Shown here: positions 1 to 64,000 of the stretch, in pieces | Numbering within the stretch: the first letter of the stretch is position 1 | How the letters are laid out: every line of letters begins with the position of its first letter | Assembly: GCA_009993955.1 (NCBI GenBank) | Contig: JAACSL010000016.1 | Coordinates: 1 to 64,000, forward strand | Length of the DNA stretch: 64,000 nt | From: Paraglaciecola sp. | Lineage (GTDB): Bacteria > Pseudomonadota > Gammaproteobacteria > Enterobacterales > Alteromonadaceae | Direction: 5' to 3' | The notes under the pieces: generated by a model | Seen by the model: only the letters and a program-made list of their open reading frames with translations | Told to the model about the DNA's origin: nothing | Databases searched by the model: none | Program-made: the position numbers and the translations under genes

Positions 1-132
1 CCTGTTCCTCTGTTGGTTCCCACTTTCTTGGTCGAAAGATCGGATCTTGGAACAGGCATTTAGTTCAATTTCTTAAACAGGATTGGGGTTAAGTAGTAGC
101 AAATCAACGCCAGACTCTGCTTTCAGTCACGC

Positions 133-1578
133 TCAATGAGCAGGAAATAGTGCGGGATTAAACTGTACAAGCCCCTGTTGTTTCATCACGTTTTCGATGT
201 CGTCCATCTCGATGGGTAAACTAGCCGATAAATTTTCCACACCTGTTGGTGTGATGACCACCACATCTTCCATCCGTATGTAGAGTTTTTCTTCCGGTAT
301 CCACAGCATCGGATCGATGGAGAATACTTGCCCAGCACGCAGCGGTTGTGCTTTAAAATTGCCGACATCATGGACTGACATGCCAACAGGATGTTGCACA
401 TGTCCTCTAAAAGACAGTGCTCTTTCACAAGCTTGACGATAGATGCCTTTGGAAAATTGCATGGTAGCAAAAACTTTTTGCATGTCGGCAGCCGCTGCAT
501 CAAGCACTTGATCTGCGGTAATACCGGGACGTAGTTGCCGCATAAATGCCTTGTGATAGGCGATAACAAAACCATACAAGGTGCGCTGGTCTGGTGAATA
601 TTGCCCATTGACGGGCCACATTCGGGCTAAATCAGAGGTGTAATAGTGGTAATCCGGCGCCACGTCCATCAGCACTAAGTCCCCGTCTTGTAAGCTGTCT
701 GCATTGGCTGAGTAGTGACCCATCCAAGCATTAGTACCGCCACCGACGATGGCATTGTAACTGAGGCCACGGGCACCATTATTTTTGAACACAAAACTGG
801 CACTCGCTTCTAGTTGGTATTCTTTGACGCCAACTTGGGTAGACTTCATCGCCTCAACGATTCCGAGGGCGGCTAATTTACTGGCCTTGCGGATTAACGC
901 AATTTCTTTGTCATCTTTGATGCTGCGCAACTCATCTAGTATTGGGCTTAAGTCTACAATCGTAAATTGTGGGTAACGCGTTTTTAATAAAGCAATAAAG
1001 TGACCGGCTTTTGATGGCCGACCATCCCAGGGATCAGCCAGGCGCCGTGCAAAGCCGCTGAGGATTTCATCGCGACTCTGTAAGTATTTTTCATCGGGAC
1101 TATGCGGGGTATACAAGGCTGGGAAGGTAGGGCCGCGTAAAAATTTATAAGTAAAATCGCCGGCCATTTTTTCAATCGGCCTGACTTCATCTACGCCGGT
1201 CAACTGCATGATGAGCTCAGCATCTTCGGCGGATAATACTTGCCCTTCGACGCGTTCACGCTCTTCATCACGATGAGGTAGATACAAGGTGGCGCGTCGT
1301 TTTTTGCCATCTAAGACCAGATAGGCAGAAGGGCTTTCTAAACCACTGAGATAATAGAAGGTATTGCTTTGGCGAAAAATAATGAATCCTTGAACCTCTT
1401 CCGCGCCTTGGATGATGGCAACATTGTCACCAATCGCCGCATAAATAGCTGCGCGTCGAGCCTGGAAATCTTGAGGACTAAAATCTGTTTGGTAATGAAA
1501 GCCAGCCAATGCTCCATGCTGACAAGCTAAACTGAACATCAAAACCCATAAAAATCTGCACATAATCGATAGTCCCAA
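133..1578 (-). CDS. exported Xaa-Pro aminopeptidase-like M24 metallopeptidase
   Basis: A 481-residue protein with a hydrophobic N-terminal signal peptide that probably ends at the Ala-Leu-Ala near residue 25, so it should act in the periplasm. It has an aminopeptidase P N-terminal domain (about residues 30-160) followed by a pita-bread M24 domain (about 220-460). The metal-ligand regions are recognisable: an Asp in MDVAPDYHYYTSDLAR, a His in HPVGMSVHDVG, and C-terminal Glu residues in SIDPMLWIPEE and RMEDVVV. The family removes N-terminal residues that precede proline. It is a separate gene from cytosolic pepP. The start MGLSIMCRFLW could instead be the internal Met at residue 6. It is transcribed towards the left edge. 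The family is clear; the exact substrate is not. Confidence 0.88.
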   Translation of the reverse strand: MGLSIMCRFLWVLMFSLACQHGALAGFHYQTDFSPQDFQARRAAIYAAIGDNVAIIQGAEEVQGFIIFRQSNTFYYLSGLESPSAYLVLDGKKRRATLYLPHRDEERERVEGQVLSAEDAELIMQLTGVDEVRPIEKMAGDFTYKFLRGPTFPALYTPHSPDEKYLQSRDEILSGFARRLADPWDGRPSKAGHFIALLKTRYPQFTIVDLSPILDELRSIKDDKEIALIRKASKLAALGIVEAMKSTQVGVKEYQLEASASFVFKNNGARGLSYNAIVGGGTNAWMGHYSANADSLQDGDLVLMDVAPDYHYYTSDLARMWPVNGQYSPDQRTLYGFVIAYHKAFMRQLRPGITADQVLDAAAADMQKVFATMQFSKGIYRQACERALSFRGHVQHPVGMSVHDVGNFKAQPLRAGQVFSIDPMLWIPEEKLYIRMEDVVVITPTGVENLSASLPIEMDDIENVMKQQGLVQFNPALFPAH

Positions 1579-1809
1579 GCGGTGAACGACAATGACCGGC
1601 CTTCAGCCTAACGGATTTAGGCACAGAACAGCAAGGGCAGACTGACAAGCTGCTTGCGATAAAAGCGTAAGTCCAACTACATCTAAACGTGGCAAGATCC
1701 AAGGTTGTGGTGTTAAGCAGGCGAAGCCGAATTATGCTGATAATTATCTTGAACGCCGCCCGTATAGTGGCTAACTTAGCGATGTTGACCATTAACTGGA
1801 AACTTAAGA

Positions 1810-2543
1810 TTGCGCGCAAATCGCTATTATTTACTGCTTTTTATCGGCTTGAGTTATTTTTCAAACGTTTACGCGCAAGAAAATCAGGGCAGTCAAAAGC
1901 TTGATGTATATACCGAGTCTTTACCGCCCTATCAAATGCTCAGCAACGAGCAAATAGTTGGTATCGCTACCACACGGGTTGAAGCCTTGCTCACTGAAGC
2001 AGGCTTGCCATACCAATTGCATCTTGTGCCATGGGCACGGGCTTATAGTGCGGTTAATCAGCAAAGCCATAGTTTAATCTACTCTATGCTCCATAGTGCT
2101 GAACGCGAGCAACAGTTTCAGTGGTTGGCGGTGGTGGCAAAAGTAAAAAATTGCTTTGTCAGCCTAGCCGATAGTGACTTGGCATTAACATCCATTGCAG
2201 ATATTGCTCCCTACGTTACAGGCGTCATCCGCAATGGCTATGCTCACAGTTTTTTGCTGGAACATGGTTTTGTAGAAAATAAACATCTCTTTGTTTTAGC
2301 TACAACTGAGGAGCAACTGCATTTACTGTTGGCAAAAAAATAGACTTATTGTTCATCGATCGTTCGATAGTAGAAACCAGCTTGACCGATGCGGGACTGG
2401 CGTTGGATACGATTAAACCAATTTTATGTAATGAAGCTTGGCAAGGTTCGATGTACCTTGCTGCCAACCATAAAATGCCGGCCAGAGTAGTTGAGCGAAT
2501 CAAATCGGCAGACCAGCGTCTGCGTGAACGCGACGGTAATTAA
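1810..2543 (+). pseudogene. periplasmic solute-binding protein (SBP_bac_3 type), frameshifted
   Basis: Two adjoining reading frames together encode a periplasmic amino-acid-binding-protein-like polypeptide of about 240 residues. The first frame (1810-2343, TTG start, signal peptide ending near VYA) has the family opening LDVYTESLPPYQ and stops at TAG. The second frame (continuing through 2349-2543) carries KIDLLFIDRSIVE and the C-terminal helix. They are joined at a run of seven A (2334-2340); eight A would restore one frame. The break is thus a one-base deletion, a sequencing error, or slippage on A_AAA_AAA immediately before the stop. No permease or ATPase genes are adjacent, which is usual for the orphan SBP_bac_3 proteins of Alteromonadales. 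Its ligand cannot be told. Confidence 0.72.
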
Positions 2544-4252
2544 AATTCAGCTGCAGCGCTAAATGTTAATAGTTGTTGAGAATCAGGGTGCAGCAGTACC
2601 AAACGAAAAGCGTGTAAATGCAGGCGTGTTCCCCCTGTGCCGTACAAGTCATCCCCAACAATTGGCATATTTAAACCCTCTGTATGGGCACAATGCACAC
2701 GTAGTTGATGGGTTCGCCCTGTATGTGGCGACAACCGCACGCGTGTTTGTACTTTGCACCTGTCGCGCTCCATCACCTGCCAAGACGTATGGGCCGGTTT
2801 GCCATGCAATTGACATACTTGTTGACGAGGACGATCAAACAAATCACCACGCAACGGCAGGGTTATTTCCCCTTGATCATGCTCTAGCAAGCCATCTAAG
2901 AGCGCTATATACGTTTTTTGCACACGGCGCTGAATAAATTGTCGCTGCAAATTTTTGTGGGCTTTGGCGTTTAAGGCAATGACCATTAAGCCAGAAGTCG
3001 ACATATCTAAGCGGTGAACAATAAGTGGTCCACTGGCGAGAGGAAATTGCTGTTTAATACGGCTATACACCGAGTCATTGACGGCTTTTCCCGGCACTGA
3101 CAGCAATTCAGCTGGTTTATTCACAATCAACATGTGTTCATCTTGATACACAATGTCGAGGTTTTTATGCTCGGCTTGATTGACCACTAGGGGATTGGGA
3201 TCCACTCTCATACCTTTAAGCATGTGTGCCAGTATCGGCTGACACTTACCTAAACATGCCGGATAGAATTGGCGATGTTTGCGCACGGCTGACTTGGGTG
3301 AAGCACCCCACCAAAACTCGGCCATGGCTAAGGGTCGCAGACCATGCATAAATGCATAATTAAGTAACTTTGGAGCCGCACATTCGCCAGCGCCTGCGGG
3401 AGGCGTGGCAAAAGCGCTGTGCCTGAAAATACTAAGTAAGTCCTGTTGTTCACCGGCTTGATTGAGAAAGCGATAGTGCTCGAAGATTTTTTGTTGCAGA
3501 GCAGCAGATTGAATTTGCCGTTGTTCTTTCAAGGTGTCAACGACCTGCTGCAGTTGCACACGTTGATGATTGAGGGTCGCGACTTGTTCTGTCTGCTGCT
3601 GGCTGAGGGCCTTCAGGTGTAATTTGTCGTGAATGCTTTCCTGATCTAAACGCGCAAGCGTTGCCGGACTCGCGGCGACTCTTTGTTGTTTGCGTGTTTG
3701 ACGATTGCTGATCATCGTTTCGCGGTGTTTGGCAATCACCCTCTGCCAGTGGTCTTTGGTTTGCAATAACTGGTTTTCCAACTCCACAAGCCTTGGGTCC
3801 TTGAGGCGAGTTTCAATCTGCTTAGTCAAGGCATTGATGGCCTGCTGTGCCTCGAAAAAAAAGCTGTCTTTGGCTAACAAATCGAAAACCGGTGGCACAA
3901 AACCGGGCAGATTATTTTGCTCGGCTAATTTCCCGGAAAACGCCGCCAAAAAGCCGATCTCTCCGTGTTTACTTTGTACTAACAGCACGCCAAACATCTT
4001 GCCAATAATGTTGTGAGGATCGCTGCCAAGACCAAAGTTATGGTACCAGTCTTGCTGTTTCACGAGATGCCCTTGCACTTGCTCGGCGGCGAGCAAACAC
4101 AAGGGATGAGGTTGGTGATAAAACGGAAAAGTAAACGACTCTGGTAAGTCGATATGCTCATGTTTGGCCGCAAACGAAGTGAAGCAGGCGGGCAAGTTAC
4201 GGTGCGCCTTATGCTTGCTCTGTGACGCTAGATTGGCCAAAGAATCAGGCAC
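2540..4252 (-). CDS. RluA-family RNA pseudouridine synthase with long N-terminal extension
   Basis: 570 residues. The C-terminal third (about 360-570) is a RluA-type pseudouridine synthase domain with the catalytic motif HRLDMSTSGLMV near residue 412, where the Asp is the nucleophile, and the later RTHQLRVH motif. It should isomerise uridine to pseudouridine in rRNA or tRNA. The first 340 residues are not seen in E. coli RluA (219 residues). They contain a globular N-terminal part and a Gln-rich coiled coil (about 150-270). Its stop overlaps by a few bases the stop of the frameshifted solute-binding gene, which converges on it. It is followed on its 5' side by plsB (8 bp between plsB stop and this start), suggesting co-transcription. 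The target RNA is unknown. Confidence 0.88.
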   Translation of the reverse strand: MPDSLANLASQSKHKAHRNLPACFTSFAAKHEHIDLPESFTFPFYHQPHPLCLLAAEQVQGHLVKQQDWYHNFGLGSDPHNIIGKMFGVLLVQSKHGEIGFLAAFSGKLAEQNNLPGFVPPVFDLLAKDSFFFEAQQAINALTKQIETRLKDPRLVELENQLLQTKDHWQRVIAKHRETMISNRQTRKQQRVAASPATLARLDQESIHDKLHLKALSQQQTEQVATLNHQRVQLQQVVDTLKEQRQIQSAALQQKIFEHYRFLNQAGEQQDLLSIFRHSAFATPPAGAGECAAPKLLNYAFMHGLRPLAMAEFWWGASPKSAVRKHRQFYPACLGKCQPILAHMLKGMRVDPNPLVVNQAEHKNLDIVYQDEHMLIVNKPAELLSVPGKAVNDSVYSRIKQQFPLASGPLIVHRLDMSTSGLMVIALNAKAHKNLQRQFIQRRVQKTYIALLDGLLEHDQGEITLPLRGDLFDRPRQQVCQLHGKPAHTSWQVMERDRCKVQTRVRLSPHTGRTHQLRVHCAHTEGLNMPIVGDDLYGTGGTRLHLHAFRLVLLHPDSQQLLTFSAAAEF

Positions 4253-4260
4253 AAACTGAC

Positions 4261-6696
4261 CTAAATTTGTTGAATGCGTTGGGCAAGTTCTGGGGAAATC
4301 AAACTAATCACATCTAAGCGCAAGGCCTCACTTTTAGCGCAATGTTGTAGTTGACCTTGTTCGGTACTTTCAACCAGTTGATTTTCTTTAAGCGCACCGA
4401 CAAAGCTTGCTAGCACATTTTTATCGAAAAACTCGGGTGAACTGATGCCATGTAGCGACGACAGGCGTTGGGCAAATTGTTGACTTTTTTGTTCCAATTC
4501 TGCGCGACTCATGCAGCCTTCACGTTCCAATAATGTCAGTACAACGGCATATCTGTGTAAGGTTTCTTGGATACTTCGACTTAACAACCAAGTGGTGTAA
4601 AACGTCTTACTCACTGGATCAGGTGGGCAAAGTAGCTGCTCATGTTGAGCGAGTAAGCCCATGTCTAACATGTTATCGATTAAGCTTGCCAGATACTCAG
4701 CTACCTGCTGCATTGACATGTACATAAACAATTCACGTTGCAGCAGTGGGTAGAGTTCACAGACCTTCTCACAGACTTGGGTTTTGCTAACTTGCCCCTG
4801 AGCAAAGACAATGGCGGCAATCAAGCCTGGTAGCGCAAATAAATGCAGGATGTTGTTGCGATAGTAGGTGAGAGGCACAGCATTTCGCTCGTCTAAACTG
4901 ATAATGCGACCAAAACTATCTTCTACCACTTTGAATTTATTAAGTTTGAGGGAATTTTCTAATAATTGTGCCGCACTGATGCTAGGAATAGTAGCCAAAT
5001 GGCTATAGGGCGCAGCAGTGAGCAGGCCAAGTAACTGCTCGATGGCCAATAATAACTCGTCTTCTGTCATGGCATGTTTTTGCGCAGACAGCAGACAAAT
5101 GGCACACAACGACATACCACTGATGGCTGCGGCTTGATTAATTCGCTCCATCACATCGTTGGCCAACTCGTTTACAAGCGGATTTAACCATTGCGGTTTT
5201 TTATCAGGCTCAGCTTCGTGCAACTCGCGCCAAGTGGGCACCTTGCTATCAAGGTAATTACTTAAATTGATGGGCTCACCAAAATTTAAGAAACCGTAGC
5301 CGTAATTTTTTAATTTACGGATGGCAGAAAAAATATGAAAGATTGATTCTTTTTTCTTAGCCGCGCCGGTTAATTCTTGCAAATAACTGGAGACTTCCAT
5401 GACGTGTTCGTAACCAATATAGACAGGCACCATGCTGACGGGGCGATTTATGCCGTTCATCAAGCCTTGCAAGGTCATCGCCAGCATGCCGGTTTTAGGC
5501 GGTAACAAACGACCCGTGCGACTGCGCCCACCCTCAGGGTAGTATTTGACTGAGTAGCCCTTATTAAATAGCAATTCGAGATATTCACGAAAAACCGCAG
5601 TGTAAAGTTTGTTTCCGGCAAAACTGCGACGTAGAAAAAATGCCCCCGCTTTACGCAAAATACCGCCAACTGGCCAGAAGTTAAGATTGATACCTGCTGC
5701 AATGTGAGGTGTCACCAAGCCCTCATGATAAATAACATAGGTCAACAGTAAATAATCCATGTGGCTGCGATGGCAGGGAACGTAGATAATTTCATGCCCG
5801 TTTTGGGCTAGATTTCTAACCTTGTCGGCATGTTTTACCTCAATGCCGTTATAAATTTTATGCCAGATCTTGGTGAGTACTCGATCGCCGATGCGAATCA
5901 ATCCCTCGCGATAGTCACCAGCAATTTCATCGATGTATTTGCGCGCTTGAACTTTACTCAGCTTATAACTCAGGTTCTTGTCCCGCGCTTCTTCAACAAT
6001 GGCTCGGCGTACTGGTTTTGCCCCCAGTACCGAATTATACAATTCAGATTTTTCTAACAAATAAGGACCGGTGATACCTTGGCGGCGACGATGAAAATGG
6101 GTACCAGCTAAACGCACCAGTTTATGAGCCAATTCCTCATCATTACCGGGTAGTGAAGCCATCGCCCTTGACGAGACGGCTTTGCTGTAACAGACAAAAT
6201 TGTCTCGCCCCAAAAACAACACGATAAAAAATTTACGCAGCCACGTTGGCGAGACTTGGTTTGCGATTAGATCAGACCAACCACTGAGTTTTTTGCCTGG
6301 GGCACGCCCCCAAAATATCGATACCGGCACAATCTGAATGTCGAGATCGGGGTTATCTCGATGCAGTTGGAACAGTCGAGAGACCTGATGAACAATTTTG
6401 GTGGACTTTACCTTGCGCGTGAATACCGATTTGGGCTCTTGCAAAAACAAACAGGCTTTAATGCTGTCGCTACCTATATCTAAGCGAATGTTGGATTTAG
6501 GCAGTCCAACAGCGCTGGCTGACATATTGAGTGCAATTTGGTCAGTGACCGAATGGGTTCGTAAGAGGTATAAAATAGGTTTCGAGGTATCGATACCTAG
6601 TTCATTGACGATGTCAGAAGGAATAGTATTGGCTTTTACTAACCATTTTACCGGCCAGTAAATCAGTGCAAGTAATAAATTATACAGCCAAGCCAT
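4261..6696 (-). CDS. plsB: glycerol-3-phosphate 1-O-acyltransferase
   Basis: 811 residues, close to E. coli PlsB (807). It transfers an acyl group from acyl-ACP or acyl-CoA to sn-glycerol-3-phosphate, the first committed step of phospholipid synthesis, at the inner membrane. The acyltransferase HxxxxD motif is present as HRSHMD near residue 306, followed by the FLRRSF, YPEGGRSRTGRLLPPKTG and VPVYIGYE blocks that bind glycerol-3-phosphate. The start ATG gives the hydrophobic N-terminus MAWLYNLLLALIYWPVKWLV expected for the family. In E. coli, plsB lies divergent from dgkA-lexA. Here lexA is also nearby, but dgkA is absent and an esterase gene is inserted. Confidence 0.97.
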   Translation of the reverse strand: MAWLYNLLLALIYWPVKWLVKANTIPSDIVNELGIDTSKPILYLLRTHSVTDQIALNMSASAVGLPKSNIRLDIGSDSIKACLFLQEPKSVFTRKVKSTKIVHQVSRLFQLHRDNPDLDIQIVPVSIFWGRAPGKKLSGWSDLIANQVSPTWLRKFFIVLFLGRDNFVCYSKAVSSRAMASLPGNDEELAHKLVRLAGTHFHRRRQGITGPYLLEKSELYNSVLGAKPVRRAIVEEARDKNLSYKLSKVQARKYIDEIAGDYREGLIRIGDRVLTKIWHKIYNGIEVKHADKVRNLAQNGHEIIYVPCHRSHMDYLLLTYVIYHEGLVTPHIAAGINLNFWPVGGILRKAGAFFLRRSFAGNKLYTAVFREYLELLFNKGYSVKYYPEGGRSRTGRLLPPKTGMLAMTLQGLMNGINRPVSMVPVYIGYEHVMEVSSYLQELTGAAKKKESIFHIFSAIRKLKNYGYGFLNFGEPINLSNYLDSKVPTWRELHEAEPDKKPQWLNPLVNELANDVMERINQAAAISGMSLCAICLLSAQKHAMTEDELLLAIEQLLGLLTAAPYSHLATIPSISAAQLLENSLKLNKFKVVEDSFGRIISLDERNAVPLTYYRNNILHLFALPGLIAAIVFAQGQVSKTQVCEKVCELYPLLQRELFMYMSMQQVAEYLASLIDNMLDMGLLAQHEQLLCPPDPVSKTFYTTWLLSRSIQETLHRYAVVLTLLEREGCMSRAELEQKSQQFAQRLSSLHGISSPEFFDKNVLASFVGALKENQLVESTEQGQLQHCAKSEALRLDVISLISPELAQRIQQI

Positions 6697-6889
6697 TCGA
6701 CCTTACCCTCAATTATTGTCAGCGCGAAACACACAGATCTTACCACGAGATGGTAACTTTGCCTTGTTGCTGAACAGAGTTTTGCTGCGTTCGCTCAAAC
6801 TCTGAGCAAATTTGCTCGACTTTCGCGCTGCTTTTTGGCTTGTACTGAACAACCTATCTTGTTTTTAGCGGGTTTAAACCCAGTAAACG

Positions 6890-8818
6890 CTAGTCATTTA
6901 ACTGTGCTTTAAATGGTGGCGCGGGTAAATCGCTACCGTTATACACACTAGCCTGAGGGTTGTCGCCCCAAGCATACCTGACTTGTGTCGGCTGACTGAT
7001 GTCGGGATGACTCACTTGAATGCGCTTGTTATCAATGAGTTTCACCTCGGCCCAGTGGAAAATATTATCATCTCCAGCAATGGCGAAACTCTGCTGTGTC
7101 TGGCCTTTTACCTTGAGTCCTTGAACTGCGTGTTTGAAATGCAAAACCAGTGCGTGCTCACCTTGCTCCACCTTAGCCAAAGTGGGGCCTTGATAGCTCA
7201 CTTTCTCATTTAAGGCTAGCGCGCGTGCAGCTAGCGCCAAACGCTGTCCGAGGGTTTTTTTATCAACTGGATGAATGTCATTCCATTCACCAATGTCTAT
7301 TGCCACCGCCATGGCAGTGTTGGGTGCCGCAAGGCTTTGATATTGGGCCCAACGTAGTTGCGCCCAACCGCCGTCTTGAGGTTGCTCATCGACGGCCATA
7401 AAATTAGCCAACTGCACAAACAAAAATGGAAAATCTCCCTGTCCCCATTTTTTGCGCCAATCACTGATCATAGTGGTGAATTTAGCCTGATAGTCCTGCC
7501 AGCGACCGGTATTTGATTCACCTTGGTACCAAATTACCCCTTTTATCGCATAGTGAGTCAATGGTGCAGTCAGGCCATTGTATAAGCCCTGTGCTTTCCA
7601 ACGGATAAACGTATCGCCGGCCAAAGGTGGTGCGTCTTGCCCGGCATGCATGCGCCAGTCACCGACAAGCGAAATGGCATGATCATCGCTACCTAACCAA
7701 TAGGGTTTATCTTTAACAAAGCCACTACGGTTACCGGTTGCGGTGACTCTTACGGCAATAAGATTCTCACCCTCATGTAATAGTTTGGCGGGCAGGGCAT
7801 AACGACGGGGCGGATATTGATAGGTGGTGTTGCCAACTTTGATACCATTCACGTACACAGTATCGGCATCCACTATGGTGCCGAGGCGCAAAATGCTCGC
7901 ATTTTCCGCTTCCTCGGCACTCAAGCTTATGGTTTTTCTCAACCACCATGTGCCAATATAGGGTTTGCTGTTGTGTTGATCAAAATCACCCGGAATGGAA
8001 AATGTTTGCCAATCGCTGTCATCAAAAGACTCGCTATACCATGGTGTTGGCGCATTTAAGCCCGGGTCGAGTTTGTCCAAGCGCCCATACCACTGTTGGT
8101 TTTTGTTGTTGTCTGCAGCTTGAATGTTTGCAATCAGCTGATCGTCACGGAACTTGTGTGCCTCAGCCAATGATTCTGGAAAAGCTTGCAAGGCTTCTTC
8201 ACTCATCCATGCCTCTACCGGGGAGCCCCCTAAGGCATTATTGAGAATACCAATGGGCACACTGTTGTGTTGATAAAGTTCACGCGCAAAGTAAAAAGCC
8301 ACTGCTGAAAATCGACTGACATTGGTGGGAGAAGCCAGCATCCATTCACCACTGGCGAAATCGTCTTGTGCTTCTTTGAAGTTGTAGTGTTGTGGCACAA
8401 GAAATTGGCGTATTTGTGGATAATCAGCGCTGACTAAGTCTTGGGGATAAGCCTCAGCCACTCTCGCCATGGATAACTCCATATTCGATTGCCCAGAGGC
8501 TAGCCACACATCGCCAAAGTATACGTCATCAATGATAAGGGTATTGTCAGCGACGACTTTAATGACATAAGGCCCCCCCGCCGTTTGGGCAGCTAAGGGA
8601 ATCTGCCATTGGCCATCAGTGGCAACTGTTTTGCCAACAAATTGGTTATTCAGCCAAACACTGACCGTTTCATCTGAATTTGCCCAGCCCCACAATTTTA
8701 GCGGCATATCACGCTGTAAGATCATGTGGTTTGAAATCAATTTAGGCAGTGAGACCTCAGCAAAACTTGGCTTAATCAAAACTAAACAGCACAGCAAAAC
8801 AAATAAACGCATGGTCAT
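6890..8818 (-). CDS. exported sialate O-acetylesterase / carbohydrate acetylesterase (SASA domain)
   Basis: 642 residues with an N-terminal signal peptide (MTMRLFVLLCCLVLIKPSFA). It is a SGNH-fold carbohydrate esterase: the nucleophile block WLASGQSNMELSM lies near residue 110, KGVIWYQGESNTGR supplies the oxyanion residues, and the Asp-His pair is in DIHPVDKKTLGQRLA near residue 515. A jelly-roll carbohydrate-binding-like insert sits between the two halves of the catalytic domain (about 250-380, with GTWWLRKTISL). It is expected to remove acetyl groups from polysaccharide or glycan sugars in the periplasm or outside the cell. The family also includes xylan and xyloglucan acetylesterases, so sialic acid need not be the substrate. 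No other glycan-degradation gene is adjacent, so it stands alone between two housekeeping genes. Confidence 0.87.
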   Translation of the reverse strand: MTMRLFVLLCCLVLIKPSFAEVSLPKLISNHMILQRDMPLKLWGWANSDETVSVWLNNQFVGKTVATDGQWQIPLAAQTAGGPYVIKVVADNTLIIDDVYFGDVWLASGQSNMELSMARVAEAYPQDLVSADYPQIRQFLVPQHYNFKEAQDDFASGEWMLASPTNVSRFSAVAFYFARELYQHNSVPIGILNNALGGSPVEAWMSEEALQAFPESLAEAHKFRDDQLIANIQAADNNKNQQWYGRLDKLDPGLNAPTPWYSESFDDSDWQTFSIPGDFDQHNSKPYIGTWWLRKTISLSAEEAENASILRLGTIVDADTVYVNGIKVGNTTYQYPPRRYALPAKLLHEGENLIAVRVTATGNRSGFVKDKPYWLGSDDHAISLVGDWRMHAGQDAPPLAGDTFIRWKAQGLYNGLTAPLTHYAIKGVIWYQGESNTGRWQDYQAKFTTMISDWRKKWGQGDFPFLFVQLANFMAVDEQPQDGGWAQLRWAQYQSLAAPNTAMAVAIDIGEWNDIHPVDKKTLGQRLALAARALALNEKVSYQGPTLAKVEQGEHALVLHFKHAVQGLKVKGQTQQSFAIAGDDNIFHWAEVKLIDNKRIQVSHPDISQPTQVRYAWGDNPQASVYNGSDLPAPPFKAQLND

Positions 8819-8957
8819 AACCTCTAAAAAACTTGCCCCAGCCTAGCAGCAATTGCAGCCGCTCATAGGCGAGACAGCAATTATGATTACACCTTTGTAA
8901 AATTTCATAAGCACTCACTGCCTTTTAGATTTATTGCATAATTCGCATGTACAAGGC

Positions 8958-8985
8958 TTGTGATTTGACTTTAACTGTATATACT
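8958..8985 (+). promoter_or_regulatory. probable lexA promoter
   Basis: A -35-like TTGTGA (8958-8963) and a -10-like TATACT (8980-8985) are separated by 16 bp. The -10 lies inside the first SOS box, so LexA bound there would block RNA polymerase. This is inferred from position and consensus only. Confidence 0.5.
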
Positions 8986-8990
8986 CACAG
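8975..8990 (+). promoter_or_regulatory. LexA-binding SOS box 1
   Basis: CTGTATATACTCACAG keeps the CTGT-N8-ACAG pattern of the gammaproteobacterial LexA operator, 28 bp upstream of the lexA start. It is one of two boxes with 21-bp centre spacing, the arrangement known at E. coli lexA. Confidence 0.92.
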
Positions 8991-8995
8991 CATTA

Positions 8996-9011
8996 CTGTA
9001 TAGAAAAACAG
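8996..9011 (+). promoter_or_regulatory. LexA-binding SOS box 2
   Basis: CTGTATAGAAAAACAG again fits CTGT-N8-ACAG. It ends 7 bp before the lexA start codon, so it overlaps the ribosome-binding region. Together with box 1 it indicates autorepression of lexA. Confidence 0.92.
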
Positions 9012-9018
9012 GCTGTTT

Positions 9019-9642
9019 ATGCGTCCACTAACCCCACGTCAAGAAGAAGTATTGCAACTGATCAAAACCACCATGCAGGAAACGGGCATGCCGCCTACTC
9101 GCGCCGAAATTGCCCTGCGACTGGGGTTTAAATCAGCCAATGCCGCTGAAGAACATCTCAAGGCACTAGCACGTAAAGGTGTGATAGAAATTTTAGCTGG
9201 CACATCCAGAGGGATTAAACTGAACATTCCTTTAGATGACCAATTGGAAGAAACAGGTTTGCCTCTGATTGGCCGAGTTGCGGCAGGTGAGCCAATTCTG
9301 GCCGCTGAACATGTAGAATGCCATTATCAAGTAGACCCGCACTTATTCAAACCTAATGCCGATTTTTTACTGCGTGTAAGCGGGATGAGTATGAAAGACA
9401 TTGGCATATTAGACGGTGATTTGCTGGCTGTGCATCGCACTACCGATGTTCACAACGGCCAAGTGGTAGTGGCGCGGGTGGATGACGATGTGACGGTCAA
9501 ACGTTTAGAGAAAAAAGGTCGACAGGTTTTGTTGCATGCAGAAAATGAAGCGTTTTCACCCATCAAAGTGGATTTGGCTTCTCAGGCGTTTGCCATAGAA
9601 GGTATTGCCGTTGGCGTTATTCGTAGTTCTGATTGGATGTGA
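9019..9642 (+). CDS. lexA: LexA repressor
   Basis: 207 residues (E. coli LexA has 202). The N-terminal winged helix-turn-helix spans residues 1-70. The self-cleavage site is Ala89-Gly90 in RVAAGEP. The catalytic dyad is Ser124 in VSGMSM and Lys161 in VTVKRL, each exactly five residues later than in E. coli. It represses the SOS regulon and is inactivated by RecA-stimulated autocleavage. Two operators sit directly upstream. Unlike E. coli, dinF is not the next gene: about 10 kb of cytochrome oxidase and other genes separates them. Confidence 0.98.
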
Positions 9643-9955
9643 TTCCTCTAGTTTTAATAATTCTTAATATTTTCCACTAGTTACCCTCAGGTTGAGGATT
9701 TTCCTCAACCTACATTGCCAAGTTTTTCTTCTAACTTGATTTATTAACAATCTTCTGCTTAAAAAAGCATCATTCGAATAATAAATAGTCAAAAAAGCTA
9801 GACTATCGCCTATAAAATAAGTAATTCTTATCATTCTATTAACAAACGCATAACAATAAATTGTCTTATTCAGTGTCCCGAATAAATGCATCAAGCTATT
9901 TGGGCTTTTGTGCTACCAGAATAAAAACTGACAGTTTGCAGATACGAGGTGTCGA
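9643..9955. other. lexA-coxB intergenic region
   Basis: A 313-bp AT-rich stretch without a convincing gene. It holds the hairpin at 9690-9710, a Fur-box-like imperfect palindrome at 9817-9836, and at its end a good ribosome-binding site (ACGAGGT, 9944-9950) for the GTG start of coxB. The promoter of the oxidase operon should lie here, but I could not place its -35/-10 with confidence. Confidence 0.6.
9690..9710 (+). terminator. hairpin downstream of lexA
   Basis: GGTTGAGG and CCTCAACC form a perfect 8-bp stem around a five-base loop (ATTTT), about 50 bp after the lexA stop. A T-rich stretch (TTTTTCTT) follows only after about 12 bases. It may be a weak terminator of lexA or a short dispersed palindrome. 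Confidence 0.5.
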
Positions 9956-11110
9956 GTGAAGAGAATTTTGTCCAATATAGGCATGGCCCTAACGAGCTTG
10001 ATGACTATTCCTGCGATTGCAGAAACAGCGGGGAAGGTTGATCAATACAGCTTAAATATGACAAAAGGTGTCACTGACATCAGTGCAGAAGTCTATGATT
10101 TGCATATGCTGATGTTCATCATTTGTGTGGTCATTGCTATTGGTGTTTTTGGCGTGATGTTCTGGTCTATTTTATTCCATCGTAAATCACGCGGTGTGAA
10201 GCCCGCACATTTCCATGAAAGCTTTAAAGTTGAAATTGCGTGGACCGTTATACCATTTATTATCCTCATTTTTATGGCTGTGCCAGCAGCAAAAACGCTC
10301 ATTGCCATGGAAGATGCGAGTGAACCAGACTTAACCATCATTGTGACGGGTTCTCAATGGAAGTGGCATTACAAGTATATGGATGATGGAGTTGAGTACT
10401 ATTCCAAATTAGCGACCCTACCCGATGAAATAAAAGGCAAACTTGAAAAAGGTGAAAACTACCTGCTTGAAGTCGATCGACCCCTCGTCATTCCCATCAA
10501 CAAAAAAGTACGCTTTTTGATTACTTCTGATGATGTGATTCATTCCTGGTGGGTGCCGGATTTTGCGGTAAAACAAGATGCAAACCCAGGTTTCATCAAT
10601 GATGCATGGGCTATTGTTAATGAACCAGGCGTCTATCGCGGGAAGTGCACAGAGTTGTGCGGTAAAGATCATGGCTTTATGCCGGTGGTGGTTATTGCCA
10701 AAGAAGAGGGTGCTTACAACGAATGGCTGAGTGAACAAAAAGCCATGCTCGCTGCCGCCAAAGCTGAAGAGCAACGTCTGTTAGCCATGAACATGACAAT
10801 GGAAGAAGCCATGGCGACAGGTGAAAAAGTATATCTCGCTAACTGTGCTGCGTGTCACATGCCAAATGGTCAGGGTTTACCTGGTGTATTCCCAGCGTTG
10901 AAAGGCAGCAAGATAGCCACCAAAGACGAACCTCGCCATATTGAAATTCTATTAAACGGGGTGGCGGGCTCTGCCATGCAATCTTATGCCAAACAGTTAA
11001 GCATGCCTGATATCGCCGCGGTCATTACTTATGAGCGTAATGCTTGGGGTAACAATACCGGTGACTTAGTCCAAGCAAAAGATATTAATGCCGCGATGAA
11101 CGGTAAATAG
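9956..11110 (+). CDS. coxB: cytochrome c oxidase subunit II with fused cytochrome c domain
   Basis: 384 residues from a GTG start preceded by ACGAGGT. It has a signal peptide, two membrane helices (about 45-75 and 90-115), a cupredoxin domain with the CuA site GKCTELCGKDHGFM near residue 230, and a C-terminal cytochrome c domain with heme motif CAACH near residue 296. CuA takes electrons from cytochrome c and passes them to heme a in subunit I. The fused heme domain makes this a caa3-type subunit. It is the first gene of the oxidase operon; coxA starts 12 bp downstream. Confidence 0.97.
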   Translation: MKRILSNIGMALTSLMTIPAIAETAGKVDQYSLNMTKGVTDISAEVYDLHMLMFIICVVIAIGVFGVMFWSILFHRKSRGVKPAHFHESFKVEIAWTVIPFIILIFMAVPAAKTLIAMEDASEPDLTIIVTGSQWKWHYKYMDDGVEYYSKLATLPDEIKGKLEKGENYLLEVDRPLVIPINKKVRFLITSDDVIHSWWVPDFAVKQDANPGFINDAWAIVNEPGVYRGKCTELCGKDHGFMPVVVIAKEEGAYNEWLSEQKAMLAAAKAEEQRLLAMNMTMEEAMATGEKVYLANCAACHMPNGQGLPGVFPALKGSKIATKDEPRHIEILLNGVAGSAMQSYAKQLSMPDIAAVITYERNAWGNNTGDLVQAKDINAAMNGK

Positions 11111-11122
11111 GGGGAAGTGATC

Positions 11123-12736
11123 ATGACAAGTTTAAGTACAGAACATCAAGGTTCAGGGCACGATGATCATCACGATGATCACCATGAACACGCTATTCCT
11201 AAAGGTATAAAACGTTGGTTGTATACCACTAACCACAAAGATATTGGTACGCTTTATCTATGGTTTGCCTTCATCATGTTTTTGACTGGTGGTGCTATGG
11301 CTATGGTCATTCGTGCGGAATTATTTCAGCCCGGACTGCAGATCGTTGAGCCAGGTTTTTTTAATCAAATGACCACGGTCCATGGTCTGATCATGGTATT
11401 TGGTGCGGTAATGCCAGCCTTTACAGGCTTGGCTAATTGGCTGGTGCCGATGATGATTGGTGCACCAGATATGGCTTTGCCCCGCATGAATAACTGGAGT
11501 TTCTGGATCTTACCTTTTGCGTTTTCAATTTTACTGGCCTCATTGTTTATGGAAGGCGGTGGCCCAGCGTTTGGTTGGACATTTTACGCGCCTTTGTCTA
11601 CCACCTACAGTAACGACAATACCGCATTATTTGTGTTTTCAGTGCACATGATGGGGGCCTCTTCAATTATGGGAGCGATCAACGTCATCGTGACCATATT
11701 TAACATGCGGGCGCCGGGTATGACCTGGATGAAAATGCCCTTGTTTGTATGGACATGGTTAATTACCGCATTTTTGTTGATAGCGGTGATGCCTGTGCTT
11801 GCCGGTGCGGTGACCATGGTATTAACTGATAAGTTCTTTGGCACCAGTTTCTTTGATGCAGCGGGTGGCGGTGACCCCGTCATGTTCCAGCATATTTTCT
11901 GGTTTTTTGGTCATCCTGAAGTGTACATCATGATTTTACCGGCCTTTGGTATTATCTCAGCCATCGTGCCTACCTTTTCACGCAAACCATTGTTTGGCTA
12001 CGCGTCAATGGTGTACGCAACCACTTCGATTGCACTGTTATCCTTTATCGTGTGGGCTCATCACATGTTTACCACGGGCATGCCTGTATTTGCTGAGATG
12101 TTTTTCATGTTGGCGACCATGCTCATTTCTGTGCCAACAGGTGTGAAAATTTTCAACTGGGTTGCCACAATGTGGCGCGGCTCATTAAGTTTTGAGGTGC
12201 CCATGTTGTTTGCGCTGGCCTTTATCGTACTGTTTACGATTGGCGGTTTGTCGGGCTTGATGTTGGCTATTACACCTTTAGATTTCCAATATCACGACAC
12301 TTATTTTGTGGTGGCTCACTTCCACTACGTACTGGTCACTGGCGCTATATTTTCGATTATGGCTGCGGTGTATTACTGGTTACCCAAGTGGACGGGGAAA
12401 ATGTTTGATATTACCTTGGCAAAATGGCACTTCTGGTGTTCGTTGATTTCCGTAAACGTGCTGTTCTTCCCTATGCACTTTGTTGGTTTAGCCGGCATGC
12501 CACGTCGCATCCCAGACTATGCTTTACAGTTCGCTGATTTCAATAAGTGGATAAGTTTAGGTGGTTTCGCCTTTGGATTATCGCAGCTTATTTTCTTGGC
12601 TTTGCTGATCAAAGCGTGTCGCAAACAGGGTGATCCCGTGTCATCTCAAGTATGGGAAGGTGCAGAAGGGTTAGAGTGGGAAATTCCATCGCCTGCCCCG
12701 TATCACACCTTTGAAACACCCCCTGTTGTTAAGTAG
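11123..12736 (+). CDS. coxA: cytochrome c oxidase subunit I
   Basis: 537 residues with twelve expected membrane helices. It carries heme a and the heme a3-CuB oxygen-reducing centre. Signatures include [17 protein letters not shown] (CuB His and cross-linked Tyr), WAHHMFTTG (CuB ligands) and [14 protein letters not shown] (heme ligands). The N-terminus is unusually rich in His and Asp ([11 protein letters not shown]). I chose ATG 11123 because GGGGA at 11111-11115 then has normal spacing; an in-frame GTG at 11117 would sit directly on the Shine-Dalgarno sequence. It lies between coxB and ctaG in the operon. Confidence 0.97.
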
Positions 12737-12760
12737 AGTCGGAAACTAGACGGGCTGACC

Positions 12761-13318
12761 ATGGCAAATCCACAGGGACAACACAACAAAATCATTATCA
12801 AACTGGTGGCAGTAGTGCTGGGCATGTTTGGTTTTGGTTTTGCCTTAGTGCCACTTTATGATGTGTTTTGCGATTTAACAGGTTTGAACGGCCGGACCTC
12901 GAATAAAGCCGTGGTGTATGAAGTGATGGATATTGATGAGAGCCGTCTGATTACCGTGGAATTTATCACCCATATCAGCAAGGGCATGCCCTGGCAATTT
13001 GAGGTGCAAACTCAACAGGTCAAAGTGCATCCTGGGCAAGTTGAGCAGATCAATTTTATCGCTAAAAATCCCAGTGGCAGAACCATCGTTGGGCAGGCTG
13101 TGCCTTCTGTGTCGCCGGGCACCGCCGCCATCTATTTGAACAAAATAGAATGTTTTTGTTTTGAACAACAAGTGTTAACTGCGGGTCAGCAGATTGCTAT
13201 GCCGATGCGTTTTTATGTCGATCCGCAAATTCCAAAAGATATGACCTATTTTACAGTGCAATATACCCTCTATGACGTTAGTGCTGACAATCCAACACTA
13301 GTGCAAAATCGCGGGTAA
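12761..13318 (+). CDS. ctaG: cytochrome c oxidase assembly protein CtaG (Cox11 family)
   Basis: 185 residues: one N-terminal membrane helix (about 12-32) followed by a periplasmic immunoglobulin-like domain. The copper-binding IECFCFEQQ motif, with its Cys-Phe-Cys, is intact, as is the preceding AVPSVSPGTAAIYLNK. Cox11 proteins deliver copper to CuB of subunit I. It lies between coxA and coxC (12 bp to the coxC start), as in many proteobacterial aa3 operons. Confidence 0.95.
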   Translation: MANPQGQHNKIIIKLVAVVLGMFGFGFALVPLYDVFCDLTGLNGRTSNKAVVYEVMDIDESRLITVEFITHISKGMPWQFEVQTQQVKVHPGQVEQINFIAKNPSGRTIVGQAVPSVSPGTAAIYLNKIECFCFEQQVLTAGQQIAMPMRFYVDPQIPKDMTYFTVQYTLYDVSADNPTLVQNRG

Positions 13319-13330
13319 AAGGAGAACCAC

Positions 13331-14212
13331 GTGCTTCAAAAAGACTATGAAAAATACTATGTTCCCGCGCAAAGTCGATGGCCTTTTGTCGGTGCCTGTG
13401 CCCTATTTTTAATGGCGGTTGGTGCGGGTAATTTGGTGATGGAGCACAGCAAAGGGGGAATTGGCAACAGTAAATATTTATTGGCTGTTGGTTCTGCAAT
13501 TTTGATTGTGATGTTAGTGGGCTGGTTCCGTAACCAAATCCAAGAGTCAATGACGGGCATGCATTGTGCGCAACTCGGGCGCTCGTATCGTCAAGGTATG
13601 GCTTGGTTTATTTTCTCCGAAGTGATGTTTTTTGTGGCCTTTTTTGGGGCGTTGTTTTACGCGCGAGTTATCTCAGTGCCGTGGTTAGGCGGCGCGTCTA
13701 ATAATCAGATGACTAACGAGGTCTTATGGCCAAGTTTTCAGGCGATCTGGCCGTTATTGGAAACGCCCGATGGCACTAAAACCGAGCAAATGGGCTGGTT
13801 TGGTTTACCCTTGATCAACACCATTATTTTATTGGTATCGTCAGTGACCTGCCACATGGCCCACGTTGCTTTAGAAGCCAATAAACGCGGAACCTTAAAA
13901 GCTTGGCTGGGTCTTACGGTGTTATTGGGTTGCACCTTTTTGTTTTTACAGGTCGAAGAATATATCCATGCTTACACAGAAATGGGCTTAACCCTGCAAT
14001 CGGGTGTGTACGGTAATACCTTTTTCATGCTCACGGGCTTTCACGGTTTCCATGTGACCATCGGTACTTTAATCCTCTTTATTATGTTACTGCGGATAAT
14101 GAAAGGTCACTTTAGCCCTGAAAATCACTTTGCATTCCAGGCGGGTAGTTGGTACTGGCACTTTGTTGATGTCGTATGGGTGATGCTGTTTTTCTTTGTC
14201 TACATACTTTAA
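13331..14212 (+). CDS. coxC: cytochrome c oxidase subunit III
   Basis: 293 residues with seven expected membrane segments. Family signatures include WFIFSEVMFFVAFFGALFY, and the C-terminal GFHGFHVTIGT and SWYWHFVDVVW. Subunit III stabilises the core oxidase and its proton uptake. The start is GTG 13331 with AGGAG at 13320-13324. A perfect hairpin follows the stop, so this may end the structural part of the operon. Confidence 0.96.
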   Translation: MLQKDYEKYYVPAQSRWPFVGACALFLMAVGAGNLVMEHSKGGIGNSKYLLAVGSAILIVMLVGWFRNQIQESMTGMHCAQLGRSYRQGMAWFIFSEVMFFVAFFGALFYARVISVPWLGGASNNQMTNEVLWPSFQAIWPLLETPDGTKTEQMGWFGLPLINTIILLVSSVTCHMAHVALEANKRGTLKAWLGLTVLLGCTFLFLQVEEYIHAYTEMGLTLQSGVYGNTFFMLTGFHGFHVTIGTLILFIMLLRIMKGHFSPENHFAFQAGSWYWHFVDVVWVMLFFFVYIL

Positions 14213-14223
14213 CAAATCTAATT

Positions 14224-14248
14224 ACACTAGGGCTTAGCGCCCTAGTGT
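14224..14248. terminator. bidirectional hairpin between coxC and the DUF2909 gene
   Basis: ACACTAGGGC and GCCCTAGTGT make a perfect 10-bp stem with a five-base loop (TTAGC). It lies between the convergent ends of coxC and the small minus-strand gene. There is no long T run on either side, so it may be a weak terminator or a 3'-end stabiliser. Confidence 0.6.
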
Positions 14249-14250
14249 CA

Positions 14251-14463
14251 TCAGTAAGGGCGGGGATTTGGTGTAACCAAACCTGTCATTACGGCGAGTA
14301 TAATTAACCCAATAATCACTGCTGAAGCGATAACTCTGCGCCCGATATACTTCGACATGGGTGGTTGATTGGGATCGTTTTTTAACATGATCATCATGGC
14401 TTTGAATAAATTGAAGATCATGAACAAGATTAATATCCCGATGAGTATTTTAACTGCCAACAT
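14251..14463 (-). CDS. DUF2909 family small membrane protein
   Basis: 70 residues with two hydrophobic helices separated by a short polar stretch (LKNDPNQPPMSKYIGRR), the pattern of the DUF2909 twin-transmembrane family that recurs beside cox operons in gammaproteobacteria. Function is unknown; the constant location suggests an oxidase assembly or stability role (inference). It is encoded opposite to the oxidase genes and is divergent from the SURF1 gene, sharing a short promoter region. Confidence 0.8.
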   Translation of the reverse strand: MLAVKILIGILILFMIFNLFKAMMIMLKNDPNQPPMSKYIGRRVIASAVIIGLIILAVMTGLVTPNPRPY

Positions 14464-14514
14464 GTTGTTTACCTCGCCAACTTTGTGTTTGATGTGCTGT
14501 GTGGTGGCAATAAA

Positions 14515-15222
14515 ATGAACAAATCACCTCTGCCAAAGCTCGCTACATTAGTGACTTTTATCGCGGTTGTCATTATGTTTACCCTCGGTTTTTGGCAACT
14601 AGAGCGGGCCGCTGAAAAAACGCAACGGCTTGCACAGATTCATTCTGCCGCCAGCAGCACGACAGTTGGTTTGGATGAGGCTGCAAGCTTGGGAGCCACA
14701 GCATTGGATCTACCTGTACAGTTTACTGGTAAGGTAGACAGTCAGCATGTCTTTCTCATTGATAACAGAATTTATCAAGGACGAGTAGGCTATGAACTTG
14801 TCGCGCCAGTGACTACAGCCCAAGGTAGCGTCATGGTTAATTTTGGCTGGCTAGCGGCACCCACGTTAAGAAGTGAAGTGCCAGATTTTGCATTGCCGAC
14901 TCAAGCGCAGACTTTTAAGGGAGTTGTTTCAATACCGCAATTGAACAAAATGATCACCGAGACGGCCTCAGTGGATGGGCAATGGCCGAAGGTGTTGCAA
15001 CATGCAAATTTACAAGAATTTAGTCGGCACTATTTGTTGGAGCCACTGCAACCTTTTTTAGTGTTACTCGATGCTGAAGAAAATAGTCAGTTTGAAAGGC
15101 ATTGGCAACCTGTGGTGATGGCACCAGAGCGACATATTGCCTATGCCATTCAATGGTTCGCCTTGGCGGGTGCCGCTGGATTGATTTACCTGCGTGTGAT
15201 GCGCAAGAAACCCTCTATTTAA
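14515..15222 (+). CDS. SURF1 family cytochrome oxidase assembly protein
   Basis: About 235 residues with one membrane helix at each end, the SURF1 topology: an N-terminal segment including VVIMFTLGFWQLERA and a C-terminal YAIQWFALAGAAGLIYL. The family takes part in heme a insertion into subunit I. I chose ATG 14515; an in-frame GTG at 14485 would add ten residues but has no better ribosome-binding site. It is followed 24 bp later by the Sco-like gene. Confidence 0.9.
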   Translation: MNKSPLPKLATLVTFIAVVIMFTLGFWQLERAAEKTQRLAQIHSAASSTTVGLDEAASLGATALDLPVQFTGKVDSQHVFLIDNRIYQGRVGYELVAPVTTAQGSVMVNFGWLAAPTLRSEVPDFALPTQAQTFKGVVSIPQLNKMITETASVDGQWPKVLQHANLQEFSRHYLLEPLQPFLVLLDAEENSQFERHWQPVVMAPERHIAYAIQWFALAGAAGLIYLRVMRKKPSI

Positions 15223-15246
15223 TCTTAATCAGGAAGAACAATTACT

Positions 15247-15807
15247 GTGGTTAAAAAAAATAATAAAGTGCTGATTGGCTTGTTTGTGGCGATTTTTGTA
15301 TTGCCCGTGGTGCTGGCAAAATTGGCGTTAGAGCAACATTGGTTTACTGAAGCGGTTACCAATAAAGGTGAACTGCTGCAACCTGTTCTTGATATGAGTG
15401 GCATCAGTCAAGGAGAAACACAGACAAAATGGAAACTACTGTATGTTTTACCCGAAAAATGTGATGTAGCCTGTAAAAATGCCCTATACAGCTTGAATCA
15501 AATATGGCTGGCATTGGGTAAAGAAAGCGACCGCGTTGCAGCTGTTGTGGTCAGCGTAGCAGAGAGTGACGCCGTCGCCCTAGAGGAACTGAAGAACAGC
15601 CCTACCTTGCAACTGTTAGCAACAGATAAACAAAGTGTTAATCAAGTGTTTAAAGATGTGGCGACTAATGGTATTTTCATCGCTGACACGCTAAACAACG
15701 TCATTTTGCGTTACCCAACACAAAATGACTCAGAGCAAGCAGTACTCCATAGTCGGGATATATTGTCTGATATGCGTAAAGTACTTAAATTATCGCGCAT
15801 TGGTTAA
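15247..15807 (+). CDS. membrane-anchored Sco/thioredoxin-like protein in the oxidase assembly cluster
   Basis: 186 residues from a GTG start. One N-terminal membrane anchor (about 8-28) precedes a periplasmic domain with a predicted thioredoxin-like order: KWKLLYVLPEKCDVAC near residue 72, then alternating strands and helices. The Cys-Asp-Val-Ala-Cys has the same CxxxC spacing as the Sco copper site. However, the distal His of Sco proteins is not visible; the equivalent stretch reads GIFIADTLNNVILRYP. Homologues sit at this place in cox clusters of related bacteria as conserved hypotheticals. A role in CuA-site thiol reduction or assembly is my inference. Confidence 0.72.
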   Translation: MVKKNNKVLIGLFVAIFVLPVVLAKLALEQHWFTEAVTNKGELLQPVLDMSGISQGETQTKWKLLYVLPEKCDVACKNALYSLNQIWLALGKESDRVAAVVVSVAESDAVALEELKNSPTLQLLATDKQSVNQVFKDVATNGIFIADTLNNVILRYPTQNDSEQAVLHSRDILSDMRKVLKLSRIG

Positions 15808-15833
15808 CGCATTGAAGACGAGGGAGGATAGGC

Positions 15834-16811
15834 ATGAAAAAGCTAGTACTGGTGAGTATTTTACTGGCTATGGTGGTTATCATACTCGGTGCTTATACAC
15901 GACTCACGGATGCTGGTTTAGGTTGCCCAGATTGGCCTGGTTGTTATGGTCATTTAAGTCTCTCTGATACACACAGTAATATTGAATCCGCACAGCAACA
16001 CTTTCCTGAACGTCCTTATGAGGCCCATAAAGCGCGCAATGAAATGGTGCATCGGTATTTTGCCAGCAGTTTAGGTTTTTTAATCCTGGTTATTTTTATC
16101 GTTAGTTTCTGGCAACGCAGTTTTCACCGTCCACTTAAACTACCGTTTTTTCTTCTCTGTTTAGTGGCGTTCCAAGGCATGTTGGGCATGTGGACGGTCA
16201 CCTTAAATTTATTGCCTGCGGTGGTGATGGGGCATTTATTGGGTGGGTTTAGTGTCTTAAGCTGCTTATTTTTGCTGTATCTGCGGCTCACACCTTACCG
16301 CATCCCGGGTGGCGATCACCGAATGCGACGTTTTGGTAAATATGCCCTACTTGGCATAGTGATTCTGACAACCCAGATCGCACTTGGCGGATGGACCTCT
16401 GCTAACTATGCCTCGTTAGCGTGTACTGAATTACCCATTTGTGAGGGTGACTGGTATGCAAATTTAGATTTTAGCGGCGCCTTCAGCATTCCTGAAGCGG
16501 ATAACTACGAATTTGGCACCCACGATTATGATGAGCGCATGACCATGCATATTTTGCATAGAATTGGTGCGCTAATAACCTTTATCTACTTGTGCTGGTT
16601 GGCCATGCGTTTGTATGTTGCAGCCAGTGCAAAATTAATTAAAAGACTGTGCGTCATCTTAGTGATTGTGTTGGGTGTGCAAGTCATTTTAGGTGTCAGT
16701 AACGTTGTGTACAGCTTACCCATCAGCGTAGCCGTTATGCACAATTTTGTTGCAGCCTGCTTGTTGCTTGTTTTGGTTAGCCTCAGTTACACCTTGTACC
16801 GTAAAACGTAG
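15834..16811 (+). CDS. ctaA: heme A synthase (CtaA/Cox15)
   Basis: 325 residues with eight expected membrane helices. It oxidises the C8 methyl of heme o to a formyl group, giving heme a. Family motifs are visible: GAYTRLTDAGLGCPDWPGCYG near the N-terminus, and heme-ligand His residues in HRYFASSLGF, MGHLLGGFSV, HILHRIGALI and VMHNFVAACLL. The segment with conserved cysteines, SLACTELPICEG, is present. RBS GGGAGGA lies before the ATG at 15834. It is directly followed by ctaB. Confidence 0.96.
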   Translation: MKKLVLVSILLAMVVIILGAYTRLTDAGLGCPDWPGCYGHLSLSDTHSNIESAQQHFPERPYEAHKARNEMVHRYFASSLGFLILVIFIVSFWQRSFHRPLKLPFFLLCLVAFQGMLGMWTVTLNLLPAVVMGHLLGGFSVLSCLFLLYLRLTPYRIPGGDHRMRRFGKYALLGIVILTTQIALGGWTSANYASLACTELPICEGDWYANLDFSGAFSIPEADNYEFGTHDYDERMTMHILHRIGALITFIYLCWLAMRLYVAASAKLIKRLCVILVIVLGVQVILGVSNVVYSLPISVAVMHNFVAACLLLVLVSLSYTLYRKT

Positions 16812-16820
16812 GAGAATATT

Positions 16821-17732
16821 TTGGAAAAGGCATTAATGACGGGGCGTGATAAACCACGCCATGTTTGGCAGGTGCAATGGCACGCTTACTATGAGATGAC
16901 CAAACCAAAAGTGGTGATGTTATTACTGCTTACTGCGCTGGTGGGCATGTGTCTGGCCAGTGACAGTTGGATCTCTTGGCAAATCCTCGTGGCTGGACTG
17001 ACAGGTATAGGTTTTTTAAGCTCTGCTGCTGCAGTCATTAACCACGTTGTCGATCGCCAAATCGACAGTCAGATGGCTCGTACTTTCAATCGACCAGTCC
17101 CCAAAGGCAAAATCACACCCACCAAGGCCTTAATTTTTGCTGCGGTGTTAAGTGTATTGGGTTACATCATCTTAGAACTCTGGGTGAATCGTTTAACTGC
17201 GCTGCTCACTCTTGCGAGTTTGGTGGGTTATGCCGTGGTTTACACCATGTTTCTCAAACGCGCTACGCCACAAAATATTGTCATCGGTGGTTTAGCTGGC
17301 GCGGCGCCGCCTTTATTAGGCTGGACCAGTGTTACCGGTGATATCCATGCCCACGCCTTATTGTTAGTGCTGATTATATTTACGTGGACACCGCCACATT
17401 TCTGGGCCTTGGCGATTCACCGAGAAAAAGATTATGCCCGTGCTCAAGTGCCCATGTTGCCAGTGACTCATGGTATTGAATTCACCAAAACCTCTATTTT
17501 GCTTTACACCGTATTGCTGTGTTTAGTGTGTTTGCTGCCTTATTTGATAGGCATGACTGGCATGATTTACCTCATCGGTTCAACACTATTAAATGGTGGT
17601 TTCCTGTATTACGCTTGGAAATTAAAATATGCCAGTGAAGATAATACTGCCATGCAAACCTTTAAATTTTCGATTGTGCATTTGATGGTTTTGTTTGTGG
17701 TGTTATTGCTTGACCACTACCTTAAATATTAG
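16821..17732 (+). CDS. ctaB: protoheme IX farnesyltransferase (heme O synthase)
   Basis: 303 residues, a UbiA-superfamily prenyltransferase with about nine membrane helices. It attaches farnesyl diphosphate to the heme b vinyl group to form heme o, the substrate of CtaA. The first Asp-rich motif region is [19 protein letters not shown], and [14 protein letters not shown] and [11 protein letters not shown] follow. TTG 16821 is chosen because AGGAG at 16810-16814 has good spacing; an ATG at 16836 is the alternative. The sco gene begins 2 bp after the stop. Confidence 0.96.
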
Positions 17733-17734
17733 CC

Positions 17735-18370
17735 ATGAATAAACTTCAAACAGGCCTACTCGCGTGTATTGCGTTGGTTGTGGGCATTTATTTCGCACTG
17801 ACTATTGCGCCAACACAAAATCAGCAAGCTGAATACTTAAGTGCTTATCCTGCCCCGCGAGCCTTGCCAGATTTTGCGTTGATTGATCAACGGCAGCAGC
17901 CTTTTACCTCCGAACAATTACAAGGGCATTGGACCTTGGTGTTTGTCGGCTATACCTATTGTCCGGATATTTGTCCTACCACCTTAGCGGAATTACAACG
18001 CATCTACCCAGAACTACAAACCTTGCCCACGAAAAATACGGTACAAGTAGTTTTTGTGTCCGTTGATCCAAAGCGGGATACACCAGAGAGGCTGCTGGAA
18101 TATATTAATTTCTTTGAACCAAGCTTTTATGCCGTCAGTGGTGAACACAAAGAGTTATACCCCCTAGTTCGAGCGATGGGCATGATGTACAGCATGGTGG
18201 ATGATACTGACGAACCAAATTATCTTGTCGATCATAGTGCTTCGGTTGTATTAATTAATCCCTCCGCTCAGGTTGTAGGTCGCTTTAAAGCCGAATTCGC
18301 TCCCAGCAAACTAGGCTTAAGCAACAGTCAAAAAATACTCAGTGACATGAAAATCATCAGTGCTGATTGA
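17735..18370 (+). CDS. SCO1/SenC family copper metallochaperone
   Basis: 211 residues: an N-terminal membrane anchor followed by a thioredoxin-fold domain. The copper-binding CPDIC (CxxxC) is near residue 75 and the distal His is in VDHSASVVLIN. It helps load copper into the CuA site of CoxB. It is tightly coupled to ctaB (2 bp gap) and closes the oxidase biogenesis block. Confidence 0.94.
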   Translation: MNKLQTGLLACIALVVGIYFALTIAPTQNQQAEYLSAYPAPRALPDFALIDQRQQPFTSEQLQGHWTLVFVGYTYCPDICPTTLAELQRIYPELQTLPTKNTVQVVFVSVDPKRDTPERLLEYINFFEPSFYAVSGEHKELYPLVRAMGMMYSMVDDTDEPNYLVDHSASVVLINPSAQVVGRFKAEFAPSKLGLSNSQKILSDMKIISAD

Positions 18371-18385
18371 GGCCAATGATTCACT

Positions 18386-19003
18386 ATGTTGATCCGCCCT
18401 GCACAGGCTGCTGATAGTGAACGCTTAGGCGAACTTATTTTCAGTTCTGCCGCGCACAGCTTAACTGCTCTGTTCACCCTAGACCCAAAGCACAGCGCTA
18501 AAGACTTTTTGCATCAAGCTCTGCGACAGGCTGAGGGACAATATGGCTATGCAAATCATTGGGTGGCTGATGATGGCATCCACGTGCAGGGTGCCATTTG
18601 TGCTTGGCATGACCAACTTAGCCTCGCTTTTCATCATGCTACATTTGATTCTGTGCATCGTTATTATGGTTTGCTTGGTAGTGCAGAAGTATTCAAACGT
18701 AGCCAACTTTTTGCGCGTAGTGTGCCACCACCCCAAGCACATGAATGCTGTATTGGTCATTTAGCGGTGAAGCCGACACAACAACGCCGCGGTATTGCTA
18801 CCATGCTTGTGCACACCATCGCCGAGCAGGCAGCGCGGATGGATAAAACCCACCTGAGTTTAGATGTTGAAAGTGATAATCAGGCAGCGCTGGCGTTTTA
18901 CGCAAAACTGGGTTTTGAAATTATCCGTGAATCTGTTGCCAGTGCTGCGTTGCAGCAATTAGGCATTGGCAATTATTTGCACTTGAGCAAAGCAATTCCA
19001 TAA
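18386..19003 (+). CDS. GNAT family N-acetyltransferase
   Basis: 205 residues with the GNAT fold. Acetyl-CoA-binding motif A is CIGHLAVKPTQQRRGIATML (Q-x-x-R-R-G-I-A), and the C-terminal LDVESDNQAALAFYAKLGFE is the usual motif B region. The acceptor substrate cannot be deduced. It lies 15 bp after sco and may be co-transcribed with it, though a function in oxidase assembly is not implied. Confidence 0.88.
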   Translation: MLIRPAQAADSERLGELIFSSAAHSLTALFTLDPKHSAKDFLHQALRQAEGQYGYANHWVADDGIHVQGAICAWHDQLSLAFHHATFDSVHRYYGLLGSAEVFKRSQLFARSVPPPQAHECCIGHLAVKPTQQRRGIATMLVHTIAEQAARMDKTHLSLDVESDNQAALAFYAKLGFEIIRESVASAALQQLGIGNYLHLSKAIP

Positions 19004-19023
19004 CAAACCCATATTAAGCTTGC

Positions 19024-20085
19024 CTAATCTCGCCACTGGCCGTCCGCTTGAGGGGTAAACCACGGTTGAGAAAACCAATAGTATCGTCCTTTTTCTTGAA
19101 TACTGGGTGCTGTGCAATTAATGCGCTGACGTCCAGCAACTTGCTGAGGCACAAAGGTCAAGCTAAGGCGCTGACCTGCTAATTGCAAAGGCACCAGCTG
19201 ATCAGAAACAAAACAGTTAACTTGTGACAAATGTATATCATCTTGCTGGACATTGAGGGTAAAGGTAAAAGCTGGTGTCGTCAGTGTTAACTCAGGCTCC
19301 TGTGGAGAGACTGATAATACTGGCATAGTAAGGGAGTTTAGTTTGACTCGCAAAGAATCGATTTTGCTGTAGAAGCCAGCAGCTGGATACCGAGGTAAAG
19401 CACCAAAGTCACTGTAACTGGCTACCGCTCCCGAGATTTGTGCAAAACCTGTATAACCTCGTGCCAACAAAGCTTGTTTCAACGGCAGGTTATATTCTCC
19501 ATAAGGATAGGCAAAGTATTTTAAACTGTAACCCAAGTGCTCGCTGAGGCTGGCTTCTGCTTGCTCAACATCGGCAACAACTCTGTCTAACCATTGTTGT
19601 TGATTTTCATTGGCTTGGCGCGTCAGCATATGATCATGTTGGTTGCCATGGTTAGCAAAGCTTGCACCTTCATTTGCCATTTGCTTGACTTGTGACCAAT
19701 CCATTTGATACCCCACATTACCAATTAGGGGTGGGTTGATAAACACCGTGTAGGGAAAATTATATTCACGCAATAGCGGATGAGCATTTTGAAAGATATT
19801 GTCGTAGCCGTCATCAAAAGTGATGACTACTGTTTTGTCAGGGAGCGCTTGCTTTTGTTTTAGCGATTCAATGACTTTAGTCAAAGGCAAGACAGTGTGA
19901 TGTTTGCTTAAATAGGCCAAGTGCTGCCTGAATACCTCTGGTGTAACCGATGTAACCGCAGGGGTTTGTGTCGATACATGGTGATAAAGTAGGATCACGG
20001 CGTTATCTATTTCTTTGGCGCCAAGTTGACCTTGGGCAAACAAAACACTAACAAACACAGCAAGCCGACAATACAACTGATACAT
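19024..20085 (-). CDS. exported polysaccharide deacetylase (NodB-type, CE4)
   Basis: 353 residues with a signal peptide (cleavage near GQLGA). The NodB domain spans about 75-250: the catalytic-base and metal motif TFDDGYDN, the metal-binding HGNQHDHML (HxxxxH-type), and FAYPYGEYN. The C-terminal 100 residues form a beta-rich segment of unknown role. It should remove N- or O-acetyl groups from a cell-surface or environmental glycan. It is divergent from dinF. Confidence 0.87.
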   Translation of the reverse strand: MYQLYCRLAVFVSVLFAQGQLGAKEIDNAVILLYHHVSTQTPAVTSVTPEVFRQHLAYLSKHHTVLPLTKVIESLKQKQALPDKTVVITFDDGYDNIFQNAHPLLREYNFPYTVFINPPLIGNVGYQMDWSQVKQMANEGASFANHGNQHDHMLTRQANENQQQWLDRVVADVEQAEASLSEHLGYSLKYFAYPYGEYNLPLKQALLARGYTGFAQISGAVASYSDFGALPRYPAAGFYSKIDSLRVKLNSLTMPVLSVSPQEPELTLTTPAFTFTLNVQQDDIHLSQVNCFVSDQLVPLQLAGQRLSLTFVPQQVAGRQRINCTAPSIQEKGRYYWFSQPWFTPQADGQWRD

Positions 20086-20117
20086 TTATTCTTCCGTTCA
20101 TCACAGGCAAAAGGGCG

Positions 20118-21467
20118 ATGCGCAGTCTAGCAAAGTTTTTTCATCCCAGCTTTCATCGACCAATATTTTTTATTGCGGCACCCATGATCCTCAGTAATTT
20201 GACCACACCACTAATGGGCTTGGTGGATACCGCCGTACTTGGACGCTTGGATTCAGTAAGCTACTTGGCAGGCGCGTCGGTTACGGCTTTGTTTGTTACC
20301 CAGCTTTATTGGTTATGTGGTTTTTTACGCATGACCACAACCGGATTAAGCGCCCAAGCCAAAGGCAAACAAAGTCTAGTCTTGGCTTGTCGTTGCCTGT
20401 CTCAAGGCCTGTTGCTCAGCGGATTTTTAGCTTTGCTGATCCTCCTATGCCAAGATCTGCTGTTAAGATTCATACTGCTGCTCGCCAACGCCGAGGTGGC
20501 TGTTGCGCAGGTGATCAGTGACTATTTTGTCATCCGAATTTGGGGTGCACCGGCGGCACTCGCCAATTTAGTATTGATCGGTTGGTTGATTGGTCAGCAA
20601 CAGGCTAAATCTGTGTTGTGGATCCAAATTTGCGGCAATCTCCTCAATGCGTTATTAAGCATCGAGTTGGTTGTCTATTGGCATCTCGATGTGCAAGGTG
20701 TGGCATTGGCGACGGTCGTCGCTGAATATTGCATGTGTGTATTGGGCATGCTGGCAATCAAACACAAAGTTGGGCGCTTAGTGTTTGATCTAGGATGGTT
20801 TTCAGTCTCAACATTACAACAATTTATGACGGTGAACGGCCATACGTTTGTGCGCAACCTTACCCTACAACTGTGTTTGGCCTTCTTAGTTTTTCAAGGT
20901 ATGCGCTTTGGTCTCGATAGCGCGGCAGTCAACGCCATCTTGCTGCAATTCTTCAGCCTGATCGCTTTGGGACTTGATGGCATTGCTTTTAGTGCAGAAG
21001 CGCTCGTGGGGGAACAAGCAGGACGTAAACAACACCATGGTATCGCCGCAGTAACCTTACAGAGTTTGCTGTGGTCATGGGTGTTGGCCTGCATTTACAG
21101 TGTAATATTCGCTGGATTCACCCCTTTTATCGTTGCGGGCCTGACCACCAACCCAAGTATTCAAGGGCTGTCGTTGCACTACGTAACAACGATAGTCTGT
21201 CTGCCGTTGCTTGCGCATTGGTGTTTTTTATTTGATGGCGTATTTGTTGGACTCGGCCGCGCAAAGGCAATGCAAAATTCTATGTTATTCAGTGCCTTAG
21301 TGGTTTATTTTCCTTTGTGGTTGGTATTAAGACCGCTGGAAAACCAAGGGCTATGGATGGCCTTACTGGCTTTCTTATTGGCTCGAGGTTTGAGTTTGGG
21401 AGGCTATTTTATTTATCTTTATCGTCGTCGTTTTTTCTTGCACGATGCGGTTTTATCGCCACAGTAA
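20118..21467 (+). CDS. dinF: MATE family efflux transporter DinF
   Basis: 449 residues with twelve expected helices. The N-terminal PMILSNLTTPLMGLVDTAVLGRL is the classic MatE start and matches the DinF branch. DinF members have been linked to resistance to oxidative stress and bile-type compounds. In E. coli it is the second gene of the SOS-controlled lexA-dinF operon. Here it is about 10.5 kb from lexA, and I see no CTGT-N8-ACAG box in its 5' region. Its 3' end overlaps the convergent small membrane-protein gene by 59 bp. Confidence 0.88.
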   Translation: MRSLAKFFHPSFHRPIFFIAAPMILSNLTTPLMGLVDTAVLGRLDSVSYLAGASVTALFVTQLYWLCGFLRMTTTGLSAQAKGKQSLVLACRCLSQGLLLSGFLALLILLCQDLLLRFILLLANAEVAVAQVISDYFVIRIWGAPAALANLVLIGWLIGQQQAKSVLWIQICGNLLNALLSIELVVYWHLDVQGVALATVVAEYCMCVLGMLAIKHKVGRLVFDLGWFSVSTLQQFMTVNGHTFVRNLTLQLCLAFLVFQGMRFGLDSAAVNAILLQFFSLIALGLDGIAFSAEALVGEQAGRKQHHGIAAVTLQSLLWSWVLACIYSVIFAGFTPFIVAGLTTNPSIQGLSLHYVTTIVCLPLLAHWCFLFDGVFVGLGRAKAMQNSMLFSALVVYFPLWLVLRPLENQGLWMALLAFLLARGLSLGGYFIYLYRRRFFLHDAVLSPQ

Positions 21468-21672
21468 GACGGAATAACAGCATCCCCAGATAGCCTTTTG
21501 CGGCGACAACAATACCTACGGTTAGGCACAATAAACCTGGCAATTGAAACCAAATCCAATAATGACTGCCCAGTATGATCAACAAGGCACCAGCAGCAAA
21601 AATGACTAGGCCGAGTTTAAACTCGGCCCAGCGTTGCTGTGGATTATTAATTTGTCTGCGTAACCAGTTCAT
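21409..21672 (-). CDS. small two-helix membrane protein of unknown function
   Basis: 87 residues. A basic N-terminus (MNWLRRQINNPQQRW) precedes two hydrophobic helices (about 18-36 and 42-62) and a charged tail ending in KNDDDKDK. I do not recognise a named family. It lies 18 bp downstream of nfuA in the same direction and could be co-transcribed with it. Its 3' end overlaps dinF on the other strand, where the coding sense of both frames is maintained. The hydropathy pattern and placement make it likely to be real. Confidence 0.7.
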   Translation of the reverse strand: MNWLRRQINNPQQRWAEFKLGLVIFAAGALLIILGSHYWIWFQLPGLLCLTVGIVVAAKGYLGMLLFRLTVAIKPHRARKNDDDKDK

Positions 21673-21690
21673 GGTCAGAAAGTGGAATAA

Positions 21691-22269
21691 CTAGTAATAA
21701 GAATGCTCACCCGCTTGGTGTTCAGTTGCATCTTTCACGCCGTTTAATTCGCCGCTGAACTTGGCTAACATCTGTTTTTCAATACCATCTTTGAGGGTAA
21801 CGTCAACCATCGAACAGCCATTACAGCCGCCGCCAAATTGTAAAACGGCGATTTTGTCTTTGGTGATTTCTACCAATGAGACTTTACCGCCATGGCTTGC
21901 GAGTTGCGGGTTGATTTCCGCTTCAATCATGTAGCCAATACGCTCGGCTAGGGGGGCGTCGTCTTCCACTTTACGTGCTTTTGCGTTAGGCGCTTTGAGT
22001 GTCAGCTGTGAACCCATTTGGTCAGTGGTAAAGTCAATTTCCGCATCGTGTAAAAACGGTGCACTTTCTAAATCGACTACCGCATCAAAACCCTTAAACT
22101 CAAGGATAGTATCGCTGGCTTCAACAGCATCGGGTGGGCAGTATGATACACCGCACTCAGCACTGGGTGTGCCTGGGTTCACGACGAACACCCGAATGTT
22201 GGTACCTTCTTCCTGTTTTTCGAGCAACTTACAAAAATGCGCTTGAGCAGCATCTGAAATAGCAATCAT
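21691..22269 (-). CDS. nfuA: Fe-S biogenesis protein NfuA
   Basis: 192 residues (E. coli NfuA has 191). An N-terminal degenerate A-type domain (1-100) is followed by a NifU-type domain with the cluster-binding CNGC in [15 protein letters not shown] near residue 150. It binds a [4Fe-4S] cluster and passes it to client enzymes, especially under oxidative stress or iron limitation. An IscR-type palindrome lies 44 bp upstream of the start. The neighbouring comF and bioH match the E. coli gntX-bioH-nfuA neighbourhood. Confidence 0.97.
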
Positions 22270-22312
22270 ATCTCACCTACATTACAACGTTTATGTGCGG
22301 ATTATAGCAAAT

Positions 22313-22339
22313 ATTACTTGAGTAAAACACTCAAGTAAT
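22313..22339 (-). promoter_or_regulatory. candidate IscR (type 1) operator upstream of nfuA
   Basis: A perfect inverted repeat, ATTACTTGAGT / ACTCAAGTAAT with a five-base AAAAC centre. Compared by eye with the published IscR type 1 consensus (ATASYYGACTRWWWYAGTCRRSTAT), the central 25 bases agree at 21 positions; the differences are the outer bases and a symmetrical C/G exchange in each GACT/AGTC half. nfuA is a known IscR target in E. coli. The site lies 44-70 bp upstream of nfuA, and 86-112 bp upstream of the divergent M14 gene. Confidence 0.65.
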
Positions 22340-22424
22340 GGCATTTTCTTAGTATAATTTTGGCTAATTCATGCCAGTCGTTTAGTATTCACTCTCGTTG
22401 TTAGATTGAGATTGGAAAGAGACT

Positions 22425-24983
22425 ATGCCGCGTATTTTTGCTTTTGGACTGTTGGGTCTGCTGTGCTGTGCTCAGCTCGTTTTTGCCAAAGCTGATAGAG
22501 AATTTTTACCCCAAGGCACGCAATACAACAGTCAAATTACCTCGCCTAGCCAAGCCTTAAGCGCCGAAGTGGGGGAATGGCATGTGCGACACGACCAACT
22601 GGTTGACTATATGCGAACCCTAGCTGCCCAATCTGAACGCGTGAGCTTGATTGAAACCGGTCGCACCCACGAAAATCGTCCCCTGCTGCTGTTAGCGATC
22701 ACTTCCCCCGCCAATCAGCAAAATTTAACGCAAATTCAACAACGTCATCTTAGTCAGTTGGGTAATAAACCAGCGGCAAACGACCCGTTAATCATATGGA
22801 TGGGTTACAGCGTGCACGGTGATGAGTCGTCTGGCAGCAATGCTGCTCTGTTGGTGGCGTACTACTTAGCCGCTGGCCAAAATGACCAAATTGATCAGTT
22901 ACTTGAAAACAACGTGGTGTTGCTAGACCCAAGTATCAACCCCGATGGTTTAGCGCGCTTTGCACAGTGGGCAAACATGCATAAAGGTAAAGTGGCAGTC
23001 TCTGACCCGAATAATCGCGAGCATCAACAAGCATGGCCAAGCGCACGTACTAACCACTATTGGTTTGATTTAAACCGTGATTGGTTGCTGTTAACTCATC
23101 CCGAATCCAGAGCGCGAGTGAAACAATTTCAGCAATGGCGTCCTCATGTGCTCACGGACTTCCATGAAATGGGTTCAAACAGTACCTTTTTCTTCCAGCC
23201 AGGGGTGCCCGCTCGGAAAAATCCTTGGACCCCCTTACGCAATGTTGAGCTTACTGCTGAGCTCGCAAAATTTCATGCTGCGGCGTTGGATGACAATAAG
23301 CAGTTGTATTTCAGTGAAGAAGGTTACGATGATTTCTATTTTGGCAAGGGTTCTACTTACCCTGATGCCCATGGCAGTATTGGTATCTTATTTGAGCAGG
23401 CGAGTAGTCGTGGTCATGTGATGGCTACACGTTATGGCGACCTAAGTTTTAGCCAAACCATCCAAAACCAAGTAACCACCTCTTTGTCGACCTTTGCCGG
23501 AGCCCTGGCTAAAAAACAGGACATCTTGCAGTATCAACATGAATTTAAGCAGCAGACGGCACAGTTGATTGCTAAAGATGAGGTGCTTGGTTACGTTATT
23601 CAAGAAAAACTCGACCACACAAAATTTCAGCGGTTTTTAGCAATACTGCAAGCCCATCAAATTCGCTACCAAAAATTAAGTAAAGATCTCACGGTTGAAG
23701 ACCAGCGCTTCGATGCTGCAAGCAGTGTGTTTGTGCCGCTTGATCAGCCACAATATCGACTCATCCGCTCTATATTTTCAACTCGTCAAAGTTTTGATGA
23801 CAATACATTTTACGATGTATCCAATTGGAACTTGGCCCTGTCGTTTAATTTATCCTATCGCGCTGTCATGAAAAAAGTATGGGGTAAGGTAGCCGTAGAT
23901 ACACAAGATTTTTCTGCTAAACAGGCCCTCAAACTTGATTTACTCGACCAAGCCTACGCTTACGCATTTTCATGGGACGACAGCAGCGCGGCGACCTTGT
24001 TGAGCCGCTTACTGCAAGCCAAGGTCAAAGTACAAATCGCGGGTGAAACACTGGTTATTGAAACGCCCCAAGGCGGTATCAGTTTGCCCGCCGGCAGTGT
24101 CATTGTTCCATCCGCACTACAACAACCAGCGCAATTGAAGGATATCTTGCTGCGTCAGAGTGTCGATCTTCCGCTGACGCTCTGGTCGATTAACACGGGT
24201 CTGACTAAACAGGGCATTGATATTGGCAGCCGAGGGATGCAGGTTATCAGCATGCCAAAGGTATTATTGGTGGGGGGCAACGGCACGTCGCAATACGAGG
24301 TCGGTGAGGCATGGCACCATCTGGATCAACAATTAGAAATACCCGTTACGATAGTTGATTTGTCCCGCTTAGATACCTTAAAACTTGAGACATACAGCCA
24401 CATGATATGGGTGGATGGCAATTATAAAAACGTATCAGCGCAGACCAAAGAAAAGCTTGAAGTATGGCTGAAAAAAGGTGGTGTATTAATCGGCCAACAA
24501 AGGGCCATCAAATGGTTTGCCGACAATACGTGGTTAAAGGCACAGTTCAAATCAGCCAGCGATATCAGCGCTAGTTTTGAGATCAAAAGGTTGCAATATG
24601 CCGACAAAGAGAGTTTTGAGGCGCGGCAACAAATTGCGGGTGCTGTATTTGCTACCCAACTTGACTTAACTCATCCTCTCGCCTTTGGCTTTCAACGTGC
24701 TGAACTCCCGTTGTTTCGAAACAACAGTCAAATTATGCTCAGCCCTGAGCAACCTTTTGTTACTGTGGCTAAGTATAGCGCCAGCCCTTTGATGGCGGGG
24801 TATACGGCAAATGAATTACAAAGTTTGATTGCAAAAAGTGCCGCCATCGTAGCGCACAATGTTGGCGAGGGTAAAGTCATTGCCCTCAATACTAATGTCA
24901 ACTTCAGGGGGGTGTGGCAAGGAAGTAGTCGATTATTTGATAACGCAATATTTATGGCAGATTTTATCGACGCGTCAATGTAA
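22425..24983 (+). CDS. exported M14-family zinc carboxypeptidase with C-terminal GATase-like domain
   Basis: 852 residues with a signal peptide (to about residue 22). The M14 catalytic domain (about 40-370) shows the zinc motif HGDESSGSNA (HxxE), the second zinc His in LTDFHEMGSN, and a catalytic Glu in GILFEQASSRG. The later half, starting around PKVLLVGGNG (about 615), resembles the class I glutamine-amidotransferase-like domain that follows M14 domains in this exported group. It should trim peptides in the periplasm or outside the cell. Its last 20 bp overlap the convergent comF gene. Confidence 0.9.
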   Translation: MPRIFAFGLLGLLCCAQLVFAKADREFLPQGTQYNSQITSPSQALSAEVGEWHVRHDQLVDYMRTLAAQSERVSLIETGRTHENRPLLLLAITSPANQQNLTQIQQRHLSQLGNKPAANDPLIIWMGYSVHGDESSGSNAALLVAYYLAAGQNDQIDQLLENNVVLLDPSINPDGLARFAQWANMHKGKVAVSDPNNREHQQAWPSARTNHYWFDLNRDWLLLTHPESRARVKQFQQWRPHVLTDFHEMGSNSTFFFQPGVPARKNPWTPLRNVELTAELAKFHAAALDDNKQLYFSEEGYDDFYFGKGSTYPDAHGSIGILFEQASSRGHVMATRYGDLSFSQTIQNQVTTSLSTFAGALAKKQDILQYQHEFKQQTAQLIAKDEVLGYVIQEKLDHTKFQRFLAILQAHQIRYQKLSKDLTVEDQRFDAASSVFVPLDQPQYRLIRSIFSTRQSFDDNTFYDVSNWNLALSFNLSYRAVMKKVWGKVAVDTQDFSAKQALKLDLLDQAYAYAFSWDDSSAATLLSRLLQAKVKVQIAGETLVIETPQGGISLPAGSVIVPSALQQPAQLKDILLRQSVDLPLTLWSINTGLTKQGIDIGSRGMQVISMPKVLLVGGNGTSQYEVGEAWHHLDQQLEIPVTIVDLSRLDTLKLETYSHMIWVDGNYKNVSAQTKEKLEVWLKKGGVLIGQQRAIKWFADNTWLKAQFKSASDISASFEIKRLQYADKESFEARQQIAGAVFATQLDLTHPLAFGFQRAELPLFRNNSQIMLSPEQPFVTVAKYSASPLMAGYTANELQSLIAKSAAIVAHNVGEGKVIALNTNVNFRGVWQGSSRLFDNAIFMADFIDASM

Positions 24984-25638
24984 GGCATATGCTCCAAACC
25001 TGTATCTGCAAATGTGGGAATGCTGATGCTAAGCAGGTGTAAGCAGAATTTGCTGTCGCTCCCGTGGTAATGACGTCGTCAAACAGGGCGATATGCTGTA
25101 AAACATCCAAGGAGCGTGATGCGGTTTTGGACAGCGCAAAGGCATGTTTAACATTAGCCCTGCGTTTGGCGGCACTGAGGCCGCTCTGTGCGAGTGTTGC
25201 TTTAGATTTAATCAGGGTATCCGTCAGCAGAGGAATGCCCATGAGTGATTGCAGGTGTTTGCCAAGTATGATGCTCTGGTTGTATTTACGCTCGAGAAAT
25301 CGATTGTTATGTAATGGCATAGGCACGATGGCCTGTGGCCTGTTGAAGTCTGCTCCTAAGGCATGGCTAACAAAAAGTTCAGCCAGGGCTTTGGCATGGG
25401 GCAAACGGCCTTGAAATTTAAGTCCAGTGAGTAATTGATTCAGCGGCCAGCGATAATCAGCAAGGGCATAAATTTGATCAAAGTTAACTTGACCCAGGCC
25501 TCGTTTGATTTCAGGCCATAATAATAAATTGATGGGCTTTTGTTGTTGCTGAAAAAGCGGTATATCCACTTGGCAATAGCGACAAATAAGCGTTTCACTG
25601 AGTTGTCGACAAATTAAGCAATTCTGTATCGCAAACAA
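24964..25638 (-). CDS. comF: ComF family phosphoribosyltransferase-like protein
   Basis: 224 residues. An N-terminal zinc-finger-like region (CLICRQLSETLICRYC, two CxxC pairs) precedes a phosphoribosyltransferase domain with the PRPP-binding loop VALFDDVITTGATANS near residue 185. Relatives are competence protein ComFC and E. coli GntX, which supports DNA use as a carbon source. It is divergent from bioH, the same arrangement as in E. coli, and the 86-bp spacer carries a tandem duplication. Confidence 0.92.
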   Translation of the reverse strand: MFAIQNCLICRQLSETLICRYCQVDIPLFQQQQKPINLLLWPEIKRGLGQVNFDQIYALADYRWPLNQLLTGLKFQGRLPHAKALAELFVSHALGADFNRPQAIVPMPLHNNRFLERKYNQSIILGKHLQSLMGIPLLTDTLIKSKATLAQSGLSAAKRRANVKHAFALSKTASRSLDVLQHIALFDDVITTGATANSAYTCLASAFPHLQIQVWSICLTLTRR

Positions 25639-25666
25639 AATCTGCCTTCCCTTTTTTCAGTATCCC

Positions 25667-25724
25667 TTAGTACTAAGCATAGAAGAAAATCAAAATTAGT
25701 ACTAAGCATAGAAGAAAATCAAAA
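25667..25724. repeat. exact 29-bp tandem duplication in the comF-bioH spacer
   Basis: Two identical 29-bp units, 25667-25695 and 25696-25724, each starting TTAGTACTAAGC and ending AAATCAAAA. They fill two thirds of the gap between comF and bioH and end at the base before the bioH TTG start. Each unit contains the purine stretch AGAAGAAAA that could serve as ribosome-binding site, and a TTAGTACTAA palindrome. Confidence 0.95.
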
Positions 25725-26570
25725 TTGGACTTAATTACCAACACGTTTGACACCCAGTTGCCCCATGACAGGCTTGTTGAACAACAAGCAGAAAATCCAC
25801 CACTTGTGCTACTGCATGGTTGGGGGCTAAACAGTGGTGTATGGCAAGCCACTATTAACTATTTTCAAAACACGCGTCAGGTTATCACCATTGATTTACC
25901 AGGTTATGGGGTAAACCGAGAGGTTTTACCGCAGCCATATGATCTGTTAACCATGGCGCAGCAGGTATTAGCTGTCCTTCCACAGCAGTCGATTGTTTTA
26001 GGTTGGTCATTGGGTGGGCTAGTCGCTCAGCAAATAGCGCAGCTTGCACCAACACGTATTCGCGCCTTAATTTTACTCGCTACTAACGCAAAATTTTGTG
26101 CAAGTGATGATTGGCCGGGTATAAAGGCGGATGTATTAAGTGCTTTCCAAGGGCAACTTGCCAGCAATATTAATGCGACTTTAAGTCGCTTCTTAGCCAT
26201 TCAAGCTATGGGCAGTGAAACGGCCAAACAAGATATTAAAGCCATCAAAGAGCAAATAGATCAGTATCCCCAGCCTCATCCAATCGCCCTAACAGCCGGT
26301 TTACAAATTTTATTGAAAAGCGATCTGCGACAATCATTTTCTGAGTTAACTATGCCTGTTCATGTGCTGTTGGGTCGTTTAGATAGTTTGGTACCAGTGG
26401 CCGTCAAACATCAATTGATCAACTTACGTGCTTCTCTTGATGTTGAGGTATTCCAGCATTCATCGCACGCACCATTTATTTCAGAGTTCGTGGCATTTAC
26501 CAGTATTTTGCAAAAGATCCTGATTCAACACTCTTGCCATCGATCTTTAACAGGCTTACCAAACGGATAG
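25725..26570 (+). CDS. bioH: pimeloyl-[ACP] methyl ester carboxylesterase BioH
   Basis: 281 residues, an alpha/beta hydrolase. It cleaves the methyl ester of pimeloyl-ACP to end the BioC-FabI detour of biotin synthesis. Matching signatures are LLHGWGLNSGVW (oxyanion region), nucleophile GWSLGGLVAQQ, the Asp in LLGRLDSLVP and the His in HSSHAPFISE. The N-terminus is about a dozen residues longer than in E. coli if TTG 25725 is used; a TTG at 25758 would give a shorter product. No other bio genes are nearby, as in E. coli. Confidence 0.92.
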   Translation: MDLITNTFDTQLPHDRLVEQQAENPPLVLLHGWGLNSGVWQATINYFQNTRQVITIDLPGYGVNREVLPQPYDLLTMAQQVLAVLPQQSIVLGWSLGGLVAQQIAQLAPTRIRALILLATNAKFCASDDWPGIKADVLSAFQGQLASNINATLSRFLAIQAMGSETAKQDIKAIKEQIDQYPQPHPIALTAGLQILLKSDLRQSFSELTMPVHVLLGRLDSLVPVAVKHQLINLRASLDVEVFQHSSHAPFISEFVAFTSILQKILIQHSCHRSLTGLPNG

Positions 26571-26628
26571 CCTTTCAAATTTTGCAAAAATGGTTAATAA
26601 TTAGGCATCTAGGCTGGGGGGCCAAAAG

Positions 26629-26958
26629 ATGTCATTTGCAGTACAAAATTCTATTAACTCTGCCATCGTCAGCGGGCAGCTCGGCCTGAAGCGAGCCAGT
26701 GATGGTATCAGTCAAAGTGCCGCGAATCTTGCGTCGTTATCGAGTGTTCAACAGAACAGCGCTGACCCACAAAGCACTCTCGCTAATGCTGCTCTTACTC
26801 AACTCGGTGCGATCAAGCAGACCTTACCACCCAGTGCAGGTGGCATTACCTCTGACCTTGTCAGCCTGACTGTCAATAGTATTAACGCCCAAGCGGCGGC
26901 AAAAGTCGTCGGTACTGCCAATGATACCATTGGTACTCTACTTGACGTCCTTGCCTGA
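26629..26958 (+). CDS. small protein resembling a flagellar rod/hook protein C-terminus
   Basis: 109 residues with no signal peptide. The last third, SDLVSLTVNSINAQAAAKVV followed by GTANDTIGTLLDVLA, follows the pattern of FlgC/FlgG/FlgE C-terminal helices (E-x-V-x-M-I-x-A-Q-x-x-Y-x-A-x-x-K, then LLDI). The N-terminal NSINSAIVSGQLGLKRASDG is also compatible with an assembly helix. The central domain of rod proteins is missing and so is the usual aromatic residue. No flagellar genes are nearby. It lies 17 bp before an HExxH protein and probably shares its transcript. The similarity is my reading only. Confidence 0.65.
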   Translation: MSFAVQNSINSAIVSGQLGLKRASDGISQSAANLASLSSVQQNSADPQSTLANAALTQLGAIKQTLPPSAGGITSDLVSLTVNSINAQAAAKVVGTANDTIGTLLDVLA

Positions 26959-26975
26959 GTTTTGGTGAATAGCCG

Positions 26976-27965
26976 ATGAATATTCTTCCGCCCATTCCTA
27001 CCACCATCACCTTTAATAATGGGGTGGTGAATAACGAAGCGGTGCGTCGCGACAATACCTTGCGTGAAACCGTTCCGCCTTTGGCGTCCAACGAAAAAAG
27101 TGGGGCTGAAAAAGGCCTAGGTTCCGAATTTGATCGTGCTAAAGCACCGGGTTTACCCCCTCAACCTGTTACCTATGAACGTCCGCAGCCGACTCAAGCG
27201 CAATTTATCGATGGTAAACCTAATCAGTCAAAAGATAATGGAAAAGACCAAAGTGCTGGTAGAGATGATGCCGAAGGACGCCAACAGCAACAAGCTGAAG
27301 ATAAAAATCTACAGAATTTAAAACAGCGTGATCTTGAAGTCAGAGCTCATGAGCAAGCCCATGCAGCGATAGGTGGGCAATACGCCGCCGCACCGCAATA
27401 CCAATTTAAATCCGGTTCAGATGGCCGTCAGTATGCCGTCGACGGTGAAGTGTCTATTGATATTGCCAGTGCCGCTACGCCAGAGCAGACAATTCGTAAA
27501 ATGCAGCAAGTGAAGGCTGCAGCATTAGCCCCTGCGCAGCCGTCGGCTCAAGACTTGCGGGTTGCCAGTGAAGCATCACAAAAAGCTATTGACGCACGAG
27601 CAGAGATTGCCAAAGCAAGAACTCAAGAAGCAAAAGATGCGTTTGAAAAAGCCTTAATCGATAAGACTGGACAAAACGCTTCATCACCTGCAAAAAATCC
27701 TGCCACAGTTGGTGCAGAAGTCCCGCCTTTAGATGAAATTGTGCAGGGCTTAGATTTGAGTCCGCCAACCCGGTCGTTGCAGCAGCAAAGTTTGCTCGAT
27801 GCCAGTGAGGAAACAAAAAACGAGTTGCAAGCATTGGACCTAGCGGCAGTGGCAGAGTTTAAAGCTAATAGAGACCCCATCATTGTTCGAAGACTTTCTG
27901 TCATCGAAAGTTTTTATCAGCAAGTGAGTGCACCACGTTCTGAAGGTTTACGCCAAAGTGCATAG
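26976..27965 (+). CDS. SprA-related putative metalloprotease (PF12118 type)
   Basis: 329 residues. A disordered Pro/Gln/Lys-rich N-terminal half (to about 115) leads to the conserved block DLEVRAHEQAHAAIGGQYA, followed by the YQFKSGSDGRQYAVDGEVSI and IRKMQQVKAAALAPAQPSAQD patterns that define SprA-related proteins. HEQAH is an HExxH sequence, so zinc proteolysis is possible. There is no signal peptide or membrane helix. It follows the flagellar-rod-like gene by 17 bp. Activity and substrate are unknown. A strong terminator follows. Confidence 0.8.
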   Translation: MNILPPIPTTITFNNGVVNNEAVRRDNTLRETVPPLASNEKSGAEKGLGSEFDRAKAPGLPPQPVTYERPQPTQAQFIDGKPNQSKDNGKDQSAGRDDAEGRQQQQAEDKNLQNLKQRDLEVRAHEQAHAAIGGQYAAAPQYQFKSGSDGRQYAVDGEVSIDIASAATPEQTIRKMQQVKAAALAPAQPSAQDLRVASEASQKAIDARAEIAKARTQEAKDAFEKALIDKTGQNASSPAKNPATVGAEVPPLDEIVQGLDLSPPTRSLQQQSLLDASEETKNELQALDLAAVAEFKANRDPIIVRRLSVIESFYQQVSAPRSEGLRQSA

Positions 27966-27978
27966 ATTCAGCTAAACG

Positions 27979-28005
27979 AAAACGCCCGCTAATGCGGGCG
28001 TTTTT
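27979..28005. terminator. bidirectional intrinsic terminator
   Basis: ACGCCCGC, a TAAT loop and GCGGGCGT form a GC-rich stem flanked by A's on the left and TTTTT on the right. It lies between the convergent ends of the SprA-related gene and tex, serving both. Confidence 0.9.
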
Positions 28006-28026
28006 ATATGCAGTGTAGTACCCAAT

Positions 28027-30345
28027 TTAGCGTTTTTTGGCTTTAGCAAAGGCTTCAGCAAAAGCATTGCCCATTAAAGGATTTGCCGTTGTTTGCGCTT
28101 TGTGCTGCGCTGACGTTTTATTGTGCATTGGCTTTTTAGTGTTTTCTTTTGACTGAGAACTGGGCGCAGATGCAGGCGCTGTATCGTTGAGGCGCATCGT
28201 AAACGAGACACGTTTTCTGGCTACGTCAACCTCCATCACTTTCACTTTAACGATATCTCCGGCTTTGACAATTTCCCGAGGATCGCTTATGAACTTGTCC
28301 GTCATCGCGCTAATATGCACTAAGCCATCTTGATGCACACCCACGTCAACAAAGGCACCAAAGTTCGCCACATTACTCACTACTCCCTCGAGAATCATGC
28401 CAATTTTTAAATCGCTTAGCTCGTGTACGTCTTCATTAAAATTAGCGGTTTTAAATTCTGGGCGTGGGTCTCGCCCAGGTTTATGCAATTCATTGATAAT
28501 GTCGGTGATGGTCGGCAGACCAAATTGCTCGGTCACAAAGTCACTCGCTTGCAGATTTTTCAACACATCACTATTGCCAACGATATCATTGACGGCCACC
28601 GCTGTGCTTTTTACGATACTTTGCACAACAGGATAAGCTTCTGGATGGACAGCCGACGCATCAAGAGGGTCTGAGCCATTCATGATGCGCAAAAATCCGG
28701 CAGCTTGTTCGTAAGCTTTGGGGCCAAGGCGCTCTACGTCTAGGAGGTTTTTGCGCGATTTAAATGCACCATTACGATCTCGAAACTGCACAATATTATT
28801 CGCTAAGGTGCGATTGAGTCCTGAAACATGACTCAATAGGGCGGAGGACGCCGTATTTACATCAACACCGACGGCGTTAACACAGTCTTCGATGACCGCA
28901 TTCAGTGACTTACCTAGGTTACTTTGACTCACATCATGTTGATATTGACCAACACCAATCGCTTTAGGCTCGATTTTCACCAATTCAGCAAGGGGATCCT
29001 GCAGGCGTCGTGCAATTGAGACGGCGCCGCGCAAAGATACATCCATATCAGGCAGTTCATCTGATGCTAACTCCGATGCAGAATACACAGATGCCCCAGC
29101 CTCACTCACTACCATCTTACTCAACTTCAGCTCAGGATGGACTTTCATTAACTCGGTAACTAATTTATCGGTTTCCCGCGAACCCGTGCCATTGCCAATA
29201 CTGATTAACTGTACTTTGTGTTGCATCGACAAACTGGCTAAAGTGCGTAAGGATTTGTCCCATTGATTTTGTGGAACATGAGGGAAAATTGTACTGGTTG
29301 TCAGCACTTTGCCGGTGCCATCAACAATCGCTACTTTTACACCCGTGCGCAAACCGGGATCGAGGCCCATGGTAATTTTCGGGCCTGCCGGTGCAGCCAT
29401 AAGCAAATCACCCAAGTTTTTGGCGAATACGGTAATGGCATCTTGTTCGGCTTTTTCACGTAAGGTGCCAAACAACTCGGTTTCCATATGTAACAGAATT
29501 TTGATGCGCCATGTCCACTGAACAACCGAGCCCAACCAGTTATCCGCTGCTTTAGCACCTAAATTTAAGCCAAGATGTTCAGCAATAATGTGTTCACAGT
29601 GAGAACTACGAATACTCTCATCTTGCTGCGGATCTGCATCCATACTGACTTGCAGAATACCTTCATTCCTGCCTCTGAACATGGCCAAAGCACGATGTGA
29701 GGGGGTGGTCATTAACAACTCTGAATGGGAAAAATAATCGCTGTATTTACTCGCCTCAGATTCTTTGCCAGGCACAACTTGGCTTTTAATGTGGGCATTT
29801 TTTGTCAAATATTGACGAATCTTCTGCAACAAGACGGCATCTTCAGCAAAACGCTCCATGAGTATATATTTTGCGCCTTCCAAGGCAGCTTTAGTGTCAG
29901 CAATGCCTGCGCTTGCATTGATAAAACCCTGTGCGGTTGTTTCAGGGTCGAGATCACGTTGGGCAAAGAGTTGGTCAGCCAGTGGTTCTAAACCTGCTTC
30001 AATGGCCATTTGTCCTTTGGTACGACGCTTGGGTTTGAAGGGCAAATATATGTCTTCGAGTTCGGTTTTGTTGGCGACAACTTGCAGACTTTTCAGTAAT
30101 TCAGGAGTGAGTTTGCCTTGTTCCTGAATAGATTTAATGATCACTGCTCGGCGATCTTCAAGTTCCCTTAAATACGATAAACGTTGTTCCAAGGCTCGTA
30201 ATTGGATGTCATCTAAGCCAGAGGTAGCCTCTTTACGATAGCGCGCAATAAAAGGTACTGTGGCACCATCGTCAAGTAGTTGCACAGCCGCTTTTACTTG
30301 CATAGCTTGAACATTCAGTTCCTGCGCGATTTTTTCAATAATCAT
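28027..30345 (-). CDS. tex: Tex family RNA-binding transcription accessory protein
   Basis: 772 residues (E. coli YhgF has 773). Order: N-terminal helical region, YqgF/RNase H-like domain ([20 protein letters not shown] near residue 330), helix-hairpin-helix modules ([20 protein letters not shown]) and a C-terminal S1 RNA-binding domain ([20 protein letters not shown]). A Ser/Lys-rich tail follows. It acts on transcription/translation-associated RNA. It is divergent from greB, as in E. coli. Confidence 0.97.
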
Positions 30346-30461
30346 ATAAAAACCTTAAAATTTACCAACTCTGTATATAGGGATGCCAAGCATGAATTAC
30401 CAGCATTCACGCAAGAAAAATGGCAAAATTTAGCGAATCACAATAATAACGAAAACACACC

Positions 30462-30962
30462 ATGCAACCAGTGAATAAAAAAACCAATTACATCACCCGT
30501 GATGGGTGGGAAAAGTTAGAGAGAGAATTGCGTTTTTTATGGAAGGAAGAGCGCCCAAGAGTCACTCAGGCCGTGTCTGAAGCCGCGGCTATGGGGGACC
30601 GATCAGAAAATGCGGAATACATTTACGGCAAACGTCGTCTGCGTGAAATAGATAGACGTGTGCGATTTTTAAGTAAGCGCATGGATGAATTAAAGGTGGT
30701 ATATCCGTCACCACAGCAGGAGGGTAAGGTGTTTTTTGGCGCGTGGGTGGAACTCAGCGATGAAGACGACAATATCACGTTATATCAGCTTGTTGGACCA
30801 GATGAATTTGAATTGCGCGAAAATAAGATCAGTATTGATTCCCCCCTCGCTCGGGCTTTGCTGGGCAAACAAGTGGATGATGAAATTCGCGTGAAAACAC
30901 CAAGTGGAATTAAAAACTATTTTATTAGTGCTATTTATTACAAAAAAAAGACAGTGGAATAA
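30462..30962 (+). CDS. greB: transcription elongation factor GreB
   Basis: 166 residues. It stimulates transcript cleavage by backtracked RNA polymerase. The N-terminal coiled coil carries the tip acidic pair region SEAAAMGDRSENAEYIYGKR, and the C-terminal FKBP-like domain includes SIDSPLARALLGKQVDDEI. The GreB-specific feature of a longer basic patch (KRRLREIDRRVRFLSKR) is present. It is divergent from tex with a 116-bp spacer. Confidence 0.96.
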   Translation: MQPVNKKTNYITRDGWEKLERELRFLWKEERPRVTQAVSEAAAMGDRSENAEYIYGKRRLREIDRRVRFLSKRMDELKVVYPSPQQEGKVFFGAWVELSDEDDNITLYQLVGPDEFELRENKISIDSPLARALLGKQVDDEIRVKTPSGIKNYFISAIYYKKKTVE

Positions 30963-31190
30963 TCCCAAACTCTGCAACTTGAACTACTCTTAGAAGTAAT
31001 CAAAACATAAGACAACTTTCGCTGAATTGTGTTTTGACTGGGCTGGAGTTTTGCGAGATTGCCAGCAAAACATTCCAATCAATTTAACTTTATTTATAGA
31101 ATTCACCTGCAAACCACTGGCAATATTTTTAATTACTTTTCAAGAGGTTAGTTTAATCGTTGTTGGTAAATCGTGGTAAAAAATGCAAAT

Positions 31191-31319
31191 TTATACCCAG
31201 TTTAGTCTGGGCTAATCGGCCCTTTTGAAGGGCAACAGTACGAAGGAATAAGGTTCAGCATGGAGAATCGCTGACTATTCAAAAAATTAAAAAAGCCGAA
31301 CTCAGTGTTCGGCTTTTTT
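31191..31319 (+). ncRNA. candidate small RNA upstream of a strong terminator
   Basis: Three stem-loops occur in order on the plus strand: CCCAG/CTGGG (31196-31211), GCCCTT/AAGGGC with a three-base loop (31219-31233), and the terminator GCCGAAC/GTTCGGC with T6 (31295-31319). greB ends 230 bp upstream, far for its terminator, so an independent transcript is plausible. A weak TTGTTG is seen around 31160 but no clear -10. The case rests on structure and position alone. Confidence 0.3.
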
Positions 31320-31320
31320 A
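31289..31320. terminator. bidirectional intrinsic terminator downstream of fkpA
   Basis: Stem GCCGAAC/GTTCGGC, five-base loop TCAGT, flanked by A6 on the left and T6 on the right, so it works on both strands. It lies 64 bp past the fkpA stop. Confidence 0.9.
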
Positions 31321-31383
31321 TGGCTGGTTAGCCACGACGTTTTTTATCGAATAACTTTACAATCAGCACTCTTAGCTGGGCAG

Positions 31384-32133
31384 TTATTCCGTCGCAGCGG
31401 GCATTACATCCAACAACTCTACTTCAAAAACAAGGGTTGAGTTGCTGGTGATAGCACCAGTGCTTCTTGCACCATAGGCTAAGTTAGATGGGATAAAGAA
31501 TTTAAATTTTGAACCCACATTCATCAATTGCACACCTTCAGTCCAACCGCTGATCACTCGGCTTAATGGGAAGGTCGCGGGTTCATTGCGGGCATAAGAA
31601 GAATCGAATTCTGTGCCGTCTAATAAGGTGCCACGGTAGTGAACTTGGACGGTATCTTCTGCCTTGGGCATGGCGCCTTCACCTTTGGTGATAACTTCGT
31701 ACTGCAAACCTGAGGCAGTCACGGTTACACCCTCACGTTTAGCATTTTCAGCTAAAAATGCTTCACCGGCAGCTAAATTAGCCGCACCTACTTCAGCATC
31801 TTTGGCTTGTTGTTTTTCTCTAATTGACGCTTCAATCGCTTGAGTCAAGGTCTGCATTTCTTGCATGTCCATTTGCGACTGGCCACTCACCGCTGCGATA
31901 AACGCCTTAGCAATAATAGTTTTATCGTATTCCACACCCAAGTTCTGCTGGACCGCTATTTTGCTTTCGATAAATTGACCCATGCTAGCACCCATGGCAT
32001 AAGCTTGTTTTTCAGCATCAGTGCTTAAGGTCAAGGGTTCGACTTTCATGATATCAACTGGCTCTGGGACAGGTTGACAGGCACTTAGGCCAACAGCCGA
32101 ACTGATTAAGATAGCGATTAACGCCTTTTTCAT
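31384..32133 (-). CDS. fkpA: FKBP-type peptidyl-prolyl isomerase FkpA-like lipoprotein
   Basis: 249 residues. The signal peptide ends in the lipobox LSAC, so it is probably lipidated; E. coli FkpA is soluble. The N-terminal helical dimerisation domain (about 35-130) is followed by the FKBP domain (about 140-249) with VQVHYRGTLLDGTEFDSSY, ISGWTEGVQLM and IPSNLAYGA. It assists folding of envelope proteins. In E. coli fkpA is divergent from slyX; here a WD40 lipoprotein gene lies between them. Confidence 0.94.
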   Translation of the reverse strand: MKKALIAILISSAVGLSACQPVPEPVDIMKVEPLTLSTDAEKQAYAMGASMGQFIESKIAVQQNLGVEYDKTIIAKAFIAAVSGQSQMDMQEMQTLTQAIEASIREKQQAKDAEVGAANLAAGEAFLAENAKREGVTVTASGLQYEVITKGEGAMPKAEDTVQVHYRGTLLDGTEFDSSYARNEPATFPLSRVISGWTEGVQLMNVGSKFKFFIPSNLAYGARSTGAITSNSTLVFEVELLDVMPAATE

Positions 32134-32236
32134 TATAATTCTCCAACAATTGTGCGGGTTTGATTAATTCGAGCGAACTAACAGCGTGGTAAAAACGCCT
32201 AGTCTAAACGTAGCCACGCCAAAGAGAAACCTATTG

Positions 32237-33232
32237 ATGCGTAAACTAAGGGCAATCCCCTGTAATTTTTTTATTCTGCTCAGCTTAGCCTTGTTAAGCG
32301 CATGTGGCGGTGGTTCTGATACAGCCTTACAAAGTTACCGACATGCTGAGCAAGGTGCTTATGCGGCAAGTATTTCGGCAGACGCTACTATTGCTGTTGT
32401 ATCGAGTGTGACCAATGGCATCACGGTTTGGGAGTTGGACACCAATACCAAACGCTACGTGTGGCAGCATCAGGGCGATGGCAGCAATCTGGTGGTCAAT
32501 ATTCATATTGCCTTTGACAACAGTTACGTGGTGACTTCCGATCGTGAAGCGTTTGCACTGTGGAACCTTAACACCGGCGAGCCTGAAGGTTTCTGGCGCA
32601 TCGATGAATCCACTATTCGAGATATAGCCGTTGCCAATCAAGGGCGCGGTATTTTAGTGGGGCGTAGCAGTGGTCAGGTCATGTTTTTTGAACCACAAAG
32701 CGGACGACGTTTAGAGTTTTTAGGCCACACTGAAAAAATTAATAGCATAGATTTATCACCAAACGGTTTTTATGCCCTTAGCGGAGGCAATGACTATGTG
32801 GCCTATCTATGGGACACCCGCAGTGGGCAGGTCCTATATAAATTTGATCACAGCAGCAGAGTAACCAAGGTCGCGTTGGATGACGCCGGTCGTTATGCTT
32901 TTACTGCAGATAGCAAACGTGAAGCACGCATTTGGGATCTTACGACAGGTAAAGAAGTGAGTAATCTAAACTACCTTGAGAGGCAGAAGATATTCAGCAC
33001 AGCTGTGTTTTCAAGCGATGGTAAGTATTTGCTAACAGGTAGCCCCGCCAAGCGTTTAAACCTATGGGATGTCGAAAGTGGTAATGAAGTAGGCGAATGG
33101 CGTGTGGCGCCACGCGAAGGTACCAAGCCACAAACAGCGGTGGTTTACGCGGTGGGTTTTAGAGCTGATCAACACCTTGTGTCTGAGAGCAGTAGTGGTT
33201 TAGCAGAATTCTGGCATTACCAGACAAATTAG
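32237..33232 (+). CDS. WD40-repeat lipoprotein
   Basis: 331 residues from ATG 32237. This start gives a clean lipoprotein signal (MRKLRAIPCNFFILLSLALL, then SACGGG); an upstream in-frame GTG at 32186 would place 17 polar residues before it. The mature part is a beta-propeller of WD40-like repeats: blocks ending ITVWELD, FALWNLNTG, AYLWDTRSG, ARIWDLTTG and LNLWDVESG are spaced about 40 residues apart. It is probably a periplasmic protein-interaction scaffold. slyX follows after 8 bp. I do not know a characterised counterpart. Confidence 0.85.
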   Translation: MRKLRAIPCNFFILLSLALLSACGGGSDTALQSYRHAEQGAYAASISADATIAVVSSVTNGITVWELDTNTKRYVWQHQGDGSNLVVNIHIAFDNSYVVTSDREAFALWNLNTGEPEGFWRIDESTIRDIAVANQGRGILVGRSSGQVMFFEPQSGRRLEFLGHTEKINSIDLSPNGFYALSGGNDYVAYLWDTRSGQVLYKFDHSSRVTKVALDDAGRYAFTADSKREARIWDLTTGKEVSNLNYLERQKIFSTAVFSSDGKYLLTGSPAKRLNLWDVESGNEVGEWRVAPREGTKPQTAVVYAVGFRADQHLVSESSSGLAEFWHYQTN

Positions 33233-33240
33233 GGGTGACT

Positions 33241-33453
33241 ATGCAGCAAATTGCGGCGGATATTGAACAACTTCAAATGAAAGTAGCCTTTCAGGAAGAT
33301 ACCATAGAAAGCCTAAATCAGGCCTTGATTGAGCAGCAAAAGCAATTAGAGGAATTACAATTTTCCATGCGTCAGTTGGCCAACAAGTTGCGGGCAATTG
33401 AACCGAGCCATCTGGCCCCAGAGCACGAAGAAACCCCTCCTCCACATTATTAA
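33241..33453 (+). CDS. slyX: SlyX family protein
   Basis: 70 residues, a coiled coil (about 3-55: IEQLQMKVAFQEDTIESLNQ) ending in the family's PPHY tail. The function is unknown. The start ATG 33241 is supported by AGGGG six bases upstream; a GTG at 33235 is in frame. It lies close to fkpA as in E. coli, though with one gene between. Confidence 0.93.
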   Translation: MQQIAADIEQLQMKVAFQEDTIESLNQALIEQQKQLEELQFSMRQLANKLRAIEPSHLAPEHEETPPPHY

Positions 33454-33470
33454 AGGATTGCTTTCCCCAC

Positions 33471-34409
33471 ATGTTAATGCAATCCATCGGTTTTGCACTG
33501 AGTGCCACCTTACCTGTCAGTATCATTATTTTACTGGGGGTTGTGCTTAAATATAAAACCTGGATCACCGATGAATTTGCCCTAATTGGCTCTCGTTTAG
33601 TGTTTAACTTAACCTTGCCTGCCCTTCTATTTGTCAACATCGTTAATACAACATTGACCAGTGCTATGCCCGTAAAGCTTATCTTGGTTGCACTACTTAT
33701 CATGACCTTAGCTTTTATTGTCACCCATTACTTGGCCTATGCTATTCCACGACAAGACGCTAGGGGAGCGTTTGTTCAAGGCACGTGTCGCGGCAATATG
33801 GCGATTATTGGTCTAGCGTTAGCGGCCAATGCTTTTGATGCGCAGGGTTTGGGTTTGGCATCTATTTATCTTGCGGCATTGGTGATTCCAGGAAACGTTT
33901 ATTCCATTGTGACCTTATACCTGCATCAAGCCACAGCGCCGAGTTTGCAAACTATTGCACGCAGTGTAGTAACGAATCCCTTAGCCATTGCCATCATGGT
34001 CGCCGTAACCTGCAAAGTATTAAATCTAAGCATCCCTGCAGTGTTAATGGAGACCGGCCAACACTTGGCTAAAATGACCTTACCGCTGGCTTTAATTTGT
34101 GTGGGTGCATCCATCAGATGGCATGAATTTAAGGCATCACGTCTATTGTATATCGCCATCTTTGGCAAAATAGTATTACTGCCTCTCATTGCCACTTTGC
34201 TGGGCTTTGCCTTTGGTTTGCGAGATACAGCCCTTGGCATACTTTTTGTGATGATGGCAGCCCCCACTGCCGCAGCGGCTTATCCCATGATCCGTAGTAT
34301 CGGTGGAGATTATCATCTCACTGCTGCCATCATTGCCGGCAGTACCTTATTTTCTATAATAAGCAGTACTTTTGGTCTATTTTTGTTGCATTATTTGCGA
34401 TGGGTGTAA
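33471..34409 (+). CDS. AEC family (auxin efflux carrier-like) transporter
   Basis: 312 residues with about ten hydrophobic segments. The N-terminal LPVSIIILLGVVLKYKTWIT and LVFNLTLPALLFVNI are typical of AEC permeases. The C-terminal half repeats the motif: MTLPLALICVGASI and MMAAPTAAAAYPM. Bacterial members export or import organic anions such as malate; the substrate here is unknown. It is convergent with the large envelope operon to the right. Confidence 0.88.
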   Translation: MLMQSIGFALSATLPVSIIILLGVVLKYKTWITDEFALIGSRLVFNLTLPALLFVNIVNTTLTSAMPVKLILVALLIMTLAFIVTHYLAYAIPRQDARGAFVQGTCRGNMAIIGLALAANAFDAQGLGLASIYLAALVIPGNVYSIVTLYLHQATAPSLQTIARSVVTNPLAIAIMVAVTCKVLNLSIPAVLMETGQHLAKMTLPLALICVGASIRWHEFKASRLLYIAIFGKIVLLPLIATLLGFAFGLRDTALGILFVMMAAPTAAAAYPMIRSIGGDYHLTAAIIAGSTLFSIISSTFGLFLLHYLRWV

Positions 34410-34425
34410 TGCCCGCTAGTTTGAC

Positions 34426-36450
34426 TTAAACAACGGGGCGCTTCTGTTCTAACCATAACAAACTGCAACTAAGCAGCAATGCTAACCACCACCAAAGTTG
34501 ATTGAGTGCAATAAATACAGGTTGTGTCTCAGCAAAGCTTGAGTTGGTATTCTGCCCAACTTGCCGTTCACTGGCAGTCATAGCACTACGTTGTTGCCAT
34601 GCTTGCCATGCTGAAGGTGCATAAACGTAACGGAACTGCTCATCAATCAACTGCCCAGATTCCTTGTCCCTTAAGCTGAATTTATGCCACCCAGCCTGAT
34701 GTGGCCAGAGGGTCGTACAACGTTTATGACTTTGCAGTGCATCATCGCTTAGCCATATTTGCAGTGCAGAGCTAGACAAACTGCTGGTGTGCCAAGCCTC
34801 AATCTGACCACTAGTTAAAGCACAAAGGCGCTGTGAATGGCCGGTAATATCCAAACTGTTTTGCTCGGCCTTCAACCAATATCCCAGGCCTTGGTAAGGC
34901 ACTAATGCAGCCAAGATGGTTTGCCAGTAGTGACTGTAAAGACTGCTATAGCCGCTGGTATGCCACTGATAGCTGTGATTAATTATGCTGATGCCGACTT
35001 TGCCCAAACCCATTCCTTTGACAGCCACTAAGGGTGTTTGTTGAGAAGAACTAACCACAACGTCAAGAGGTTCTGCACCGAGGGTTAATGCCCCGCTGGG
35101 TAAGGTTGGTGTTAAGGTAATTTGGCTTATTCCCGATTGGGTAGATGGAGTATTTTTGTGAGCCGTGGCGGCAACGGTTTCACTGTCTGCCCAAGTGGCC
35201 ACTAATGCTTGGTCTAGTTGATTGGCGGTTTGTTCAGCTAAGGTAAAGGTGTCTAGCAGTTCTTTCAGTGCGGTAGGTAGTTTGGCCGGCAACAAACTCT
35301 CATCAGCCACAATCAACAAACCTAAACCTCGTTTCACCGCGTCTAGCAGTATCGAAATATGGTCTGCACTAAGGGCCGTTAAGGCTCGGCCATCTAGTAA
35401 GATAAGATCAGTGTTTTCCAGGTCGGCGACATCGCTAGGAGGCCATTGACGGGAGCTAAGCCCGTCGCGTTGATTAAACAGCTGGCGCTTTAAGGCATGT
35501 TTGCTGATTGAGCTTATCACCTCAACCTCAGCACCCGACTGAGACAACCAATCTTTCAGTTGCCGCGTTTCAAAGGAAGGGGCGGATTGCACGATCAACA
35601 CAGATTCAATTTTACTTTCGCCCACATCCACGGCTAGCCATTCACTTATCGTCTCTTCTGCGGGCTCGCTAGTGTTAATTTGCATGCTGAGTTGGTACAA
35701 CCATTGGCCACTTGCCGAAACCTGTGTAGCTAAGGCGAAATGCTCGCCGTTTTTAACGGTTGTGCTATCCACCACCTGACCCATTGGATCATGCAAATTT
35801 ACTCGCCAACGCTCGGTGGGACTTGAATTACCCACACTATCCTTGGCCAGATGCAGTGTTGCGCTGACGCGCATTATTTGCCCGGGCACTCGTTGCCTAG
35901 GCCAGTGAATATCTACTAAGCCGGTCTGTGTCTGTGCGGCAACAAAATGTACAATTAAGTCAGGGCGCTGTTGTTTTATGTTTTGCCATTGCTCAGCAGA
36001 CAAACCATAACCAAGTACCCACAATTCTTGCACGGTGGGTAGCCAATCTAACAGTTGCTCGGGTGTGAAAATTGGCCGTATGGCCGTAAACCGTTGGGCT
36101 AGTTCAGGTATGTTTTGCCATGTGTCAACGAGGGAAAATGCGGCAGTATCATCTTGCAAAGCCTGAAACTCCTCGCTTAGTGCAGACGTATTGACATGCG
36201 ACGTGCCCGGAGAAAATAAAATCGCACTGTGGATCTTATTGTGCGGGTATTGAATGTCGAACAATAGGCCACACAAACTGACAAGGGCGATGGTATTTAG
36301 CAGGTATACACCGAGTAATCGCCCAAGGTTAGTTGGCCCAAGGCGCTTTGTTGCCCAGACCAGGCTAACACTGTAGCTGACGATGAGAGCAGCAACGCAA
36401 AAGACTAAGACGGCCTCAGGCAAATCCTGCCATAACATCACAACTTTCAT
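34426..36450 (-). CDS. membrane protein with glutamine amidotransferase-like domain, last gene of the MoxR cluster
   Basis: 674 residues. Two N-terminal membrane helices (about 12-32 and 45-68) are followed by a large periplasmic part and one C-terminal helix (LNQLWWWLALLLSCSLLWL). The middle region, DLENTDLILLDGRALTALSA followed by LLDAVKRGLGLLIVAD, resembles a class I GATase-like fold without a visible catalytic Cys. This architecture occurs with BatA/DUF4175/DUF58 genes. Its ATG overlaps the stop of the preceding gene (ATGA, 36447-36450), so translation is probably coupled. No enzymatic function can be assigned. Confidence 0.78.
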   Translation of the reverse strand: MKVVMLWQDLPEAVLVFCVAALIVSYSVSLVWATKRLGPTNLGRLLGVYLLNTIALVSLCGLLFDIQYPHNKIHSAILFSPGTSHVNTSALSEEFQALQDDTAAFSLVDTWQNIPELAQRFTAIRPIFTPEQLLDWLPTVQELWVLGYGLSAEQWQNIKQQRPDLIVHFVAAQTQTGLVDIHWPRQRVPGQIMRVSATLHLAKDSVGNSSPTERWRVNLHDPMGQVVDSTTVKNGEHFALATQVSASGQWLYQLSMQINTSEPAEETISEWLAVDVGESKIESVLIVQSAPSFETRQLKDWLSQSGAEVEVISSISKHALKRQLFNQRDGLSSRQWPPSDVADLENTDLILLDGRALTALSADHISILLDAVKRGLGLLIVADESLLPAKLPTALKELLDTFTLAEQTANQLDQALVATWADSETVAATAHKNTPSTQSGISQITLTPTLPSGALTLGAEPLDVVVSSSQQTPLVAVKGMGLGKVGISIINHSYQWHTSGYSSLYSHYWQTILAALVPYQGLGYWLKAEQNSLDITGHSQRLCALTSGQIEAWHTSSLSSSALQIWLSDDALQSHKRCTTLWPHQAGWHKFSLRDKESGQLIDEQFRYVYAPSAWQAWQQRSAMTASERQVGQNTNSSFAETQPVFIALNQLWWWLALLLSCSLLWLEQKRPVV

Positions 36451-38768
36451 GGTGTGCTCGCCTGTTGCAAAAACTGCTGGTAAGCCTCAATGACCGGATC
36501 CTCTAACCGATAAGCTTGATGTTGACTCAAGGGCATAGCCAAGGGAGCGGGCAGAGTCTGCCATACGGCCAAGAGCAATGCGTCGAGGCATTCGCGACAG
36601 CTTTGCTGCAATTGTTTGGCATCAATTTGCAACTGTTCGAGACTCGCCAAGTAAGACACGTTCTGCTCACTTGTGTAGCTCGATACCAGCCGATTTTTTA
36701 TGCCGACAATGCCATCGTCAGCCAATGCCAGCTCAGCTTGCCCACCTTGTTGTTGCCAGTGTTTAATCTGATTAAGGGCACGGGTCACCCGTTGAATTTG
36801 ATCATCTTTAGACAGGTGAGTGGTACGCTCTAGACTCACTATGTCACTTAAATCGCCTTGATAACGCCGTGTTTCACTCACCGGTGGTGGTTCGAAACCA
36901 AGGCGTTTTACGTAAATACGCTCAGCCTGTTTGGCTTGGTTCAAATAGTGCAATGCTTGCTGTTCGAAGGGTAAAGCCAACTCAGGTTGTGCCAACATTA
37001 AATGCATTTCTGCCGACCACATATTGGCAATCGCTTGTTTCATCAAAGCAGTCGGGGTAGGCACCCCTGTTTTATTCACCAGACCCGTTTCTGCTTCACC
37101 GTGATTGTGACCATATTGTTCAATGATACTGGCATAGGAAGCGGGTTGAGTGGGCTTTTCAGCGCTTAGATGCTCATGCCCAGCTTCCTCGCTGTGGTCG
37201 TTAGCGTGGCTGGATAAGTCGGGTCCACTTTCCATGTTATGTGGCAGCAACGCTGCAAATTCATCACCTAAAAATTGTCCATATTTGCGTTTCAGTTCAC
37301 TTTGCGCAAAACCCAAGGCACGGGATGTCTGGGTAAGTTGTTTGGTGTCTACGTGTTGGGCATCAGCAATCAGCTGTTCAGTTTCAATGATAATTTGTCG
37401 CTGACTTTTAAAGTATTCGGGCAATATATCCAGCATCAGGCCAGCACTAATTTGTTCATCGCTGGATGTGTCTAACCAGCGCACAATCTTGCTGGGCGAG
37501 CGGCTGAGCTGCGCCTCTGGCTCACGGTTATCCCACGCCCAAACTGAAAAATACAGCTCGTCCCCAGGCTCCATACCAAGTTCTTTCAGGGCCCAATGTT
37601 TGAAATACAGCGCTTTGCCATCGCGCAGTTCATGACGATCAAATTCCACGATTTCATCACGAAATTTAACAGCTTCCCCCGAACCCTTGGCCACCGAGGC
37701 AAGGATCTGCACTTTACTTAGGGCAAAGTCATCCTCTATCCATACCTCGGTTTCAAGCTCTGGCAGGGTGTCACTGGCAAATTCGCTGATGGTAATACTG
37801 GGTTGGATAAAACGTATATGGGGTGGCTGATCAACCTTTACGCTCAAACTGTAAATGCCGTCAAACCGTCGTTGCTCTGAGGCTAAAAAATAGATGACTG
37901 ATTGCGCCACCACCGCGCTACCTGTAAAACGTGTTGCATGGTTTGGCGCAGTCTGCTCGCTCAGATGGATGCGTTGGCCGTTGCTTAACTCAAGAAATAA
38001 TTTTTCGTCGGGCTGCAAAGCAGGGGACAATTCCAACAGCCAACTCACCCTTGAGCCACTCAGTGCATTGATACTCATGTTGGTTTCATGTCTTTCGGCG
38101 GTCTGAGTATAAGCGGGTGGAGTAATTGTCAGCTGAACCCCTTGCAAGATTGGCGTAGTCACTGGCTCCGCTGCCTCGGTCATTTGGGCAGGCAAAACTT
38201 GCTCAGTTATTTGGGTGGCTGAAAAAGTGACGATCCCCCAAACAAAAGCGAGACTCACAATCACAAAAACATGAGTGTAAATAGCGGCCTTATGTAAACG
38301 AAAACGATTTGAAGTCCCGACAAAAGTGCGCTGTTGCGCGTCTATCGCAGTGGACAGCAGCGGCAATATTTGCTGCTTTTGCAATCGTTGCACAAGGGCA
38401 AGTTGCTGCTCGTCTTGCAGGGCTAAGTGAGCACTTTGTTGCAATGCAGGGTAATGCACATTCAAATGCAACAACACATTGTCTGCGTGAATTTTCTGGT
38501 AACCTTGTCTACGTCGCACTTGCCATACAAGCAAAAGACTCAGGCACAGAAGCAGGACAACAGCCAGTATCACGCCAAATAACATGCCAAAGGTGGATAA
38601 GGTCTGCCACCAAGTCTGAATATCGGTGTTTGAAAAAATACTTACCATGCCCCCAGCAAACAATAGACTCGCCGACAGTTGCAGCATGGCTCGCGCGATA
38701 TAATGCCGTCTAAGTGTTATCACCAGTTGCTGAAGCGCTGCGATAACTTCTAATTCACCTTGGCTCAT
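36447..38768 (-). CDS. DUF4175-like large membrane protein
   Basis: 773 residues from the ATG at 38768, which overlaps the upstream stop as ATGA; a longer frame reaching 38861 is less likely. Two N-terminal helices (about 24-48 and 60-85) and a third near 165-185 precede a long periplasmic part with beta-rich domains (PPHIRFIQPSITISEFASDT) and a helical C-terminal half. A His/Glu-rich stretch (about 525-560, with HANDHSEEAGHEH and QYGHNHGEAE) could bind metal. It follows the organisation of DUF4175 proteins found next to DUF58 and MoxR genes. Its job is unknown. Confidence 0.75.
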   Translation of the reverse strand: MSQGELEVIAALQQLVITLRRHYIARAMLQLSASLLFAGGMVSIFSNTDIQTWWQTLSTFGMLFGVILAVVLLLCLSLLLVWQVRRRQGYQKIHADNVLLHLNVHYPALQQSAHLALQDEQQLALVQRLQKQQILPLLSTAIDAQQRTFVGTSNRFRLHKAAIYTHVFVIVSLAFVWGIVTFSATQITEQVLPAQMTEAAEPVTTPILQGVQLTITPPAYTQTAERHETNMSINALSGSRVSWLLELSPALQPDEKLFLELSNGQRIHLSEQTAPNHATRFTGSAVVAQSVIYFLASEQRRFDGIYSLSVKVDQPPHIRFIQPSITISEFASDTLPELETEVWIEDDFALSKVQILASVAKGSGEAVKFRDEIVEFDRHELRDGKALYFKHWALKELGMEPGDELYFSVWAWDNREPEAQLSRSPSKIVRWLDTSSDEQISAGLMLDILPEYFKSQRQIIIETEQLIADAQHVDTKQLTQTSRALGFAQSELKRKYGQFLGDEFAALLPHNMESGPDLSSHANDHSEEAGHEHLSAEKPTQPASYASIIEQYGHNHGEAETGLVNKTGVPTPTALMKQAIANMWSAEMHLMLAQPELALPFEQQALHYLNQAKQAERIYVKRLGFEPPPVSETRRYQGDLSDIVSLERTTHLSKDDQIQRVTRALNQIKHWQQQGGQAELALADDGIVGIKNRLVSSYTSEQNVSYLASLEQLQIDAKQLQQSCRECLDALLLAVWQTLPAPLAMPLSQHQAYRLEDPVIEAYQQFLQQASTP

Positions 38769-40177
38769 AAGCGCCCCGTACCCACTACCAACACGTTTTT
38801 GCTGTGACGCCATGCTGCCACACAACGTTCGGCACAGAATAACCAAGCCATAAGCGTCCACAGCCAGGTATGCAAAGATTGTAAATGGGCAGCTGGTGTG
38901 GATATTTGCTGCAAAATTTGTTGTTCGCTGGCCGACTCAACTTGCATAATTTGCTGTGGATTTAGTAGTGCCTGAGCGTCTCCCTGTAAGGCATTGTTGC
39001 TTACCCACTCACCCAACTGCAAGGCAAAACTGGCTTGCTTCGTGATGTCACTCCAAGCCGGATTAAATCGACTATTAAACCGCCAAATGTGGCCATTGCC
39101 AAAACGCGCATGCTCTAGCAGCGGCTGCTGCTTATCAGTAAGCCAAAGGACCTGCCACGCTAGGTTAGGGTGCCAGGCCTCAAGCTCAGTAGACGGGCGA
39201 GTACCAAGCTGTTGGCCGCCAAATTTACCCATCAAACCTGGCAAATTAGCCTGCCATGTTTGCGAGGTATTGGCTTGGGCCGCATCGATGATCAAGCTGG
39301 CACCAGCGTTAACCTGTTGCAGTATAGGTGGAGGTAAACTTTGGTTACTCAGCCACAGGATAGCGTCCAGCGTGACGTTGGCATCTTGTGCATCTATCGT
39401 GTTGTTTAGCGACTCGTCTGATGCGGTTTTTGCTTGGCGTTCATCGAGTGAAATTTGCCAGCGAGCATTTAACGACAGGGCATGCAGGGCACCTTTCACA
39501 AACTGAGCATCAAGGCTGCGATCCTCCGCTGTCACTAACATAAGTTGCAAAGAATAGGGGCGCGTTTGCTCCATACGGTGGGAAAGATCGAGGATGTGCC
39601 ATTCCACGGTGTGGGGCAGATAAAACGCTGTTGTACTGAAAAACTGGGCTCGATTGGTAACATACACATGCATCGTCGAGCCTTGACTCAGGTTCTGGGC
39701 GTGACTCGCCAGTTTTGCAAACACATTGGTGACCACTGTAGGTTGTGGCACATAGCGCTGGATATCATCAGCTTGTAATGTAAGCGGTTGCGCCGCTGGG
39801 CTATCCAGCAGAATGGCCGACTGCCCGTGTAAATCCCTCAGTAAAGTGGTTTTTTCTTGTTCATTGGCCTGGGTAAGCCAGTCTGCGCTCACCAGGTAGA
39901 CAGCTTGCGGCTGCTGTGTTGTAGCAAAATGAGGCTGAGCAAGAAGCAGTGCGGCCATCAGCAGCAACAAGATGCGCAAAAGTAGCAGTAGCCACTGAGA
40001 GAGGCGCAGTTCTGAGCGGGGTTTGGCTGGGGTAGCAGAAAGCAAATGGCTGGCGGCAAACTCCACCGTTTTGGCTCGCTGTTCGCTGAGCAAATGAATT
40101 AACAAGGGTAGACCAATGGCTAGCGCCGTCAGCCCGTACCAAGGAGTTTGCCACATCAAACCAGCAAATTCACTCAT
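38765..40177 (-). CDS. BatA-like membrane protein (aerotolerance regulator N-terminal domain)
   Basis: 470 residues from ATG 40177, which overlaps the DUF58 stop as ATGA. The N-terminus is the two-helix BatA module: WYGLTALAIGLPLLIHLLS, then ASHLLSATPAKPRSELRLSQ and the helix LLLLLRILLLLMAALLLA. The rest is a periplasmic domain that looks like a degenerate von Willebrand/GATase-like fold, with a C-terminal helix (LHTWLWTLMAWLFC). It belongs with the MoxR-DUF58 pair as the membrane partner. Confidence 0.8.
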   Translation of the reverse strand: MSEFAGLMWQTPWYGLTALAIGLPLLIHLLSEQRAKTVEFAASHLLSATPAKPRSELRLSQWLLLLLRILLLLMAALLLAQPHFATTQQPQAVYLVSADWLTQANEQEKTTLLRDLHGQSAILLDSPAAQPLTLQADDIQRYVPQPTVVTNVFAKLASHAQNLSQGSTMHVYVTNRAQFFSTTAFYLPHTVEWHILDLSHRMEQTRPYSLQLMLVTAEDRSLDAQFVKGALHALSLNARWQISLDERQAKTASDESLNNTIDAQDANVTLDAILWLSNQSLPPPILQQVNAGASLIIDAAQANTSQTWQANLPGLMGKFGGQQLGTRPSTELEAWHPNLAWQVLWLTDKQQPLLEHARFGNGHIWRFNSRFNPAWSDITKQASFALQLGEWVSNNALQGDAQALLNPQQIMQVESASEQQILQQISTPAAHLQSLHTWLWTLMAWLFCAERCVAAWRHSKNVLVVGTGRL

Positions 40178-41109
40178 CGTTTTGTGTGCCGTTTGCGCAG
40201 AAATTGCCACAATGTCTCAGTCATCGGACGATCAATATTGGCGAGAACATGTGCAATTTGCGCCTGTTTTAACGCGGTTTCAAGTTGCTGGCTAAAGTGC
40301 TGACGAGCTTGCAAATACCGTGTTTTCACATCCTCAGCTTGCACTTGAATGGGCTGTTTTTTCTCGACATCAAAAAACCGGATCTGGCCTTGAAAAGGAA
40401 AATCACGTTCTTCGTCACTCTCTAATTGCACCGCAATAATATCAGTTTTTGCAGGGTTCAAGCGCTGCATAAAAGCACTAATCTCTTGATTATGCTGATA
40501 AAAATCACTGACCACAATGACAATAGCATTGTCTTGTAGCTTGGCTAAATAGTGCTCTACATGGCCTAGTTCGGGAACCTGACCGCCCCCTTGAATTTGC
40601 GCCAGTTTAATTAAAGTGCGTCGCCAATGTTGGGCGCCACTCAAGGCAGGCAAGTAGTCCAAACGAGTACTGCTAAGAGTCAATAAGCCCACGGCATCAC
40701 CCTGCTGCTGGGCTAAATACCCCAAGGTTGCCAGCAAGGTGCGGGCATAGTCGAGCTTGGTAATGGCGTGCTGGGCGTCGGTCTTGCTCGCTACTTGCAG
40801 CATCGACGCACTGCTGTCTAATACCAACCAAACATTAATATTACTTTCTCGTTCTGCTTCGCGGATAAAGTACTTGTCTGATCGAGCAAACAATTTCCAA
40901 TCAATTTTACCTGGGGCATCACCGGGTTCATAAGCACGAAATTGGCTGAATTCAATGCCTGTGCCCCGCGCCATGCTGCCATGCAAACCCAACAACATAC
41001 CCTGAGCCAAGGTTTTGGCGAGCAGTGGCAAATCTTTAATACGAGCATATGCCCTCAAGTCGACAAGCGCAGTTGCGTCCTGACTTGTTGTATGTGTAGG
41101 TACGGGCAT
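40174..41109 (-). CDS. DUF58 domain-containing protein
   Basis: 311 residues, soluble. The DUF58 signature is QFRAYEPGDAPGKIDWKLFA with SDKYFIREAERESNINVWLV near residues 58-95. It is followed by a von Willebrand-like fold: VLDSSASM gives a DxSxS metal site and VVSDFYQ a later Asp. DUF58 proteins pair with MoxR ATPases as predicted substrate adaptors. Its ATG directly abuts the MoxR stop (TAAATG). Confidence 0.9.
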   Translation of the reverse strand: MPVPTHTTSQDATALVDLRAYARIKDLPLLAKTLAQGMLLGLHGSMARGTGIEFSQFRAYEPGDAPGKIDWKLFARSDKYFIREAERESNINVWLVLDSSASMLQVASKTDAQHAITKLDYARTLLATLGYLAQQQGDAVGLLTLSSTRLDYLPALSGAQHWRRTLIKLAQIQGGGQVPELGHVEHYLAKLQDNAIVIVVSDFYQHNQEISAFMQRLNPAKTDIIAVQLESDEERDFPFQGQIRFFDVEKKQPIQVQAEDVKTRYLQARQHFSQQLETALKQAQIAHVLANIDRPMTETLWQFLRKRHTKR

Positions 41110-42129
41110 TTAGTCAGCCAATGGGCTGCTGGGCGTTTTAACATGGGCAAGCAAGGCATCGATAACCTGATCACTGTGCATGTTAGCTGCTTCAGCCTGA
41201 AAGTTGAGTAAGATGCGATGACGCAAGACACTGTGAGCAACAGCATGAACATCGGGGTATTCGACGGCAAAACGACCTTGCATAAAGGCTCTGGCTTTAG
41301 CGCACAGGATTAAAGCCTGCCCTGCGCGGGGGCCAGCGCCCCAGCGCACAAAGTCTTGCACTTGTGAACAGTCAGAATGTGCCGGGCGGGTGCTACGTGT
41401 CAGATTTGCCACATAAGCAAATATAGGATCAGCCACCACCACATCACGCACCCACCGTTGTAGTTGCAAAATATCTTCCGCGTGCAACAGGGCTTGAATG
41501 CTTGCCACCATATTGCTGGTGGTACGTTTAAGAATGGCAACTTCATCGCTGGCGCTGGGATAAGCCACCCTTACAAACATTAAAAAGCGATCGAGCTGCG
41601 CCTCAGGCAAGGCATAGGTCCCAGCTTGTTCAACAGGATTTTGGGTGGCTAACACAAAAAACGGACGCGGCAGCGCATAACTTTGTCCACCGTAACTGAC
41701 TTTCTTTTCTTGCATCGCTTCAAGTAAGGCGGCTTGGGTTTTGGGAGAGGTACGGTTGATTTCGTCAGCTAATAAAATATGGGTAAAAACGGGGCCTTGC
41801 TGAAACTTAAAAAATCGTTCACCGCTGGCATGATCAGTTTCCAGAATTTCAGTACCAATAATATCGCTGGGCATCAAATCGGGGGTGAACTGCACACGTT
41901 TAAAATTCATGGCTAACGATTCGGCCAAACTGCTCACCATCAAGGTTTTGGCAAGACCCGGCACCCCTTCCAGTAAACAATGCCCCCCTGCCAACATGCT
42001 CATGATTAACTGTTCAATCACTTCCCCTTGGCCGACAATCACCTTGGCAATCTCTTGTTGCACATGGCCTAACTTGGCCTGCAAGCGACTGAGGTCTTGG
42101 GTTTCTTGTTGTGGATCATCGTGCTGCAT
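41110..42129 (-). CDS. MoxR family AAA+ ATPase
   Basis: 339 residues. Walker A is GVPGLAKT near residue 57, Walker B is LLADEINRTSPKTQAALLEA, and sensor 1 is FFVLATQNPVEQAGTY. The C-terminal lid contains the MoxR helices. MoxR ATPases act as chaperones that mature or activate partner complexes with von Willebrand proteins. RBS AAGAAGAG lies before the ATG. It precedes DUF58 with no gap, and DUF4159 lies 77 bp upstream. Confidence 0.95.
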   Translation of the reverse strand: MQHDDPQQETQDLSRLQAKLGHVQQEIAKVIVGQGEVIEQLIMSMLAGGHCLLEGVPGLAKTLMVSSLAESLAMNFKRVQFTPDLMPSDIIGTEILETDHASGERFFKFQQGPVFTHILLADEINRTSPKTQAALLEAMQEKKVSYGGQSYALPRPFFVLATQNPVEQAGTYALPEAQLDRFLMFVRVAYPSASDEVAILKRTTSNMVASIQALLHAEDILQLQRWVRDVVVADPIFAYVANLTRSTRPAHSDCSQVQDFVRWGAGPRAGQALILCAKARAFMQGRFAVEYPDVHAVAHSVLRHRILLNFQAEAANMHSDQVIDALLAHVKTPSSPLAD

Positions 42130-42206
42130 GCTTACTCTTCTTGCTGTATTTGTTTTTGTTTGTGTATGTTGCCCAGTGGCCAGTGTTTGCCTGCTGGAAA
42201 GCGGGT

Positions 42207-42914
42207 TTAAGCGGTCATTGCATAGATAACAATATTTACCGCAAACTTGGTATTGTCGGTGCGCAAAAAACGTTTGTTGCGAAAGTCAAAGTCCCACTCA
42301 CAGCCGAGATCTTTATTGCTGTACAACACCGCAATACGGCCATTTATCTCTATGGCTTTTAAATAATTATGGACTAAATCATCACCCCAACCATTTAACT
42401 CAATGCTAGTGCGCGGTGGCCCGTCAAACTCAAAAAAACAGGAATAGATGGGATGATCATTGGCGATTTTTTGCAAGGCATTATCACCAAATAAGCCCTG
42501 CATCTGTTGCTCAAAGCTCTTGGCAAACATGCCATCTATGTCGTGATTGCAATCATCCACAAAGACAAAACCACCCTGTTGAACATACTGTTTAAAATTG
42601 CGTTGCTCTTCTTCGTTAAATTGCACAAGGCGGTGACCTGCCAGATAACAAAAAGGTGCACGTAACATCGCAGGGTCAGCCAAGGGAATAATGCGCTCAG
42701 TCAAATCCACCCGCAAACTGGTGTATTCGATGAGCGAGTTGAGGACGTTGGCAGGCATGCGTTCGTCCACGTCCCAATCGCCAGATTCATAGCTTAAGCG
42801 AGTAAAAACAAAGTCATACGTCGCATCGCTTGTCGCCATACTTAATTTGGGCAAACACGCAGCCGCTATGCCTAGGCTGGTGGTTTGCATGAAACGTCGC
42901 CGATTAAAGATCAT
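42207..42914 (-). CDS. DUF4159 protein with Tat-like signal
   Basis: 235 residues from ATG 42914. This start gives NRRRFMQTTSLGIAAACLP, a twin-arginine-like signal, and leaves the hairpin at 42931-42950 outside the gene; a longer frame reaches 42950. The mature domain has DUF4159 features: YDFVFTRLSYESGDWDVD, GGFVFVDDCNHDIDG and HPIYSCFFEFDGPP, a GATase-like fold. It is probably exported folded, perhaps with a cofactor or partner. It lies between the pmbA-like and moxR genes. Confidence 0.85.
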   Translation of the reverse strand: MIFNRRRFMQTTSLGIAAACLPKLSMATSDATYDFVFTRLSYESGDWDVDERMPANVLNSLIEYTSLRVDLTERIIPLADPAMLRAPFCYLAGHRLVQFNEEEQRNFKQYVQQGGFVFVDDCNHDIDGMFAKSFEQQMQGLFGDNALQKIANDHPIYSCFFEFDGPPRTSIELNGWGDDLVHNYLKAIEINGRIAVLYSNKDLGCEWDFDFRNKRFLRTDNTKFAVNIVIYAMTA

Positions 42915-42930
42915 TGGACAGACCAAGCTG

Positions 42931-42950
42931 TTGGGCTCATTCGAGCCCAA
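42931..42950 (-). promoter_or_regulatory. intercistronic hairpin between pmbA-like and DUF4159 genes
   Basis: TTGGGCTC and GAGCCCAA pair perfectly over 8 bp around a four-base loop. The hairpin begins 10 bases past the pmbA-like stop. No T run follows in the direction of transcription, so partial termination or mRNA stabilisation is more likely than a full stop. Confidence 0.6.
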
Positions 42951-42959
42951 CTAGGCAGT

Positions 42960-44303
42960 TTACACAGCGTCAGATAAGCTGCTGAAGGTAAAGTCACGGA
43001 TCTTCATCGCAGGCACCATACCCCCCTCAATACGAACGGGTTTACCCAAGGCTTCGATATTGTTGAGCATGACGATGGGACTTTCATTAAAACGGAAATT
43101 TTTAATGGGATATTTAATTTTTCCGTTCTCAATGTAGTAGGTACCATCCCGCGTCAAACCAGTGTACAGCAGCGTTTGTGGGTCGAGTGAGCGGATATAC
43201 CACAGGCGGGTGACTAACACACCGCGGCGTGTGCTTTTGATCATGTCTTCCAGTGATTCATCACCACCGGCCATCAACAAATTGCCATCAGCTGGCACAT
43301 AAGGCACGCCAGTTTTTTTCGCCCAGTATCGACTATTTGGCATGTTGACCACCACACCATCTTTTATCCAATCGATTTTGTTAATGGGAGAGCCATCACT
43401 GCCAAATGGCGAGTAGGGGGCAATGGGGTGTTGGGGATCAGTGTATAGATGCACACGTTCGTCAAACAACTTTTGGCCCAATTTGTTTTTGGCGACTTTT
43501 TCTGGATCTTCACCTTCTTTGGCTTTATTGCTCAGAAAGCTGCGCCCTTCGTCAGCCTGACGTTGAGACATATTATTAAACATATTTTGCAACAGCGTAA
43601 CACTCGCTGCTGGCTCAAGAATTACCGTGTATTTACCGGGTTCCATCTCTTTGGCGTCAACCGAAGACTTGGCTTTTTGAATGGCGATTTGTGAGGCTTT
43701 TGCCGTATCCAACAATTTAACATCGCTAAAGTTTTGCGACGCCCAACCAGAACCTTTGCCATCTTCGGTGCGCACAGTGACAGAGAAGTCAACATTGGTA
43801 GAGGTGTTGTAAGCAAACAACCCTTTGCTGTTCATGATGGCGGTAAAACGGGTGTTTTCTTCCAAAAATCCTGAGGCGATGAGTTTGTCTTTTTTCGAGG
43901 GCTCAATACTGTTTTGCGCAGCTTGTGCCCTATCTTCGGGCGTGACCTGTGCGGTGGCTTGCACAAAAGTAGGGGTGCTCAGGTATTCTTGTTTGCCCAA
44001 TACCGGCATGAATTCATCATTCTCGGGAGCCAAACGCGCTAGCTCTTCTGAGCGTCTCACCACTTTTTCTAGGGAGGCGTCGTCGAATTCATTGATAGTC
44101 GCTACACCGACGCGCTTGCCAAATGAAGACTGCACAGCCAAGGTTACATCACTTTCTTCGCCGGCAGTCGATACTGTATTCCGTGCATAACGAATATTGC
44201 CACCCACCGCGCCATTGAGATTACATTCAATTTCGTCGGCTTTAGAGTAGGCGATAACTTTGCTCAGCAAGTTCTTAGCGGTTTGTTCTGATAGTATAGT
44301 CAT
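42960..44303 (-). CDS. TldD/PmbA family protein, PmbA (TldE)-like subunit
   Basis: 447 residues. It has the PmbA fold: an N-terminal domain with NTVSTAGEESDVTLAV, a central part, and the C-terminal domain containing RGVLVTRLWYIRSLDPQTLL and TRDGTYYIENGKIKYPI. No HExxxH is present, as expected of the non-catalytic subunit that completes the active-site cavity. No signal peptide is visible, although its presumed partner has a Tat signal. It starts 15 bp after the tldD-like stop. Confidence 0.88.
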   Translation of the reverse strand: MTILSEQTAKNLLSKVIAYSKADEIECNLNGAVGGNIRYARNTVSTAGEESDVTLAVQSSFGKRVGVATINEFDDASLEKVVRRSEELARLAPENDEFMPVLGKQEYLSTPTFVQATAQVTPEDRAQAAQNSIEPSKKDKLIASGFLEENTRFTAIMNSKGLFAYNTSTNVDFSVTVRTEDGKGSGWASQNFSDVKLLDTAKASQIAIQKAKSSVDAKEMEPGKYTVILEPAASVTLLQNMFNNMSQRQADEGRSFLSNKAKEGEDPEKVAKNKLGQKLFDERVHLYTDPQHPIAPYSPFGSDGSPINKIDWIKDGVVVNMPNSRYWAKKTGVPYVPADGNLLMAGGDESLEDMIKSTRRGVLVTRLWYIRSLDPQTLLYTGLTRDGTYYIENGKIKYPIKNFRFNESPIVMLNNIEALGKPVRIEGGMVPAMKIRDFTFSSLSDAV

Positions 44304-44318
44304 GGTTACTGCTTCCTA

Positions 44319-45947
44319 TTAAACCTTGCGGGCGGTGTTGATAATGTTGATATTGTTAAAGCGCGTCGTTGGGCATCCGTGTGATACGGCGCTGACCTGA
44401 GACGGTTGACCTTTCCCGTCAAAAAACGAACCACCTAAACGATAATCAGATTTACCCGCTAGTTGTACGCAGCTATTCCAAAATTCTTGGGTATTACTTT
44501 GGTACGCCACGTCTTCGATTTGATCAACAATCTTGCCGTCTTTAATCTCGTAGAATAACTGCCCACCAAACTGAAAGTTATAGCGTTGCTGGTCAATGGA
44601 GAATGATCCGCGTCCTGCAATGTAAATGCCTTTTTCCACGTCTTTGATGACATCTTCAGCACTGATGTCTTTGCTATTGGGTTTAAGGGATACATTGGGC
44701 ATACGTTGGAACTGCACGTCGCGCCAGCTTTGTGCATAACAACAACCATGAGATTCGGTCTGACCCAACATGTGCACTTGATCGCGCGTGGCTTCGTAGT
44801 TGACCAAAATGCCGTCTTTGATCAAGTCCCATTCTTTGGTTTTTACCCCTTCATCATCATATGCCACATTACCCAAGGAATACTCTTGGGTTTTGTCAGC
44901 GAAAATGTTGACGATGTCTGAGCCGTATTGGAATTTACCACTTTGCCACTTATCTAAGGTGGCGAAGCTGGTGCCAGCGAAGTTAGCTTCATAACCCAAG
45001 ACACGATCGAGCTCTAAAGGGTGACCCACCGATTCATGAATGGTCAGCATCAAGTGCGCAGGGTCGAGTACCAAGTCATATTTGCCGGGTTCCACTGATT
45101 TGGCTTTTAATTTGGCCTTCAACTGCTGACCAGCAAGTTTGGCGTCTTCCAAAATATCATAGGAGTTACCGTAGCCAACACTGGCGCCGGCGATGCGAAT
45201 TTTGTCTTTTTCTAGCCCGTCTAAATATTCAAAACCCATGCCCACAGGGTTGCCTAAACCCGTGCGCTGCTTGAAGCCTTCTTCGCCCACTGCGGTGGCA
45301 AAAAACGGCGCCCATAAACGGTGCACATCTTGATCGATATAACTGCCATCGGTAGAGGCAAAGTATTTTTGTTCGTTGACCAAAAATAAAATAGAGGTGA
45401 CGTAGTTTGCGCCATTTTCCATGGCGGCGGCATTCACTGCCAAAAGCAGATCAACCTTGTCTTTGACCGGCACTTCCATGGCGTTTTTGACAATCGGAGT
45501 TTGCCAACTGACTTCACCCACACCCTTTACCGGGGCAAGCTGTACAGGGGTGGTTTGAAATTTAGAGTTAGCTTTGGCGACGGCAACAGCGCGCTCTGCG
45601 GTCTTGGCAACACTATCGGGTGTCATGTTAGATGTGGAGGCGAAACCCCAGGTGCCATTTGCAATAACCCTTATGCCAATCCCCGCAGATTCAGTATTAA
45701 CGATGTTGTCTACGCGATTTTCATTGGTTGTCACAAATTGGTTGAGGTAGCGACCAATGCGCGCATCAGCATAACTTGCACCTTGAGCCTTGGCAGCATT
45801 TAAGGCAATGTCTGCGAGTTTCTTTTTATAGGCCACATCCATGGGCTTATCTAGTATTTGTTCAGCACTGATAACACGGCCAGACAGGGGTAGCATTAAG
45901 CCACCTACGCCCAAGCCACCGAGCTTAATAAAATCTCGTCTTTGCAT
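44319..45947 (-). CDS. TldD/PmbA family metalloprotease, TldD-like subunit with Tat signal
   Basis: 542 residues. The N-terminus MQRRDFIKLGGLGVGGLMLP is a twin-arginine signal, so the enzyme should be exported folded. The zinc motif HESVGH (HExxxH) is near residue 304, and the third-ligand region and C-terminal QRYNFQFGGQLFYEI and RLGGSFFDGKGQPSQVS blocks fit TldD. E. coli TldD/TldE is cytosolic and removes the microcin B17 leader; an exported version suggests periplasmic substrates. RBS AGGAAT precedes the ATG. First gene of the cluster. Confidence 0.9.
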   Translation of the reverse strand: MQRRDFIKLGGLGVGGLMLPLSGRVISAEQILDKPMDVAYKKKLADIALNAAKAQGASYADARIGRYLNQFVTTNENRVDNIVNTESAGIGIRVIANGTWGFASTSNMTPDSVAKTAERAVAVAKANSKFQTTPVQLAPVKGVGEVSWQTPIVKNAMEVPVKDKVDLLLAVNAAAMENGANYVTSILFLVNEQKYFASTDGSYIDQDVHRLWAPFFATAVGEEGFKQRTGLGNPVGMGFEYLDGLEKDKIRIAGASVGYGNSYDILEDAKLAGQQLKAKLKAKSVEPGKYDLVLDPAHLMLTIHESVGHPLELDRVLGYEANFAGTSFATLDKWQSGKFQYGSDIVNIFADKTQEYSLGNVAYDDEGVKTKEWDLIKDGILVNYEATRDQVHMLGQTESHGCCYAQSWRDVQFQRMPNVSLKPNSKDISAEDVIKDVEKGIYIAGRGSFSIDQQRYNFQFGGQLFYEIKDGKIVDQIEDVAYQSNTQEFWNSCVQLAGKSDYRLGGSFFDGKGQPSQVSAVSHGCPTTRFNNINIINTARKV

Positions 45948-46097
45948 TTTTTATTCCTCTGCCGTCGTTATTTTTGTCGGGTTTTTTTATTAATTTAGGG
46001 TACAAAGGCGCCAGTTTATGCCAGCACTTAAAGCTCACTCAAGGTTGCATGGGGGCAATTTGTTGCTTAAAAAGTAACAAGGCGTGTCGATGGGATG

Positions 46098-46304
46098 CTA
46101 TTCGGGTTTGAAAACGCCAATCACACTTTCGTTGCTGCGTGTGGCGGCGCTCACTTGCTTATCGGTCTGGGCTTCATGATAGTCACAATGCACACACTCA
46201 ATTTTCTCCACGTTGTTCTCAAAATATAACATGATCGAATCAGTGGCCTTGCACTTTGGGCAAACCGCACCGGCCACAAAACGTTTTTTTATTTTTTTCA
46301 CCAT
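46098..46304 (-). CDS. yheV: YheV family putative zinc ribbon protein
   Basis: 68 residues with a zinc ribbon: CPKC near residue 15 and CVHC near 37. It matches the YheV family of gammaproteobacteria, whose function is unknown. It is divergent from yheS, close to the E. coli arrangement around kefB-yheV-yheS. Confidence 0.9.
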   Translation of the reverse strand: MVKKIKKRFVAGAVCPKCKATDSIMLYFENNVEKIECVHCDYHEAQTDKQVSAATRSNESVIGVFKPE

Positions 46305-46383
46305 GATTTATTCGGCCTTTTTGTCATTCAAGTTGGTATCATAACGCTAATCAATAGTATGTGTTACGAGTAAGCCATCAAGA

Positions 46384-48282
46384 ATGATCCAATTTTCTGA
46401 CCTTTCATTAATGCGCGGCAGCAAAACCTTGTTACAAGAGGTAAACGCAGTGGTCTACCCCGGTCATAAGGCCGGTTTAATCGGTGCCAATGGTTGCGGA
46501 AAATCAAGTCTGTTTGCCCTCATTCGGGGTGAATTGCAACCAGAGCAAGGCAATATTGCTATCCCAAAGAACTGGCAGATTGTGTCGGTGGCCCAAGAAA
46601 CCCCAGCTGTGGAACGCTCTGCATTGGATTATGTGATTGACGGGGATAAACGCTTTCGGCAATTACAGCAAGCATTGAGTGAAGCTGAACAACAACATGA
46701 CGGTGTGCGCATTGCTGCTCTGCATGGTCAGTTAGAGCAGGCAGGCGCGTATGACATTGATGCCCGTGCTGCCACTATTTTGGCAGGTTTAGGTTTTGCC
46801 AATGACAGCATGAACCGGCCAGTTACCGCTTTTTCAGGCGGATGGCGAATGCGCCTCAATCTTGCTCAAGCGCTGCTGTGTTATTCCGATCTGCTGCTGC
46901 TTGACGAACCGACCAACCATTTGGATTTAGATGCAGTAATTTGGTTGGAAAAATGGTTGCAACGCTACACAGGCACCCTGTTGTTGATCTCGCACGATAA
47001 ATCGTTTTTAGATTCAACCATAAATGAGATCATCAGTGTAGAGCAACAAAAATTGTTGAGTTACAGCGGTAACTATGACGCCTATGAACGTCAACGCGCT
47101 GAACGTTTGCGTCTGCAGAGTCTGCAATTTCAAAAACAACAAGATCAAATCGCCCACTTAGAATCGTTTATCACCCGTTTTGGCGCCAAAGCCAGTAAAG
47201 CAAAACAGGCGCAAAGTCGGGTAAAGCAGTTAGCTCGCATGGAAACCTTGTTACCTGTATTGGCGGCTTCCCCTTTTTCGTTTGAATTTTTACCGCCACC
47301 TAAATTACCCAACCCATTAGTGAAAATTGACAATGTGCAAGTGGGCTATGCAGATGTCGTGGTGCTGCAAAAACTGCAACTTAATTTAGTACCCGGCAGT
47401 CGCATCGGCTTGTTGGGGAAAAACGGCGCAGGAAAATCCACGCTGATCAAACTCTTGGCCGGGGAGAAAAAACCGCTACAAGGGGTGTATGAGACCTCGG
47501 CAGGTTTGCGTATTGGTTACTTTGCCCAGCATCAGTTAGAGTTTTTACGCGCTGACGATTCTCCTCTCGCGCATCTGCAACGTCTTGATCCACAAGCCAC
47601 AGAACAACACTTGCGTGATTTCCTCGGTGGCTTCGGTTTTCGCGGTGACGATGCCTTGGCAAAAGTTGCCCCAATGTCAGGTGGCGAAAAGGCGCGTTTG
47701 GTGCTGGCACTGACGGTCTACCAACGTCCGAATTTACTGTTATTGGATGAACCTACCAACCACCTTGATTTGGACATGCGTCAAGCACTGAATATGGCGC
47801 TGCAAAGTTTTGAGGGAGCAATGGTTTTAGTGTCTCACGACCGTTTTTTACTGGCCTCAGTATGTGATGATTTCTATTTGGTCGATAACGGCCAGGTTCA
47901 GCCTTTTGACGGGGATTTAGACGACTACAAGGCCTGGATTTTAAAGCCAAGTGTAACAGTCAGTCAGGAAACCATGAGCTCGGTAAAACCAGAGCGTAAA
48001 AATACCAAGCGTTTGGAAGCCGAGTTCAGGCAAGCGACACAAGGATTACGTAAAACCATCAGTCAAGCTGAAAAAGACATGGCTGATTTGCACGGCAAAC
48101 TGGAAAAAATTGAAGAGCAGTTGAGCCATAGCGACATATATAGCGCACAGAACAAAGATCAACTGAAACAGATACTGGCTAAACAGCTGGTCTTGAAACA
48201 AAGCCTGCAAGAAGTCGAATTATCATGGTTGGATGCGCAAGAGCAGCTTGAAGCGCAACAATTGCAATTTTCCGCACAGTGA
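46384..48282 (+). CDS. yheS: ABC-F family ATPase YheS
   Basis: 632 residues. Two ATP-binding cassettes without membrane helices: Walker A GANGCGKSS and GKNGAGKST, signatures FSGGWRMRL and MSGGEKARL, and Walker B LLLLDEPTNHLDLD in both halves. A linker (about 225-310) and a C-terminal coiled coil (about 535-630) are present. ABC-F proteins act on the ribosome; YheS has been linked to relieving specific nascent-chain stalls. yheT starts 4 bp before its stop codon ends. Confidence 0.96.
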   Translation: MIQFSDLSLMRGSKTLLQEVNAVVYPGHKAGLIGANGCGKSSLFALIRGELQPEQGNIAIPKNWQIVSVAQETPAVERSALDYVIDGDKRFRQLQQALSEAEQQHDGVRIAALHGQLEQAGAYDIDARAATILAGLGFANDSMNRPVTAFSGGWRMRLNLAQALLCYSDLLLLDEPTNHLDLDAVIWLEKWLQRYTGTLLLISHDKSFLDSTINEIISVEQQKLLSYSGNYDAYERQRAERLRLQSLQFQKQQDQIAHLESFITRFGAKASKAKQAQSRVKQLARMETLLPVLAASPFSFEFLPPPKLPNPLVKIDNVQVGYADVVVLQKLQLNLVPGSRIGLLGKNGAGKSTLIKLLAGEKKPLQGVYETSAGLRIGYFAQHQLEFLRADDSPLAHLQRLDPQATEQHLRDFLGGFGFRGDDALAKVAPMSGGEKARLVLALTVYQRPNLLLLDEPTNHLDLDMRQALNMALQSFEGAMVLVSHDRFLLASVCDDFYLVDNGQVQPFDGDLDDYKAWILKPSVTVSQETMSSVKPERKNTKRLEAEFRQATQGLRKTISQAEKDMADLHGKLEKIEEQLSHSDIYSAQNKDQLKQILAKQLVLKQSLQEVELSWLDAQEQLEAQQLQFSAQ

Positions 48283-49313
48283 TAACCAGCATGCCGTTTG
48301 AAGCAAACCAAGTTGAGGCTAAAGGGCTTGTGGTAAAAAGTGATTTTTCTGCGCCGTGGTGGGCGAAAAACAAACATGTGCAAACCATGTTTCCGCGCTT
48401 TTTGCAAAAGCGCCCTCCCTTGCACTATCGACGTGAGGATCTGTGTTTACCCGACGGCGACTTCGTTAATTTAGTCTGGGCTGGCAACTTGGATGAAGCC
48501 AAGGCCTTGGTGCTGATGTTTCATGGTTTAGAAGGATCAATTACTTCGCATTATTGCCATGACACCATGGCCAGTCTTGTGCAGCATGGCTACGCGGTAG
48601 TGTTGATGCATTTTCGCGGTTGTGGTGGACGGCCAAATCGATTGCCTCGCGCTTATCATTCGGGTGAAACAGCGGATGCCAGTTATTTACTCAGCTATTT
48701 GCAAGCCAAATGGCCAACGTTGCCTAAACTTGCTATTGGTTTCTCGTTGGGCGGCAATATGTTGTTAAAACTGTTGGCTGAACAAGGTCAAGCGTGTGGC
48801 TTAAACGCCGCGATCGCAGTATCGGCACCTATGCAGCTGGCCGAATGTGCTAAGAGTATCAGTCGCGGTTTTTCCCGTATTTATCAAGCATACTTAATGC
48901 GCAGTATGCGCAATAATCTGCTCAGAAAAATGCAAACAATAGACTATTCAGGCTTACTCACCATTGGCCCAAAAGATGTGCAGCGCTTAGAAAATTTTAG
49001 ACAGTTCGATGAACATGTGACGGCACCGCTACATGGTTTTGTGGATGCAGATGATTATTACCAACGCTGCAGTGCCTTGGGTTTCCTGCGCCTTATCCGC
49101 GTGCCAACCTTAATCTTGCACGCTAAAGATGATCCCTTTATGAATGAAAATGTTCTGCCTAGAGCCGATGAAATGGCGACTTGTGTGCGATTGGAGTTGA
49201 GTGACAAGGGTGGGCACTGTGGCTTTTTGCATGGCACACCATGGCGCCCAAAGATTTGGTTTCAGCAGCGCAGCCATGCATTTTTCACCGAAAATTTAGC
49301 CCTTAGCCAATAA
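48279..49313 (+). CDS. yheT: YheT family alpha/beta hydrolase
   Basis: 344 residues. The nucleophile elbow is IGFSLGGNMLLK near residue 150, with the oxyanion-region sequence MFHGLEGS and the later Asp/His pair in LHAKDDPFM and KGGHCGFLHG. Relatives are carboxylesterases of unknown physiological substrate. GTG 48279 overlaps the yheS stop (GTGA); ATG 48291 is the alternative. The stop codon falls inside the first unit of an 18-bp tandem repeat. Confidence 0.93.
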   Translation: MITSMPFEANQVEAKGLVVKSDFSAPWWAKNKHVQTMFPRFLQKRPPLHYRREDLCLPDGDFVNLVWAGNLDEAKALVLMFHGLEGSITSHYCHDTMASLVQHGYAVVLMHFRGCGGRPNRLPRAYHSGETADASYLLSYLQAKWPTLPKLAIGFSLGGNMLLKLLAEQGQACGLNAAIAVSAPMQLAECAKSISRGFSRIYQAYLMRSMRNNLLRKMQTIDYSGLLTIGPKDVQRLENFRQFDEHVTAPLHGFVDADDYYQRCSALGFLRLIRVPTLILHAKDDPFMNENVLPRADEMATCVRLELSDKGGHCGFLHGTPWRPKIWFQQRSHAFFTENLALSQ

Positions 49314-49354
49314 GAAGCCCTTAACCAACAAGAAGCCTTTAGCCAAAAAAGAAA
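49301..49354 (+). repeat. three imperfect 18-bp tandem repeats at the yheT 3' end
   Basis: Units CCTTAGCCAATAAGAAGC (49301), CCTTAACCAACAAGAAGC (49319) and CTTTAGCCAAAAAAGAAA (49337). In the yheT frame they read as repeats of ALSQ-x-E, ALNQQE and AFSQKR. The first copy carries TAA, the yheT stop, where the second has CAA. Confidence 0.85.
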
Positions 49355-49360
49355 CACAGC

Positions 49361-49588
49361 ATGATCATTCCCTATGAACAACTCAATGAAACGACCTTAT
49401 ATAACTTGATCGAAAGTTTTGTGCTGCAAGAAGGCACAGAATATGGCGAGCAGGATGTCAGTTTGGCTGATAAGGTAGCGCAAGTAATCACCCAACTGCA
49501 GTCAGGTGAGTCATTAGTGGTTTATTCTGAGTTGCACGAAACCGTCAATATCGTGCCTAAAGATCAACTACAACATCACCCCGTCTAG
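49361..49588 (+). CDS. yheU: YheU family protein
   Basis: 75 residues (E. coli YheU has 72). The conserved opening [20 protein letters not shown] and REGT-like [15 protein letters not shown] identify the family; its function is unknown. It completes the yheS-yheT-yheU order. Its stop overlaps by 4 bp the convergent YceI gene. Confidence 0.95.
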
Positions 49589-50172
49589 TGAACTTGCAAG
49601 ACCAAGGTAAACGACACGGGTACCGTTAACCCGATACTGCTTAAGCCAGCAATTTTCTGCAAGGCTTCTACTCCCTCTTGCAAACCGACATCCGCAGCAG
49701 CAAGCAAGACAGGTTTAACACTGCTCACCACAAAATTGCTATTTTCGTTTTTACTTACCTGCGCATCTAACATCAGGGCTTTGCTTTTACCCATAACACT
49801 GAGGGTGGCAGGGATCTCAAGGCGCAACGTTGTGCCATTTGCCAAGCCAACAATCGCGTCTGGCAAGGTGGCACTGACTGTGGCTTTGGGGAAATTTGCG
49901 ACATTAAATAACATGTCACGCATGCGGGTATTACGAATTTCTATGCCAGTTTCCACCGAGGCCAAGTCGATATCTAGGCTGAATTTTCCATCTTTTTCCA
50001 TGCTGCCACTTAGCACAGAAAAGTGGTGAACTTCACTGACATTGATATTTTTTGTAGAGATAAAAAACAGCGACGATTGGCTGTTGTCCACGACCCAGTG
50101 CGCGAGGGCAGATGGGCTAAGTAGACTGGCACTTAGTAGTGCGGCATACAAGGTTGTTTGCAGGGTTTTCAT
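49585..50172 (-). CDS. YceI family periplasmic protein
   Basis: 195 residues from ATG 50172, which begins a signal peptide [20 protein letters not shown] with cleavage near ALA; a longer frame reaches 50211. The mature part is a lipocalin-like YceI barrel with [17 protein letters not shown] and [20 protein letters not shown]. The family binds isoprenoid-type lipids. Its start overlaps the cysQ stop as ATGA, so it is probably the last gene of a nudE-cysQ-yceI-like operon. Confidence 0.9.
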
Positions 50173-51005
50173 GTTAAATTTCCAAGTTGATATTTGACAA
50201 TCGATGGCCAATCGACCTTTTGGTCGCCCATCACGATAAAATCAGGATTCTTCACAGACTTACGTTGGTTGTAACTTAAAGGCTCAAAATTATGTGCCAA
50301 GATGGCACCCCCGGCCTCGTTGATAATGCATTGTGATGCCCCTGTATCCCACTCTCCGGTTACCCCAATGCGCAAAAACACATCAGCCTTACCTTCGGCG
50401 ATGAAACAGGCTTTCAGCGAGCAACTGCCCAGGGGCAATGTTTGATATACCCGATGTTTGCTCATACTGTTCATGACTTTTTCCCGGGCCTGACGCCGAC
50501 TGATGGCAATCATTACCACTCCTGCTTCCACATCATCAAAGGCCCGCACATGGATCTGTTTTGTTTCTGCTGGGCTCTCTTTGAAGGCTCCATGCCCTTT
50601 GGCGGCATAATACAGGGTGTCGCCTGGCGGCCAATAAATAGCACCAATCACTGGTTCGTTGTCTTCAACCAAGGCAATGTTGACTGCAAAATCGCCGCTA
50701 CGGGCAACAAATTCTTGGGTGCCATCAATGGGATCAATCAGCCAGTAACGTTTCCAGCCTTTGCGGTCGGCTAATTTTTCATTAGTGGTTTCTTCCGACA
50801 TGATAGGAATGTCGGGGGTTTCCGCTTGCAGTAAGGCTAAGATAAATTCATTGGCCTTATAGTCTGCGTTGGTGACAGGACTGTCGTCCTCTTTTTGATA
50901 GGCGGTGACATTGCCACTATCGTATATTTCCATCACAACTCGGCCTGCTTGTTTGGCCGCGCGCTTGGCGATTTCCAGTAACTCAATGATGTTATGATCT
51001 GGCAT
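50169..51005 (-). CDS. cysQ: 3'(2'),5'-bisphosphate nucleotidase CysQ
   Basis: 278 residues from ATG 51005 with a strong GAGGAGAGG ribosome-binding site; a longer frame to 51053 has none. It hydrolyses 3'-phosphoadenosine 5'-phosphate (PAP) to AMP, removing a by-product of sulfate assimilation. Metal sites: SEET near 68, LIDPIDGTQEF near 90 and GEWDTGASQCII. The start overlaps the nudE stop by one base (TAATG). In E. coli cysQ and nudE are unlinked, but the pair is common in marine gammaproteobacteria. Confidence 0.94.
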   Translation of the reverse strand: MPDHNIIELLEIAKRAAKQAGRVVMEIYDSGNVTAYQKEDDSPVTNADYKANEFILALLQAETPDIPIMSEETTNEKLADRKGWKRYWLIDPIDGTQEFVARSGDFAVNIALVEDNEPVIGAIYWPPGDTLYYAAKGHGAFKESPAETKQIHVRAFDDVEAGVVMIAISRRQAREKVMNSMSKHRVYQTLPLGSCSLKACFIAEGKADVFLRIGVTGEWDTGASQCIINEAGGAILAHNFEPLSYNQRKSVKNPDFIVMGDQKVDWPSIVKYQLGNLT

Positions 51006-51568
51006 TAGCCTCTCCTCATCCATCGTTGTGTCAAAAACAAAGCAGCAATGCACCTTGCTTCAACAAAATCTTCTCTTGCTAGCAGACTATCCATATCACG
51101 GATAGACCAAGACACCACTTCCATTGCCTCGGGTTCATCCCCTGGCAGGCTCTCTGGGTATAGGTCCTGAGCAACAAATATCTGCATACTGGCGTCAAAA
51201 AATGCAGGCGCCATGCTAACAGTATGTAAAGGTGTCAGGTGTTTCGCGCCAAACCCAACCTCTTCTTTTAACTCACGATTGGCCGCAACCATGGCTGACT
51301 CACCGGGGTCAATTAAACCTTTTGGAAAACCAAGCTGATAAGAATGTGTGCCTGCGGCATATTCACGGACCAATAAAAACTCATCGTCATTGATAAAAGG
51401 CACGATCATCACAGCACCGCGCCCACTGCCTGCCATGCGTTCAAACTGACGTTTTTCCCCATTTGAAAACTCTAAATCGAGTTGTTCAACACGAAACAGC
51501 CCACTTTGGGCAATAATTTTGCGTTGCGCGATATGGGGTAAAACTTTCTTGTTATCTATTTTGCTCAT
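51005..51568 (-). CDS. nudE: ADP compounds hydrolase NudE
   Basis: 187 residues from ATG 51568 (E. coli NudE has 186); the open frame runs on to 51640. The Nudix box is GLIDPGESAMVAANRELKEE followed by VGFG, and the surrounding MIVPFINDDEFLLVREYAAG and SMAPAFFDASMQIFVAQDLY match NudE. It hydrolyses ADP-ribose, NADH and similar dinucleotides. The start has GTGAAG upstream. It is divergent from the yrfG-like gene. Confidence 0.95.
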   Translation of the reverse strand: MSKIDNKKVLPHIAQRKIIAQSGLFRVEQLDLEFSNGEKRQFERMAGSGRGAVMIVPFINDDEFLLVREYAAGTHSYQLGFPKGLIDPGESAMVAANRELKEEVGFGAKHLTPLHTVSMAPAFFDASMQIFVAQDLYPESLPGDEPEAMEVVSWSIRDMDSLLAREDFVEARCIAALFLTQRWMRRG

Positions 51569-51785
51569 GTAAACTTCACGTTGTTTGGCCTGATTTGCTG
51601 AGCTTAGAGACGTCCCGCGCTGTTGTTTTAGCATTGACAATCTGGGTTCACTATCGCACTGTGCTTGCCTATTTTGCAGACGGCCTTGTTTGGTTAATTT
51701 ATACTATTTCAAGCCTACCAAGTTAGGCAAAAAAACACCGCTCAAAAAAGATATCATTAAAAACTTTAATCAAGAGGCGTGCCAC

Positions 51786-52463
51786 TTGTCGTTACTCAAT
51801 TGGAAACAGATTAAAACCGTCCTACTCGATATGGATGGTACACTGCTCGACCTGCATTTTGATAACCATTTCTGGTTGGATCACTTGCCGAGGAAAATGG
51901 CGCAGGCGCAAGGTATTAGTTTTGAGCAAGCTGTCACTAACCTTAAAGCCGAGTATGCCAAAGTGCAAGGCACGATTGATTGGTATTGCTTAGATTTCTG
52001 GGCGAGAAAACTCGACATTGACATTATGGCCACCAAGCGTGAAATCAGCCACTTAATCCAGATGCGTAGCGATACCATCCCCTTCATTGATGCCCTCAAA
52101 GCCAGTGGTCGTGAGGTGATTTTGTTGACCAACGCCCACCCAAACAGCTTGGCACTTAAAGTTGAACACACCCAGTTGGACAGGCACATTGATCAACTGA
52201 TTTCCACTCATGAATTTGGTGTGACCAAAGAATCACAATTACTGTGGCAACGTTTGCAGCAGCGTCTGCAATTTAACCCTCAGACAACCTTGTTTGTAGA
52301 TGATAGTTTAACGATTTTGCAGGCAGCGAAGACCTTTGGCATTGCCCATTTGTTAGGGATTAGCAACCCAGATAGTCAAAAACCGCCTGTGCAATTTAAT
52401 GATTTCCCCGCCGTACACGACTATGGTGTGCTACTCGCGGATATTAGAAAACATGTTATTTAG
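51786..52463 (+). CDS. yrfG: HAD-family GMP/IMP nucleotidase YrfG
   Basis: 225 residues from TTG 51786, supported by GAGG at 51774-51777 and by length (E. coli YrfG has 222); an open frame extends up to 51690. HAD motifs: nucleophile DMDGTLLDLHFDNHFW, motif II LLTNAHP, and motif IV LFVDDSLTILQAAK. It dephosphorylates purine nucleotides. It is adjacent and divergent to nudE, as in E. coli. Confidence 0.93.
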   Translation: MSLLNWKQIKTVLLDMDGTLLDLHFDNHFWLDHLPRKMAQAQGISFEQAVTNLKAEYAKVQGTIDWYCLDFWARKLDIDIMATKREISHLIQMRSDTIPFIDALKASGREVILLTNAHPNSLALKVEHTQLDRHIDQLISTHEFGVTKESQLLWQRLQQRLQFNPQTTLFVDDSLTILQAAKTFGIAHLLGISNPDSQKPPVQFNDFPAVHDYGVLLADIRKHVI

Positions 52464-52469
52464 TCGCTT

Positions 52470-53423
52470 TTAAGAGTCGACTTTGGGCAACTGCTCTTCA
52501 TTAGCGCAGACTTTATTGCGTCCAGAGCGCTTGGCGGCAAAGAGGTTTTTGTCGGCCAAATTTAACAAGGTTAGCGGACTCAGTTGACGATGATGCTCAC
52601 TTGCAGGTGATATTGTGGCGATACCAACACTTACAGTGACGTGCTGACTATTGCTTGATGGCGCTGCTGGAATGGCAAGGCGACGGATGTTGGCCATCAG
52701 TTGTGTTGCCACTTTTTTCGCGCCACTAAGATGGGTGAAGGGCAGTAGTAAGACAAATTCCTCGCCGCCATAACGCGCGGCAAAATCTTCTTTTCTTGCT
52801 TTACTTTGGGAAATGGCAGACGCGACTTGTTTGAGGCACTCGTCGCCTTGAATGTGACCGAACTCATCATTGAAATTTTTGAAATGGTCAATGTCGATCA
52901 TCATTAAACTGATGGGGTGCCCACCACGAATCGCCGCATGCCACTCTTTATGCAGCACCGTATCAAGTTGCATACGATTGGCCAAGCCAGTTAAGCCATC
53001 GGTGATGGAGACGAGCTCCAGCACTTTTTGCTGTTCGATGCCATGCATTTGATTGCGAATACGAAAACGGATGATGTCCGGCAAGGTGTTGGCATTAACA
53101 TAGTCCACCGCGCCATGTGCCAAACAACGACACTCTTGCTCCGCATGTGGTTGCTCGGCTAAAACGATAATGGGAATGTGTTCAGTCAGGGGATTTTGTT
53201 TGGTGTCTAAGCAAAAATTGACGATATTTATGTCAGGTAGAGATGCACTTGCCACAATCAAATCAATATCACTTTCCATCAGGGCATCAAAACCATCTTT
53301 GCCATCAGCGGCCATTTCGACATGGTAAACTTGTTTAAACATAGACAGCAGAGAGGCTTGTCTTTTTGAGTCTGGGTCAACAAGTAATAATGTTGATCGC
53401 GGTAAATTTTGCCCCTGTGTCAT
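52470..53423 (-). CDS. diguanylate cyclase with degenerate receiver domain
   Basis: 317 residues from ATG 53423 (AGGA upstream). An N-terminal response-regulator receiver-like domain (about 10-130) is followed by a GGDEF domain (about 150-310). The active site is GGEEF in ARYGGEEFVLLLP, and the inhibitory I-site RxxD (RKED) lies five residues before it, so it should make cyclic di-GMP with feedback inhibition. The receiver keeps the first acidic pair (VDPDS), but its phosphoacceptor region reads DLIVASASLPD, with Ser where Asp is expected, and the conserved Lys is also missing. Phosphorylation control is therefore unlikely. Confidence 0.92.
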   Translation of the reverse strand: MTQGQNLPRSTLLLVDPDSKRQASLLSMFKQVYHVEMAADGKDGFDALMESDIDLIVASASLPDINIVNFCLDTKQNPLTEHIPIIVLAEQPHAEQECRCLAHGAVDYVNANTLPDIIRFRIRNQMHGIEQQKVLELVSITDGLTGLANRMQLDTVLHKEWHAAIRGGHPISLMMIDIDHFKNFNDEFGHIQGDECLKQVASAISQSKARKEDFAARYGGEEFVLLLPFTHLSGAKKVATQLMANIRRLAIPAAPSSNSQHVTVSVGIATISPASEHHRQLSPLTLLNLADKNLFAAKRSGRNKVCANEEQLPKVDS

Positions 53424-53747
53424 AACATCCTTGCAGAATTGGGATAAACGCAACGCCTTTAGCTTACCGCAGTAAGATAGAGGCGAACACTACTTTGTTT
53501 AAAAAATGCACAATGTGGTACTTAAATTTACGCACTGAATGGATAACGTCAGTGTAATAGGCTAAATGCAGAGGCAAGTTTGTTTTGTAGTTAGCTTGAT
53601 TTTTATGCCTAGGCTCAATGATTTAACGCTACACTGCGAACATCCGCCTCAAGTATTCAACGGGGGCGACAATCAACGTTGCTATGCTTGGGTAAATCAC
53701 TCATCATGCCGCCGTTATAAAAAGTAGTGTGTACCGAGGAACATATC
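53424..53747. other. intergenic region before the zinc-metallopeptidase gene
   Basis: 324 bp, AT-rich, with no credible gene or strong hairpin. It must hold divergent promoters for the diguanylate cyclase and the zinc metallopeptidase, but I could not place them. Confidence 0.5.
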
Positions 53748-54851
53748 GTGAAAACTTTTGTTTGCCAATGTGGAAACAAGACGCATTTTATCAACAGCAA
53801 GTGCGTTGCCTGTGGCCTGATGCTGGGTTTTTTACCAGACACGGGCCAAATGAGCGCCTTCACGCGACATCAAAGCGGTAAGCTACAAGCATCAAGCAAT
53901 GGGCGGGTTTACAAGCAGTGCAAAAATTATGTGGATCACAACGTGTGCAATTGGATGATCCCTGACGATGAGCCTCAAGAATACTGCTGTGCTTGTCAAC
54001 TCAACGAAGCGACCCCGAATCTTGCAGTGAAAGGTAACGCCACACTTTGGTATCGTTTAGAACAAGCAAAACGCCGTCTCTTATACACGCTGTTCAAATT
54101 CAAATTACCCGTGACTAACCGTAAACAAGACCCACTCACTGGCCTCGGCTTTGCCTTTTTAGAAGATGAGATCGAAGACGCCTTTGGCAAGGAGTTAACG
54201 GTCAAAAATTATGTCACTACCGGTCACAATGCCGGCATCATTACCATCAATGTCAATGAAGCAAAACACAGTTCACGTGTGCACATGCGCGAATTAATGA
54301 ATGAAGGTTATCGCACCCTAGTTGGCCACTTCCGCCATGAGGCAGGTCATTATTACTGGGACAGATTGATCAGGAATTCAGCCAACCTTAGTGCTTACAG
54401 AACGTTATTTGGTGATGAACGTATGGACTATGCTGAGGCCATGAAAGACTATTATGCCCAAGGCCCCAAAAAAAATTGGCAAAATGTGTGGATCAGCGCC
54501 TATGCCAGTATGCATCCATGGGAAGATTGGGCAGAAACCTGGGCTCACTACTTACACATGGTGGATACCCTTGAAACCGCCAGTGATTTTGATTTCAGTA
54601 TTTCGGGGAATAAAGTGGCCAATCCTTTGATGTTAGGTGAGCACTTAGATTTTGGTTACACCGCCACCAGTTTTACCCACATATTTAACGACTGGTGTCG
54701 TTTGACCGCCGCCTTAAATGGTTTGAATCGCAGCATGGGTTTAGATGATGCGTATCCGTTTGTGATTCCCATTACCGCCCTGAATAAGTTGCGTTTTGTG
54801 CATGAAGTTGTGATGCAAAATGCCCAACAGCCCATGCAACACGCTATTTAG
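53748..54851 (+). CDS. zinc-ribbon putative metallopeptidase (DUF2248/Peptidase_Mx type)
   Basis: 367 residues from GTG 53748, with GAGGA at 53736-53740. An N-terminal zinc ribbon (CQCG...CVACG, residues 5-27) and a second Cys cluster (CNW...CCACQ) precede a helical domain containing the zinc-protease motif HFRHEAGHYYWD (HExxH) and a downstream Glu-rich helix WEDWAETWAHYLHM. It is a predicted cytosolic metallopeptidase of unknown substrate. Its 3' end overlaps the Anbu gene by 8 bp in convergent orientation. Homologues often occur near ATP-grasp/alpha-E/Anbu genes, which suggests a shared pathway. Confidence 0.85.
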   Translation: MKTFVCQCGNKTHFINSKCVACGLMLGFLPDTGQMSAFTRHQSGKLQASSNGRVYKQCKNYVDHNVCNWMIPDDEPQEYCCACQLNEATPNLAVKGNATLWYRLEQAKRRLLYTLFKFKLPVTNRKQDPLTGLGFAFLEDEIEDAFGKELTVKNYVTTGHNAGIITINVNEAKHSSRVHMRELMNEGYRTLVGHFRHEAGHYYWDRLIRNSANLSAYRTLFGDERMDYAEAMKDYYAQGPKKNWQNVWISAYASMHPWEDWAETWAHYLHMVDTLETASDFDFSISGNKVANPLMLGEHLDFGYTATSFTHIFNDWCRLTAALNGLNRSMGLDDAYPFVIPITALNKLRFVHEVVMQNAQQPMQHAI

Positions 54852-55590
54852 TGACAGGTTTTTCCCATTCAAAACGCGGCAAACGATTAAAAGCCCGTTT
54901 GAGTCCTTCGTTCCAATGTTTTTGCACGGATTTGTACATCGTACTATTAACGTTTAATGAGGTGCGATAAGGCGCCTCAATGTGATTGTTAGTATGGATG
55001 GCCAACTCAATAGGTGGGCCAACGGAAATATTGCTGCGAATCGTGGAGTCCAACGAGACAATGGCACAGCGTGCCGCATCTTCTAACGAAGTCGTCGGGC
55101 CAATGATGCGATCAAGAATGGGTTTACCGTATTTATTTTCACCAATCTGCAAGTAAGGTGTTTCTGCCGACGCGGTAATGTAATTGCCTTGAGGATACAC
55201 TAAAAAAATCTCGCAGGGCTGCCCCGCTATCTGCCCACCCAAGATAAAGCTCGACTCCGCACTCATCATGGATTTACCCATGGCTTCAGCATGTTGTTTT
55301 TGTTCACGCTGACTTAATTGCCCAATATATTTGGCAATTTCGTGCAAATAATCCGCTTTCAACAAATTAAATTTAGCGTCAGGATCTTCTAAATCAGCCT
55401 TGATGGCATTAATCACAGCTTGCGACGTGGCCAGGCTGCCAGACGTTAATAAAACCAAAGTACGATTATTCGGGTAAACAAAGGTGGTCATTTTGCTATA
55501 AATTGCGACGTAATCGACACCCGCATTGGTACGGGAGTCCGACGCAAAGACCAAACCTTTGTTGACATTTAAGGCTAAACAGTAAGTCAA
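54844..55590 (-). CDS. Anbu (ancestral beta subunit) proteasome-like Ntn hydrolase
   Basis: 248 residues from TTG 55590. This start is chosen because removal of Met exposes the Thr in TYCLALNVNKGLVFASDSRT, the N-terminal nucleophile of the proteasome beta family; the longer open frame to 55653 would bury it. Counting Thr as 1, Asp17 and a Lys at 32 match the catalytic set. Length and blocks such as SAESSFILGGQIAGQP and RCAIVSLDSTIRSNISVG fit Anbu rather than HslV. Anbu forms open helical assemblies with no proven substrate. It is divergent from the ATP-grasp gene over a 174-bp spacer. Confidence 0.92.
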   Translation of the reverse strand: MTYCLALNVNKGLVFASDSRTNAGVDYVAIYSKMTTFVYPNNRTLVLLTSGSLATSQAVINAIKADLEDPDAKFNLLKADYLHEIAKYIGQLSQREQKQHAEAMGKSMMSAESSFILGGQIAGQPCEIFLVYPQGNYITASAETPYLQIGENKYGKPILDRIIGPTTSLEDAARCAIVSLDSTIRSNISVGPPIELAIHTNNHIEAPYRTSLNVNSTMYKSVQKHWNEGLKRAFNRLPRFEWEKPVTK

Positions 55591-55701
55591 TTTTATTCTC
55601 GCAATGCACTGTATGTGGACAACAGGGTGTGTCCAGAATGGTTCTTGAGGCATGACATTTTGAATGCCTCAGCAGAGAAACACAATTTATTTGTGGTAAA
55701 T

Positions 55702-55722
55702 ACGCCTTTATATGTAAGGCGT
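55702..55722. promoter_or_regulatory. hairpin in the Anbu / ATP-grasp divergent promoter region
   Basis: ACGCCTT and AAGGCGT form a 7-bp inverted repeat with a seven-base TATATGT centre, 43 bp before the ATP-grasp start. It could be an operator shared by the two divergent units. No known regulator consensus is recognised. Confidence 0.4.
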
Positions 55723-55764
55723 TATTTGTATACTGGATGTCCAAATAACAAGTAAGGAGTAGCT

Positions 55765-57219
55765 ATGACGATACGTTGGGGCAGTTACAAAGTAGGACAT
55801 TTGCATGACGAGTTAGTGCGAGTAGCCGGCAAGCCACGAGACTATGCGCAAGTACTCTGCGATTATTTACGCAATTTAAGTGATGCAGAATTGGTTGAAT
55901 ATAAAGCCGCCGCCGAATCTGCTATCCATGTTATGGGGATCACGTTTCGCGTTTATCACGACAAAGAAGGATCCATTGATCGTGCCTGGCCGTTCGACAT
56001 CATTCCGCGCCTCATTGACAAAAAAGAGTGGCAAACCATTGAAGTCGGCCTTAAACAACGGGTAAAAGCCCTGAATCTCTTTATTGATGATCTGTATAAC
56101 GAACAAAAAATTGTCAAAGACGGTGTTTTCCCTGCTGACTTACTAAAAAAATCCGAAAATTTCTTGCATGAATGTAAAGGGTTTAGCCCGCCACTGGGCA
56201 TTTGGGCACACATCTGTGGCTCAGACTTAGTGCGTGATAACAAAGGCACGGTCTATGTTTTAGAAGACAACCTGCGCGTGCCTTCTGGGGTGTCTTACAT
56301 GCTTGAAAATCGCCAAGTGATGAAGCGGGTCTTCCCAGAAATGTTTGAACAGTACAACATTATGCCGGTAGACAATTACCCATCCGATTTGTACGACATG
56401 TTAGCTGCCATGTCACCGCGTGACATTGCCGAACCCGAAATTGTGGTCCTCACCCCGGGGATCTACAACTCCGCCTACTTTGAACATGCCTATTTAGCCC
56501 AGCAAATGGGGGCTGAATTGGTAGTGGGTAGCGATTTAGTGGTGGGTGACGATGACTGTGTTTACATGCGTACCATCAATGGTTTGTCGCGGGTAGATGT
56601 GGTGTATCGACGCATTGATGATTGGTTTCTCGACCCTGAAGTATTTAATCCAGAATCTACTTTGGGTGTGCCGGGCATTATGCGTGCTTGGAAAGCCGGT
56701 AATGTGGCGCTGGCTAATGCGCCAGGCTCAGGGGTGGCCGACGACAAAGTGGTATATGCCTTCGTGCCAGACATCATCAAATATTATTTAGGTGAAGAGG
56801 CTATTCTGGCAAATGTACCCACCTATAAGTGTGTTAATCCGGATGAACGCGCCTATGTGCTAGAAAACATCGCGTCTATGGTGGTTAAGCCTGCCAATGA
56901 AAGTGGTGGTTACGGCATGTTGATTGGGCCGCATTCTTCTGCCAAAGAGCATGAAAAATTCCGTAAGCTTATTATCAAAGATCCACGTAACTATGTAGCG
57001 CAGCCCATGTTAATTCTATCTACAGCACCCACCATGGTGGACACCAAAGTAGAGCCGCGACATTTAGACTTACGCCCCTTTATTTTAAGTGGCAAAGATA
57101 TCAAGGTGACCACCGGTGGATTGACCCGGGTTGCCATGGTGAAAGGGTCAACGGTGGTTAACTCTTCGCAAGGTGGTGGCAGCAAAGATACGTGGATCGT
57201 TGATATGGAGGGCATGTAA
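55765..57219 (+). CDS. circularly permuted ATP-grasp type 2 protein (DUF404/DUF407)
   Basis: 484 residues, close to family length. Characteristic blocks are AWPFDIIPRLIDKKEWQTIE, RVKALNLFIDDLYNEQ, YVLEDNLRVPSGVSYMLENR, and the ATP-grasp segment VVKPANESGGYGMLIGP. The family is predicted to ligate an amino acid or peptide by a carboxylate-amine reaction, and is usually next to alpha-E and, in many genomes, Anbu or transglutaminase-like genes. RBS AAGGAG precedes the ATG. It opens the operon, and alpha-E begins one base after its stop. Confidence 0.95.
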   Translation: MTIRWGSYKVGHLHDELVRVAGKPRDYAQVLCDYLRNLSDAELVEYKAAAESAIHVMGITFRVYHDKEGSIDRAWPFDIIPRLIDKKEWQTIEVGLKQRVKALNLFIDDLYNEQKIVKDGVFPADLLKKSENFLHECKGFSPPLGIWAHICGSDLVRDNKGTVYVLEDNLRVPSGVSYMLENRQVMKRVFPEMFEQYNIMPVDNYPSDLYDMLAAMSPRDIAEPEIVVLTPGIYNSAYFEHAYLAQQMGAELVVGSDLVVGDDDCVYMRTINGLSRVDVVYRRIDDWFLDPEVFNPESTLGVPGIMRAWKAGNVALANAPGSGVADDKVVYAFVPDIIKYYLGEEAILANVPTYKCVNPDERAYVLENIASMVVKPANESGGYGMLIGPHSSAKEHEKFRKLIIKDPRNYVAQPMLILSTAPTMVDTKVEPRHLDLRPFILSGKDIKVTTGGLTRVAMVKGSTVVNSSQGGGSKDTWIVDMEGM

Positions 57220-57220
57220 T

Positions 57221-58150
57221 ATGTTGTCACGAGTAGCCAATAACTTATGTTGGATGGGACGTTATTTAGAACGTGCCGAGAATACAGCGCGCCTGATCAA
57301 CGTGAACTCCAACTTACTCTTGGATTTACCCAAGAGTATTGTTTTGGGCTGGGAGCCCATCGTCGATATTCTGTCCTTTCGTGAGCTGTATTACGCCAAA
57401 CATAAAGAGGCGACAGAACGCGGGGTTATTACCTTCATGGTGGCTGACAAAAATAACGCAGGCTCTATAGTCGGTTCATTAAGTGCCGCACGGGAAAATG
57501 CGCGCACTATTCGTGAAATTATCCCCCGTGAAGCATGGGAACAAATTAATGAACTGTATTTATTTGCCATTGATAATTGCCAAAAAGCCGTTGCAAGGCG
57601 CAGTCGTTATGAGTTTTTAAGCAAAATTATCGAATCAAATCAGATGATTACAGGCATACTCGCGGGCACCATGACCCACGACGAAGGTTATGAGTTCTTG
57701 CGGGTTGGTCGTAATATTGAACGCGCAGATATGACAACACGTATCATTGATGTGCGCTCCGCCTCCTTATTGCAAGAAACGGAAACTGAGCAGTCAGCTT
57801 TTGAAAATTTGCAGTGGATGAGCGTCTTAAAATCCTTAACCGCTTACCAAATGTATCGTCGAGAAATGCGTTTACGCATCAGAAGACCAGACGTTTTAAA
57901 GTTCTTGTTACTGGAAGATAGGTTTCCGCGCTCGTTGTTACATACCGTGCAACAAGCAGAGCAGTGTGTCAGAACCTTGCCTAATCATGAAGGCATCGTA
58001 GTGCACATCAAAGCGCTGGAAAGTAAGTTGTTGGCGGCGAACCCGCAAACGCTCATACAAGAAAAACTGCACGAGTTCATCGACGAAATGCAATTGGGCT
58101 TGATCAGTATATTTGATGCCATAAACGCCACGTATTTCTATCATGAATAA
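57221..58150 (+). CDS. alpha-E domain-containing protein (DUF403)
   Basis: 309 residues from ATG 57221; GGAGGG lies a short distance upstream inside the ATP-grasp gene. A longer frame from 57173 is not supported. The conserved start MLSRVANNLCWMGRYLERAE and helical blocks such as REIIPREAWEQINEL and FLRVGRNIERADMTTRIIDV mark the all-helical alpha-E family. It is the constant partner of DUF404/407 ATP-grasp proteins and probably forms a complex with them. It has no known catalytic residues. Confidence 0.95.
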   Translation: MLSRVANNLCWMGRYLERAENTARLINVNSNLLLDLPKSIVLGWEPIVDILSFRELYYAKHKEATERGVITFMVADKNNAGSIVGSLSAARENARTIREIIPREAWEQINELYLFAIDNCQKAVARRSRYEFLSKIIESNQMITGILAGTMTHDEGYEFLRVGRNIERADMTTRIIDVRSASLLQETETEQSAFENLQWMSVLKSLTAYQMYRREMRLRIRRPDVLKFLLLEDRFPRSLLHTVQQAEQCVRTLPNHEGIVVHIKALESKLLAANPQTLIQEKLHEFIDEMQLGLISIFDAINATYFYHE

Positions 58151-58181
58151 ATGTTCAACCATTGCTGAATGACGAGTCTTT

Positions 58182-60071
58182 GTGACTAATAAAACCGATA
58201 CTAAAGCGACACCCTTTGGCACCTTGCTGGGCATTGCACCCGGTGGGGTGCCTTCTTATTCCAGCGATTATGACAGCGCAGATGAACGTCAATATCCCAA
58301 TCGTGCCGCCTATCGTAGTTATTACGACGGCATTTACATGGGCTACAAGTGGCAGTGTGTAGAGTTTGCACGGCGTTGGTTGTACATCAATAAAGGTTAT
58401 ATTTTTAATGATGTGTCCATGGCCTATGAGATCTTCAATCTGCGCACAGTGCGAGAAGTAGCCACCAATCAGCTACTGCCTTTTCAAGCCTTTAAAAATG
58501 GTGCCCAGCGCCATCCTGAACCCGGATCGTTGTTGATTTGGGAAGAAGGCGGTGAGTTTAAACACACTGGGCATGTCGCCATTGTCACCGAAGTGACCGA
58601 TAATTATGTGCGCATTGTTGAGCAAAACATGGACTTTGCCTTATGGCCACAAGGCTGCGACTATTCCCGAGAAATACGCGCCAAAGTCGGCAGTGAAAAT
58701 GACTATTGGTTAGAGTGTTCTTTCAGTGATGCGACAATTTTGGGCTGGATGATTCAAACCCCAGATACGACCTTTAGTGAGATTATTGATCCTGATCCCG
58801 TTGAGTTATTTAATCTCAAGCCGGCGACGGCCCACACCTCATCCTATGTATATAAACCGTGGCTAAACATTGCCAATGCCGATGAAGCGGCGTATGTCGA
58901 GATGATGAAGGGGCACTGGTTAAGTTCGGTGCAAGATGATCATCTTAATTACTACATGATGTCCCAAACTGCCCAAGAAGCCTTGGAATCGGCAACAGAC
59001 GAGTTACATGGTATGTTCATGCACGCCACGGACTATGTGTTACAGCACGATCACCTCCTTGATCTGTTTGGTCTGCCCGCTTCAATTATTCCGCGTATTC
59101 GCCAATCTTGGGATAATCGCCTCAATCAATTGATCACCAGTCGTTTTGACTTTGCCATGTCGGAACGCGGCATCAAAGTCTACGAGTACAACTGCGATTC
59201 TGCCTCGTGTTACATGGAAACGGGCAAAGTACAGGGTAAATGGGCCAAGCATTTAGGCATCAAACACGGTGACGATGCCGGCGAACAATTGTTTAATGAA
59301 TTGGTGAAAGCCTGGCGTGAATCAGAGGTAGACGGTCTGGTGCATGTGCTGCAAGACAACGATGCAGAAGAAGATTACCACGCCCTGTTTATGTTATCGG
59401 CCATTGAAGCGGCGGGTCATCAAGGGCAACGTGTGGTGGGCTTGGCCTCGTTAAGTTGGAATGCAGAGGGCGATATTGTTGATGAACACGGCAATAAAGT
59501 GCGCTGGGTATGGAAAACCTGGGCCTGGGAAACGGCCCTAGATCAATTGCGTATTGAGCAGGATGCCAGCAAAGAGATCCACGATAAAATTCGCGCCCCC
59601 GGCAGTATCCCCAGCTTAAGTGACGTATTGTTGCGTAAAGAGATCATGGTATTTGAACCCTTATGGACCTTGATCCCAAGTAACAAAGCCATACTCCCGG
59701 TCTTATGGTCCTTGTTCCCCAATCACCCCTTGTTGTTGAATACCAGTTTTGAGTTAAGTGACGACCTGCTGGCCAGTGGTTATGTGGTAAAACCTATCGT
59801 CGGGCGCTGTGGTTATAACATCCAATTAATTGACAAAAATCACCAAGTATTGGCCAACAAAGATGGTGCCTTTGCGGATCGCGCACAAATTTATCAACAG
59901 TTATTTGCCTTGCCCAAAGTAGGCCCCTACTTTGTGCAAGTGTGTACCTTTACGGCAGCGGGAAACTACGCAGGCAGCGGCGTGCGGGTAGACAAAAGTA
60001 TGATTATCGGCAAAGACAGTGACTGCATGGCACTGCGTATTGACGATGATTTATCATTTTTAGATGGGTAG
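58182..60071 (+). CDS. gss: bifunctional glutathionylspermidine synthetase/amidase
   Basis: 629 residues (E. coli Gss has 619). The N-terminal CHAP-type amidase domain (about 1-200) has the catalytic Cys59 in KWQCVEFARRW, the same number as in E. coli, and His in KHTGHVAIVTEV. The C-terminal ATP-grasp-type synthetase (about 235-620) has KVYEYNCDSASCYMETG and VWKTWAWETA. It joins glutathione and spermidine using ATP and also hydrolyses the product. GTG 58182 is the likely start. It stands 31 bp after alpha-E and 6 bp before the M42-like gene. Confidence 0.95.
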   Translation: MTNKTDTKATPFGTLLGIAPGGVPSYSSDYDSADERQYPNRAAYRSYYDGIYMGYKWQCVEFARRWLYINKGYIFNDVSMAYEIFNLRTVREVATNQLLPFQAFKNGAQRHPEPGSLLIWEEGGEFKHTGHVAIVTEVTDNYVRIVEQNMDFALWPQGCDYSREIRAKVGSENDYWLECSFSDATILGWMIQTPDTTFSEIIDPDPVELFNLKPATAHTSSYVYKPWLNIANADEAAYVEMMKGHWLSSVQDDHLNYYMMSQTAQEALESATDELHGMFMHATDYVLQHDHLLDLFGLPASIIPRIRQSWDNRLNQLITSRFDFAMSERGIKVYEYNCDSASCYMETGKVQGKWAKHLGIKHGDDAGEQLFNELVKAWRESEVDGLVHVLQDNDAEEDYHALFMLSAIEAAGHQGQRVVGLASLSWNAEGDIVDEHGNKVRWVWKTWAWETALDQLRIEQDASKEIHDKIRAPGSIPSLSDVLLRKEIMVFEPLWTLIPSNKAILPVLWSLFPNHPLLLNTSFELSDDLLASGYVVKPIVGRCGYNIQLIDKNHQVLANKDGAFADRAQIYQQLFALPKVGPYFVQVCTFTAAGNYAGSGVRVDKSMIIGKDSDCMALRIDDDLSFLDG

Positions 60072-60077
60072 GCAAGC

Positions 60078-61169
60078 ATGATAAGTTCTGTAATACATCC
60101 CGCCACCCATGTTTCGTCGGGTCTACCAGAGTCATTTATTGAACTCCTGCGCACCTTGATCCGCAGCCCCAGTGTAGTGGGGGCTGAGCACTCATTTTTT
60201 CGAGTACTGCAACGAGAACTGGAAGAACGTGGCGCCAAAGTCACGTGGTACGAGGGTTTGCTGGTGGCGCAGGGCAGTAACCCTGATTCCTGCATGTTCT
60301 CTGCTCATATTGACCGTCATGGTCTAGTTTGCACCGGCCCCAACGAGTTTCAGTATGCCGCCTTTGTCGCCGGGGCACGTTCCGATTTATTGGGTAATTC
60401 AGTGAGTGAATCACTGATGCAAAAAATCGTGAATCGTTTTGATGCAGAAGAGGTATATGCCTTTGAGCCATGGTCTGGGGCTTATCGTGGGCGCGGCAAA
60501 ATTACCGGTGCTTACATTTGTGAATTTCGCAATAACCTGATCTTTCAGGTAGAGGGCTTAGATCACTTAGTAGCAGGCACACCAGTGGCGTTTACCGATA
60601 AGCTGATCATGACCGATGAGGCCTTGGTTGGCCAATTAGATAATGTGCTAACCACGGCGGCACTGGTGCATTTGTTTGAACAAGGTTTTCAAGGCACAGC
60701 GTTTTTTACCGCACAAGAAGAGGCGGGTAAAAGTTGGCGCTATCTGCTGGAGTGGTTCCGCCGTTTTGGTGGCTCAACCAATCAATTGATCGTGGTCGAT
60801 ACCAGCCCCTATCCTGATTTAGTCACTGCCAAACAGCAACAATTGGTATTACGAAATAAAGACGCAAACGCCAGTTTTAATGCTGAGCTGAACAAACAGC
60901 TGGTGGATATATGTCAGCACTTAGGCTGTAGTTTTCAATTTAAAGATGAGTACGTCACTGAACAAAATCGTTTACATGAGCTACGTGGCGAACCGTTGTC
61001 GTCTTACGGTTCAACTGAAATGGGGCGGATTATTGCCGCTTCTAATGGTTTAGTAGATGGCACCACCTTACAAATACCCTCCAGTGGTTATCACACCATG
61101 TCAGAATCCGCTCCCCTTGAATCGGTGCAAGCGTTTTTAGCCATACTTCAGCATCTCGCGGTGGATTGA
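60078..61169 (+). CDS. M42/M28-like zinc aminopeptidase or deacylase
   Basis: 363 residues, cytosolic. The dinuclear metal set can be read: His and Asp in SAHIDRHG, bridging Asp in GQLDNVLTTAAL, catalytic Glu pair in TAQEEAGKSW, Asp in VVDTSPYPD, and C-terminal His in SSGYHTMSESA. This resembles M42 (glutamyl-aminopeptidase/endoglucanase-like) peptidases. In this operon it could release an amino acid or peptide added by the ligases (inference). The next gene may begin in its last codons. Confidence 0.85.
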   Translation: MISSVIHPATHVSSGLPESFIELLRTLIRSPSVVGAEHSFFRVLQRELEERGAKVTWYEGLLVAQGSNPDSCMFSAHIDRHGLVCTGPNEFQYAAFVAGARSDLLGNSVSESLMQKIVNRFDAEEVYAFEPWSGAYRGRGKITGAYICEFRNNLIFQVEGLDHLVAGTPVAFTDKLIMTDEALVGQLDNVLTTAALVHLFEQGFQGTAFFTAQEEAGKSWRYLLEWFRRFGGSTNQLIVVDTSPYPDLVTAKQQQLVLRNKDANASFNAELNKQLVDICQHLGCSFQFKDEYVTEQNRLHELRGEPLSSYGSTEMGRIIAASNGLVDGTTLQIPSSGYHTMSESAPLESVQAFLAILQHLAVD

Positions 61170-61183
61170 CACCCTCAGATACT

Positions 61184-62881
61184 ATGACGCAACACATCCT
61201 CATCCCCAAGCTCGAGCAAGTGCTCGGCAAACAATATGTAATAAGTGATCCACGCCGCAACCGGCGCTATCGGCAGGGCTGGCGGAGTGGCAGCGGGCAA
61301 GCAGTGGCGGTGTTGTTGCCCCAAGATTTGCTGAGTTTCTATCGCTGTTTACAGGTGTGTGTGCAAGAGCGAGCCATCATTATCATTCAAGCTGCCAATA
61401 CCGGTTTAACAGAAGGTTCAACCCCCAGTGGTGCTGATTATGATCGGCCCGTGGTGGTGATCAATACCCTGGCCATGAATGCGCTGTATTTACTGAATCA
61501 CGGCGAACAAGTGCTGAGTTTTCCCGGCACCACTTTGTTCAAATTAGAGCAACATCTCAAACCACTGCAGCGGGCGCCGCATTCGGTGATTGGCTCGTCA
61601 TGTTTGGGGGCTTCGGTGGTAGGCGGTATCGCCAATAATTCTGGCGGCGCGTTAATCAAACGTGGCCCCGCCTATACCGAAATGGCCTTGTTTGCCCAAG
61701 TAAACGAGCAAGGGGAATTAGTGCTCGTTAACCATCTGGGCATTGATCTTGGTGATACACCCGAGGCCATGCTTGATAACTTAATGCAGGGACGTTTCCA
61801 ACAAGATGGGCTGACTCATAGCGCTTTGTGTTCAGATCAAGAATATGAACAACGGGTGCGAGCAGTAGACGAAGATTCGCCAAGCCGCTACAACGCCGAC
61901 CCTCGGCGTTTATTTGAAGCCAGTGGCTGTGCAGGCAAGCTTGCAGTGTTTGCGGTAAGGCTGGATACCTTTGCCATGAGCCAACAGGAACAGTGCTTTT
62001 ATATTGGCACCAATGACATGGCGGTGCTGCAAACATTACGTCGCGACATCCTACAGACATTCAAGCATTTGCCGGAAGTGGGTGAATACTTACATAAGGA
62101 CATGTTTGATATTGCTGCCGTTTATGGCAAAGACACCTTTTTAAGTGTGCAACTTCTTGGTACAGATCGACTACCTCGTTTATTTGCCCTAAAAAGTCGG
62201 GTAGATAGCTGGTGTAAACGACTACCATTTATTGCAGATAATGCCAGCGATCGCTTGATGCAATGGCTAAGCAGGCCATTCAAACAGCATTTGCCTGCTC
62301 GCATGTTGGCGTTTCGGGCCAAGTATGATCATCACCTCATACTCAAAATGAGTGACGCAGGCATTGCCGAAGCGAGTGCCTATTTGCAGGCATTTTTTCA
62401 ACAACATGCCGGTGACTATTTTGCATGTAGCAGCGAGGAGGGCAGTAAAGCCACCTTGCACCGCTTTGCCGCCGCCGGCGCAGCCATGCGCTATCACAGT
62501 TTGCATCAACAGCAACTTGGTGAGTTGTTATCTCTCGACATTGCTTTGCCGCGCAATGCGCAAGATTGGTTTGAAACCTTGCCGAGTGATATTAGTCAAC
62601 ACATTGATAAAGCCTTGTATTATGGGCATTTTTTCTGCCATGTTTTTCATCAAGACTATATCCTGAAAAAAGGCAGCGATGCGAAGTACATCAAACAAAA
62701 GATGCTCACTTTGCTGGCGCAGCGCCAAGCCAAATACCCTGCCGAACATAATGTTGGCCACTTGTATGCCGCAGAACCCAATTTGCGTGAATTTTACCAA
62801 AAACTCGATCCCACCAATACCTTTAACCCTGGCATTGGTCAAAGCGATAAACACCGTCGCCAATGCGCCTGCCAGCGCTGA
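61184..62881 (+). CDS. dld: quinone-dependent D-lactate dehydrogenase
   Basis: 565 residues from ATG 61184; a TTG at 61166 overlapping the upstream stop would give 571, the E. coli Dld length. It oxidises D-lactate to pyruvate with FAD and passes electrons to quinone at the inner membrane. The FAD-binding domain has AANTGLTEGSTPSG, PHSVIGSSCLGASVVGG and GPAYTEMALFA. The C-terminal part has EEGSKATLHRFAAAGAAMRY and AEHNVGHLY. It is the last gene of the operon. D-lactate is the end product of the glutathione-dependent glyoxalase route, which may explain its place next to gss (inference). Confidence 0.94.
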   Translation: MTQHILIPKLEQVLGKQYVISDPRRNRRYRQGWRSGSGQAVAVLLPQDLLSFYRCLQVCVQERAIIIIQAANTGLTEGSTPSGADYDRPVVVINTLAMNALYLLNHGEQVLSFPGTTLFKLEQHLKPLQRAPHSVIGSSCLGASVVGGIANNSGGALIKRGPAYTEMALFAQVNEQGELVLVNHLGIDLGDTPEAMLDNLMQGRFQQDGLTHSALCSDQEYEQRVRAVDEDSPSRYNADPRRLFEASGCAGKLAVFAVRLDTFAMSQQEQCFYIGTNDMAVLQTLRRDILQTFKHLPEVGEYLHKDMFDIAAVYGKDTFLSVQLLGTDRLPRLFALKSRVDSWCKRLPFIADNASDRLMQWLSRPFKQHLPARMLAFRAKYDHHLILKMSDAGIAEASAYLQAFFQQHAGDYFACSSEEGSKATLHRFAAAGAAMRYHSLHQQQLGELLSLDIALPRNAQDWFETLPSDISQHIDKALYYGHFFCHVFHQDYILKKGSDAKYIKQKMLTLLAQRQAKYPAEHNVGHLYAAEPNLREFYQKLDPTNTFNPGIGQSDKHRRQCACQR

Positions 62882-63013
62882 GGCGCCAAGCTCGCCATCA
62901 GTAAACATTACTTTTAAGCGCTTTTTGGCTGATCTTTTTTGCCGAGAGCATTGGCGTTATAGGCGCACAAGGTATACTCAGGCAACAAAAAATTAACAAA
63001 TCCAGGCCTTGTC

Positions 63014-63712
63014 ATGAAACTAGCTTTAACGACCTTGTTCCTAATGCTTTGCTCCTTGCTGAATTTGGCTTGTGCCGCCACCGATAACCAATTATCTGCG
63101 TCTGAGCGAGAACAGGGTTGGACATTACTCTTTAATGGCCAAGACTTAAGTCAGTGGCGTAACTTCAAACACGATGCACTGCATTCTGGCTGGCAAATTA
63201 ATGAGGGCGCCATGCATTTGTCAGCGGGGGGCGCAGGTGACATTCTCAGTCGTGCCAGCTATCGCGATTTTGAACTGCAACTGGAATGGAAAATCGCTGA
63301 GGGCGGCAACAGCGGCATTTTTATTTTAGTGGACGAAAGCGGCCAATATATCTATTCCCACGCGCCAGAGGTCCAAATTCTCGACAATGCCAAACATAGT
63401 GACAACAAAATTGATTCCCATCGATCAGGCTCGTTATACGATATGGTGGCTGCACATCCATCTTCGTTCAAACCCGCCGGGCAATGGAATCAGGTGCGCA
63501 TCAAGCTACAAGACGACTTGCTGCAAGTCTGGCAAAACCAGGTGTGTACCACCAGCATTGTGCTGGGTAGTAGCACATGGCAAAAATTAGTCGCCGCCAG
63601 TAAGTTTGCGACCTGGCCGGGCTTTGGCGAACAACGCAGTGGACACATTGGCTTGCAGGATCATGGTGACAAAGTGTGGTTTAAGAATATAAAAATCAGG
63701 GAGCTAAACTGA
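63014..63712 (+). CDS. exported DUF1080 family protein (3-keto-disaccharide hydrolase-like)
   Basis: 232 residues with a signal peptide or lipoprotein-like signal (LLNLACA). The DUF1080 jelly roll is clear: GWTLLFNGQDLSQWRNF, DFELQLEWKIAEGGNSGIFI, YSHAPEVQILDNA and HIGLQDHGDKVWFKNIKI. Members act with GMC-type oxidoreductases in a 3-keto-glycoside route. The next gene is such an oxidoreductase, overlapping by one base (TGATG). Confidence 0.9.
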   Translation: MKLALTTLFLMLCSLLNLACAATDNQLSASEREQGWTLLFNGQDLSQWRNFKHDALHSGWQINEGAMHLSAGGAGDILSRASYRDFELQLEWKIAEGGNSGIFILVDESGQYIYSHAPEVQILDNAKHSDNKIDSHRSGSLYDMVAAHPSSFKPAGQWNQVRIKLQDDLLQVWQNQVCTTSIVLGSSTWQKLVAASKFATWPGFGEQRSGHIGLQDHGDKVWFKNIKIRELN

Positions 63713-64000
63713 TGGAAAATTTTCAACATCAAGTGGTGGTCGTAGGCTCTGGGGCCGGTGGCGCGATGGCAGCCTATGAACTGACAAAAGCCGGGATCAA
63801 GGTTTTGTTGTTAGAAGCGGGACGAGACTACGATCCTAAAACGGAAACACCGATGTTTCAGACTAACGCTGAGGCGCCTTTAATGGGCTCGGGTAACAGT
63901 GACAAAGACTTTGGCTTTTATGACGCCACCGTGGATGGTGGTTGGCAGGTGCCTGGTGAACCCTACACCAATGCACAAGACAGTGATGTAGAGTTTATGT
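63712..64000 (+). CDS. GMC family oxidoreductase, truncated by the window edge
   Basis: Only the first 96 residues are visible. They start MENFQHQVVVVGSGAGGAMA, an FAD-binding Rossmann motif (GxGxxG), followed by the second strand ending LLLEAGRDY. This matches GMC flavoenzymes related to gluconate 2-dehydrogenase and glycoside 3-oxidases. It is translationally coupled to the DUF1080 gene. The frame is open at the right edge. Confidence 0.85.
   Translation, partial: MENFQHQVVVVGSGAGGAMAAYELTKAGIKVLLLEAGRDYDPKTETPMFQTNAEAPLMGSGNSDKDFGFYDATVDGGWQVPGEPYTNAQDSDVEFM

Follow-up and report, generated by a model that had tools for sequence, protein, structure and literature searches.

Anbu is a widespread proteasome relative, the 'ancestral proteasome', and the present locus raises the question why, in a Paraglaciecola genome, genes for a glutathionylspermidine synthetase/amidase (gss) and an M42-like peptidase stand in the operon divergent from it. 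The DNA analyzed, referred to as the window, comprises 64,000 nucleotides (contig JAACSL010000016.1, positions 1 to 64,000). In the accessible text of PMC6376114 and PMC5666114, the Anbu operon studied in Yersinia bercovieri and others (ATP-grasp, alpha-E, a transglutaminase-like protein, and Anbu) is associated with the making of amide bonds, with Anbu as a possible hydrolase. The accessible part of PMC6376114 reports neither peptidase nor amidase activity and no specific interactions for the Y. bercovieri Anbu, and that of PMC5666114 favors protein degradation over peptide synthesis.

All seven genes described in the earlier note are real and in place, and their identities are upheld by Pfam and NCBIfam matches and by active-site residues. 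A putative zinc metallopeptidase with zinc-ribbon (Zn_ribbon_DZR_6) and Peptidase_Mx domains is encoded at 53748–54851 on the plus strand (PF15887, 330.5 bits; PF10005, 83.1 bits; HEAGH motif), within an open frame of 53727–54851 in which the codon at 53748 agrees with the start given earlier. Convergent with it on the minus strand lies the Anbu subunit at 54844–55590 (PF00227, 25.3 bits over a cut-off of 22.4). Its open frame extends to 55653, and the TTG at 55590 is the start common to its relatives, with Thr1 next as read from the DNA. Thr1, Asp17, and Lys32 (Lys32(33)), whose roles are described in the accessible text of PMC6376114, are all in place, and the alignment to the solved Anbu 5loy (E 6e-74) begins at Thr1. 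Divergent from Anbu, beyond 174 nt (55591–55764), the plus-strand genes begin with a circularly permuted ATP-grasp amidoligase (CP_ATPgrasp_1/2; 55765–57219; 557 bits), the single match of its kind in the genome at E<=0.001, for which 3n6x is the only solved relative found by sequence (E 1.6e-157). The all-helical alpha-E protein follows at 57221–58150 (+; PF04168, 306 bits; start ATG 57221); its AF2 model has a pLDDT of 90, and a Foldseek search of the PDB with it gave a best match at E 0.46 and none below. The description of a tight operon holds: the gaps are 1 nt from ATP-grasp to alpha-E, 31 nt from alpha-E to Gss, and 6 nt from Gss to the M42-like gene, which overlaps Dld by 4 nt or lies 14 nt from it depending on the start chosen. 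None of nine proteins matched the PADLOC models for anti-phage defense at E<=0.001.

The first four genes tie the locus to the published system as had been proposed, with ATP-grasp, alpha-E, and Anbu in one place. Partner genes were counted on 80 named Anbu loci: Peptidase_Mx occurs on 62, ATP-grasp on 72, alpha-E on 71, and Gss on 2. This gene content marks the Peptidase_Mx-Anbu-ATP-grasp-alpha-E block as a conserved core, ordinary for Anbu loci, and the view that gss and an M42-like gene are unusual in an Anbu operon is confirmed.

The Gss protein (58182–60071, +) scores 933.4 bits against the NCBIfam equivalog NF007801 (cut-off 882) and combines a GSP_synth domain with a CHAP amidase domain in which Cys59, His131, and Glu147 are present, the roles of the latter two being assumed here. 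Cys59 is given as the catalytic residue in the accessible text of PMC6272389. With E. coli Gss (2io7, E 8.7e-195) the protein shares its full-length bifunctional make-up and identical catalytic residue numbers, and by these features it is a true bifunctional glutathionylspermidine synthetase/amidase. The assignment of the next gene (60078–61169, +), a putative metallo-aminopeptidase, is less direct, as its product falls just below the Pfam cut-off (PF05343, 22.6 vs 23.2 bits), with 10 of 14 homologues matching at E<=0.001. Invariant among the 14 are H77, D79, D188, E214, E215, D241, and H339, a His/Asp/Glu-Glu/Asp/His series that we take to be the M42 metal-site pattern. The N-terminal part gives a weak profile match to the M42-type aminopeptidase chain 9qr6 (E 0.053), and an AF2 model built from 3 sequences has a mean pLDDT of 36.6. 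Last comes Dld, a quinone-dependent D-lactate dehydrogenase (61166–62881, +; NF008387, 901.6 bits, cut-off 391).

The earlier note had stated that the usual transglutaminase-like member is absent, and this part of its description is not borne out. Among the open reading frames of the window there is no transglutaminase (TGase) within 53.7–62.9 kb, but just past the window on the same contig and strand, 4.7 kb beyond Dld, lie a TGase gene (67603–68472, +, contig positions) and, as a separate adjacent gene, a DUF2126 amidoligase (68476–70728, +; PF09899, 693 bits, over the cut-off). The Cys, His, and Asp that we take as the transglutaminase motif are present in the TGase by eye. In one sister genome, a Paraglaciecola MAG (locus L044, identical to L066), TGase and DUF2126 lie in the operon itself, between the M42-like gene and Dld, and the extension there also takes in a gene for an MscS-type channel. 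The proposal that the CHAP amidase of Gss takes the place of a lost transglutaminase, which drew on the TGase-free operon of the window, is accordingly contradicted and highly improbable: the TGase is present downstream and stands beside gss in the sister operon. In a single-query search in which some contigs are incomplete, a relative of this TGase was found on 14 of the 80 named loci, of which one carries gss; 65 of the 78 loci that lack gss likewise show none, so that gss is not a stand-in for TGase.

How widely the added genes are attached bears on whether they belong to the system at all. By the earlier note, linkage of gss, the M42-like gene, and Dld to the block in this strain alone would speak against a common system. 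For the first two this is not so, since the linkage of each recurs across three Paraglaciecola genomes (G000, G005, and G011); Dld is linked in just 2 of the 3 loci and is probably a passenger. In P. hydrolytica (G011) the gss-M42 extension is present, DUF2126 is absent, and no Dld occurs on the examined stretch. By gene order, the ATP-grasp operon is extended by gss and the M42-like gene in a Paraglaciecola sub-clade. In a second genus (G023) gss is linked to Peptidase_Mx, ATP-grasp, and alpha-E, and in a third (G335) gss adjoins M42 while ATP-grasp lies on another contig. Among the 30 gss genes of the family sample, 4 have an Anbu-block gene next to them and 4 an M42-like gene, the latter once in another genus. 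On the Gss tree the gss-core linkage appears as two separate events, the starred branches forcing 2 label changes (16 rows counted, 17 in no group), and the G023 Gss falls among unlinked Gss proteins from the genus to which G023 belongs, with a different gene order too. The ATP-grasp tree, as tested, needs no two events, because the four linked rows form one group against five other Paraglaciecola rows in a label count that leaves 19 rows uncounted; G023 is drawn there with unlinked relatives (98/94). Taken together, gss was probably recruited twice.

Against any functional meaning stands the possibility that an accident in one Paraglaciecola ancestor placed gss, the M42-like gene, and Dld downstream of alpha-E, where they are co-transcribed without sharing a pathway with Anbu. 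The two systems are unlinked in 8 of the 11 family genomes and 5 of the 7 order-sample genomes that hold both, many on different draft contigs, and this separation in most genomes makes the accident a close rival, one that we regard as quite possible. It also fits the absence of Dld from the P. hydrolytica stretch, the mostly different neighbors of M42-like genes elsewhere, and the split of the Paraglaciecola loci into two groups on the ATP-grasp tree, which suggests that the region moves. The second gss-core linkage in G023 and the second gss-M42 linkage in G335 speak against it, as does the chance of ∼0.0013 that two genes of a 4.5 Mb genome lie no more than 3 kb apart, although many gene pairs could have been considered. 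M42 as a fixed Anbu partner was rejected because five same-genus genomes with both have M42 elsewhere and because G006 and G008 carry M42 but gave no match to Anbu. In G049 and G094, the two genomes examined from genus g29, M42 lies ∼7 and 13 kb from Anbu.

Co-occurrence was also counted, with P values uncorrected for descent. Gss and ATP-grasp are found together in 11 of 196 family genomes against 4.9 expected (P 0.002), and among 22 genomes of the own genus full-length Gss is present in 8/8 Anbu carriers and 4/14 others (P 0.0015), counts that favor the recruitment preferred below; in the order sample co-occurrence is not significant (P 0.12). The core idea of the earlier note is a single pathway, in which the Gss product, glutathionylspermidine or a polyamine-glutathione adduct, would be extended by ATP-grasp and alpha-E and cut by Anbu, the M42-like enzyme, or the Gss amidase. 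The repeated gss-core linkage agrees with it, as does the naming of 3n6x as a putative glutathionylspermidine synthase, though that name is annotation only. Gss, however, is beside Anbu in just 2 of 80 loci; a full-length Gss at E<=1e-100 is missing from 40 of the 51 family genomes that carry the present ATP-grasp, and G025 and G049 have Anbu without it. Given this rarity, glutathionylspermidine cannot be a general Anbu substrate, and the single pathway is unlikely even here. That glutathionylspermidine or a derived polyamine-thiol peptide is the physiological substrate of the Anbu-linked ATP-grasp/alpha-E pair, with Anbu and the M42-like enzyme hydrolyzing the product, seems to us improbable. 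Class-wide, Gss occurs in 2 of 239 sampled genomes, the own genome included, and the 12 kb contig of the other carrier (G473) holds no further query gene. A literature search that missed most subscription journals found no paper joining Anbu and glutathionylspermidine and, among titles and the opening lines of abstracts, no such locus.

Regulation was considered next to gene content. In the 174-nt divergent region a TATACT -10-like element before ATP-grasp is kept in two sister genomes, whereas perfect inverted repeats are not, and promoter-like matches are no commoner than in shuffles. In Pseudomonas putida grown on nitrate vs ammonium, Anbu is up by log2 4.44 and ATP-grasp by 3.99, in a table whose accessible part also lists urt, ure, and nas genes (PMC8050072); under various other conditions, neither Anbu nor its partners in the operon change in expression according to the accessible text of PMC5666114. 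Sigma-54/NtrC control of the present operon was rejected: the best site of the window is at chance (p 0.52 vs 200 base shuffles), and no shared site emerged from 60 divergent Anbu/ATP-grasp intergenic regions, namely those extractable from the examined loci and the window, with some loci representing the same DNA twice. Weak matches were seen for MAG65 and P. hydrolytica (0.02–0.06) and, elsewhere in the sequence, for a few other regions (0.04–0.10). With no shared site, nitrogen control here is borrowed from P. putida.

Our tentative preference, with a probability of about 0.4, is for a lineage-specific variant of the Anbu/ATP-grasp/alpha-E/TGase/DUF2126 system into which gss and the M42-like gene were recruited, perhaps for a common amide and polyamine nitrogen economy. 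ATP-grasp with alpha-E would couple a carboxylate to an amine, TGase and DUF2126 would work on that amide or one related to it, and Anbu with the two peptidase-like proteins would cleave amides again. Gss may act in parallel in its E. coli role, with glutathionylspermidine as the form in which glutathione and spermidine are stored for later release, an added branch and no substitute for the transglutaminase. Co-transcription would bring together, in a single regulatory unit, several reversible makers and breakers of amide bonds that act on the nitrogen of glutathione, polyamines, and peptides; nitrogen limitation or stress would be the most likely setting, compare the response of the P. putida Anbu operon to nitrogen source. 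The gene arrangement hints at, and does not prove, what the cluster acts on, its function being one that we infer.

The Anbu/ATP-grasp/alpha-E cluster is already known, and the added gss and M42-like gene are a rare local arrangement. The locus resembles the studied Anbu operon in its match to solved Anbu chains and in ATP-grasp and alpha-E families of the same Pfam names; it differs in that Anbu is divergent from the operon with Peptidase_Mx facing Anbu, in the extra gss and M42-like genes, and in a TGase that lies further off with DUF2126. TGase and DUF2126 are 36–40% identical to those of TGase-DUF2126-ATP-grasp/alpha-E clusters in G204, G239, G130, and G318, where Anbu is absent from the examined stretches and a second TGase and a second ATP-grasp/alpha-E pair occur, the pair forming one open frame of ∼850 aa in G130 and G239; the present locus has a single ATP-grasp and encodes TGase and DUF2126 separately. 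The rim and rlo loci, which pair ATP-grasp with a retropepsin and, in rlo, include an inactive TGase (accessible text of PMC12239564), may be similar in manner of working, with ATP-grasp beside a peptidase and a TGase-like protein in rlo, and differ in peptidase type. The corrected anatomy includes TGase and DUF2126, counts Peptidase_Mx among the core partners, and has gss probably recruited twice. An enzyme of known chemistry beside Anbu offers a concrete substrate class for study and, if the reading based on the Gss product were true, this would be the first defined chemistry for the Anbu system.

The Anbu locus (window 53748–62881) lies on contig C6, whose positions 1–64000 are the window, in a Paraglaciecola genome (family Alteromonadaceae) of 4.16 Mb in 82 contigs, and the gene list of the earlier note is confirmed: all seven genes are verified by open reading frame and, except for the weakly matching M42-like gene, also by Pfam or NCBIfam. 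The Anbu start common to relatives is TTG 55590 rather than the upstream ATG 55653; with it, Thr1 immediately follows the start codon, and the protein also has Asp17 and Lys32. Gss (glutathionylspermidine synthetase/amidase, gene gss) is full length, exceeds the NCBIfam equivalog cut-off, and has Cys59, His131, and Glu147 matching the E. coli positions, and the Peptidase_Mx protein has a HEAGH motif. The M42-like protein, narrowly below the Pfam M42 cut-off in the window, retains a complement of His, Asp, and Glu residues resembling that of M42 enzymes and belongs to a highly conserved family (75% mean column identity, n = 14 sequences). The AF2 model of alpha-E (57221–58150) is confident (pLDDT 90, pTM 0.89) and all-helical, with no match below E 0.46 among solved structures in Foldseek; the modeled fold is possibly new.

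Named Anbu loci were gathered by Anbu similarity (the best 80 of 169, the closest being Paraglaciecola sp. MAG_65 and P. hydrolytica S66) and searched with one query per gene; because queries are single and loci ending at contig ends are counted, all counts are lower bounds. Peptidase_Mx occurs in at least 62 of the 80 loci and is convergent with Anbu within 400 bp in at least 57, indicating that, across the surveyed loci, the zinc peptidase opposite Anbu belongs to the core. ATP-grasp and alpha-E are present in at least 72 and 71, respectively, and ATP-grasp is divergent from Anbu within 400 bp in at least 50. The core grouping is already known. A relative of the transglutaminase (TGase) of our genome is found in at least 14 of 80, making TGase beside Anbu exceptional within the survey; DUF2126 is found in at least seven, Gss and M42 in at least two each, and Dld in at least one.

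The presence of gss and the M42-like gene in the Anbu operon, proposed previously as new, is real but narrow. Anbu occurs in 11 of 60 relatives (own genome counted). In the order sample of 247 genomes, 36 carry full-length Gss, 30 ATP-grasp, and seven both (4.4 expected, P 0.12, ignoring descent); the genes are linked in two of the seven (G000, our genome, and G023, of a second genus) and on separate contigs in five, and no ATP-grasp was found on the gss stretches of three of these five (G239, G170, G109). In the family sample of 196, the counts are 19, 51, and 11 (4.9 expected, P 0.002, again ignoring descent), with linkage in three of the 11 (G000, G023, and P. hydrolytica, G011) and separate contigs or at least 45 kb between the genes in the other eight. 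A larger family sample yields Gss in 30 of 395 genomes; with neighbors scored in all 30 within up to 1.5 kb of flank, an Anbu-block gene adjoins gss in four (G000, MAG_65, G011, G023) and M42 adjoins gss in four (G000, MAG_65, G011, and G335 of a third genus). M42 and full-length Gss are both present in nine of 46 genomes (45 plus our own) and adjacent in four of the nine. The order in G023 is Gss, Peptidase_Mx, ATP-grasp, alpha-E, with Anbu separate and TGase/DUF2126 elsewhere; in its loci L045 and L054 the four genes form a tight same-strand run at a distance from Anbu, a natural split of the system. In a different family of the same order, an M42-like gene lies ∼7 kb (L148, G049) and ∼13 kb (L149/L150, G094) from Anbu with other genes intervening; this could be a faint trace of the linkage or a coincidence. 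Recruitment of gss and M42 is probably recurrent, but narrow.

The Gss tree unites the three linked copies from Paraglaciecola in a single clade (100/98) and places the G023 copy with two congeneric copies that are unlinked (100/100); its starred branches force two label changes. The ATP-grasp tree as labeled does not force two, although G023 is drawn there with unlinked relatives. We read these patterns as two separate recruitments of gss to the Anbu block; alternatively, one ancient gss linkage may have been broken many times. The ATP-grasp tree also splits the Paraglaciecola loci into two groups (L043, L044, and the window vs L047–L051), the second joining Alteromonas rows including A. oceanisediminis (97/96), and from this phylogeny Paraglaciecola seems to have acquired or relocated its Anbu locus more than once.

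The proposal that TGase is absent and that the CHAP amidase of Gss takes its place is contradicted by contig C6 read beyond the window end, which encodes TGase (Bact_transglu_N and Transglut_core, 67603–68472) and DUF2126 (68476–70728), both on the + strand. Dld is separated from them by DUF1080, GMC oxidoreductase, gluconate-2-dehydrogenase subunit 3, and an opposite-strand solute-binding protein, placing TGase and DUF2126 outside the operon of Dld in our genome. The first three (63014–64000 and on to ∼66154; DUF1080 is a 3-keto-disaccharide hydrolase) are a probable operon, and homologues also lie near the P. hydrolytica locus. In MAG_65 a single strand carries ATP-grasp, alpha-E, Gss, M42, TGase, DUF2126, Dld, and an MscS-type channel; in P. 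hydrolytica ATP-grasp, alpha-E, Gss, and M42 are followed by genes for a chemotaxis receptor and for a JmjC-like protein, and a search for DUF2126 gave no match.

The MscS-type mechanosensitive channel gene that closes the merged MAG_65 operon (L044:413–1282) has counterparts adjoining gss in eight of nine unlinked same-genus gss loci (L055–L061 and L063, L062 being the exception), divergent in five and co-directional in three, with four of these channel proteins searched against Pfam. Gss may have a connection with osmotic or polyamine/thiol efflux.

Upstream of ATP-grasp, a TATACT −10-like element is kept in the two sister genomes, and no sigma-54 site stands out in a scan of the Anbu/ATP-grasp intergenic region. 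Two perfect 8-nt inverted repeats between Anbu and ATP-grasp (55646–55671 and 55721–55749) are not conserved in sister genomes.

In a study of Yersinia bercovieri, the Anbu-operon ATP-grasp releases phosphate from ATP, peptidase and amidase activities of Anbu were looked for and none detected, and no specific interactions among the operon proteins were found (PMC6376114). Another account favors protein degradation for Anbu and describes the expression of the gene and of its operon partners as constant across several conditions but raised in nitrogen-limited P. putida (PMC5666114). In P. putida the Anbu and ATP-grasp genes rise on nitrate vs ammonium and appear in the same table as urea, urease, and nitrate genes (PMC8050072). 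In marine metagenomes, DUF403/404/407 and Bact_transglu_N are associated with domains of urea metabolism (PMC3597751). For the predicted proteins of this organism we infer that the Anbu block (Peptidase_Mx, Anbu, ATP-grasp, and alpha-E) would make and break amide bonds, serving nitrogen economy, and that in the Paraglaciecola lineage the glutathione-spermidine store of Gss and a further peptidase, the M42-like protein, would have been brought under the same promoter.
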